DNA from: Bacillota bacterium
GTDB lineage: Bacteria > Bacillota > Sulfobacillia > Sulfobacillales > Sulfobacillaceae
Assembly: GCA_021821465.1 (NCBI GenBank)
Contig: JAKACM010000041.1
Span: forward strand, 1 to 37,031
Reading direction: 5' to 3'
DNA length: 37,031 nt
A program made the position numbers and the translations under genes. How positions within the stretch are numbered: the first letter of the stretch is position 1; every line of letters starts with the position of its first letter. Positions 1 through 37,031 of this stretch are shown here, in pieces. The notes beneath the pieces were generated by a model. It ran no database searches and had not been told where the DNA came from. It saw only the letters and a program-made list of their open reading frames with translations.

Positions 1-42
1 GGTTTGACCTGTCTACATGTCGGAAACATCATCGCTTACAGT

Positions 43-62
43 GCCAACCATTCTGGGTTGGC
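43..62. terminator. Hairpin upstream of rpmE, possible terminator of an upstream gene
   Basis: GCCAACC and GGTTGGC form a 7-bp stem with a 6-nt loop. There is no T tract directly behind it, so it may be a weak or factor-dependent terminator of a gene lying left of the window, or simply a palindrome. Bases 1-42 hold nothing recognisable. Confidence 0.3.
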
Positions 63-143
63 CTCGCACCGATTTTCATCATGATATTGTCATAATTGTC
101 GAAATCTAACTTTGCCGAGGACCTGGCCCCCGAGATTGCCAAC

Positions 144-172
144 TTGCCAAAAGGAAGGAATTTTGTTAAAAT
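144..172 (+). promoter_or_regulatory. Sigma-A-type promoter of rpmE
   Basis: TTGCCA (144-149), a 17-base spacer, then TAAAAT (167-172) preceded by TGT, which makes an extended -10. Transcription would start near 179, about 34 bases ahead of the rpmE start codon. Confidence 0.65.
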
Positions 173-212
173 ATCCACTGCATTTGGAATGGTTCGGGAA
201 GAAGGTGAGAGC

Positions 213-413
213 ATGAAAGAAGGGATTCACCCGGCATATCAAAGAACCACAGTAACTTGCGCATGTGGGGCCGTGTATCATATTGGGTCAACGAGAACCA
301 ATTTACGCATCGAAGTCTGTGGACAATGTCATCCTCTATATACCGGAAAGCAGCGGATTGTTGACACCGGCGGACGTGTCGAACGCTTCAAGAGGCGTTA
401 TGGTATGAAATAG
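213..413 (+). CDS. rpmE: 50S ribosomal protein L31, zinc-binding type
   Basis: Ribosomal protein L31, a small component of the 50S subunit at the inter-subunit bridge region. The 66-residue product has the family's usual length. It carries the zinc-type cysteine set: C16 and C18 in a CAC motif and C36/C39 in CGQC, so this is the Zn-containing form and not the zinc-free paralogue used during zinc starvation. A longer reading from a TTG at 96 is possible, but the ATG at 213 is preceded by GAAGGTGAG at good spacing and gives the family N-terminus (MKEGIHP). The gene has its own promoter and a strong terminator, and lies just before prfA, an order common in Firmicutes. Confidence 0.97.
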
Positions 414-420
414 CCTACGA

Positions 421-446
421 ACAGAGCCGGCGGCTCTGTTTTTTTG
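421..446 (+). terminator. Rho-independent terminator after rpmE
   Basis: ACAGAGCC/GGCTCTGT stem of 8 bp with a three-base loop, followed directly by a run of seven T. It separates rpmE from prfA. Confidence 0.85.
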
Positions 447-503
447 TGCCCTTTCCCAATGGCTGTGCCCAATAATAGAATTACAGAAAGAAGGTGAAAA
501 AAA

Positions 504-1577
504 TTGGACGATACGACGCGATCCCGATTGGAAGCGGCTACGGCGCATTACCATGAGGTGCAAGAGGTACTCTCGGATCCTCAGGTGAGTTCCAACCCCG
601 AGTTGTTGCGAAAATATTCTCAAGAATTGGCCGAGTGGGGAGAAGTCGTGCAACACTACCGGTCCTATCTGGCTTTGAATCAAGAGTTAGAGACGTTGAA
701 AGATATGGCTCGCGAAGAGTCTGACGATCGAGCCTGGATAGATAAAGAATTGGAAAGCACAAGACAAAAACTCGAAGATGTGGAAAACGAAATCCAGGGC
801 TTGTTGACGCCTAAGGATCCCAACGATTCGAAAAACGTGATTATGGAAATTCGGGCCGGAGCAGGAGGGGAGGAGGCTGCATTATTTGCATCCAATTTGT
901 TTCGCCTCTATGCCCGCTATGCAGAACGCCACGGATGGAAGACCGAGTTATTATCGGTCAATGAGACCGACATAGGGGGATTCAAAGAAATCATCTTCAC
1001 GATCGAAGGTGTGGGGGCTTACAGCCATCTTAAATTTGAACGTGGTGTACACCGCGTGCAAAGGGTCCCGGTAACCGAAGCCGGTGGCCGTATCCATACC
1101 TCCACGGTGACCGTGGCCGTATTGCCGGAAGTTGAAGAAGTCGAGGTCACCATTGATGCCGACGATTTGCGAATTGACACCATGCGCTCCAGCGGTGCCG
1201 GAGGTCAGCACGTGAACAAGACGGAATCCGCGGTTCGCATCACTCATATTCCTACCGGCATTGTGGTCTCCTGCCAGGATGAAAAGTCCCAACTGAAGAA
1301 TCGTGACAAGGCGATGAAAGTTCTTAGGGCCCGGTTGAAGCACCTTTATGATACGACCCAAGCTAAGGAAATTGCTGATGAGAGACGGCAGCAGGTGGGA
1401 ACGGGAGACCGGTCCGAGCGCATTCGTACCTACAATTTTCCGCAAGGACGGGTAACCGACCACCGGGTCGGCATTACCTTGCATCAACTCGACGAGGTTT
1501 TGGATGGCAATATAGGGGAAATTATCAGTGCTTTGCAGGCTCAGGAACAGGAAGAACGGTTGCAAGATGGATCATGA
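504..1577 (+). CDS. prfA: Peptide chain release factor 1
   Basis: Class I release factor that reads UAA and UAG stop codons in the ribosomal A site and triggers hydrolysis of peptidyl-tRNA. The 357-residue length is normal. The codon-recognition tripeptide P189-V190-T191 that distinguishes RF1 from RF2 is present, and the catalytic G233-G234-Q235 lies in the usual [16 protein letters not shown] context; Q235 is the residue methylated by PrmC. The start is TTG at 504, chosen because GAAGGTGA at 490-497 precedes it by six bases and no ATG fits. The stop overlaps the next start (ATGA), so prfA and prmC, the enzyme that modifies it, are translationally coupled. Confidence 0.98.
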
Positions 1578-2428
1578 ACCGCGAATGGCAGCTTTTAGTG
1601 AAGACAGCCGCCGGAAAACTGCGGCAAGCCGGCATTGAGAGGCCATACAGAGAAGCTTCTCTCTTGTGGTGTGGTGTCTCAGGTCAGGACTTGTCCCAAT
1701 GGATTCTCTATGGCGGGTCACTTTCCTCCTCATTAGTCGAAGAATACCGCCTGGCCATTAAGCGGCGTGTGGCACGAGAGCCATTTCATTATATTATCGG
1801 GGTTCGGGAATTCATGGGACTGAATTTCCACGTCGATCCTCGGGTTCTTATTCCGCGCCCGGAGACCGAACAATTGGTGGAGCGAATTTTGACGGATGCG
1901 GATAAGAGAGCTTTAGTCATTGCCGATGTGGGGACCGGGAGTGGGGCAATTGCTATATCTCTTGTTTATTTCGGCCACCTTGAATGGCGGGTGATGGCCA
2001 TAGATCTCAGCGAAGAGGCTTTAAGCGTGGCCAAACTCAATGGGGCCAATCTGCTAAAGGACCGCGGACATATTGATTTTGTTCAAGGGGATTTGCTTAC
2101 GGATATTTTGGAACCCGTCGATATTGTTGCAGCCAATTTACCGTATGTGACCGAAGAAGGCGATCAAGAGTACTTTCCCGAACTTTCCTATGAGCCGAGA
2201 ATAGCGCTTTATGCTCCGGATGGAGGATTAAAAACCATTTTGCGGCTGATTAAGCAATTACCGTCGAGACTTAAGGCAGGAGGGCGGGTCTACCTGGAAG
2301 TCGGTGGGGGTCAAGCGGACCGGGTGGAGCAATGCTTGACGGCTCAAGGCTTGGTGATACTGCCCCGTACTCATGATTTGGCACGGATTGACCGGGTGGT
2401 TGCCGCCGAGAAGCCCTTAGGCGAATAA
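1574..2428 (+). CDS. prmC: Release factor glutamine methyltransferase
   Basis: Cytosolic SAM-dependent methyltransferase that N5-methylates the glutamine of the GGQ motif in RF1 and RF2. The 284-residue protein has an N-terminal helical substrate-binding domain and a Rossmann-type methyltransferase domain. The SAM-binding loop is D118-V-G-T-G-S-G. The catalytic motif, usually NPPY, reads N188-L-P-Y here; asparagine, the second proline and tyrosine, which face the glutamine amide, are kept. ATG overlaps the prfA stop by four bases, as expected for the enzyme of that substrate. In Bacillus spoIIR comes next; it is not seen here. Confidence 0.96.
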
Positions 2429-2529
2429 GCCCTTCCGGGGTTGTCGACGCCATTTTGAAAAGTTTCGCTGGGTATGTGAATATAATACAGAATCGATAAA
2501 AATAGAAGTCGATCCCCCGCCGTAAGGGC

Positions 2530-2553
2530 GAGGCTTGGCAAAGCCTCAGTTTT
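2530..2553 (+). terminator. Hairpin after prmC, probable weak terminator
   Basis: GAGGCTT (2530-2536), loop GGCA, AAGCCTC (2541-2547), then AGTTTT. Seven perfect base pairs with a short T run; the likely end of the prfA-prmC transcript. Confidence 0.5.
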
Positions 2554-3154
2554 GAGCACTACGTTATCTTGGCCATCACACCATGGGATGCGTGTCCCAG
2601 TTCCCGATTCTGTGGTCTGCTATTAGACAGTCCTGGGGGACGGGGCCGTGTACTGGGCGCGACAAGTCCTGATAACTTTGGCGAAGGGCCATGGACTTCG
2701 AAAGGAGGAATGATGATTCCTTTTGTGGCTCCATACGGTAGCGGAAGGGGTCGAGAGCGTCGGCTTTTGGAGGGAGAGAAGAGTGCTGAAAGAATAATAA
2801 ACGGAAAACAAGCCTGGGTATTATCGGTAAGTTTTCTGTAACAGTAATATGGTCAAAGAAGTCGCAGTCTTTGTCTGGGGATGTGCTGAGGTTCTGATGG
2901 CAGAAGGGCCAAAGTTCAATAATAGGTAGACGAAGCGTACGTGCCGACGAATCATTCAGCACTGTCTTGGGCATTAGCTTATATTCATCGGCTGCGTTGG
3001 TGATTGCTAGGCAAGGTGCTCTCATCAAGTCGCTGTGGCGAATGATTGGCTACTAAACAAGGATTTAACGAACTGGCGTATCGAAAAAGTGATCGGAGTT
3101 TAGGGAAGCAAACGATGGAAAAAACCCTACGGGGAGAAAGGAGGTCACCTGGTT

Positions 3155-3244
3155 TTGTGGTGGAACACAGTGATGCGCGAGAGCATCCCAGGGATTGAAT
3201 GTGACACCACGAGTCCGAAAGGGCTTCTAAGACCTATGTTGTGA
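3155..3244 (+). CDS. Possible 29-residue small protein or leader peptide
   Basis: A near-perfect Shine-Dalgarno sequence, AAAGGAGGT at 3137-3145, stands about ten bases before a TTG at 3155. This frame runs 29 codons to a TGA at 3242, 38 bases before the rhodanese-like gene; a GTG at 3157 opens another frame of only about 13 codons. The product begins MWWNTVMRESIPG and contains one cysteine; it resembles no family I know. The strong ribosome binding site is the only argument for translation. It could be a leader peptide, a small protein, or a chance match inside decayed DNA. Confidence 0.2.
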   Translation: MWWNTVMRESIPGIECDTTSPKGLLRPML

Positions 3245-3282
3245 ATTTCGTAGGTTTTTGAAACCAGGCAGGAATCTCGGCA

Positions 3283-3606
3283 ATGATTGGCGAAATAACT
3301 GCTCGGGAATTACGTGAGCGCTTAAGTTCTAGTCGGGCGAGTCATTCCATTACCGTTATTGATGTGCGCTTGGCGCAAATCGGAACCATTCCGGGGGCTC
3401 GGCACGTTCCGGTTACGGATCTGGAAGACAAAGAATGGGATTGGGATCCCGACAGCGAACTGGTGGTGTACTGTCAGTTTGGAAAAGGCGGCAGTGACTA
3501 TGCTGCCGAAGTTTTGGAAGAGCAAGGGTATCGAAGAGTTTATAAGTTGGTGGGCGGTATGGACAGTTGGGCCAAGCTGGTGAGTGAAGCTCAGAAAGAC
3601 GTCTGA
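3283..3606 (+). CDS. Rhodanese-like domain protein
   Basis: A 107-residue single-domain rhodanese of the cytosolic type. The family transfers sulfane sulfur through a persulfide on the active-site cysteine. C64 opens the loop CQFGKGG after the strand LVVYC, and the typical end, LVGGMDSWAKL, is present. The usual basic residue of the C-x5-R loop is absent; a lysine sits in the middle of the loop instead, so the donor or acceptor cannot be named. The start ATG at 3283 has an AGGAA about ten bases ahead. It precedes an ArsB/NhaD-type permease by 53 bases and may be co-transcribed with it. A role in sulfur or arsenic handling is conjecture from that neighbour. Confidence 0.88.
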   Translation: MIGEITARELRERLSSSRASHSITVIDVRLAQIGTIPGARHVPVTDLEDKEWDWDPDSELVVYCQFGKGGSDYAAEVLEEQGYRRVYKLVGGMDSWAKLVSEAQKDV

Positions 3607-3659
3607 TCTTTATCGAGCCCCGGGGACAGCCGAACAACAAAGAGGGGATCGTAAAAGGG

Positions 3660-4922
3660 ATGTCGCAAGCGCAAATTGCCTTGGCAGCTCTCGTGCTTTT
3701 ATATATTTTTCTTATCGGTGACTGGTTTCATCGTGCCTGGGCTGCTTTGGGAGTTGCGGGGCTCTTGGTTCTCTTGCGCGTTATCACATTTCAAGATGCT
3801 ATTCGTGCCATTGATTTCAATACCATTGGCCTGTTGTTGGGGATGATGGTGCTGGTCGGCCTGTTAGGGGAAGCCGGATTGTTTTTCCGCTTCGGACTCA
3901 AAGCGCGCCAGATGGCACGAGGACAGCCAAAGCGCCTCTTTTGGGTTTTCTTTGTATTGACTGCCGTATTATCGGCATTCTTGGACAACGTGACCACCAT
4001 CTTGCTGTTGTCCCCGGCGTTGTTTCGAACTGCCGAAGGCATGGATTTGGACCCTGTCCCTTTTTTGATGGCCATGATCGTTTGCTCGAACTTGGGAGGA
4101 ATGGCCACTTTAGTTGGGGATCCGCCCAATATTCTGATCGGAACCGCGGCGAAAATGTCATTCAATACCTTTCTTGGCCATTTGGGAATGCCAGCCATCT
4201 TGTTATTGATGGGAGCGGCCTTGATATTGCCTAGGCTATTAAAATGGCAGGCGAATCCCCAAGTCATTGCGGTGGATCCTTATCGAGTTCCCAAAGATTT
4301 TCCTTTGGCCAATCGCTTAACGCCATTGTTGGTTGTCCTTGGCATGGTTTTGATTGCATTTGTCTTGCAAGACGTTTTCCATTGGATGTCTGGTGCTATT
4401 GCCATGGGTGGGGGTTTCTTGGGACTATTGGTATCGGGACGACGCGCAGGGAGATTTTGGCACGTAGTGGATTGGGGCACTTTAGGATTTTTTATGGGCA
4501 TATTTATCTTGGTGGGAGCATTGGAAAAGGGCGGGATCGTCATCCGTGTCGCCAATTTTTTGAGCCACGTGCACTTAGCAAACAATTTGCCTTTATTGGT
4601 ATTGTTGATTAGTGCGGTGTTGTCGGCTGTGGTGGATAATGTGCCGTTGGTTGCCGCAATGATTCCCGTTATCCGTTATCTTCTTCACAGTTTGCCGACT
4701 TATAATTCGGAATTGTGGATAGCTTTGGCCATGGGAGCAGCGATTGGAGGAAATGCGACAATTCTGGGATCTTCGGCTAATATTGTGGCTCAGGGTCTGG
4801 CTCAAAAACGAGGCTATACTTTAAGTTTTCGCCGTTATCTTCCCTTTGGCCTTAAGATGTTTGGACTGAGTTTAGTTTTGGGAGCGGTGTATCTTGTTGC
4901 TCTGGGGGAAATCCTGGGATAA
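3660..4922 (+). CDS. ArsB/NhaD/SLC13-type ion transporter (citrate transporter-like domain)
   Basis: A 420-residue polytopic inner-membrane transporter with roughly ten to eleven hydrophobic segments. Its internal duplication is visible. FLDNVTTILLLSP and VVDNVPLVAAMIP are the two helix-hairpin motifs, and GGMATLVGDPPNILIG and GGNATILGSSANIV are the paired substrate-site loops of the ion transporter superfamily. This places it with ArsB (arsenite), NhaD (Na+/H+) and SLC13 carriers. The substrate cannot be decided from sequence alone. The start is ATG at 3660 with AAAAGGG close before it and AGAGGGG further up; the gene follows the rhodanese-like gene. No terminator is seen in the 84 bases after it. 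Confidence 0.88.
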   Translation: MSQAQIALAALVLLYIFLIGDWFHRAWAALGVAGLLVLLRVITFQDAIRAIDFNTIGLLLGMMVLVGLLGEAGLFFRFGLKARQMARGQPKRLFWVFFVLTAVLSAFLDNVTTILLLSPALFRTAEGMDLDPVPFLMAMIVCSNLGGMATLVGDPPNILIGTAAKMSFNTFLGHLGMPAILLLMGAALILPRLLKWQANPQVIAVDPYRVPKDFPLANRLTPLLVVLGMVLIAFVLQDVFHWMSGAIAMGGGFLGLLVSGRRAGRFWHVVDWGTLGFFMGIFILVGALEKGGIVIRVANFLSHVHLANNLPLLVLLISAVLSAVVDNVPLVAAMIPVIRYLLHSLPTYNSELWIALAMGAAIGGNATILGSSANIVAQGLAQKRGYTLSFRRYLPFGLKMFGLSLVLGAVYLVALGEILG

Positions 4923-5006
4923 AAAATGAAGAAGAAAGTGCCTGCGGCTTAACAAGAGACAGCGGGTTTTGGGAGTCATTTTGAACTGCGAAGGGGGGCG
5001 GAAAAG

Positions 5007-6032
5007 ATGATAACAGAAATTTTGAGAGGGGATAATCTAAGTCCGGCCATTGATGCTCTGAAAAAGGGAGAGGTGGTGGCCTTTCCCACCGAAACCGTTT
5101 ATGGCTTGGGTGCCGATGCGACAAATAGTCGGGCCTGCCAAAAAATTTTCGAGGCCAAGGGTCGGCCTTCCGATAATCCCCTCATCGTCCATGTTTTGGA
5201 CATCAAAGGACTCGAAAGCGTCTTGGCAGGCTCTATGCCCAAGGCGGCAGCGGTGCTGACGGAAAAATTCTGGCCCGGTCCTTTAACCGTTATTGTCCCC
5301 TCCAATGACACGATTCCTCCCTTGGTTCGCGGTTTTATGCCAACGGTAGCCGTAAGATCTCCCAGCCATTTGATTGCCCGCGCCCTTATTGCCGCTGTGA
5401 ATAGACCCCTTGCCGCCCCCAGCGCGAATCGATCGGGACGTCCGAGTCCCACCAGGGTTAAAGATGTATGGCAGGACTTACATGGTAGAATACCGTATAT
5501 CATAGACGGGGGTGACAGTCTTGTTGGGTTGGAGTCGACCATCGTCGATCTCTCGGTTGTTCCTCCACTCTTATTGCGTCCGGGGTTTATTGGACTGGAA
5601 ATGCTGGAGTCGGCATTAGGGGAGCGGGTATTGATCCCCGGAGCCGAAACTCCTCATAAGGCTCCGGGGATGAAATATCGACATTATGCTCCCCGTGCTC
5701 CGGTTATTTGGATTAATATGAGAGAGGATCACCATATTGAGAGAGCGATTGTTCGGCTACAAAAAAAATTTCCCAATATGGCCCTCATGGCTCCCGGGAA
5801 ATGGCAAAGGATGCATTCCGGGTCTTTTGTCACGCTAGGAGACACGACCGAAGACATGGCTCGTCAGCTTTTTTCCGGGTTTCGGGAGCTGGACCAGAGA
5901 AAGCCGGATGCGATTGTTGTCGTGTGGGAAGAGAACGATCGGGGTGTGGGATTGGCTGTGGCCAACCGTTTGGGCAAAGCGGCTGCATTAGAAGTGAAGG
6001 AGGAAGGGCCCGAAAAGCAGGTGACAGAGTGA
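5007..6032 (+). CDS. tsaC (ywlC): L-threonylcarbamoyladenylate synthase (Sua5/YwlC type)
   Basis: Cytosolic enzyme that makes threonylcarbamoyl-AMP from threonine, bicarbonate and ATP, the first step of t6A37 tRNA modification. The 341-residue protein is the long Sua5 form: an N-terminal YrdC domain (about 1-210) with FPTETVYGLG at 26-35 and the nucleotide-binding KGRPSDNPL at 51-59, then a linker with APGMKYRHYAP and a C-terminal Sua5 domain. ATG at 5007 has AAGGGGGG nine bases ahead. Its stop overlaps the start of the phosphatase gene (TGATG), so the two are coupled. The ywlC-ywlE-ywlF order matches Bacillus. Confidence 0.96.
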   Translation: MITEILRGDNLSPAIDALKKGEVVAFPTETVYGLGADATNSRACQKIFEAKGRPSDNPLIVHVLDIKGLESVLAGSMPKAAAVLTEKFWPGPLTVIVPSNDTIPPLVRGFMPTVAVRSPSHLIARALIAAVNRPLAAPSANRSGRPSPTRVKDVWQDLHGRIPYIIDGGDSLVGLESTIVDLSVVPPLLLRPGFIGLEMLESALGERVLIPGAETPHKAPGMKYRHYAPRAPVIWINMREDHHIERAIVRLQKKFPNMALMAPGKWQRMHSGSFVTLGDTTEDMARQLFSGFRELDQRKPDAIVVVWEENDRGVGLAVANRLGKAAALEVKEEGPEKQVTE

Positions 6033-6511
6033 TGCCAGCACCATCCAGTATTTTGTTTGTTTGCACAGGGAATACCTGTCGAAGCCCCATGGCCGAGGCT
6101 TTGTGGAGGAGTCTTTGCCGCGAGGAGTGTCCGGCCGAATCGGCGGGACTCTCATCATGGCCCGGGCAAGCCGCTCAAGAATATGCGCAGGAAGCCGTGA
6201 AACCCTATGGAGTGAATTTGGCAAACCATCGCTCCCAAGACGTGCGCGACATTCGAGGCGACTTTGACTGGATTTTTACTATGACCAGGGCGCAAGCGCT
6301 ACAATTGCAAAAAATGCGTCCGGAATGGGAAAACAAAATTTTTTCCCTGCCGGCGTTTTTGGGAGAAGACGAAGACATTGCCGATCCGATCGGTACGAAC
6401 CAGGTAAACTATGATTCTCTGGCCTGGCGGTTATACCGCATGTTAACGCAATTAAAATCACGTCTCGTGGAAGACGAGTCGTCCGCTGAGCCGGAAGAAA
6501 CGGGGGAATAG
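6032..6511 (+). CDS. ywlE: Low-molecular-weight phosphatase, YwlE-type probable protein arginine phosphatase
   Basis: Small cytosolic phosphatase of 159 residues. The P-loop is C11-TGNT-C16-R17-S18 and the general acid lies in D118-P119. The threonine at position 15 corresponds to T11 of Bacillus YwlE; there it replaces the bulky residue of tyrosine phosphatases and gives preference for phosphoarginine. Dephosphorylation of arginines placed by an McsB-type kinase is therefore the likely role, inferred from that residue and from gene order (between ywlC and rpiB). Start ATG 6032 overlaps the stop of the preceding gene; GCAGGTGA lies ahead. A longer reading of the same frame would run inside the upstream gene and is rejected. 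Confidence 0.93.
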   Translation: MPAPSSILFVCTGNTCRSPMAEALWRSLCREECPAESAGLSSWPGQAAQEYAQEAVKPYGVNLANHRSQDVRDIRGDFDWIFTMTRAQALQLQKMRPEWENKIFSLPAFLGEDEDIADPIGTNQVNYDSLAWRLYRMLTQLKSRLVEDESSAEPEETGE

Positions 6512-6515
6512 GTCA

Positions 6516-6962
6516 ATGAGAATCGCCGTGGGGGCGGATCACGCCGGATGGGCTTTGAAGGAAGTATTAGTTAATTACCTTATGGACCAGGAATGGGACG
6601 TCGAAGATTTTGGAACTTTCGGGCCGGATTCCGTTGATTACCCTGACTATGCGAATAAAGTGGCTTTAGCGGTCACAAATGCTGAGGTGGAGCGCGGGCT
6701 CTTGATTTGCGGGAGTGGTCAGGGCATGTGTATCGTGGCCAACAAGACTCCAGGGATTCGAGCTTCTTTGGCGCATGATGTGATTTCAGCACGTCTGGCT
6801 CGTCAGCACAATGATGCCAATGTTTTGACCATGGGAGCGCGATTTGTGGCACCGGAATTGGCCGAAGAAATTCTGGCGGTATGGCTGGCAACGCCCTATG
6901 AAGGGGGACGGCATGCAAGACGCTTAGAAAAAATAGAGGAAATCGAACGGCGCTGCTTATAA
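6516..6962 (+). CDS. rpiB: Ribose-5-phosphate isomerase B
   Basis: Interconverts ribulose 5-phosphate and ribose 5-phosphate in the pentose phosphate pathway. The 148-residue length is typical (YwlF of Bacillus is about the same). The N-terminal MRIAVGADHAG holds D8 and H9; the active-site cysteine C65 precedes the phosphate-binding loop GSGQGM at 66-71; N75-K-T-P-G-I-R and H99-N100 follow. Four bases separate it from the ywlE stop, and GGGGGAATAGG provides the ribosome binding site. It is the last gene of the permease/tsaC/ywlE run before a 308-base gap. Confidence 0.96.
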   Translation: MRIAVGADHAGWALKEVLVNYLMDQEWDVEDFGTFGPDSVDYPDYANKVALAVTNAEVERGLLICGSGQGMCIVANKTPGIRASLAHDVISARLARQHNDANVLTMGARFVAPELAEEILAVWLATPYEGGRHARRLEKIEEIERRCL

Positions 6963-6984
6963 TGGCTGCCTTTTTGCCGAAAAG

Positions 6985-6999
6985 TCTAGGGAGCCTAGA
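6985..6999 (+). terminator. Small hairpin after rpiB
   Basis: TCTAGG, loop GAG, CCTAGA, followed by ATTTGGTTTATT. Only six pairs and an interrupted T-rich tail, so a weak terminator at best. Confidence 0.3.
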
Positions 7000-7084
7000 A
7001 TTTGGTTTATTATAAAATGGCCTTGTGTGGAATTCGCTGTGTGGAGCAGGAAGTTCTAGACACCTAAGACCAGCCTTGGGGATG

Positions 7085-7225
7085 ATGAGGCCAAGATGCC
7101 CGTGCGGGACACTTCACCAAGCAGAAGGCATCCACTCAGGGTCTATACCAAATCGGGCGGCGGGCAACATCGTGAGCACAGATGTGAATGGCGCAATCCA
7201 TATCCCGGCAAATCCCCGGCTTTGA
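7085..7225 (+). pseudogene. Decayed C-terminal end of an IS200/IS605-type TnpB
   Basis: The frame ending at 7225 contains GNIVSTDVNGAIHI, which matches the conserved TnpB tail pattern (xDVNGAxNI) that carries a RuvC catalytic aspartate. A neighbouring frame at 7138-7162 reads RVYTKSGGG, which fits the stretch normally just before it, so at least one frameshift separates the two. No intact zinc finger or upstream RuvC motifs are present. I read this as the scar of an element inserted between rpiB and upp, the spot occupied by glyA in Bacillus. The match is short, so confidence is moderate. The rest of the 6963-7270 gap holds no gene. Confidence 0.5.
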
Positions 7226-7270
7226 TCATGGGGACTATCAATATATTGACAAAAGAAACGAGGAATTTGT

Positions 7271-7897
7271 ATGTTGGTCGTGGTTGATCACCCCCTAATC
7301 CAGGTTCATATTTCGATTCTAAGGAACCGCTTGACGGGAACTGATCAATTCCGTGCACAATTAACAGCGTTAACTCGTTTATTGGCTTTTCCCGTGTTGC
7401 AGGATTTGGAAATTTTGCCGATGACAGTGACTACGCCTCTAGCGGATACTACGGGATATAGACTGGACAGAGTGCCGGTTTTGGTTCCGGTGTTGCGAGC
7501 GGGTCTGGGAATGGTGGAGGGTTTTCGTGACGTTGTGCCGGATACTGTAGTCTCTCATCTTGGTATGTACCGTGATCACCGGACGCTTAAACCGATACGG
7601 TATTACAGCAATTTCTCCACATCGTATCATGATCATCCTGTCATTTTGTTGGACCCGATGCTGGCCACCGGCGGATCGGCCGTAAACGCGCTGAATTATC
7701 TAAAGCAAGAAGGTGCGGGTGACATTCGGGTTGTGAGTGTGATTGCGGCACCCGAGGGTATTCAGAAGGTCGGGGAATACCATCCGGATGTCATTGTGTT
7801 TACCGCCCAAATTGATGATAGACTCAATGATTTAGGCTATATTGTTCCAGGTCTTGGGGACGCGGGCGATCGGCAGTTTGGTACAGCCCTGGATTGA
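7271..7897 (+). CDS. upp: Uracil phosphoribosyltransferase
   Basis: Salvages uracil with PRPP to give UMP in the cytosol. The 208-residue length is that of the bacterial family. The PRPP loop is D128-PMLATGGS, the N-terminal half has VPVLRAGLGMVEG, and the uracil-binding C-terminus is PGLGDAGDRQFGTALD. The start ATG at 7271 has GAGGA about six bases ahead. A TTGACA at 7246 is too close to the start to serve as its -35, and the promoter was not found. The gene stands before the ATP synthase operon as in Bacillus, separated by a terminator. Confidence 0.97.
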   Translation: MLVVVDHPLIQVHISILRNRLTGTDQFRAQLTALTRLLAFPVLQDLEILPMTVTTPLADTTGYRLDRVPVLVPVLRAGLGMVEGFRDVVPDTVVSHLGMYRDHRTLKPIRYYSNFSTSYHDHPVILLDPMLATGGSAVNALNYLKQEGAGDIRVVSVIAAPEGIQKVGEYHPDVIVFTAQIDDRLNDLGYIVPGLGDAGDRQFGTALD

Positions 7898-7930
7898 CCG
7901 GGTCCCGAGGCAGTGGGAGGATGTAGTCTG

Positions 7931-7958
7931 GCCCGCCGCGTCTATTGACGGGCTTTTT
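7931..7958 (+). terminator. Rho-independent terminator after upp
   Basis: GCCCG (7931-7935) pairs with CGGGC (7949-7953) and is followed by TTTTTG. An inner GTC/GAC pair can extend the fold. Confidence 0.6.
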
Positions 7959-8199
7959 GCCCTGGACTATACTTATGGATTGTGAGGGTATGACCTTCAT
8001 ACCCGTATTGGTATCTGCCTGATTATTGCAGATTGCCATATTCCCGAATGTGATGCGAATTGGCGTAGAGAGACTGCAGGGATTTTCCAGGCACCGTCTC
8101 TTCAGCCAAAACACGTGGTGAGAGTCTGCCTGAAAAACATATAAATTTGTCGATTATGGGCAAACTTTACCACTGACTTGTCTAAGAAGAAGGTGACCA
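7959..8199. other. Leader region of the ATP synthase operon with two inverted repeats
   Basis: GGGTATGA (7986-7993), three bases, TCATACCC (7997-8004) is a perfect 8-bp hairpin without a T tract. ATCTGC (8013-8018) and GCAGAT (8028-8033) form a second, weaker one. No promoter with two good elements was found; TATAAA at 8140-8145 lacks a clear -35. The repeats could be operators or leader RNA structure. Confidence 0.4.
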
Positions 8200-8433
8200 A
8201 TGGCGGGATCCGATAACAATGACAAACGTCCAATAACGTCAGCGCGAGGAATAGGAATCGCGTTTACCTTGTCGGTTCAGTTAGTGTTTTCCGTCATTAT
8301 CGGAGTCTTTCTTGGACAGTGGCTTGACAAGCTGTGGCACACCACACCGGTTTTTACAGTGCTTGGCGTTTTCTTGGGTATAGGGGCCGGACTTTATGGA
8401 GTATACCAGATCGCTCGGGTTCTCATGAAGTGA
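8200..8433 (+). CDS. atpZ: AtpZ/AtpI-family small membrane protein
   Basis: A 77-residue membrane protein with two hydrophobic helices (about 18-40 and 50-72) and the LGQWLDKLWHTTPVFTVLGVFLGIGAGLYGVY pattern of the AtpZ-type family, split here by its two helices. It is usually the first gene of Firmicute ATP synthase operons; a role in Mg2+/Ca2+ handling or in assembly of the c-ring has been proposed for the family. AAGGTGA at 8190-8196 precedes the ATG. The stop overlaps the GTG of the next gene. Confidence 0.85.
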   Translation: MAGSDNNDKRPITSARGIGIAFTLSVQLVFSVIIGVFLGQWLDKLWHTTPVFTVLGVFLGIGAGLYGVYQIARVLMK

Positions 8434-8798
8434 ACGAATTTTCAGCGCTTTGGCGAAAGTCAGCTGCAGCGTCTCTAGGCCTGTCTTTGATTTTCATGTT
8501 ATCCGGATGGCTGTTTGCCGATGTAAGGACAGTTTTGTGGAGTCTTGCCACGGGAATCATTCCGGGTGTTGTGGACTTAGTCGGGATGGGACTGCGTTTG
8601 CCGTTATGGGCGCGTTTAAACGTGCGGGCCGGGGTGACGAGCATAAATCTCAGGTTATTGTCTAGGCTGGTCCTCGTAGGGGTGTTTTTCTATGTATTGC
8701 AACACTATACTCACTTAGACCTTGGCTGGGCCTTAGCGGGGGTTTTTTTGCCTCATGCCGTGTATCTGGTCAAAGCGATTTGGAGTTTGCGGCACTAG
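8430..8798 (+). CDS. atpI: ATP synthase subunit I
   Basis: A 122-residue protein with four predicted membrane segments, of the ATP synthase I family that assists assembly of the c-ring and is not part of the final complex. I chose the GTG at 8430 as start because it overlaps the atpZ stop (GTGA) and begins just before the first hydrophobic segment; no better Shine-Dalgarno or ATG exists, so expression probably depends on coupling to atpZ. Sequence identity in this family is low, and position between atpZ and atpB is much of the evidence. Confidence 0.82.
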   Translation: MNEFSALWRKSAAASLGLSLIFMLSGWLFADVRTVLWSLATGIIPGVVDLVGMGLRLPLWARLNVRAGVTSINLRLLSRLVLVGVFFYVLQHYTHLDLGWALAGVFLPHAVYLVKAIWSLRH

Positions 8799-8809
8799 GG
8801 GGTGAACGG

Positions 8810-9499
8810 ATGCTTTTTTCATTAACGGCTTTTCAATGGCCGCCTTTTATTACCGGATTGCTGTCCATGCTCATTGTGCTTGTTTTCGGTCTTGTCGCGG
8901 TACGTCAGGTCAGTCCTGGGGTGCCTCGTGGTGCGCAAAATATCATGGAGAGTGCCGTGGAGACATTTCAGGATCTCGTGGGCCAAATGGCGCCCAAGGA
9001 GTTGGCACCCAATCTGACATTATTATCCCTGACCTTGTTTCTTCTGCTGGTCGTGGCCAATGTCATCGGTTTGCTGCCTCTGCCCGGAGTCGGTACCCGG
9101 TGGATTCACTCACCGACGGCGTTTTTGAGTATGCCGGCGGGTTTGGCTATCGTGATCTTCCTGTTAATTCAGTGGTCTGGCATTAAATACAAAGGCTTGG
9201 GCGGATTTCTTGTGGGTTGGTTTTGGAAACCCATACCGGTCGTCGGCGTGGTGGTTAATGCACTGGAACAGTTGGTTATGCCTGTAAGTTTGGCCTTTCG
9301 GCTGTTTGGAAACATTCTGGCGGGAGAATTGGTACTGCGTATGACGAATAATCCCCACGGGTTGTCCGGATGGTTGGTGGTAATACTGGTGGGCACGCTT
9401 TGGTTAACCTTCAGCTTGGTGATTTCGTTAATTCAGGCTTTAATTTTCACAATCTTGACTGTGGCTTATATGAGTATTCAGGCCAGTACCGAACATTGA
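8810..9499 (+). CDS. atpB: ATP synthase subunit a
   Basis: Membrane stator subunit that forms the two proton half-channels of Fo. At 229 residues it has the usual bacterial length and about five to six helices. The essential arginine is R164 in SLAFRLFGNILAGE, which faces the c-ring carboxylate; the flanking N and E of the motif are present. The ATG at 8810 is preceded by AGGGGGTGA; a longer reading from 8780 overlaps atpI and adds no conserved sequence. A structured 68-base spacer separates it from atpE. Confidence 0.97.
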   Translation: MLFSLTAFQWPPFITGLLSMLIVLVFGLVAVRQVSPGVPRGAQNIMESAVETFQDLVGQMAPKELAPNLTLLSLTLFLLLVVANVIGLLPLPGVGTRWIHSPTAFLSMPAGLAIVIFLLIQWSGIKYKGLGGFLVGWFWKPIPVVGVVVNALEQLVMPVSLAFRLFGNILAGELVLRMTNNPHGLSGWLVVILVGTLWLTFSLVISLIQALIFTILTVAYMSIQASTEH

Positions 9500-9503
9500 T
9501 GCT

Positions 9504-9795
<292 letters not shown>

Positions 9796-9803
9796 GAGCG
9801 ATA

Positions 9804-9833
9804 TGTCTTTCTTACATAGTTAAAGGAAAGACA
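9804..9833 (+). repeat. 8-bp inverted repeat between atpE and atpF
   Basis: TGTCTTTC (9804-9811) and GAAAGACA (9826-9833) are perfect complements with a 14-base loop, without a T tract. It mirrors the repeat on the other side of atpE. Confidence 0.6.
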
Positions 9834-9860
9834 GGTATTTAACGAGAAGGGAGCGAAACC

Positions 9861-10355
9861 GTGTCGAATACATCGCTAACCTTGGGCAATATGGTTGCGG
9901 GTGTGCTGCAATGGGTTATTTTGCTTTGGCTTATGCGCGCATACGTATATAAGCCATTACTGACTGCCATGCAAAAACGCCGTGAGAATATCGCCAAGCA
10001 AATTACCGATTCGGAGAGATTGCGGGAAGAGGCGGAAAAACTTCGGCAAGAGCAAGACAAGGTGCTCAAACAAGCCCACGATGACGCCAAGATCTTGATA
10101 GCCCAGGCTCGCCAAGAAGGTGAGGAAGAGGCAAGAAAAATTGTGGACCAAGCTCAACGCGAAGCCAGCTATCGACAAAAATCTGTGCTGGAGGAAATTC
10201 AGCACGAACGGGATGAGGCCCTGAAAACGATTCGTTCAGAAGTCGCGGATTTGGTGTTGATGGCTACAGGCAAATTGTTGGCGCGAAACCTTGATGAAAA
10301 AGATCAGGAACGATATCTCGACCAAATTCTACAAGATGCGGGGCAATTGCAATGA
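9861..10355 (+). CDS. atpF: ATP synthase subunit b
   Basis: Peripheral stalk subunit linking Fo to F1. The 164-residue protein has one N-terminal membrane helix (about 10-30) and a long, charged, heptad-rich helix (about 36-135) expected to form the parallel dimer. GTG start at 9861 follows AGAAGGGAG at seven to eight bases. Its stop overlaps atpH by four bases (ATGA). Only one b-type gene is present, so the stalk should be a homodimer. Confidence 0.96.
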   Translation: MSNTSLTLGNMVAGVLQWVILLWLMRAYVYKPLLTAMQKRRENIAKQITDSERLREEAEKLRQEQDKVLKQAHDDAKILIAQARQEGEEEARKIVDQAQREASYRQKSVLEEIQHERDEALKTIRSEVADLVLMATGKLLARNLDEKDQERYLDQILQDAGQLQ

Positions 10356-10915
10356 CCGACCAGCGTGCTGTCAAACCATACGCTAAAGCGCTGTTTGAAT
10401 TGGCTAAAGACAATCGTTTAATCGACCCAATCGCCCGAGATCTTGATTTTGTCACCCGGACAATTCGAGAATCTCAGGACTTAAAGAGATTTTTGTCTCA
10501 CCCCCAGGTGTCGTCGACGGCAAAAAAGGAGACGATGACCCGTTTAGTGCAAACTTCTGTTCACCCCTTGTTTCTCAAATTTCTCTATTTGGTTATTGAC
10601 CGAGGGCGCGAAAATCTTTTGGCTGCAATTTGTGACGAATTTAACAAACTCGCCCGCGAAGATCAGGGAATTGTGGAGGTGCACATCGAGAGTGCACTGC
10701 CACTCAATGAGGAGCAAAAGGAAATGTTTGCCGAACGTCTCGGGCAGACTATGGACAAAGAGGTCAGGATATTGGCAAAGGTCGATCCGTCTCTCATTGG
10801 GGGCGCGCGGATACAGATTGGTGACCGCGTTTTGAATGGGAGCCTTCAAAGACGCATAGAGATTTTGGCGGAACGCTTGCGAGGAAACGGAGGAGGGGTA
10901 GCTCTTGAGCATTAA
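10352..10915 (+). CDS. atpH: ATP synthase subunit delta
   Basis: Joins the b stalk to the top of the alpha3-beta3 head. The 187-residue length is normal and the family ends are present: [15 protein letters not shown] near the N-terminus and the C-terminal [21 protein letters not shown] signature. ATG overlaps the atpF stop, and the gene overlaps the atpA start by 11 bases. Confidence 0.97.
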
Positions 10916-12413
10916 GCCCGAGGAAATCAGCGCAATCCTTAAAGAACAAATTCAGAAATATGACGTGCAGACCGAGTTGTCGGAATCCGGCGTCATTCTC
11001 ACCGTCGGGGATGGAATTGCCAGAATATACGGCTTGATGGATTGTATGGCAGGAGAAATGCTGGAATTCGACAATGGTGTCTTTGGAATGGCCCTGAATT
11101 TAGGGGACGACAACGTCGGCTGCGTGATTTTAGGCAATGATGTGGGCATAACCGAAGGCATGCGCGTAAAGCGTACCGGTAAGATGGTGGAAGTTCCGGC
11201 GGGAGATGCGATGGTCGGACGCGTTGTGAATGCTCTCGGCGAGCCTATTGACGGGAAAGGGCCTATTGCAACCAATATTCGGAGAGCGGTGGAATATCCT
11301 GCTCCCGGTATTATTGCCCGTGAGCCTGTGTCCCGCCCTTTGCAAACAGGAATCAAGGCCGTTGATGCGATGATACCCATCGGTCGGGGACAACGGGAAT
11401 TGATCATTGGGGATCGTCAAACGGGCAAGACCGCCTTGGCCATTGATGCGATTCTGAATCAAAAAGAGGAAGACGTTATTTGCGTTTATGTCGGTATTGG
11501 GCAAAAGGAATCGACAATAGCGGGCCTTGTTCGCAACTTGGAAGAAAGAGGCGCCATGGACTACACCCTTGTGGTGTCCGCCTCGGCTGCTCAGGCGGCA
11601 CCTTTGCAGTATCTGGCACCTTATGCGGGATGTGCCATAGCCGAGGAGTTTCGTGACAAGGGAAAGGACGTTCTCATCATCTATGACGATCTGTCGAAGC
11701 ATGCGGTGGCATATCGAGCCATGTCTTTGCTGTTGCGCCGTCCTCCCGGCCGAGAAGCTTATCCCGGTGATGTCTTTTATCTTCACTCACGGCTCTTGGA
11801 ACGCGCCGCCAACCTTAATAAGGAGAACGGGGGCGGAAGTCTGACTGCCTTGCCGATTATTGAGACACTGGCCGGGGATATTTCGGCGTATATTCCCACC
11901 AACGTTATTTCCATTACAGATGGTCAGATATTTCTTGAAAGCGACTTATTCTTCTCGGGTGTCCGCCCGGCCGTCAATGTTGGAGCATCCGTCTCACGAG
12001 TGGGCTCATCTGCCCAGATCAAAGCTATGAAACAAGTGGCGGGGACAATGCGGCTGGACTTGGCCCAGTACCGGGAACTTGCGGCTTTCGCCCAGTTCGG
12101 ATCGGACTTGGACAAAGCGACACAGGCCCGCATTGAACGGGGAAACCGCACCGTGGAAATTCTCAAGCAGGCTCAATACTCTCCGATGTCTGTCGAAGAT
12201 CAAGTGGTGTCGATTTTCGTAGTGACCCGGGGATTTTTTGACGATATTGCCGTGGATTCGGTGCGTGCGCAAGAGTCGGCACTCTTGCGCTATTTACATG
12301 ATCACCATGAGGATCTGTTTGATACTTTACGCAAGAACAAGGCATTTAATGACGAGTTGATCAAGACATTATCGGGCGCTATCGAGGAATTCAAGAAAAC
12401 GGCGGTGTTATAA
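10905..12413 (+). CDS. atpA: ATP synthase subunit alpha
   Basis: Regulatory nucleotide-binding subunit of F1. At 502 residues it has full length. The P-loop is G169-DRQTGKT with K175; the family region [17 protein letters not shown] is intact. The start is TTG at 10905, inside the end of atpH, preceded by the purine-rich GGAGGAGGGG at 10889-10898. No ATG or GTG nearby gives the expected N-terminus [12 protein letters not shown]. The stop is followed at once by the atpG ATG. Confidence 0.98.
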
Positions 12414-14707
<2,294 letters not shown>

Positions 14708-14722
14708 GGCTGGAGGGATAAT

Positions 14723-15145
14723 ATGGCAACCACCTACCATTTGAAGATTGTGACCCCTGAAAGGACAATGTTTGACGGTCCGGCGAGCTATATCATTGTT
14801 CGCTCCACAGAAGGGGAAATAGGAATTTTGGCGCATCACATGCAACTCATCACACCTTTGATTCCGCATATTATCACCGTCTATCCCGAGAACTCCAAAA
14901 CCGAACAATTCACCATCGGCGGCGGTTTCTTGGAAGTCGGCGATACCACCACAGTAGTTTTGGCTGATTCCGCCGAAACGGCCTCGGAGATTGATGTGGC
15001 CCGTGCCGAAAGAGCGCGGCAACGGGCCCTGGAAGTGCTGGGCAAAGAGGATCCGAATGTGGATTTGCTTCGAGCCAAACGAGCGTTGGCTCGTGCCGAA
15101 AATCGGCTCAAGTTTTCCGGCCGACCCACGGTCATGACCCACTGA
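14723..15145 (+). CDS. atpC: ATP synthase subunit epsilon
   Basis: Rotor subunit that binds gamma and the c-ring and can inhibit ATP hydrolysis. The 140-residue protein has the N-terminal beta-sandwich (about 1-86; KIVTPERTMFDG, GEIGILAHHMQLITPL) and the C-terminal helical hairpin rich in R, A and E. GGAGGG at 14712-14717 precedes the ATG. It is the last gene of the operon and is followed by a clear terminator. Confidence 0.97.
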   Translation: MATTYHLKIVTPERTMFDGPASYIIVRSTEGEIGILAHHMQLITPLIPHIITVYPENSKTEQFTIGGGFLEVGDTTTVVLADSAETASEIDVARAERARQRALEVLGKEDPNVDLLRAKRALARAENRLKFSGRPTVMTH

Positions 15146-15179
15146 ACTCAGATTGGGATGCCAAATTAACGAAAAAGTA

Positions 15180-15220
15180 TTCAGGCCCTTGCCGATGACA
15201 GCGGGGCCTGAAATATTTTG
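15180..15220 (+). terminator. Terminator of the ATP synthase operon
   Basis: TTCAGGCCC (15180-15188) and GGGCCTGAA (15204-15212) form a 9-bp stem with a 15-base loop, followed by ATATTTTG. Confidence 0.8.
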
Positions 15221-15285
15221 CCAGGTATGAATTGATGAATTCGGTGGAACAATCTGGTAAAGATTTCTTACCAGGAGGGAAACCG

Positions 15286-16002
15286 ATGAGAAACTGGATT
15301 CGAAACGGTTTGTGGGCGGCAGGGGTAGGATGCGTGTTCTGGGCAGGGGCCAGCGTTCGGGCCGCTGTGGTGTCTCCGGTCATGACGGCCTTTCATGCTA
15401 CCAAAGCCCACCCCGCGGGATTTAGCATTAACGGCTGGGTAGAACTACCCCCATCATCTCGCTCGCAAAACCTGGAAAATATCGTTCGGGGCTTAGCCCA
15501 AAAGACACACATTCAAGGACCGGTTCACTTTGATCAAGGGACAGATTATCAAAAGACTGTTATTCGCCAAAACATCGCCGGCTTTTCCAGTGAATTGATT
15601 GCAGAACGCTTGGCTTCCGGTGCCACTTATATGGTGATCGACCGAGTGGGAAGTCAAGGTTTCAGCGGTCTTGAGGAGAGTTTGGGACTTGTCCGGCACG
15701 TACTCGCTAACTATGGATCTCTGCACTGTTCTTTGACACTCCAGGGCACGCTGCCTCAGAAATTGTCCACAACCAAGGCCAAACACGTCGTTAATCAGGC
15801 CTTTCGATCCATCGCCGCCAAGTCTGTCAATGGAATGACTACGGCTCATTATGTCTCCGTTGCGGGAGACAGCGGCTTTATTCACAGCCATGATTATCTC
15901 CAGGGCCATCCTGTCAATATTCAAGTGGCCTTAAGCTACAATACGTATCTGCACCAAGAACAAGTAGATGTGGGTACGCCACTCGTGACAGTCACCTATT
16001 AG
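15286..16002 (+). CDS. ywmB: YwmB-like secreted or membrane-anchored protein
   Basis: A 238-residue protein with an N-terminal signal sequence (MRNWIRNGLW followed by a hydrophobic stretch to about residue 26). The body has alternating strands and helices compatible with the YwmB family (TATA-box-binding-like fold), whose function is unknown. The family call rests on position right after atpC and before the spoIIQ-like gene, as in Bacillus, plus length and export signal; no catalytic motif is visible. ATG at 15286 was chosen because CAGGAGGGAAA lies just before it; an upstream TTG at 15232 would bury the signal peptide. It is followed by its own terminator. Confidence 0.7.
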   Translation: MRNWIRNGLWAAGVGCVFWAGASVRAAVVSPVMTAFHATKAHPAGFSINGWVELPPSSRSQNLENIVRGLAQKTHIQGPVHFDQGTDYQKTVIRQNIAGFSSELIAERLASGATYMVIDRVGSQGFSGLEESLGLVRHVLANYGSLHCSLTLQGTLPQKLSTTKAKHVVNQAFRSIAAKSVNGMTTAHYVSVAGDSGFIHSHDYLQGHPVNIQVALSYNTYLHQEQVDVGTPLVTVTY

Positions 16003-16038
16003 GTTTGAAGTGGGACTTCCTGGGCACACTGGAATTAA

Positions 16039-16061
16039 GAGGATATTAATCCTCGTTTTTT
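16039..16061 (+). terminator. Terminator after the ywmB-like gene
   Basis: GAGGAT, loop ATTA, ATCCTC, then G and six T. An outer repeat, ACACTG (16026-16031) with CAGTGT (16064-16069), could close a longer competing stem around it. Confidence 0.75.
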
Positions 16062-16094
16062 CACAGTGTACAAAGAGAGTGGAGGAACACAGAA

Positions 16095-16682
16095 ATGGCG
16101 AATCGTCGTCTGACTCTGTTTGGTATTATCGGCGGCATTGCGGTATTGGGGGGCGGTATATTAACTTTTGCCTTGACACGCGGATCCGTCCGGCCGGCAA
16201 GTGGGCCGATTGCGCACTTACAATCTCCTAAGGGCGGAATTCACCGGGCAAAAACCAGTTCCTCAGCCAATGACACGGCGGCGCCGCTTTTGATGCCTGT
16301 AAACGGCAAAGTGTCCAATCCGTTTGGCTGGCAATATTCGGGAGCCTTAAATGAATGGTATTACAATCCGGGGCTAAGTATTTCGGCAAAAACGGGGGCG
16401 CCTGTTCATGCCGCTTGGGGCGGTGTCGTGGCGCAGGTGGAAAATGTTAACCACCAAGGCTTGACCGTTACCATCAAAGATGGCAGTCAGTACGAAACGG
16501 TTTACGGGCATCTCGGCAACGCCCGGGTGAAAGCGGGTCAAATGGTGAAGCAAGGCCAGACGATCGGAACAGTAGGGGGAAGCAGCATCTACAGTCATCA
16601 GCCTGGTTCCCACTTGGACTTTGGTGTCTACCACGGGTCCATGGCCACCAACCCTGAAGGCTATCTTCACCCTTCGTCTTAA
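16095..16682 (+). CDS. spoIIQ: SpoIIQ-like membrane protein with degenerate LytM/M23 domain
   Basis: A 195-residue protein with one N-terminal membrane helix (about 8-27), a short linker and an M23/LytM domain (about 64-192). In the zinc-site motif HxxxD both ligands are replaced (N91 and S95), and HxH reads H173-L-D175; H139 of the GHL motif remains. The enzyme is therefore probably unable to bind zinc and act as an endopeptidase. SpoIIQ of spore-formers, which holds SpoIIIAH across the engulfment septum, is also a degenerate LytM protein, and the gene stands directly before spoIIID, so this identity is likely. GGAGGA at 16081-16086 precedes the ATG. Confidence 0.8.
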   Translation: MANRRLTLFGIIGGIAVLGGGILTFALTRGSVRPASGPIAHLQSPKGGIHRAKTSSSANDTAAPLLMPVNGKVSNPFGWQYSGALNEWYYNPGLSISAKTGAPVHAAWGGVVAQVENVNHQGLTVTIKDGSQYETVYGHLGNARVKAGQMVKQGQTIGTVGGSSIYSHQPGSHLDFGVYHGSMATNPEGYLHPSS

Positions 16683-16692
16683 GACACCATGA

Positions 16693-16730
16693 AATGCCAG
16701 AGCAGGAATCATTGCTCTGGCATTTATTTT
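16693..16730 (+). terminator. Terminator after the spoIIQ-like gene
   Basis: AATGCCAGAGCA and TGCTCTGGCATT form a perfect 12-bp stem with an 8-base loop (16705-16712), followed by TATTTTG. Confidence 0.85.
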
Positions 16731-16747
16731 GTTTGCGGCCATATACT
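16720..16747 (+). promoter_or_regulatory. Possible sigma-E-like promoter of spoIIID
   Basis: GCATTTA (16720-16726), a 13-base spacer and CATATACT (16740-16747) resemble the sigma-E elements, and spoIIID is a sigma-E gene in Bacillus. The -35 overlaps the terminator of the preceding gene. Two mismatches to the consensus keep this tentative. Confidence 0.3.
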
Positions 16748-16781
16748 CTACCATGTTCGGGGGGAGAAAGGGGCCGGAAAT

Positions 16782-17039
16782 GTGAAGGACCATATCTGGC
16801 AGCGCGTCATGGCCATCGGCAATTATATTTTGACCAACGGAGCAACCGTCAGGGATACGGCAAGGGTTTTCGGCGTTTCGAAAAGCACCGTGCATAAAGA
16901 CGTTACGGAACGTTTGCCGAAAGTCAATCAAAACTTAGCCACAGAAGTAAAAAAGGTGCTGGATTGCAACAAAGCGGAACGCCATCTCCGGGGTGGCGAG
17001 GCCACGCGTCAAAAGTTCCTCACGAACCATTCCGGGTAG
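16782..17039 (+). CDS. spoIIID: Sporulation transcription regulator SpoIIID
   Basis: Small DNA-binding protein that turns mother-cell sigma-E genes on or off and prepares sigma-K expression. The 85-residue product carries the nearly invariant helix-turn-helix FGVSKSTVHKDVTERLP and the second motif RHLRGGEATRQK; Bacillus SpoIIID is 93 residues. The GTG at 16782 gives the family N-terminus MKDHIWQRV. The frame is open further up to 16689, but that part overlaps the terminator and is not conserved. Presence of this gene and the SpoIIQ-like protein indicates that the organism forms endospores. Confidence 0.96.
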   Translation: MKDHIWQRVMAIGNYILTNGATVRDTARVFGVSKSTVHKDVTERLPKVNQNLATEVKKVLDCNKAERHLRGGEATRQKFLTNHSG

Positions 17040-17058
17040 TTCTTTCGTCCGGACCGAT

Positions 17059-17084
17059 ACCGGGGGATCTTTCCCTCCCCCGGT
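17059..17084 (+). terminator. GC-rich hairpin after spoIIID
   Basis: ACCGGGGG (17059-17066) and CCCCCGGT (17077-17084) form an 8-bp stem with a 10-base loop. The next bases are GAGAATTAG, so a T tract is missing at the usual place. Confidence 0.45.
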
Positions 17085-17205
17085 GAGAATTAGCCCGTTT
17101 TTATAACCCGGTGGGGATATCCTTCACCTTATTCTTGGTCTTCAATCCACCGGAAATACTTAGCCTGTATGTCTTTCAGCCTCTGTTGCAGGCCGATTTT
17201 TGATG

Positions 17206-17235
17206 TTGACACTATTATTCATAACGGCATATACT
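17206..17235 (+). promoter_or_regulatory. Sigma-A-type promoter of the metK leader
   Basis: TTGACA (17206-17211), an 18-base spacer and TATACT (17230-17235). Transcription would begin near 17242, about 17 bases before the riboswitch. Confidence 0.75.
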
Positions 17236-17258
17236 TTTTAAGACAATTAATCATTATG

Positions 17259-17396
17259 CTCTTATCAAGAGCGGCGGAGGGACAGGCCCGATGAAGCCCG
17301 GCAACCGGCAGAGATGCCATGGTGCCAAACCCGACCCCATCTGGGGACGGATGAGAGATGCCGCTGATTCTCTTCTCTCTAGAAGAGGATTTTTTT
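17259..17396 (+). promoter_or_regulatory. SAM-I (S-box) riboswitch with terminator
   Basis: P1 is CTCTTATC (17259-17266) with GATGAGAG (17350-17357). The conserved core is present: AGAGCGGCGGAGGGA, CCCGATGAAGCCCGGCAACC and GGTGCCAAACCC. Behind it ATTCTCTTCT (17367-17376), loop CTCT and AGAAGAGGAT (17381-17390) form a terminator followed by six further T. The known mechanism is termination when SAM binds and read-through into metK when it is scarce. The CTCTC part of the terminator can pair with the GAGAG of P1, which gives a plausible antiterminator. Confidence 0.95.
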
Positions 17397-17427
17397 ATAA
17401 GGGCGTGAAAGTGAAGGAGGCTGTTCA

Positions 17428-18627
17428 GTGGGACGCAATTTCCTATTTACATCGGAATCGGTCACGGAAGGACATCCGGACAAAATTGCAGATCAAATTT
17501 CCGATGCCATTTTGGATCGTATCCTGGCAGAAGATCCGGCGGCACGGGTGGCTGCCGAAACTGTTGTTACCACGGGGATGGCTTTGGTTGTAGGAGAAAT
17601 TTCAACAAAAACTTATGTGGACATTCCTCACACGGTGAGGGAAACAATCCGCTCTATCGGCTATACACGGGCTAAAATGGGCTTTGATGCAGACACTGTG
17701 TCCGTGTTAACCTCAATTGATGAACAATCTCCCGATATTGCGCAGGGAGTGAACCAGGCCCTGGAAACGCGAGAAGGGTCCCAAGACGCCCGGGCATTAA
17801 TTGGAGCAGGAGATCAGGGCATGGTCTTTGGGTTTGCCTGCAACGAGACACCGGAACTCATGCCTTTGCCGATTTCTTTGGCCCACCGGTTGTCATATCG
17901 ATTGGCGGAGGTACGCAAGACAGGTGTGGTGCCTTTTTTGTGGCCAGACGGTAAAACCCAAGTCACCGTGCGCTATGAAAATGGCAAACCGGTGGGTATC
18001 GATACCATTCTCATATCCACGCAGCACCGGAGTTCCGTCGATTTGGAGCGTGTTTCAGAAGCCGTCATCCAAGAGGTCATCCGGCCGGTGATTGCTTCGG
18101 ATTGGGATTTGTCTCAGATACGGGTTTTGGTCAATCCCACAGGGCGTTTTGTGGTGGGAGGTCCCCACGGGGATTCGGGTTTAACCGGCCGAAAAATCAT
18201 TGTAGACACTTACGGGGGTTATGCGCGCCATGGAGGCGGGGCTTTTTCCGGAAAAGATCCCACCAAAGTCGATCGTTCGGCGTCTTATGCGGCCCGGTGG
18301 GTGGCAAAAAACCTGGTCGCGGCGCAATTGGCGACTAAAGCGGAGATTCAGATTGCCTACGCCATTGGTGTGGCGGAACCCTTGTCCGTGATGGTTGACA
18401 CCTTCGGCACGGGGCGACTCCCGGATGATCTGTTGGCTGCCGCGGTCCGTAAAGTTTTTGATTTGCGTCCTTTGGGCATCATTGAAGACTTGGATCTGAG
18501 CCGCCCCATTTATCTACCGACAGCGGCTTACGGCCACTTTGGTCGCACAGATGTTCTTTTTCCGTGGGAACAGCTTAACCGGGTGGACGCTTTGCTGTCT
18601 CAAGTCGAGGTTAACATGAGACACTAG
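17428..18627 (+). CDS. metK: S-adenosylmethionine synthetase
   Basis: Makes SAM from methionine and ATP. The 399-residue protein has the family motifs [16 protein letters not shown] near the N-terminus, the [12 protein letters not shown] hexapeptide region and the glycine-rich P-loop-like [19 protein letters not shown] start at 17428 follows GAAGGAGG at seven bases. The gene is controlled by the SAM-I riboswitch in its leader, so the product of the enzyme shuts off its own gene. It is transcribed alone; a hairpin-rich stretch follows. Confidence 0.98.
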
Positions 18628-18630
18628 AAC

Positions 18631-18662
18631 CTTGACATTCCCCATGGCTAAAGCGGGGGAAG
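18631..18662 (-). mobile_element. IS200/IS605-type terminal hairpin remnant
   Basis: On the minus strand the segment reads CTTCCCCCGCTTTAGCC followed by ATGGGGAATGTCAAGG: a stem of CCCC/GGGG around GCTTTAGCC, the form I associate with the right end of TnpB-carrying IS200/IS605 elements (also the 3' end of the guide RNA). It starts three bases after the metK stop. No transposase or tnpB gene is next to it, so it is at most an end left by a lost element. The match is from memory of the motif, not from a search. Confidence 0.4.
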
Positions 18663-18677
18663 CTTTGTAAGGACCAT

Positions 18678-18716
18678 TCACATGGTTGGCTCGCACGGTG
18701 CGAGCCAACCATGTGA
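18678..18716. repeat. 39-nt near-perfect palindrome after metK
   Basis: Two 19-base arms (18678-18696 and 18698-18716) are exact reverse complements around a single G at 18697. The arms begin TCACATGG and end GCTCGCAC. There is no T tract, so this is not a standard terminator. It could fold into a very stable RNA hairpin or a cruciform, or be a protein-binding site. Confidence 0.85.
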
Positions 18717-18741
18717 CCCATTGTACGCAATCTCCTGTCCT

Positions 18742-18756
18742 GTTCGTTTGCCGAAC
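18742..18756. repeat. Small hairpin in the post-metK array
   Basis: GTTCG and CGAAC separated by TTTGC. It stands between the two large inverted repeats. Confidence 0.4.
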
Positions 18757-18761
18757 GGCCA

Positions 18762-18803
18762 ATGTCTTATATCCCCCTAGCTTTTCGGGGGGATATAAGA
18801 CAT
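18762..18803. repeat. 16-bp inverted repeat after metK
   Basis: Arms 18762-18777 (ATGTCTTATATCCCCC) and 18788-18803 are exact reverse complements with a 10-base loop. No T tract follows on either strand. Confidence 0.85.
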
Positions 18804-18822
18804 ATGGGATAATGAGCATTTG

Positions 18823-18858
18823 CCCCTCAAGGTTCGTCTACCGAGATCCGATGAGGGG
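18823..18858. repeat. 7-bp inverted repeat, last of the post-metK array
   Basis: CCCCTCA (18823-18829) and TGAGGGG (18852-18858) enclose a 22-base loop that holds a smaller GGT/ACC pairing. Confidence 0.5.
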
Positions 18859-18867
18859 ATATTCTAT

Positions 18868-18960
18868 ATGATGATGAAGTTCCAAGATTGGGTGCGGCAT
18901 GAAGCCATGGTATCTTGGACTAGTCGAGAGGAGGATCCTTTCCTGCTTTCACAAGCCTAA
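18868..18960 (+). CDS. Possible 30-residue peptide, perhaps a transposase N-terminal fragment
   Basis: The frame starts with three ATG codons in a row and reads MMMKFQDWVRHEAMVSW before stopping at 18958-18960. Upstream GAGGGGATATTCT offers a weak ribosome binding site. It lies directly behind the hairpin array, a typical place for the start of an insertion-sequence gene, but the peptide is too short to assign to any family. It may be chance. Confidence 0.15.
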   Translation: MMMKFQDWVRHEAMVSWTSREEDPFLLSQA

Positions 18961-19242
18961 CTACTATGATTAATGTTCGTAACGATGGAGAAGTTTTGAG
19001 AAATCCGTGGAATGATCATTCGTGTTGACATTATTTGGCGACGGCTTGAACCGGACGAGGGCGGGATTTTCGGAACATATCTTTAGAAGATAGTGGCCAC
19101 TCCCTATCGTATCCAAAAGGGATAGATAAGGGGTGATCGGGCCTGCCAAAATCATCACTGGAACCCGAGATGCACAGGCGAAAACACCAGTCTCGTGAGG
19201 AACCCTGGTGAAGCCTGGAGAGCCGTGCCGGTGCGATATTGT
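18961..19242. other. Gene-free stretch before the cold-shock gene, with two small hairpins
   Basis: TATCTT, loop TAG, AAGATA (19078-19092) and CCCTATC (19102-19108) with GGGATAG (19119-19125) are the only structures I see. No coding frame with a supported start was found. Confidence 0.4.
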
Positions 19243-19271
19243 TTGACTTTTTTGGTAGGGGGTGCTATATT
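19243..19271 (+). promoter_or_regulatory. Sigma-A-type promoter of the cold-shock gene
   Basis: TTGACT (19243-19248), a 17-base spacer and TATATT (19266-19271). The predicted leader is about 50 bases and contains a hairpin, TGTCCT (19281-19286) with AGGACA (19294-19299), just before the AAAGGGG ribosome binding site. Cold-shock leaders are often regulated through RNA structure, but this one is short. Confidence 0.75.
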
Positions 19272-19326
19272 GAACGCGGTTGTCCTGGATGGTAGGACAG
19301 CTTTAAGAAAGGGGACATATTTTAGC

Positions 19327-19524
19327 ATGACCGGACGTGTCAAATGGTTCAGTGCAGAAAAAGGGTACGGATTCTTAGAGCGTGAAGACGGCGGTGACGT
19401 GTTTGTGCATTACACGGCCATTAATGGCGAAGGTTTCCGTACGCTCAATGAAGGTGAGCGTGTCGAATTTGATGTAGTGGAGGGTGATCGCGGCCCACAG
19501 GCTGCGAACGTCGTCCGCCTCTAA
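19327..19524 (+). CDS. csp: Cold-shock domain protein
   Basis: Single-stranded nucleic-acid-binding RNA chaperone with one cold-shock domain. The 65-residue product has RNP1 as KGYGFLE and RNP2 as VFVHY, with W9 and F10 in the first strand. ATG at 19327 follows AAAGGGG at about a dozen bases; a longer open frame to 19195 would include the promoter and is not used. The gene stands alone between its own promoter and a terminator. Confidence 0.96.
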
Positions 19525-19543
19525 GATCGACTCGACGAGAATG

Positions 19544-19570
19544 AGCTGGGTGATTCCCAGCTTTTTCTTT
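19544..19570 (+). terminator. Terminator after the cold-shock gene
   Basis: AGCTGGG, loop TGATT, CCCAGCT, then TTTTCTTT. Confidence 0.85.
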
Positions 19571-19676
19571 GCATATTTGCGTATAAAGGACAGCCTTTGC
19601 TTTCTCCCCATAGCCTATTGTTGTGAAGAATTTTGAAATGAGAGCGAATCCCTTGGTTTTTCGCGATTTTGGCTCA

Positions 19677-19685
19677 TGCTATAAT
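19677..19685 (+). promoter_or_regulatory. Extended -10 promoter element of hpf
   Basis: TGCTATAAT is a perfect extended -10. The region 17 bases upstream reads TTTTTC, a poor -35, which extended -10 promoters can tolerate. Confidence 0.5.
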
Positions 19686-19740
19686 ACTCATACCAGTCTG
19701 GTCCAAGATTGGTACCATGAGCCGTAAAGGGGCGTTCGCG

Positions 19741-20262
19741 ATGGATGTTATCGTTCGCGGGAAAAACGTAGAGATTACGGATGCCTTAAAGGATTACGTG
19801 ACAAAGAAAATGAACAAGATGTCTAAGTTGGTCAATCATTACACCGCCGTGACGGCACATGTCGTTTTGAGCGTGGAAAAAGACCGACACATTGTTGAAG
19901 TCACTATTCCTTTGGAAGGCTATCTACTTCGAGCCGAACAATCTCATTCAGACATGTACGCGTCGATCGATTTGGTGGTTGACAAACTTGATCGTCAATA
20001 TCGTAAATATAAGACACGGGAACGTAAGAAAGTGGTCCACGAGAGCAGCACTATGCATAAAAGTGCGGAATCTTCGGAATTGCTGCCCAACGTCGTCAGA
20101 CGGAAGACGTTTCCCGTTAAACCCATGACACTGGATGAGGCACTTTTGCAGATGGACCTATTGGGTCACGATTTCTTTGCGTTTACTAACGCCGAAACGG
20201 ATAGTATTAACGTGCTCTATCGCAGATATGACGGGGATTACGGTTTATTGGAACCCATTTGA
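19741..20262 (+). CDS. hpf: Ribosome hibernation promoting factor, long form
   Basis: Binds the 30S decoding region in stationary phase and joins ribosomes into inactive 100S dimers. The 173-residue protein is the long form: an N-terminal S30AE domain (about 1-100; VIVRGKNVEITDALKDYV) and a C-terminal dimerisation domain (about 118-173; KTFPVKPMTLDEALLQMDLL, then GHDFFAFTNAETDSINVLYR). ATG at 19741 follows AAAGGGG at eight bases; an in-frame ATG at 19717 lacks such a site. The gene is monocistronic, closed by a strong terminator. Confidence 0.96.
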   Translation: MDVIVRGKNVEITDALKDYVTKKMNKMSKLVNHYTAVTAHVVLSVEKDRHIVEVTIPLEGYLLRAEQSHSDMYASIDLVVDKLDRQYRKYKTRERKKVVHESSTMHKSAESSELLPNVVRRKTFPVKPMTLDEALLQMDLLGHDFFAFTNAETDSINVLYRRYDGDYGLLEPI

Positions 20263-20289
20263 TGAGCCATAGCTACTGCGGTGAAAGGA

Positions 20290-20325
20290 TTCAGAGACTC
20301 CTCTTAGGAGTCTCTGAAATTTTTT
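20290..20325 (+). terminator. Terminator after hpf
   Basis: TTCAGAGACTCCT (20290-20302), loop CTT, AGGAGTCTCTGAA (20306-20318), then A and six T. Thirteen perfect pairs. The 200 bases behind it hold nothing recognised. Confidence 0.9.
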
Positions 20326-20528
20326 GCTTGCGTGTTTTAATCCCTCAACCTTACAACATTCGTTTCCCGTGTTGGCGAAAAACACCATAGATTGGCTTTT
20401 ATGAAGGGCGCCGGATGTCTTTGGCGGAATTTCAATGCGAATTGGTACACATTCTTCTTGGTTCATAGCTGCCTACGGCTACGTGTGGAGAACCGAAGAT
20501 CCTTTGTGTCAATGTCACGCATTCATTG

Positions 20529-20875
20529 TTAAAAGGTGACAAATTCATAACCTTGGGCTAACGCCTCGACCATATCTTTTCCGATGTAGTGCAAGTCGAT
20601 ATGAGCAATTTGTCGGACTTGATCCGCCAGCCCTTTTTGCTCGGCATGCAATTGGCGCGCCATAATAAAAATACCGCGTTCGATAAGAGCGTTGAGCAAG
20701 GATTGGAATGCAGGGAGCCTGTCCGGAACCAATACTTCCACCCCGTCGGCCAAAAAGCAACATTGAACGTCATCGACCTGGTCGCTGCTTTCGCTACTCG
20801 CGCAAATCCTAAGCCGGCTTTGACTTTAGCTGGATCGTTGGGGCCACTGGCTATTAACACTAAAAGTTTGGACAT
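20529..20875 (-). pseudogene. DsrE-like family gene with a frameshift
   Basis: On the minus strand an ATG at 20875 with AGAGGAGAG eight bases ahead opens a frame reading MSKLLVLIASGPNDPAKVKAG, which fits the start of small DsrE-like sulfur-relay proteins. After about 34 codons, near 20770-20778, the coherent continuation (DDVQCCFLADGVEVLVPDR and on to GYEFVTF) moves to another frame. Joined, the protein would have about 116 residues, the normal family length. One base lost near the AGGTCGATGAC of the coding strand explains it. A TATAAT stands at 20906-20911 (minus). Either a recent pseudogene or a sequencing error. Confidence 0.6.
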
Positions 20876-21441
20876 AGCGTTCTCTCCTCTGACTGTATAT
20901 CGATGCATTATATTTCACTTTCATTCATACAAATTCCTTCTTAATATTAGAATTTCGAGATGCTTTCACAATTTTTAGTGCTTTGGAGTTCGGATCATCT
21001 TCGGATTTTCTCATCTTTGTTAGGTGAGTCTATTAAAATTGTCAATACTGTGCGATAAAAAGGGTGCATGATGATATATTTTCTGAAACTTTCATAGCTT
21101 AACCATGTGAATTAACCATGGCCCGGTGAAAGAAGCCCAGGGAAGAATGCAAGCGGATTCCCGGCAGCTTCACACCGATATGGGCGTTACACATGTCATG
21201 GTGCGTGGTAATGGAGACAATAGAAGCGTATTGCCGTCGCCTTCTGCCAAGCATGTCAGCAAGAATTGTGTTAAGAGGAAATCACTTGAATTCGTCATTT
21301 GGGTGCTCTAGGTTCTGGCCCGCTTCTTAAAAAACACTGATGGACCCAAAATTCTTTCAAAACCTAGGCAAATTTTTTATAAGTAAAGAAGGATATTGGT
21401 ATTTGGTGTCGTATTCTTACAATGTAGCCTAAGGAGGAGAC
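20876..21441. other. 566-base gap without a recognised gene
   Basis: It holds the upstream region of the DsrE-like gene (minus) and of the gene at 21442 (plus). TTAACCATG occurs twice, at 21099-21107 and 21112-21120. CTAGGTT (21308-21314) and AACCTAG (21361-21367) are complementary. A TTGGTA (21396-21401) and TACAAT (21418-21423) pair with a 16-base spacer could be a promoter for the next gene, though the start would fall almost on its ribosome binding site. A 61-codon plus-strand frame (21126-21311) shows no known motif. Confidence 0.4.
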
Positions 21442-22053
21442 ATGGCAGGACATTTACGGGTTTACGAAGACGTCATTCTCCGGATTCCCTATGTCAAGAG
21501 TGTCAGTGTTCTTCAGGATGCTGACGAGATGCGGATCCAGGTGTTGAGTGATGGGAGAAAACCTCCCCGCCAGATTATTCGAGAAGTTGTTGCGGTAGTG
21601 CGGAGTTATGGATTGCGTGATATTTCCGAGGACGCCATTACTGTTCTGGAGATTCAGTCTGATGACGAACTCAAGGACAGGTTGCGACTTCGGATTGCTG
21701 GCTTGTCTATAGCTTCTTCGACGGTTGGCATTGAAGCGAGTTGTCGTTTGAGTCGAGGCCATCGAACTTTTGAAGGTAGAGGACAAGGATCCACTCGTGC
21801 TATCGCTGTTGCCTTGGCCACAATTGGGGCAGTGAACCAAGCCTTGGCTCCGTTAGAACAACTGATATTTCACGGATTGGAAACGACCCGGGTAGGAGGC
21901 GTTGAAATCGTGGTGGTCACGATAGCCGACCCGGATGAAGAATTTTTAGCGGGATGCGGAGTACTTCGTGACACCATGGAAGGCACCGTGATCAGAGCTA
22001 CACTTGACGCTGTGAATAGGAGAATACGGTTGTACTCCGGGCAAAAAGTTTAG
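21442..22053 (+). CDS. Uncharacterised two-domain protein, C-terminal half resembling the LeuA dimerisation fold
   Basis: A 203-residue soluble protein. Residues about 5-72 (IPYVKSVSVLQDADEMRIQV, RKPPRQIIREVVAVVRSYGL) form a small alpha/beta unit of a type seen in unnamed Firmicute and actinobacterial proteins. Residues about 80-197 show the pattern of the 2-isopropylmalate synthase regulatory domain: GQGSTRAIAVALATIGAV where LeuA has GxGPVDA, then strands with GVEIVVVTIAD and an AGCGVLRDTMEGTVIRATLD stretch where LeuA has GxGxxxDIxxAS. The resemblance is of pattern only. AAGGAGGAG precedes the ATG. It lies 213 bases before an HD-GYP gene; function unknown. Confidence 0.6.
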   Translation: MAGHLRVYEDVILRIPYVKSVSVLQDADEMRIQVLSDGRKPPRQIIREVVAVVRSYGLRDISEDAITVLEIQSDDELKDRLRLRIAGLSIASSTVGIEASCRLSRGHRTFEGRGQGSTRAIAVALATIGAVNQALAPLEQLIFHGLETTRVGGVEIVVVTIADPDEEFLAGCGVLRDTMEGTVIRATLDAVNRRIRLYSGQKV

Positions 22054-22197
22054 ACAAGTTTCGACCAACTTAAGACCAAGCGATACTGTTCATGTTTACC
22101 TTAAGCGAGGGTACATGAGGGCAAATACGATAGGAGTAAATGCCAAAAATGAAAGGTCTTGTTCGCAACCTCGTCACTAATTTAGTGGATGTGATTG

Positions 22198-22226
22198 TTG
22201 TAGGTTCGGGATACTCTTTCTATTAA
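22198..22226 (+). promoter_or_regulatory. Promoter of the HD-GYP gene
   Basis: TTGTAG (22198-22203), a 17-base spacer and TATTAA (22221-22226). Transcription would start near 22233, after the first possible ATG (22228), which favours the start at 22267. A 13-base palindrome, CACTAA-T-TTAGTG (22175-22187), lies just upstream. Confidence 0.5.
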
Positions 22227-22266
22227 GATGGTCGAAGTAATCTTCAGCGGAAAAGAGGGTGAATCC

Positions 22267-23583
22267 ATGATTTATCCCGCAAAAGTACGATATTTAATAA
22301 TTGTGACAAGCGTGTTGAGTATGGGTCTTTTTATCAAGAACTTGCATTACTTGTTTCATTTGAATAGTGGAGACGCTTTGTTTTTTCTAGCCATTGTGGC
22401 AGCATCTCTGTTTGTAGTTCCTTTGCCCAAGGGCAACGGCTCTGTATCGGTGCAACTGCCGGTCATTTTTTCAACAGCTATTATCCTAGGGCCCGCCGCT
22501 GGCTTGTGGTTGGGAGGTCTCGCAAGCACAACAGGGCCCGAATATCTTGGCAAAGTGCGATGGCCGTCTGTAGTGTTCAATCGTGCGCAATTCGCTCTTT
22601 CAGGATGGGCTGGGGGGGAAATGTTTTACCTCATGGCTGGCTCGGCCAATCATTTGGGACTCGCACAAGTTAGTCTTCCTCTTGGTAGTGCGGCTATCAC
22701 ATCCTTTCTATTGAACTGGGGATTCGTGATGGCGGCTATTTCCTTGCGAACAAAACGTCCTCTCATTGAAACGTTTCGTGTTCATTTCAAATGGTCGACA
22801 CCCTCATTTGTTTTGATGATTCCTATTGCCTATTCGATGGCCGCGGTCTACAAAGAGCTTGGTCCATATGGAGAGCTCATCTTTATTATTCCTTTGGCCT
22901 CTATTCGGTACATTCTGGCCCTTTTGCGGCGAGCTTATATTACATACTTTGATAACATCGATATTCTCTTAACGGCCCTCAATTTTCGGGATGCCTACAC
23001 CTACGGCCATTCCATTCGAGTGGGACATTATGCGGGAAAACTGGCTGGGCAGTTTCAAATGCCCCAAGACCGAGTACAGTTGGTCAAAGAAGCCGGATTA
23101 TTGCATGACGTAGGTAAGCTTTCCACCCCTGACATGATCTTAAATAAAGTGGGACGGTTAAACCACGAAGAAATTACCGTAATCAAAGATCACCCCGTTA
23201 TCGGCAGTGAAATATTGGAGCAACTCCGTGTCGGGGGGTGTGCCAGGCATTTTGTCCGTCAACATCACGAAAGATGGGACGGAGTGGGATACCCCGACAA
23301 ACTGACGGGAGAACAAATTGCCTTGGAGACACGAATTGTTTCGGTGGTTGACGCCTATGATGCCATGACAACCGACAGGCCATATCGCCGCGGGATGGTA
23401 CATTCGGTGGCTCTCAAGGAAATTCAACGCGGGTCCGGAAATCAATTCGATCCTGAAGTAGTGCAAAAATTTGTCGAAATGTGCGGAGACAAAAACTTGG
23501 TGGAGGAGGAAACGATTGCCCAGGGCTGGAACCATGTCGGACTAAGAACAGGTGGAGGCAATAAGCACGGGCGGTCAAGTTGA
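22267..23583 (+). CDS. Membrane-bound HD-GYP domain protein, putative cyclic-di-GMP phosphodiesterase
   Basis: A 438-residue protein: about six to eight hydrophobic segments in residues 1-235, then an HD-GYP domain (about 240-420). The metal ligands H280-D281 lie in LLHDVGKL, the HHExxDGxGYP motif is complete (H333, H334, E335, D338, G341-Y342-P343), and DAYDAMTTDRPYR follows. The family hydrolyses cyclic di-GMP or related dinucleotides; the membrane part presumably senses a signal. No GGDEF or EAL domain is present. ATG 22267 has GAGGGTGA just ahead; the ATG at 22228 lies before the predicted transcription start. Confidence 0.93.
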   Translation: MIYPAKVRYLIIVTSVLSMGLFIKNLHYLFHLNSGDALFFLAIVAASLFVVPLPKGNGSVSVQLPVIFSTAIILGPAAGLWLGGLASTTGPEYLGKVRWPSVVFNRAQFALSGWAGGEMFYLMAGSANHLGLAQVSLPLGSAAITSFLLNWGFVMAAISLRTKRPLIETFRVHFKWSTPSFVLMIPIAYSMAAVYKELGPYGELIFIIPLASIRYILALLRRAYITYFDNIDILLTALNFRDAYTYGHSIRVGHYAGKLAGQFQMPQDRVQLVKEAGLLHDVGKLSTPDMILNKVGRLNHEEITVIKDHPVIGSEILEQLRVGGCARHFVRQHHERWDGVGYPDKLTGEQIALETRIVSVVDAYDAMTTDRPYRRGMVHSVALKEIQRGSGNQFDPEVVQKFVEMCGDKNLVEEETIAQGWNHVGLRTGGGNKHGRSS

Positions 23584-23608
23584 AGGGCTAGCTGCTTCAT
23601 GATAAAAT
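23580..23608 (+). promoter_or_regulatory. Promoter of secA
   Basis: TTGAAG (23580-23585), a 17-base spacer and TAAAAT (23603-23608) with an extended TGA before it. The -35 overlaps the stop codon of the HD-GYP gene. Confidence 0.6.
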
Positions 23609-23629
23609 TCATAATTAGGTATCGACGTG

Positions 23630-23651
23630 GGAACCGTTACCGGTTCCTTTT
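23630..23651 (+). terminator. Hairpin with T run in the secA leader
   Basis: GGAACCG, loop TTAC, CGGTTCC, then TTTT. It could end the HD-GYP transcript, but it lies downstream of the likely secA promoter, so it may act as an attenuator. Confidence 0.5.
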
Positions 23652-23675
23652 ACGTTAAATGGAGGCAATTATTCG

Positions 23676-26231
23676 ATGCTAAAAATGTTGTCCAACATCG
23701 TGAACCGGTTTAGCGAGCGTGAAGTTCGTCGGTATCGAGGTGTGGTAGCTAAGATCAATCAGTTCGAGCCTGAGATCCAGGCTCTGTCCGATGATCAGTT
23801 GCGACAGAAAACGGACGAGTTCCGGGAACGTGTAGCCAACGGGGAGACCTTGGACCAGATTTTGCCTGAGGCCTTTGCCGTGGTTCGTGAAGGTTCCAAA
23901 CGGGTACTCCATATGAGACATTTTGATGTGCAACTGGTTGGAGGAATGGTGTTGCATGAGGGCCGTATTGCTGAGATGCGCACCGGTGAAGGCAAGACGA
24001 TTGTGGCCACCTTGTCCGGTTATCTCAATGCATTAACGGGAAAAGGGGTCCATGTGGTCACCGTCAATGACTATCTGGCTCGACGTGATGCACAGTGGAT
24101 GGGCCAACTGTATGAATTTCTGGGATTAAGTGTTGGGCTTATCCAACATGACATGGAGTCAGATGACAGGCGCCAGGCCTATGCGGCCGACATTACCTAC
24201 GGCACCAATAACGAGTTTGGGTTCGATTATTTGCGCGACAATATGGTGGCGACTATTGAAGAAATGGTGCAGCGCGATTTATATTACGCCATTGTCGACG
24301 AGGTGGACAGCATTCTCATTGACGAGGCTCGGACACCACTCATCATATCCGGACAGGCTGATAAATCACCAGACTTGTATTACCAGTTTGCTCGGATTGC
24401 TTCGAATTTGCGACAGGAAGCTGACTACACTATCGACGAAAAACTGAAAACAGTGGCACCGACCGAATCGGGAATAGCCAAGGTCGAGCGGATGTTGGGC
24501 GTTAGCAACCTATATGATGACGTGAATATTGATCTCTCTCACTATCTTAACCAGGCCTTGCGTGCCAAGGCCTTAATGAGACGCGATAGGGATTATGTGG
24601 CTAAGGACGGAGAAGTCATCATCGTTGACGAATTTACCGGTCGGCTTATGTTCGGTCGGAGATATTCCGACGGTTTGCATCAAGCAATCGAAGCTAAAGA
24701 AGGCGTCAAGATTCAGGATGAGACTCAGACACTGGCAACGATCACATTTCAAAATTACTTCAGAATGTATCACAAGCTTGCGGGGATGACGGGAACGGCC
24801 ATCACCGAAGAAGAGGAGTTCAGAAAAATTTATGGGTTGGACGTGATTGTGGTTCCCACTCATAAACCCATGATCCGCAAAGATTATCCTGATATGGTCT
24901 ACAAGACGGAAGCGGCAAAATTTCGCGCCGTGGTTCGTGAAATTGAGGAACTGTATAAAAACAGGCGTCCGGTATTGGTTGGTACCGTATCCATTGAAAA
25001 ATCCGAGCGACTTAGTGCCATGTTGAAAGAAAAAGGTATTCCGCATACGGTACTGAATGCTAAGTACCATGAACAGGAAGCGGAAATTATCGCCGGGGCA
25101 GGTCAAGCCGGATCAGTTACCATCGCCACGAACATGGCCGGGCGAGGTACCGATATCGTGTTGGGAGAAGGCGTGAGCACAATGGGCGGGCTGCACATCG
25201 TGGGCACCGAACGTCATGAAAGCCGCCGGATAGATAATCAGCTACGGGGGCGCTCAGGGCGACAAGGAGATCCGGGGTCTTCCCGATTCTATCTATCGCT
25301 CGAAGATGACTTTCTCCGGTTATTTGCGGCTCAGACCCTGTCCAATTTAATGGACCGTCTCGGTGTGGAAGAAGATGAACCGATAGAAAGTCCTATGCTT
25401 ACGCGCGCCATTGAATCGGCACAAAAGAAGGTCGAATCGCGAAACTTTGACATGCGGAAGCAGGTTTTGCAATATGATGACGTCATGAATCTGCAACGTG
25501 AAGTGGTGTACAAACAGCGCAAGGATATTTTGACCAAGGAAAACCTGAGAGAAGACATTCTCCATATGCTTTCTGAACTTATTGATGATGCCTTGACCGT
25601 GCATTGTCCCGCAAATTTGCATCCCGAAGAATGGGAAATGCAGCCTTTACTCGACAGTCTGGACGAAATCTTTTTATCTGATGGGGTTTTAAAGGCGGAG
25701 GATCTCGAAGGACAGGGACGTGAGGCCCTGCACGAGGTGATTTTGGAAGCGGGCACGAAAGTTTATGCAGAGAAGGAAGAAGAATTTGGTTCTGAGGCGA
25801 TGCGAGAGCTAGAACGCATGATTCTCTTACGCGTTGTGGATTCAAAGTGGATGGAACATCTTGATGCCATGGATAACCTGAGAGAAGGGGTGGGGCTCAG
25901 GGCTTACGGGCAGCAAGATCCGCTCGTCGAATACAAGAAAGAAGCCTACGAGATGTATCAAGACATGTTAGGTTCTATTCGGGAAGAAGTCATTCGGATG
26001 ATGTTCCACCTGCAAATGGCCCCGGAACAGGCGATGCCGGTTATGGAACCGGTCGCGACGATTACCGAAGACAATGCTCCTTCTCACAAGCCCTTTGAAG
26101 TGATTCAAGGAGGGCAGGCACATTCATCCAACAAAAGTGACGGACATCGGTTGGGACGCAATGACCCTTGTTGGTGCGGCAGCGGCAAGAAATATAAGCG
26201 GTGTCACGGCGCCAATCAGGAGTCACAATAA
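23676..26231 (+). CDS. secA: Protein translocase ATPase SecA
   Basis: Motor ATPase that drives unfolded preproteins through SecYEG. At 851 residues it has the usual Firmicute length. Walker A is T103-GEGKT, the Walker B/DEAD-like motif is D208-E-V-D, and the second nucleotide domain has [16 protein letters not shown] and [13 protein letters not shown]. The C-terminal zinc/SecB-type tail is intact: C832, C834, C843 and H844. GGAGG about 11 bases before the ATG serves as ribosome binding site. The prfB gene follows after 16 bases and is probably co-transcribed, an order common in Bacillus. Confidence 0.98.
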
Positions 26232-26247
26232 GGGGGACGATGATTTC

Positions 26248-27379
26248 ATGTTGCAAGATGATACAGAAGCTTTACGCACTGAGATTCACCAGATAATGGA
26301 ACGTATAAGGGGGTCTCTTTGACCTGGGGGAACGTCAAGCCGAAAGTCAACGATTGGAGAACATCATGGCTTCTCCGGATTTTTGGACCGATCCTGCCAG
26401 AGCCGAAACCGTCTCCAAACAACTGAGGAGGATTAAAGGGCCCCTCGACAAATATCATGCCGTATCACAACAGATGCAAGACTGGAGTGATCTGGTGGAT
26501 TTGGCTCTCGAAGAAAACGATCTGGATATCCTCAAACTCCAACAGCATGAGGCCCAAGACTTGTTGAGCGTTCTGAGGGAATTTGAACTCACCTTAATAT
26601 TAAGGGGACCTTATGATCATGAGGACGCCATAATTTCATTACATGCGGGAGCCGGAGGAACAGAAGCGCAGGACTGGGTTTCAATGCTTTTGCGGATGTA
26701 TCTGAGATGGACGGAAAAGCATGGATTTAGGGCGGAGATGATTGATTCTCTGGAAGGTGAAGAAGCCGGATATAAAAGTGTCACCCTGGAAATTCACGGG
26801 GAGAACGCTTTTGGGTTTCTGCGTCCGGAACGTGGAGTGCACCGCTTGATTCGAATTTCACCTTTTGATGCTTCCGGCCGTCGTCATACGTCTTTTGCCT
26901 CCGTTGAAGTGATGCCCGATCTGGAGAATGATGAAACCATACAAATTCGGCCGGAAGATCTCAAAGTCGATACGTTTCGGGCATCGGGAGCCGGGGGGCA
27001 ACATATTAACAAGACGGAATCGGCAGTGCGGATTACCCATATGCCCACAGGCATCGTGGTGGGCTGTCAATCGGAGCGATCTCAGCATTCGAACCGGGAG
27101 ACGGCCATGAGAATGCTCCGAGGTAAACTGGCAGAATTGCAACAACAACAATGGGAAAAGCACCTCGCCGAGCTTAGAGGTGAACAGGCCGAAATTGGTT
27201 GGGGCTCTCAGATACGGACTTATGTGTTTCAACCCTACAGTGTGGTGAGAGATCACCGCACACGATATGAAGTGCCGAATGCCCAAGTGGTCATGAACGG
27301 CGAACTGGACGGATTCATTGAAGCCTTTCTGCAACAAGAAGCCAGGGGGGCGCTCCAGCCAGAGGAAAATGATTCATGA
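26248..27379 (+). CDS. prfB: Peptide chain release factor 2 with programmed +1 frameshift
   Basis: Reads UGA and UAA stops. The first 24 codons (26248-26319) end at an in-frame TGA (26320-26322). The sequence AGGGGGTCTCTTTGAC contains the internal Shine-Dalgarno, the slippery CTT and the weak TGA-C stop of the known autoregulatory site; a +1 slip skips T26320 and continues with GAC at 26321 to the stop at 27379. The joined protein has 376 residues. The stop-recognition tripeptide S204-P205-F206 and catalytic G249-G250-Q251 are present. AGGGGG at 26231-26236 precedes the ATG. A start at 26354 in the second frame is not needed. Confidence 0.97.
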
Positions 27380-28041
27380 GCCGATTCATTTTCGTGGCGG
27401 CCGGGGCAGTAGTGGTGTTGGCGGGGCTACAGTGGGGCGTGCCTAAATGGGCCGCTGGGCAGATTGCGAGTCAGATTGCCCGTCGAGACGGAGGGGTTAA
27501 ACCTAATGTCGAAGTGGCTGCTCTGCCCTTTTGGATTTTGGCGCAAGGACAATTTCAAGATCTGTACGTCAAAGCCAGCGGGATGCATGTTGGCGGAGTG
27601 AAGTTCTCCCAGGCCGTGGTCAATTGGCAAAATGGGCAGCTTTCCTTGTCCGCTTTGGCTAACAATAAGCTGGTGGTGGAGAAGAAGGGGCAGGTTAAGG
27701 CCCATATCATCTTTGACAACGCGGCACTCAGTGCTTTTTTGGCACAGCGAGGAATTGTACAGAACCCCAGTGTCAGTTTGACACCGGGGGTTATGACCAT
27801 ACATGGCCGCCTGAGTCTGGGACAATTGAACGTGCCGCTTAATGCAAAGGGAACTCTGTCCGTGTCAAGCGACAAGAAAGCCATCCTATTTCACCCGACA
27901 GCATTTGATGGGATCCAAGTTCCGCTTCTGACAGATTTGGAGATTTTCCAAATCGATTCCTTGAATCTGCCGCTCCCTATGGTCATCCACTCCGTAACCA
28001 TCAAGCAAAATCAGTTAACCGTAGAGGCCAATACACCATGA
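27376..28041 (+). CDS. DUF2993 family exported or anchored protein
   Basis: A 221-residue protein with an N-terminal hydrophobic helix (about 3-20) and a beta-rich body matching the DUF2993/LmeA pattern (early QIASQIARRDGGVKPNVEV, then ALPFWILAQGQFQDLYVKA). In mycobacteria a relative helps mannan maturation; in Firmicutes the role is unknown. ATG overlaps the prfB stop (ATGA), and its own stop overlaps the YitT start in the same way, so prfB, this gene and the next are translationally chained. Confidence 0.75.
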   Translation: MSRFIFVAAGAVVVLAGLQWGVPKWAAGQIASQIARRDGGVKPNVEVAALPFWILAQGQFQDLYVKASGMHVGGVKFSQAVVNWQNGQLSLSALANNKLVVEKKGQVKAHIIFDNAALSAFLAQRGIVQNPSVSLTPGVMTIHGRLSLGQLNVPLNAKGTLSVSSDKKAILFHPTAFDGIQVPLLTDLEIFQIDSLNLPLPMVIHSVTIKQNQLTVEANTP

Positions 28042-28886
28042 CCAAGCGTCGACAAGTCATTTGGGATTATGCTGTGATTACTGTGGGCACAGCGATTACG
28101 GCCGTCGGCATTAATGGATTTTACGTTCCGGTTCGTATATCCGACGGCGGGGTCTCAGGTGTCGGTATCATCTTATTATACGTTCTGCATGTACCGCTGT
28201 GGGTTAGCTTAACCGTACTTAATGTTCCTCTGCTCTGGCTTAGCAAGAAGATGTGGGGCAATCGCATAGGCTTAAGAACCGTGTACGGCACCCTCATGTT
28301 ATCCGTCATGGTGGGGATTATCCGCATCGGAGCCATTACCCATAACGTCTTGTTGGCAACCGTGTATGGCGGGCTGTTGTCGGGGGTGGGGTTGGGATTG
28401 GTGTTTCGCTCTCGCGGCACAACCGGAGGCAGTGATGTCGTGGCGCGACTGCTTTTGCATTTTTTCCCTATAACGATGGGCCAAGGCATGATGATTGTGG
28501 ACTTTTTCGTTATCAGTGCCTTTGGCATTGTGTTTAACCCGACGTTGGCAATGTATTCCTTGATCGCTCTGTTTATTTCTTCCCGGGCCGTCGATGTTGT
28601 CCAGGAAGGAGTCAGCTATGCCCGCGCCTTTACCATTGTCAGCCAAAAACCCGATCTCATTGCCGCTAAGGTCATGGAAGTGATGGACCGCGGAGTGACA
28701 CGTATTGGGGCTTATGGCGAGTATACTAAGGAGCCTCGGGAAATTTTATATGTGGTGATCACCCGCTCGGAAGTGAGTACTTTAAAGGATCTCGTCTACG
28801 GTATTGATAGAACGGCCTTTGTGGTGGTGGCCACGGTGCATGAAGTGGTAGGCGAAGGATTTCGCAAACCGCCCATTGAAATTTAG
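28038..28886 (+). CDS. YitT family membrane protein (DUF161 + DUF2179)
   Basis: A 282-residue protein with about five to six membrane helices in residues 12-205 (IYTVGTAITAVGINGFYVP-type start, GTTGGSDVVARLL motif) and a C-terminal soluble DUF2179 domain (about 220-278) that resembles small ligand-binding alpha/beta domains. Function of the family is unknown. It ends the secA-prfB run. Its TAG shares bases with the stop of the convergent DUF4097 gene, and no terminator lies between them. Confidence 0.9.
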   Translation: MTKRRQVIWDYAVITVGTAITAVGINGFYVPVRISDGGVSGVGIILLYVLHVPLWVSLTVLNVPLLWLSKKMWGNRIGLRTVYGTLMLSVMVGIIRIGAITHNVLLATVYGGLLSGVGLGLVFRSRGTTGGSDVVARLLLHFFPITMGQGMMIVDFFVISAFGIVFNPTLAMYSLIALFISSRAVDVVQEGVSYARAFTIVSQKPDLIAAKVMEVMDRGVTRIGAYGEYTKEPREILYVVITRSEVSTLKDLVYGIDRTAFVVVATVHEVVGEGFRKPPIEI

Positions 28887-29986
28887 CCCGGTTCCGAGTG
28901 TTGTTTGGGTTGACGGCCATGGGTATCGGATTCGAGACGGTCCAGCAGTACCGAGGCCTCGTCTACGGTAATGATTCCTTTTTGCAACTTTTCCAAAATG
29001 AGGCTGCGAGGATCGTCTTCCTGTGTGGAAGATGGGACTGGGTCTATAAGAGTAGGCAAGGCAGGATATTGAGCCAGACTGATGTTTCCCTTTCGGGTCT
29101 TTAAATAGATCACCCCATGAGTCTTGGTGCCGATTTGTCCGACCAGACGGTGGCCACGCGTTGGGCCGGGATTATTCACTTCCACCAAATCCAAATGAGA
29201 GATAATGCGACCCAAATCGGTGCTGGCCTCGATCCGGCAGGATAGGTCGTCAGGAATTTCAATGTTGATATCTCCACGCATTGATGCTTTGGCCGTCAAA
29301 GCTTCCACGCGGGCGTGGACCTCAATTTGCCCGTTGCCTGTGAGGAGTTGTGCCCGTCTGAAGAGCCCCTCGTACAGGGTAATCGATCCCATTCCCGATT
29401 CCAGTTCGCAGTCCACGTTCCGGCCTTTGGTGAGGATAATCTTCCCGAGTCCGGCGTTGACTTTGATCTTTCCCCCGAAGTTATCGACAGTGACGTCCCC
29501 TTTGCCGGCATTAATGTCAAAAGTACCCTGCGAATGTTCCAGTCGTACTGAACCCATTCCGGCATTGATGTCGGCCGTGGAATTGTCTACCGATTGCAGA
29601 TGAACGGAACCCATGCCCGCATTTAAATCGAAGGAACCCTTTCCTCCTTCAATGGTGAGTTCCCCTCGGCCGATGTTCATATCCCATTGACCGGAGATAT
29701 TACCGCTTAAAACGGCCCCATTGCCGACATTAATGTCGGCGGTATCGATTGATATGTCCGTGATTCGGGCCGTTCCCGATTCCAAGTGAAGATTGAGATG
29801 CCGCACGGTAGAGGGCATGATCACATTCACATCCAAGATCTGCCGGCTGGTCGCTTCAAGCCGAAGAAGAGAACCTTCCACACTTTGGTTCAGAGGTCCG
29901 GTGCAGTGAACGACAGGTTCTTTCAGACCGTCCTCCATTTGCAGATGAATCTGTCCCCGTTTTATGGAGACATTCAGATTTTCCAT
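28883..29986 (-). CDS. DUF4097 beta-repeat protein with C-terminal helical hairpin
   Basis: A 367-residue protein without signal peptide or membrane segment. Residues about 60-300 consist of strand repeats of roughly 20 residues, with recurring cores such as DINAGMGSVRLEHSQ, DINAGKGDVTVDN and VNAGLGKIILTK, expected to form a beta-solenoid. Residues 327-351 (RSLILEKLQKGIITVDEASV and DRLE) form a short helical hairpin closely like one in the neighbouring DUF2089 protein. It is the second gene of a two-gene operon, 42 bases behind that gene, with AGAAGGG before the ATG. The family is uncharacterised; a role in envelope stress has been suggested for Bacillus relatives. Confidence 0.85.
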   Translation of the reverse strand: MENLNVSIKRGQIHLQMEDGLKEPVVHCTGPLNQSVEGSLLRLEATSRQILDVNVIMPSTVRHLNLHLESGTARITDISIDTADINVGNGAVLSGNISGQWDMNIGRGELTIEGGKGSFDLNAGMGSVHLQSVDNSTADINAGMGSVRLEHSQGTFDINAGKGDVTVDNFGGKIKVNAGLGKIILTKGRNVDCELESGMGSITLYEGLFRRAQLLTGNGQIEVHARVEALTAKASMRGDINIEIPDDLSCRIEASTDLGRIISHLDLVEVNNPGPTRGHRLVGQIGTKTHGVIYLKTRKGNISLAQYPALPTLIDPVPSSTQEDDPRSLILEKLQKGIITVDEASVLLDRLESDTHGRQPKQHSEPG

Positions 29987-30028
29987 AGTCTACCCTTCTT
30001 CCTATTCCTGATAGTGTTTGGGATTATC

Positions 30029-30433
30029 TCATGGGGATGACGGCGATTGTTGAGTGGTGCCTGGGGATAATCGGTCAAGCATGTCTAATCCTTCTGAAAT
30101 CGTGAGTTCTTTACGCGAAATCCGCTCCAGAACATCGTTGCGAGAAATCAAGTGAGAGCCTTCCTCTCCGCTTCCCCCTTGGAAAGCCTCCACAAGCTGG
30201 TCCAGCTTACTGCGCACAGTGGGATAGGAGATGCCTAGGATGCGTTCAATTTCCTTTAAGTTGCCGCGGCTCAAAACAAACACCTTGAGGAAGGCCGATT
30301 GATCATCGGACAATGCTAAGGTCGGTGAGTTCTGAAAATGCCCTTGAATTACAATGTCGCAATGGGGACAATGAAGGGCTGTAATTTCCAGGGCATGCCG
30401 ACAACTTGGGCATGTATTCAATACGGTAGACAT
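30029..30433 (-). CDS. DUF2089 family zinc-ribbon/HTH regulator
   Basis: A 134-residue protein with an N-terminal zinc ribbon (C8-PS-C11 and C22-PH-C25), a helix-turn-helix-like segment (about 42-82: LSDDQSAFLKVFVLSRG, then EIERILGISYPTVRSKLDQL), and a C-terminal helical hairpin (98-122) shared with the DUF4097 neighbour. It is probably a transcription regulator of its own operon; this is inference from the fold and pairing. The start at 30433 has AGGAGGTG at six bases; the ATG at 30454 falls in the promoter. Confidence 0.88.
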   Translation of the reverse strand: MSTVLNTCPSCRHALEITALHCPHCDIVIQGHFQNSPTLALSDDQSAFLKVFVLSRGNLKEIERILGISYPTVRSKLDQLVEAFQGGSGEEGSHLISRNDVLERISRKELTISEGLDMLDRLSPGTTQQSPSSP

Positions 30434-30453
30434 GTATTGCACCTCCTGAAACA

Positions 30454-30483
30454 ATTATAATGAAAAAACGGGAATAATATCAA
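30454..30483 (-). promoter_or_regulatory. Promoter of the DUF2089-DUF4097 operon
   Basis: Read on the minus strand: TTGATA (30483-30478), an 18-base spacer and TATAAT (30459-30454). Transcription starts close to the ribosome binding site, giving a very short leader. Confidence 0.65.
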
Positions 30484-30508
30484 TAGTAAGATTAAAAAAA
30501 TGAAAGTA

Positions 30509-31723
30509 TTAATTAACAAATGTGGGGAGAGTTCGAGAGGTGTGATGTTGGCGGTGAAAACGCCAATACCCTTGGGCAGCAATCAGGGCCAGCAGACCGG
30601 TGCTAATAAGCCACCATTTGGGGCTTTGGCTCAGTAATAGGCCACCGATTAACGGGCCGAGTGCAGCCCCGATGCGGTTGGAAACACTGAACATGCCCAT
30701 GTACCGCCCGCGGACATTTTCCGGAGCTTTTTCCGCCACCCAAGCGGATGTCGCAGGATTAATCGTATTTTCGCCCAGTGTAATGATAAAAATTGCCAAC
30801 GCAAAAATGACAATGGAATGTCCCGAAAGCATAAACCAGAACCCGCAGGCATATAGCAGGACACCCAAGGCCATGAGAGCGAGATAGGGGATCTTACGGG
30901 TGTAACGGGTTATGGGAATTTGCAGGAGAACTACGAGGACAGCGTTTTCCGCGGCAAGAAACCCAAAGGTGCTGGGAGGATATCTCAAATTGATATGCAG
31001 ATAAGCCGGAAGAACCATAAATAATTGGGAATACACGAGACTGGTCAATGCCCACAAACCCGAAAATCGCAAAAACATCCGATCTTGCAAGACATCATAT
31101 AGGTGCCCGGTCATCTTGGCATGGATGCCCGGATTGGGGCGGGATTCGGGCACCGAAAGGAAAATGACCAGGGAAAACAGAATCATGGACAAGGCGTCTA
31201 ACGCGAAAATCCAAAAGAAGGAACGATCGGCCAATAAGCCGCCGATCATGGGTCCGATAATAATGCCGGCATTGCTCGCCATTCGCATGAGGCTATAGGC
31301 ATAGTTTAAACGGTGACGCGGAATGATGTCGCCCACCATGGCCATGGAGGCCGGTTGGAATAACGGGAGAAAAAAGCCCATGAGACAAAGGAAAAGAACT
31401 AGCATTACGGAGCTGTGGACAAGGCCTAAACCGAAGGTTGCTATCGATCCTAGTAGCAATGAACCCAACATAACCAGCCGACGCCCGAACCGATCACTCC
31501 AAACCCCGCCCACTAACACCGATATGACTTGTGAGCCTCCGTAGGAGGCCATAACGAGTCCTACAATGCCTAAAGAGGTATGTAACCGGGTTGCCAGATA
31601 AATCGTCATAAACGGAAAAACCAGGGAGTTTCCCATGAGATTAAAAAATCTGCCGGTAAGTAAAACGTAATAGACATGCGGTATTTCGGGATCCATTCCC
31701 CACCCGGTTCTACCCCGAAGCAT
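30509..31723 (-). CDS. Major facilitator superfamily transporter
   Basis: A 404-residue inner-membrane protein with 12 hydrophobic segments. The MFS motif between helices 2 and 3 reads GGVWSDRFGRRLVMLG, and the helix 5 region NAGIIIGPMIGGLLAD fits drug:H+ antiporters of the 12-helix type. It most resembles multidrug or peptide exporters of the MdtH group, but the substrate is unknown. The start is ATG at 31723 with AAAGGA 11 bases ahead; an internal ATG (M10) is an alternative. An inverted repeat at 31767-31778 lies upstream. Confidence 0.9.
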   Translation of the reverse strand: MLRGRTGWGMDPEIPHVYYVLLTGRFFNLMGNSLVFPFMTIYLATRLHTSLGIVGLVMASYGGSQVISVLVGGVWSDRFGRRLVMLGSLLLGSIATFGLGLVHSSVMLVLFLCLMGFFLPLFQPASMAMVGDIIPRHRLNYAYSLMRMASNAGIIIGPMIGGLLADRSFFWIFALDALSMILFSLVIFLSVPESRPNPGIHAKMTGHLYDVLQDRMFLRFSGLWALTSLVYSQLFMVLPAYLHINLRYPPSTFGFLAAENAVLVVLLQIPITRYTRKIPYLALMALGVLLYACGFWFMLSGHSIVIFALAIFIITLGENTINPATSAWVAEKAPENVRGRYMGMFSVSNRIGAALGPLIGGLLLSQSPKWWLISTGLLALIAAQGYWRFHRQHHTSRTLPTFVN

Positions 31724-32331
31724 GAGAAGTCAGTCCTTTTCCTGCCACTTTTCTATATCACGCACAAGCGTAAACGCTAACAATAAATTTTATCACAACT
31801 GAGCCAAAATTCGTTGAGGACGGACCACACTCCCTTTCGTTTCTCTGACGATATCACAAAGACAAGGGGCAATCCTCTTTGTCTTTGGCAGGTTGTCCCT
31901 GAAAGGTACTTATCCGCGCATCAAATATTTTGTCTTGATCCATTCGTTCAAATTCGCAGCCGTTCTCTCATGCGAATCCTTGTTAGTGGACGCGATTATT
32001 CGCCGCATCTTGTTATGATTCGGTCTTGATCGCAGCCTAGATTGTATCGATCTCGCGATTCGGGGACCATGAGCTTAATCCGATGTTAAAGGGAGACTAT
32101 CAATTCGGGACCACACAAATGGCTTAGAGCGGTATATCGTTTGGATTATTTCTCTCGTAGTGTGAGATCTTGAGATTTTTGGCGCTGAGCCAAGGGGTTT
32201 TATGGCGCATTTTATAACTTCGCATGGGGAATTCCTTTTCTTAGGATACAATAAAGAGGGGATGGGTCAAGAGTCCGTGATTGCGGCCGACCCTCTACAC
32301 TTCAGGAATGGCAAAAGGAGGGAAAAGAAGG
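31724..32331. other. 608-base gap between the divergent MFS and CBS genes
   Basis: Besides the palindrome above it holds an inverted repeat, CAAAGACAA (31857-31865) with TTGTCTTTG (31879-31887), 13 bases apart. TACAAT at about 32246-32251 may be a -10 for the CBS gene, without a good -35. The 71-codon frame at 31814-32029 shows no motif. Confidence 0.4.
31767..31778. repeat. Palindrome upstream of the MFS gene, possible operator
   Basis: AGCGT-AA-ACGCT, about 44 bases before the MFS start. On the minus strand TTGTTA (31783-31778) just before it could be a -35; the matching -10 is poor. Confidence 0.35.
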
Positions 32332-32787
32332 ATGTATGCCAGAGAGTTTATGACTACCGATGTCATCAAGATCGACGCGTCTGCTACCATTGGAGAAGCC
32401 GTACAGCTTCTTAAGAAGCATATGATCAGCGGTTTACCCGTGACCGATTCGCAAGGTCGGCTGATTGGGGTCATAACGGGCGGGGATGTTCTGAGAGCGA
32501 TCCAGCAAAAAGCCCAAAAAATTTATCATTCGTTGTTCGGGCCTACTCAGGTCATTATTGATGAAAATGTTTGGAGAGAAGACCGAAATCGGTTGTTGAA
32601 TTTGCCCGTGGAAAAAATGATGAGCCGTCCTCCGTTTACGGTTCACCCCTCTGACCCCGTTGGTGGAATCGCTGATCTGATGATACGGCAAAATATTCGC
32701 CGCGTGTTTGTGCTGGAAAACGGTAAATTGGTAGGTATTATCACACGCAATGATATTGTACGTTGGCTTGTGAGTCACGTCGGTTAA
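32332..32787 (+). CDS. CBS-domain pair protein
   Basis: A 151-residue protein made of two CBS domains (about 5-60 and 93-148) that form an adenine-nucleotide-sensing Bateman module. Motifs are MISGLPVTDSQGRLIGVITG with GDVLRA in the first and NIRRVFVLENGKLVGIITR with NDIVRW in the second. No effector domain is attached, so it acts either alone or with a partner. ATG at 32332 follows GGAGGG at nine bases. The stop shares TTAA with that of the convergent beta-lactamase-like gene. Confidence 0.93.
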   Translation: MYAREFMTTDVIKIDASATIGEAVQLLKKHMISGLPVTDSQGRLIGVITGGDVLRAIQQKAQKIYHSLFGPTQVIIDENVWREDRNRLLNLPVEKMMSRPPFTVHPSDPVGGIADLMIRQNIRRVFVLENGKLVGIITRNDIVRWLVSHVG

Positions 32788-33563
32788 TGCAAGGCCCGCG
32801 CCAAATGACTGCCTATACGTTTAGTATTGGTCAATAATGTAGAATATGGAGCTCCTTCCGACAAAATTGCCGCGACGTAATTGATTTGAGGTGAATAGAC
32901 GATACCCACGTCGTGACAGGCATTGGACAAAGAACCGATCTTGTGGGCAATAATAACATCGTTTTTACCGATAAAGGGCGAATCGGAGGGGGTTTTGGCG
33001 ATACTGACAGGCCCTTGGCAACGGGATAACAAGGAGACCATTTCTTCCGAAACAGCCAAAGAAATTGCCGTGCCCGTCGCAAGTTTATCCATCAAAAGAG
33101 CCATATCATAAGCGCAGGTGTGGTTAATACGGGAGTGGGTTTCGGCAGGAACGCGCTGCAATTTGCGGACTAATTCGGTTTTTTCCGCTCCCAAGTGGCG
33201 GAGTGTGGCGTTGATCTTGTCTACTCCCAAATGATCAATCAGTAAGTTGGTGGCTGTGTTGTCGGAAACCGTAACCATAAGGGTCGCCAAATCGCGCAGG
33301 CAGTACTCTGTGCTGGGGGTTAGGTCTTTCAGAACGCCAGAGCCCCCCACCTGATCTTCTTGTCGCATTACGAGCACGTGGTCTAAAGACAAGTGGCTTT
33401 CTTCCACTTGCCGGTATAATTCTATTAAAATGGGTACTTTGATTACGCTAGCTGAGGGAAAGATTTCGTCACCGTGGAAGATGAATGTCTTCTGGGTGGT
33501 CAGGTTTTTGGCATAAATCCCGTAACGCCCCACTAAGGTGCCGATTAGCTCTTGCAGTTGCAC
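32784..33563 (-). CDS. Class A beta-lactamase-like serine hydrolase
   Basis: A 259-residue protein of the penicillin-recognising fold. The active-site tetrad is S39-V-I-K42; the second motif is S100-D101-N102; the KTG-box equivalent is K208-I-G210. The omega-loop glutamate motif ExxLN is not clear (E141 and N147 are six residues apart instead of four), so true beta-lactamase activity is uncertain. No signal peptide is present before the fold (MQLQELIGTLVGRYG), unlike exported enzymes. GTG start with GGGGAGGA eight bases ahead. It could be an intracellular hydrolase or amidase-like relative. Confidence 0.85.
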   Translation of the reverse strand: MQLQELIGTLVGRYGIYAKNLTTQKTFIFHGDEIFPSASVIKVPILIELYRQVEESHLSLDHVLVMRQEDQVGGSGVLKDLTPSTEYCLRDLATLMVTVSDNTATNLLIDHLGVDKINATLRHLGAEKTELVRKLQRVPAETHSRINHTCAYDMALLMDKLATGTAISLAVSEEMVSLLSRCQGPVSIAKTPSDSPFIGKNDVIIAHKIGSLSNACHDVGIVYSPQINYVAAILSEGAPYSTLLTNTKRIGSHLARALH

Positions 33564-33773
33564 AACGAGTGTCCTCCCCTATCGCCTTTCCATTTCATTA
33601 TCATCACATGATACCATGGAACACAGGACCTGGGGGAGGAAAGCGTCTAGGGGGATTACGGAGGTAAAGTGATCCGGGCAGCCGAGGGAGAATTTCGGTG
33701 CCGCAACAACCGGACGGGTTGGTCCGGATAAAGAGTACGGCAAACCGTTAAATTACAAAGGACCGATTAAATT

Positions 33774-34682
33774 ATGAGTGTAGTGGTGTTAGGTAGTATT
33801 AATCTGGACTTGATTGCGCAAATCGACAAGATACCCGTGGCAGGTGAAACGCGCTTGGCACAGTCTTTGTTGACGGCACCGGGGGGGAAAGGAGCGAACC
33901 AGGCGCTCGCGGCCAGACGCATGGGAGCGGACGTGATTTTGCTCGGCATGGTGGGGGACGATGCTTTTGCCAGCCAGGCCCTGCGCTTGTTGCGCCAAGA
34001 TGGCGTGGATTTGAGCCATGTTGGTGTGAGCCACGGATCATCTACAGGGATGGCCTTAATATCGGTAGAAAACAGTGGGCAAAATGCGATTACCGTTATT
34101 CCTGGTGCCAATTATGAACTGGGTTCCGAAACCTTATTGCGGCTCGAACGGATATTGACGGCGGATGATTTCCTGGTGATGCAGGCTGAAATTCCGTTTG
34201 AGGTCATTGAACGGGCGATGATTATTGCCAGACGGGCGGGAAGTCAAATATTATGGGATCCCGCTCCCGCTTCACTTCACTTTCCCCGATCATTATTCCA
34301 TGCCGATGTGATTACGCCTAATCAAACCGAAGCCGGCTTATTGTTAGGTGCTAGCATTGAGGATGTACGTTCCGCCAAGGCAGCAGCTAGGCAATTGCGA
34401 GAATTGGGGGCTCATATTGCTATTGTCAAATTGGGTGCGCAGGGAATAGTGTGGGCCACGTCACGTGGGGTGTTTTATGAACCCGGCGTCGAGGTAGAGG
34501 CAGTGGATGCAGTGGGAGCCGGGGACGTGTTTTTGGGTGCGTTGACGGCTCGTTTGGAGGCAAAGGACAGTCTGACTCAAGCCATCAAGACCGCCAATCG
34601 GGCTGCGGCTTTGTCAGCCACCCAGAAAGGAGCCCAACCGTCTTTTCCTTGGTTAGGAGATGTGCGCAAGATGCGCCCTTAG
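33774..34682 (+). CDS. rbsK: Ribokinase, PfkB family
   Basis: Phosphorylates ribose at O5 with ATP, feeding the pentose phosphate pathway. The 302-residue length fits. The N-terminal signature is GSINLDLIAQIDKIPVAGET, the sugar site GGKGANQALAARRMGA, and the C-terminal signature DAVGAGDVFLGAL, in which the second aspartate is the catalytic base. AAAGGA lies 11 bases before the ATG. No ribose transporter genes stand next to it, so another sugar or nucleoside substrate is possible. Confidence 0.9.
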   Translation: MSVVVLGSINLDLIAQIDKIPVAGETRLAQSLLTAPGGKGANQALAARRMGADVILLGMVGDDAFASQALRLLRQDGVDLSHVGVSHGSSTGMALISVENSGQNAITVIPGANYELGSETLLRLERILTADDFLVMQAEIPFEVIERAMIIARRAGSQILWDPAPASLHFPRSLFHADVITPNQTEAGLLLGASIEDVRSAKAAARQLRELGAHIAIVKLGAQGIVWATSRGVFYEPGVEVEAVDAVGAGDVFLGALTARLEAKDSLTQAIKTANRAAALSATQKGAQPSFPWLGDVRKMRP

Positions 34683-34698
34683 ATTAGGGGCCTAATCC

Positions 34699-34728
34699 GA
34701 CCCTCAAGAGGGTCAGGAATTCTTTTTT
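34699..34728 (+). terminator. Terminator after rbsK
   Basis: GACCCTC (34699-34705) with GAGGGTC (34708-34714), then AGGAATTC and six T. A second hairpin, GATTAGG/CCTAATC (34682-34697), starts at the last base of the stop codon. Confidence 0.65.
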
Positions 34729-35358
34729 CCACGAGGCCGAGAGTGACACAAGGTTCGGAGCTACACGGGTGCGTCGTTAATTTGGCAGATTTGGTTAAAG
34801 GTTTCTGATCTTCTACCGAACAAATGGGAGTCGGTGGCAAGGGAGTTGTGATGATCGGAATGCGGGTTTTTGGGCGGGTCTCTGTAACCTATTCTACAAG
34901 AGGCAGGGTTCTTGAGTGTGAAATGTGCTCTTTTGCAAAACCAATCAGATTGTCGCAGACTTCTGCTCATTATTGCCATATCATCCGTTCCATATTGACC
35001 ATGACAAGCTCTCCGATATACGAGCTGCCTCTTTGGTATGGTAATGAATTGTGAGATTATCAATGATGCGATAAAGGCTCGCATGGGCAGGTTATGGGTT
35101 TCGTATCAATTTGAATCAATAACAGCCAGTTGCTTTTTAGACAAATTTTCTCCCAAGACGTTTGGGTATCGAACTAACAGGGTGGTAAAGTACGGAACCT
35201 TTCGGGTGTGATCGGCGGGAGAATTTTAATCTGAAAGCCTCTCCATTCTTGATGTAATCCGGAGATCTTTTGAGATAAAAAACTTCTTGATACCTGTAAC
35301 CTATCCACTTTTACGGACGTTAACAATATTAAAGACGCCGTTAAGAGGAGGGAGTACA
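34729..35358. other. 630-base gap without a recognised gene
   Basis: Open frames on both strands (76 and 107 codons) have no family motifs and no convincing ribosome binding sites. I see no strong hairpins or repeats. Confidence 0.4.
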
Positions 35359-35520
35359 TTGAAGTCACCGGTGGATCAAAAGCGTGCGGACTACTACTTA
35401 TACACCTGGCAAATTCGCGAAGTTCAGAAGCTTTCACGTGAGTTGCGCCGTCCTCCATCTGAAATCATGCGATCCTTGTTAACAGAGGCCTTGAACAAAA
35501 AGACGTCGACGGAATCTTAA
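35359..35520 (+). CDS. Small ribbon-helix-helix-like protein
   Basis: A 53-residue protein. After a short basic N-terminus, residues about 9-46 (DYYLYTWQIREVQKLSRELR, then PPSEIMRSLLTEAL) follow the strand-helix-helix pattern of ribbon-helix-helix DNA-binding proteins. It may repress its own or a neighbouring gene, but no toxin partner is adjacent. The TTG start at 35359 was chosen because AGAGGAGGGAG lies just ahead; the frame is open further up but without a ribosome binding site. A strong terminator follows. Confidence 0.65.
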   Translation: MKSPVDQKRADYYLYTWQIREVQKLSRELRRPPSEIMRSLLTEALNKKTSTES

Positions 35521-35541
35521 ATCGATTCATTATTTACAGGA

Positions 35542-35569
35542 AATAGCCCCGAAAGGGGCTATTATTTTC
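35542..35569 (+). terminator. Terminator before the fumarase gene
   Basis: AATAGCCCC, tetraloop GAAA, GGGGCTATT, then ATTTTCT. Nine base pairs with a stable loop. Confidence 0.85.
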
Positions 35570-35636
35570 TACGACCTTGGCGACAGGTTGTACAATAAAC
35601 CAGGCGGATAATTTTGATATAAGGAGCATGATAAAG

Positions 35637-37031
35637 ATGGACGAGTACCGTCTGAGTCGTGATTCACTGGGAGAAGTGCGTGTTCCCAAAGACGCTTATT
35701 GGGGTCCTCAGACTCAACGAGCTGTTGAAAATTTTCCCATTAGCGGACTGCGTTTACCGAGACGTTTTATCCGGGCGCAGGGGATCATTAAATGGGCGGC
35801 AGCTAAAGCGAACCACGAAGTTGGTGCCCTACGAGCGGACAAGGCAAAGGCCATTATGCAGGCAGCGGATGAAGTCATTGAAGGTCGATGGGATTCACAG
35901 TTTGTTGTTGATGTTTATCAAGCCGGAGCAGGAACCTCTCAAAATATGAATGCCAACGAAGTTATCGCTCACCGGGCACAGGAGCTTCTCGGAGGCCAGA
36001 TTGGAGACGTGCATCTTGTTCATCCGAACGATGATGTGAATATGGCCCAGTCTACAAACGATACGATTCATGTGGCTATACATATTGCAGGGGCAGAGGC
36101 CATCGTTCATGATCTCATTCCCGCTATCACTCGTGCGGAAAATATGCTGAAAACTAAGCAAAATATGTGGATGAATATTGTTAAAACCGGCCGCACTCAT
36201 CTTCAAGATGCGGTACCGATGCGTTTAGGGCAGGAAATTAGCGGATATGTCGGTGCCTTGTCGTACTGGCACACGGCTCTTCTCGCGGGAGTGGAAAAAT
36301 TGTATGCCATAGGACTCGGAGGAAATGCGGTTGGAACCGGGATTAATGCCCATCCGCAATATAAATCCAAAGGCACACACTACGTCACCGAGAAAACCGG
36401 TTTGCCTTTTCGCCAGCCGGACTATATGTTTACTTTTATTCAGAATCTGGATGCGGTTCTTGAAGTTTCCGGATTGATGCGTGGGCTGGCCACGGCCGTG
36501 GGGAAAATAGCCAATGACCTACGACTTCTGAGTTCGGGACCGAGAACCGGGATTGCCGAATTGAAGTTGCCGGGGGTGCAACCCGGATCGTCGATTATGC
36601 CTGGCAAGGTGAATCCGGTCATGGCGGAAATGATGAATATGATTTGTTACCAGGTTATGGGCCATGACACCACGATACAACAGGCGGTTGCCGGCGCTCA
36701 ATTGGAACTGAATGTGATGATGCCGGTCATTGCCTATAACTTTTTGAGTTCCGTCGGTATAATGACGCAGGGACTTGATGCTTTCACCCAGAGAGCATTA
36801 ACGGACCTGGATGTCGACATGGCTAGAGTAACCGGATTCGTCGAAATGAATACGGCTTTGGCCACGGCATTGAATCCCTATATGGGCTACGATAAGGCGG
36901 CGGAAGTGGCGAAAACGGCTTTTCGAGAAGGAAAAACGGTGAGACAAGTGGTGCTGGAGCAAAAGCTTCTGACTGAAGAACAAGTGAATGAGGCGTTGAA
37001 TCTGGAACGTATTACGGAGCCTCAAGATAAT
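35637..37031 (+). CDS. fumC: Class II fumarate hydratase/aspartase family lyase (cut by window end)
   Basis: Fumarase interconverts fumarate and malate in the citric acid cycle. The 465 codons in the window cover nearly the whole family length; the stop lies just beyond. The superfamily signature G317-SSIMPGKVNP is present, as are GAGTSQNMNANEV, HPNDDVNMAQSTND and GRTHLQDAVPMRLGQE. THLQDA, PGKVNP and CYQVMGHDTT point to fumarase, while GAGTS and QDAVP are also seen in aspartases, so aspartate ammonia-lyase is the alternative. AAGGAG at 35621-35626 stands ten bases before the ATG; the ATG at 35628 is too close to it. Confidence 0.88.
   Translation, partial: MDEYRLSRDSLGEVRVPKDAYWGPQTQRAVENFPISGLRLPRRFIRAQGIIKWAAAKANHEVGALRADKAKAIMQAADEVIEGRWDSQFVVDVYQAGAGTSQNMNANEVIAHRAQELLGGQIGDVHLVHPNDDVNMAQSTNDTIHVAIHIAGAEAIVHDLIPAITRAENMLKTKQNMWMNIVKTGRTHLQDAVPMRLGQEISGYVGALSYWHTALLAGVEKLYAIGLGGNAVGTGINAHPQYKSKGTHYVTEKTGLPFRQPDYMFTFIQNLDAVLEVSGLMRGLATAVGKIANDLRLLSSGPRTGIAELKLPGVQPGSSIMPGKVNPVMAEMMNMICYQVMGHDTTIQQAVAGAQLELNVMMPVIAYNFLSSVGIMTQGLDAFTQRALTDLDVDMARVTGFVEMNTALATALNPYMGYDKAAEVAKTAFREGKTVRQVVLEQKLLTEEQVNEALNLERITEPQDN

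Follow-up and report, generated by a model that had tools for sequence, protein, structure and literature searches.

In IS608, the left and right cleavage sites (CL and CR) are TTAC and TCAA and the corresponding guides (GL and GR) are AAAG and GAAT, as given in the available part of PMC5934647. Palindrome-associated transposable elements (PATEs) are known from Haloquadratum walsbyi, and according to the accessible sections of PMC3119063 some of them were formed by loss of the core. A separate body of work, available to us in excerpts, describes template switching in quasipalindromes, in which several changes arise simultaneously and all of them complete the palindrome (PMC7202029; PMC8794818). 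The portion of PMC9956272 at hand contains nothing on gene-less elements.

The window, i.e. the whole stretch of DNA analysed (37,031 nt), contains a dense array of hairpins that starts 4 bases past the stop codon of metK (18627). A sequence-only reading had reported these hairpins, and every one of them was found again at its reported position (Table 1). Of the 13 pairs of inverted arms listed for the window at a spacing of up to 60 bases, those of 19 bp and 16 bp are the longest perfect ones. The maximum perfect stem of 19 bp compares to 8–13 bp in 40 dinucleotide shuffles of the window (loop 0–12). The hairpins are real and beyond chance. We conclude with high confidence that the array is a minimal gene-less IS200/IS605-type element lying on the minus strand. 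The sequence-only reading had offered a non-autonomous mobile element with an IS605-like hairpin as one explanation, and two end models bear this out, in that the hairpins form the ends and the interior of one minus-strand element. Read on the minus strand from 18812 to 18632, the order is TTATC, left-end hairpin, 39-nt palindrome, right-end hairpin and TGTCAA; the outermost hairpin reads CTTCCCCCGCTTTAGCCATGGGGAATGTCAA. The stretch 18813–18860, including the 7-bp stem, lies beyond the element borders.

Table 1. Coordinates of the hairpins behind metK and of the features assigned to the element
Feature	Position	Strand	Remarks
Gene-less element, very probably of IS200/IS605 type, 176 nt	18632–18807	minus	Left end 18807, right end 18632
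Expected junction without the element	18632–18807	minus	..CATTATC / GGTTCTAG..
TTATC, left flank	18808–18812	minus	Positions 1–5 of the R1 match; presumed retained target or left cleavage site, by analogy to IS608
Left-end hairpin	18762–18803	minus	Perfect 16-bp stem, 10-nt loop; the family's internal loop is closed
Exact stem, 16 bp, 10-base loop	18762–18777 / 18788–18803		
Small second left-end hairpin	18750–18759	minus	GCCG-TT-CGGC (either strand, up to the loop)
Small hairpins	within 18742–18759		
39-nt palindrome	18678–18696 / 18698–18716	neutral	Arms of 19 nt each, one base between; element interior
Right-end region, R2 match	18632–18692	minus	31.2 bits, E = 2.3e-6
GCTT in place of relatives' GAAT	18660–18663	minus	GAAT in 14/20 relatives
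Right-end-type hairpin	18638–18661	minus	TTCCCC..GGGGAA; sequence and R2 match
TCAA, right terminus	18632–18635	minus	Identical to the IS608 right cleavage site (PMC5934647, available part)
7-bp stem CCCCTCA/TGAGGGG	18823–18829 / 18852–18858		Outside the element

Both end models match at full length, on one strand and in the correct order, and the distance from TTATC to TCAA is 181 nt. The left-end covariance model R1 (21 sequences) matches 18812–18748 with 37.9 bits and an E-value of 1.4e-7; E-values of the covariance models are described as rough by the tool that gives them. Its second-best match scores 14.2 bits. For the right end, model R2, made from 20 sequences, matches 18692–18632, with the next best place at 15.1 bits. 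The window, and loci fetched because they resembled it, were kept out of both models; some of the R2 loci came from a right-end pattern to which the window's right end conforms as well. L151, L153, L155, L156, L161 and L162 (L numbers denote loci) were found by Pfam family alone and have the same kind of end. By sequence profile the right end scores 23.0 bits, compared to at most 11.6 in 100 shuffled windows. The profile made without window-chosen loci gives the left end 10.0 bits over 28 nt, and one of 100 shuffled windows reached 15.9. The assignment of the left end rests on structure and place, because the plain sequence profile is weak there.

The alignments behind these models were drawn from 30 distinct left-end and 33 distinct right-end matches. 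Alignments A1 and A2 exclude the partial or reversed left ends L191, L193 (twice) and L184 (reversed), the fusions L175 and L167, the repeats L173, L176, L180 and L187, and the short right ends L115, L121, L125 and L195. A3 is A1 minus the window, L194, L155 and L166, and A4 is A2 minus the window, L190, L194 and L201; L189–L217, fetched for likeness to the window element, were kept out of the clean profiles and of A3 and A4.

The left end of the family begins with TTATC, continues as GCGCC-GTAAAA-CCCC..GGGG-ATATNA-GGCGC, and is followed by a small hairpin TCGCC..GGCGA, whose place the second left-end hairpin occupies in the window. TTATC starts 21 of 30 left ends of this genome and is missing from nine; the left end L194, from another genus, aligns with the window from TTATC onward. 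In an alignment of 25 left ends that contains the window and L194, 95.5% of 291 stem cells pair, compared to 35–49% when the columns are slid by 1–3. Both-sided changes occupy 12 cells (mean 2.5 in 500 shuffles, none reaching 12) and fall on five pairs (mean 2.0, reached by 6/500), counts that take related sequences as independent. The window itself is among the both-sided changes at three outer-stem pairs. The sequence-only reading had named, as what would speak against it, a unique and untranscribed region whose arms relatives do not conserve as complementary pairs: the whole array is unique in its genome, being single copy at E ≤ 0.001 with the palindrome against itself as the only other match there, but the left-end stem is kept in relatives as covarying pairs. 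Searching 34 genomes of the family at E up to 10 gave other places only for short pieces among the matches listed, and the useful pieces were left or right ends. The pattern of the window's right-end hairpin, read on the plus strand, matched the window alone in eight genomes. A 9-nt match, GAACCTTGA/TCAAGGTTC, was dropped, as it does not lie at both element ends.

The right end connects the element to tnpB. Pfam PF07282 collected 33 tnpB domain matches in this genome (G000), and BLAST of the window region against these loci finds the right end of tnpB element L161 (77% over 56 nt, E = 3e-5), with weaker matches at L155 and L156; L155 encodes a TnpB with OrfB_IS605 and Cas12f1-like_TNB domains. 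The right-end pattern was found in five of the eight genus genomes searched. Among 13 right-end loci that were read, most reach a left end ~180–355 nt upstream, which leaves no room for tnpB; L185, L172, L167 and L175 misfit the left-end/right-end layout or are fusions. At E ≤ 0.001, R1 detects 32 left ends in the genome, with the window in 28th place. Thirty of the 32 were examined (two were not fetched), and a right end follows on the same strand in 23 (R2, E ≤ 0.05) and in none of the other seven. Five of the 23 two-ended elements measure 1417–1445 nt, the size of tnpB elements, 14 measure 301–354 nt, two 677 and 768 nt, and two 178 and 181 nt. The ~180-nt class consists of L266 and the window element. 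The ends in the window belong to the same end family as those of tnpB-carrying and of ~350-nt tnpB-less elements of the same genome.

What the models mark is seen on the Alicyclobacillus sp. TC plasmid NZ_CP044435.1, to which the left end of L168 is 86% alike over 73 nt. In the fetched stretch of this plasmid, on the plus strand, R1 matches 2500–2565 (85.1 bits), a gene annotated as "IS200/IS605 family element RNA-guided endonuclease TnpB" occupies 2607–3779, and R2 matches 3764–3823 (28.9 bits, E = 1.3e-6). The two models flank the annotated tnpB and therefore mark the two ends of an IS200/IS605 element. The window element has no Y1 transposase gene of its own, as 176 nt leaves no room for one, and the only open reading frame of at least 80 aa that touches it (18514–18819, minus strand, 101 aa) continues into metK. 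Y1 transposase matches occur in all eight genus genomes searched, and G000 has 17 such matches. In genome G001, locus L105 has a left end followed by a Y1 gene and tnpB, then a weak right end (R2, E = 0.0012); a transposase able to act in trans is therefore at hand in the genus.

The family holds further forms. A ~350-nt tnpB-less element is represented by L168:1176–1529 with copies in G000, G003 and G004, and by L194:1181–1547 in another genus. Matches covering at least 300 of 354 nt number at least 12 in G000, at least eight in G003 and at least three in G004. Its first ~72 nt and last ~120 nt are common to tnpB elements, and its middle of ~160 nt is well conserved; L155 has no room for this middle between left end and tnpB. 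L168 has no Rfam match and shows both-sided change in 12 of 77 predicted pairs. The ~350-nt element may have retained a functional omega-RNA that serves TnpB in trans. Elsewhere in the window, a decayed ~350-nt copy lies at 32217–31993 on the minus strand, where left end and middle match the three-element profile (E = 1.6e-6), the left end alone scores 19.7 bits, and a right end was not found. A right-end-like relic at 7174–7241 on the plus strand (..CCCCGGCTTTGATCATGGGGACTATCAA; R2 15.1 bits, E = 0.037) is without a clear left end. At L175:1501–1549 (G003) and L167:1705–1752 (G006), both minus strand, left and right ends are fused within ~50 nt, in a hairpin that begins as a left end (TTATC..GTAAAAC) and ends as a right end (..GAGTGTCAA).

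The borders carry neither terminal inverted repeats, the ends being CCATATG.. and ..TGTCAA, nor a target duplication, since TTATC is present in the left flank only and GGTTC lies beyond the right end. We compared the region preceding csp in six relatives, L019 from among the 80 named metK relatives included; metK adjoins in five of the six, and neither R1 nor R2 has a match at E ≤ 1 in these csp stretches. The metK–csp spacer is wholly different in relatives, and no empty site was found. Because the spacers differ too much for one, insertion here is deduced from the element's borders. The window's spacer, 18628–19326, is wholly different in five relatives. By eye, a small open reading frame seems to follow metK in G001, G004, G005 and G006 and is lacking in the window, and in G005 and G006 a further, longer one seems to be present.

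The left-end hairpin of relatives is interrupted by an internal loop, in which GTAAAA faces ATATNA. Of 25 left ends, the window and L184 (the L265 site) alone have base pairs at three positions of this loop. The longest perfect left-end stem in this genome is 4–7 bp in 26 of 30 left ends, owing to the conserved loop, and 16–17 bp in four (L265, L271, L278 and the window); L285, in G003, is a further perfected left end. Exact patterns across the eight genomes find the looped form GTAAAACCCC..GGGGATAT at 31 sites, GTAAAACCCC..GGGGTTTTAC at one site and ATATCCCC..GGGGATAT at five. Three of these five sites are R1 left ends, namely L287 (the same as L278), L285 and the window, and the other two, L284 and L286, are matched by neither R1 nor R2. 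At L284 (G000:C75:3487–3516), where neither model matches at E ≤ 1, the perfect hairpin is flanked by more complementary bases. The arm departing from the family is the 5' arm in the window, L278 and L285, and the 3' arm in L265 and L271, which are 97% alike and perhaps represent one event. By comparison with these relatives, the perfect 16-bp stem of the window is probably a derived state. The perfected stems fit correction by template switching that would have erased a transposase guide, and the perfect palindromes most likely represent traces of errors in DNA copying, as opposed to a new regulatory device. Tentatively, and at somewhat less than even probability, we propose that left-end hairpins of this family have been perfected repeatedly by template switching in both directions, with rewriting of the 5' arm erasing the presumed guide and so providing a route to self-inactivation. 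On this view there would be at least four cases: the window, L278, L285 (from G003) and the pair L265/L271, taken as one.

Of the element's hairpins, the 39-nt palindrome alone lies away from an end, and its right arm extends into the stretch that R2 matches. The profile of three ~350-nt elements aligns through the palindrome, over 18708–18632 only. We considered that the right arm is the family's TGCGAG stretch and the left arm its inverted copy, an idea that failed the shuffle test (the best score for likeness of the arms to the family was reached by 739 of 2000 shuffles and the mean by 83 of 2000) and is kept as a possibility only. The palindrome may have arisen by template switching too.

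These observations suggest a history. The element would have arrived as single-stranded DNA beside TTATC, mobilised in trans by a Y1 transposase (TnpA). By analogy to IS608, cleavage would occur at TTATC on the left and at TCAA on the right; the right guide would be the GAAT that precedes the right hairpin, and GTAAAA is the likely left guide. Template switching during replication may then have used one arm of the left-end hairpin as the template for rewriting its partner, and the same process possibly built the palindrome. This rewriting would have removed the bulged GTAAAA, most likely the transposase's guide to its cleavage site, and the right-hand GAAT changed too; at the guide places of the family the window has TTATAT for GTAAAA and GCTT for GAAT. 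Given IS605-type identity, we regard the window copy as probably an immobile relic: with GTAAAA removed and GAAT changed, it would therefore most likely be dead and without a present role.

It is unlikely that the element is still mobile, in which case it would be a functional PATE, with its perfect left-end stem and altered guides forming a compatible variant on which one of the genome's TnpA proteins can act. The ends, TTATC and TCAA are retained, the outer-stem changes are compensatory, Y1 genes are present in the genome, and the perfected L265 and L271, 97% alike at two places, indicate that a perfected element may have moved. However, GTAAAA itself is intact in those two, so they are no argument for the window type; in the window the conserved internal loop and GAAT are both altered, and its element is single-copy. 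A structure used by the host, whatever its origin, with RNA hairpins or a duplex protein site acting on expression of metK or csp, is very unlikely. It would profit from the closeness to the metK stop codon and from the high stability of the hairpins (–85.0 kcal/mol by RNA folding of the 181-nt segment), but the array is absent from the csp stretches of the six relatives, and all hairpins except the 39-nt palindrome fall on element ends. The sequence-only reading was right that no T tract follows: 18400–19400 holds no terminator-like site, that is, no intrinsic terminator of GC-rich hairpin plus T run, and terminator and promoter readings are unsupported there. In the whole window, the SAM riboswitch before metK (17259–17357) is the sole Rfam match at gathering score, and searches of the locus, the whole window and a ~350-nt relative add only one sub-threshold match elsewhere. 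The structured RNA proposed by the earlier reading thus gained no support of its own, from Rfam or from terminator-like sites, and none was found for its duplex protein site.

Very unlikely too is a working guide RNA, with the right end as the 3' end of an omega-RNA and the guide beyond 18632 (the metK 3' end, antisense), for a TnpB encoded elsewhere. In its favour, there is a full-length match to R2, a model spanning the 3' end of tnpB and the right end, and the genome has 33 tnpB domain matches; against this, the ~350-nt profile aligns only from 18708, so the upstream scaffold is missing or replaced by the palindrome, 18400–19400 holds no minus-strand promoter-like site (one promoter type covered), and there is no Rfam match. 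Chance or an assembly artefact, for which no point was found, is negligible, as the stem lengths exceed those of all 40 shuffles and two independent models matched at full length.

The reading as a decayed gene-less element means that eye-catching features of a spacer, such as a palindrome of 39 nt and a perfect stem of 16 bp, can be transposon-end decay and not a regulatory structure. It also yields models of both ends (left TTATC, right TGTCAA) for a family of which the genus carries many copies without genes. If the perfected ends are recurrent template switches, the ends of IS605-type transposons would preserve a natural record of this kind of mutation, and perfection would be a simple way for such transposons to die. 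As in quasipalindrome mutation (PMC7202029 and PMC8794818, available parts), imperfect inverted repeats would be made perfect in one event; here, in contrast to an assay, the change is deduced by comparing transposon ends. Compared to IS608 (PMC5934647, accessible sections), the window's right end TCAA equals CR, the GAAT of 14/20 relatives equals GR, and TTATC stands at the place of TTAC in IS608 and TTGAT in ISDra2. Unlike these two, the window element has neither tnpA nor tnpB, GAAT has become GCTT and GTAAAA has become TTATAT, and the presumed left guide of its family sits in an internal loop. Within the genus, the tnpB-less elements of ~350 nt (L168, L186, L177, L184 and others) have the identical kind of left and right ends, whereas the window copy lacks their ~160-nt middle and has the 39-nt palindrome. 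PATEs, in the available text of PMC3119063, are likewise too short for a transposase, have palindromes near both ends, lack terminal inverted repeats and target duplication, and have IS605-type ends. They differ in organism and end sequences and in that the window's left-end stem and internal palindrome are perfect; for the window element, no strain-specific insertion was found. The window element is thus a member of the PATE kind, with other sequences and in a bacterium, and nothing categorically new.
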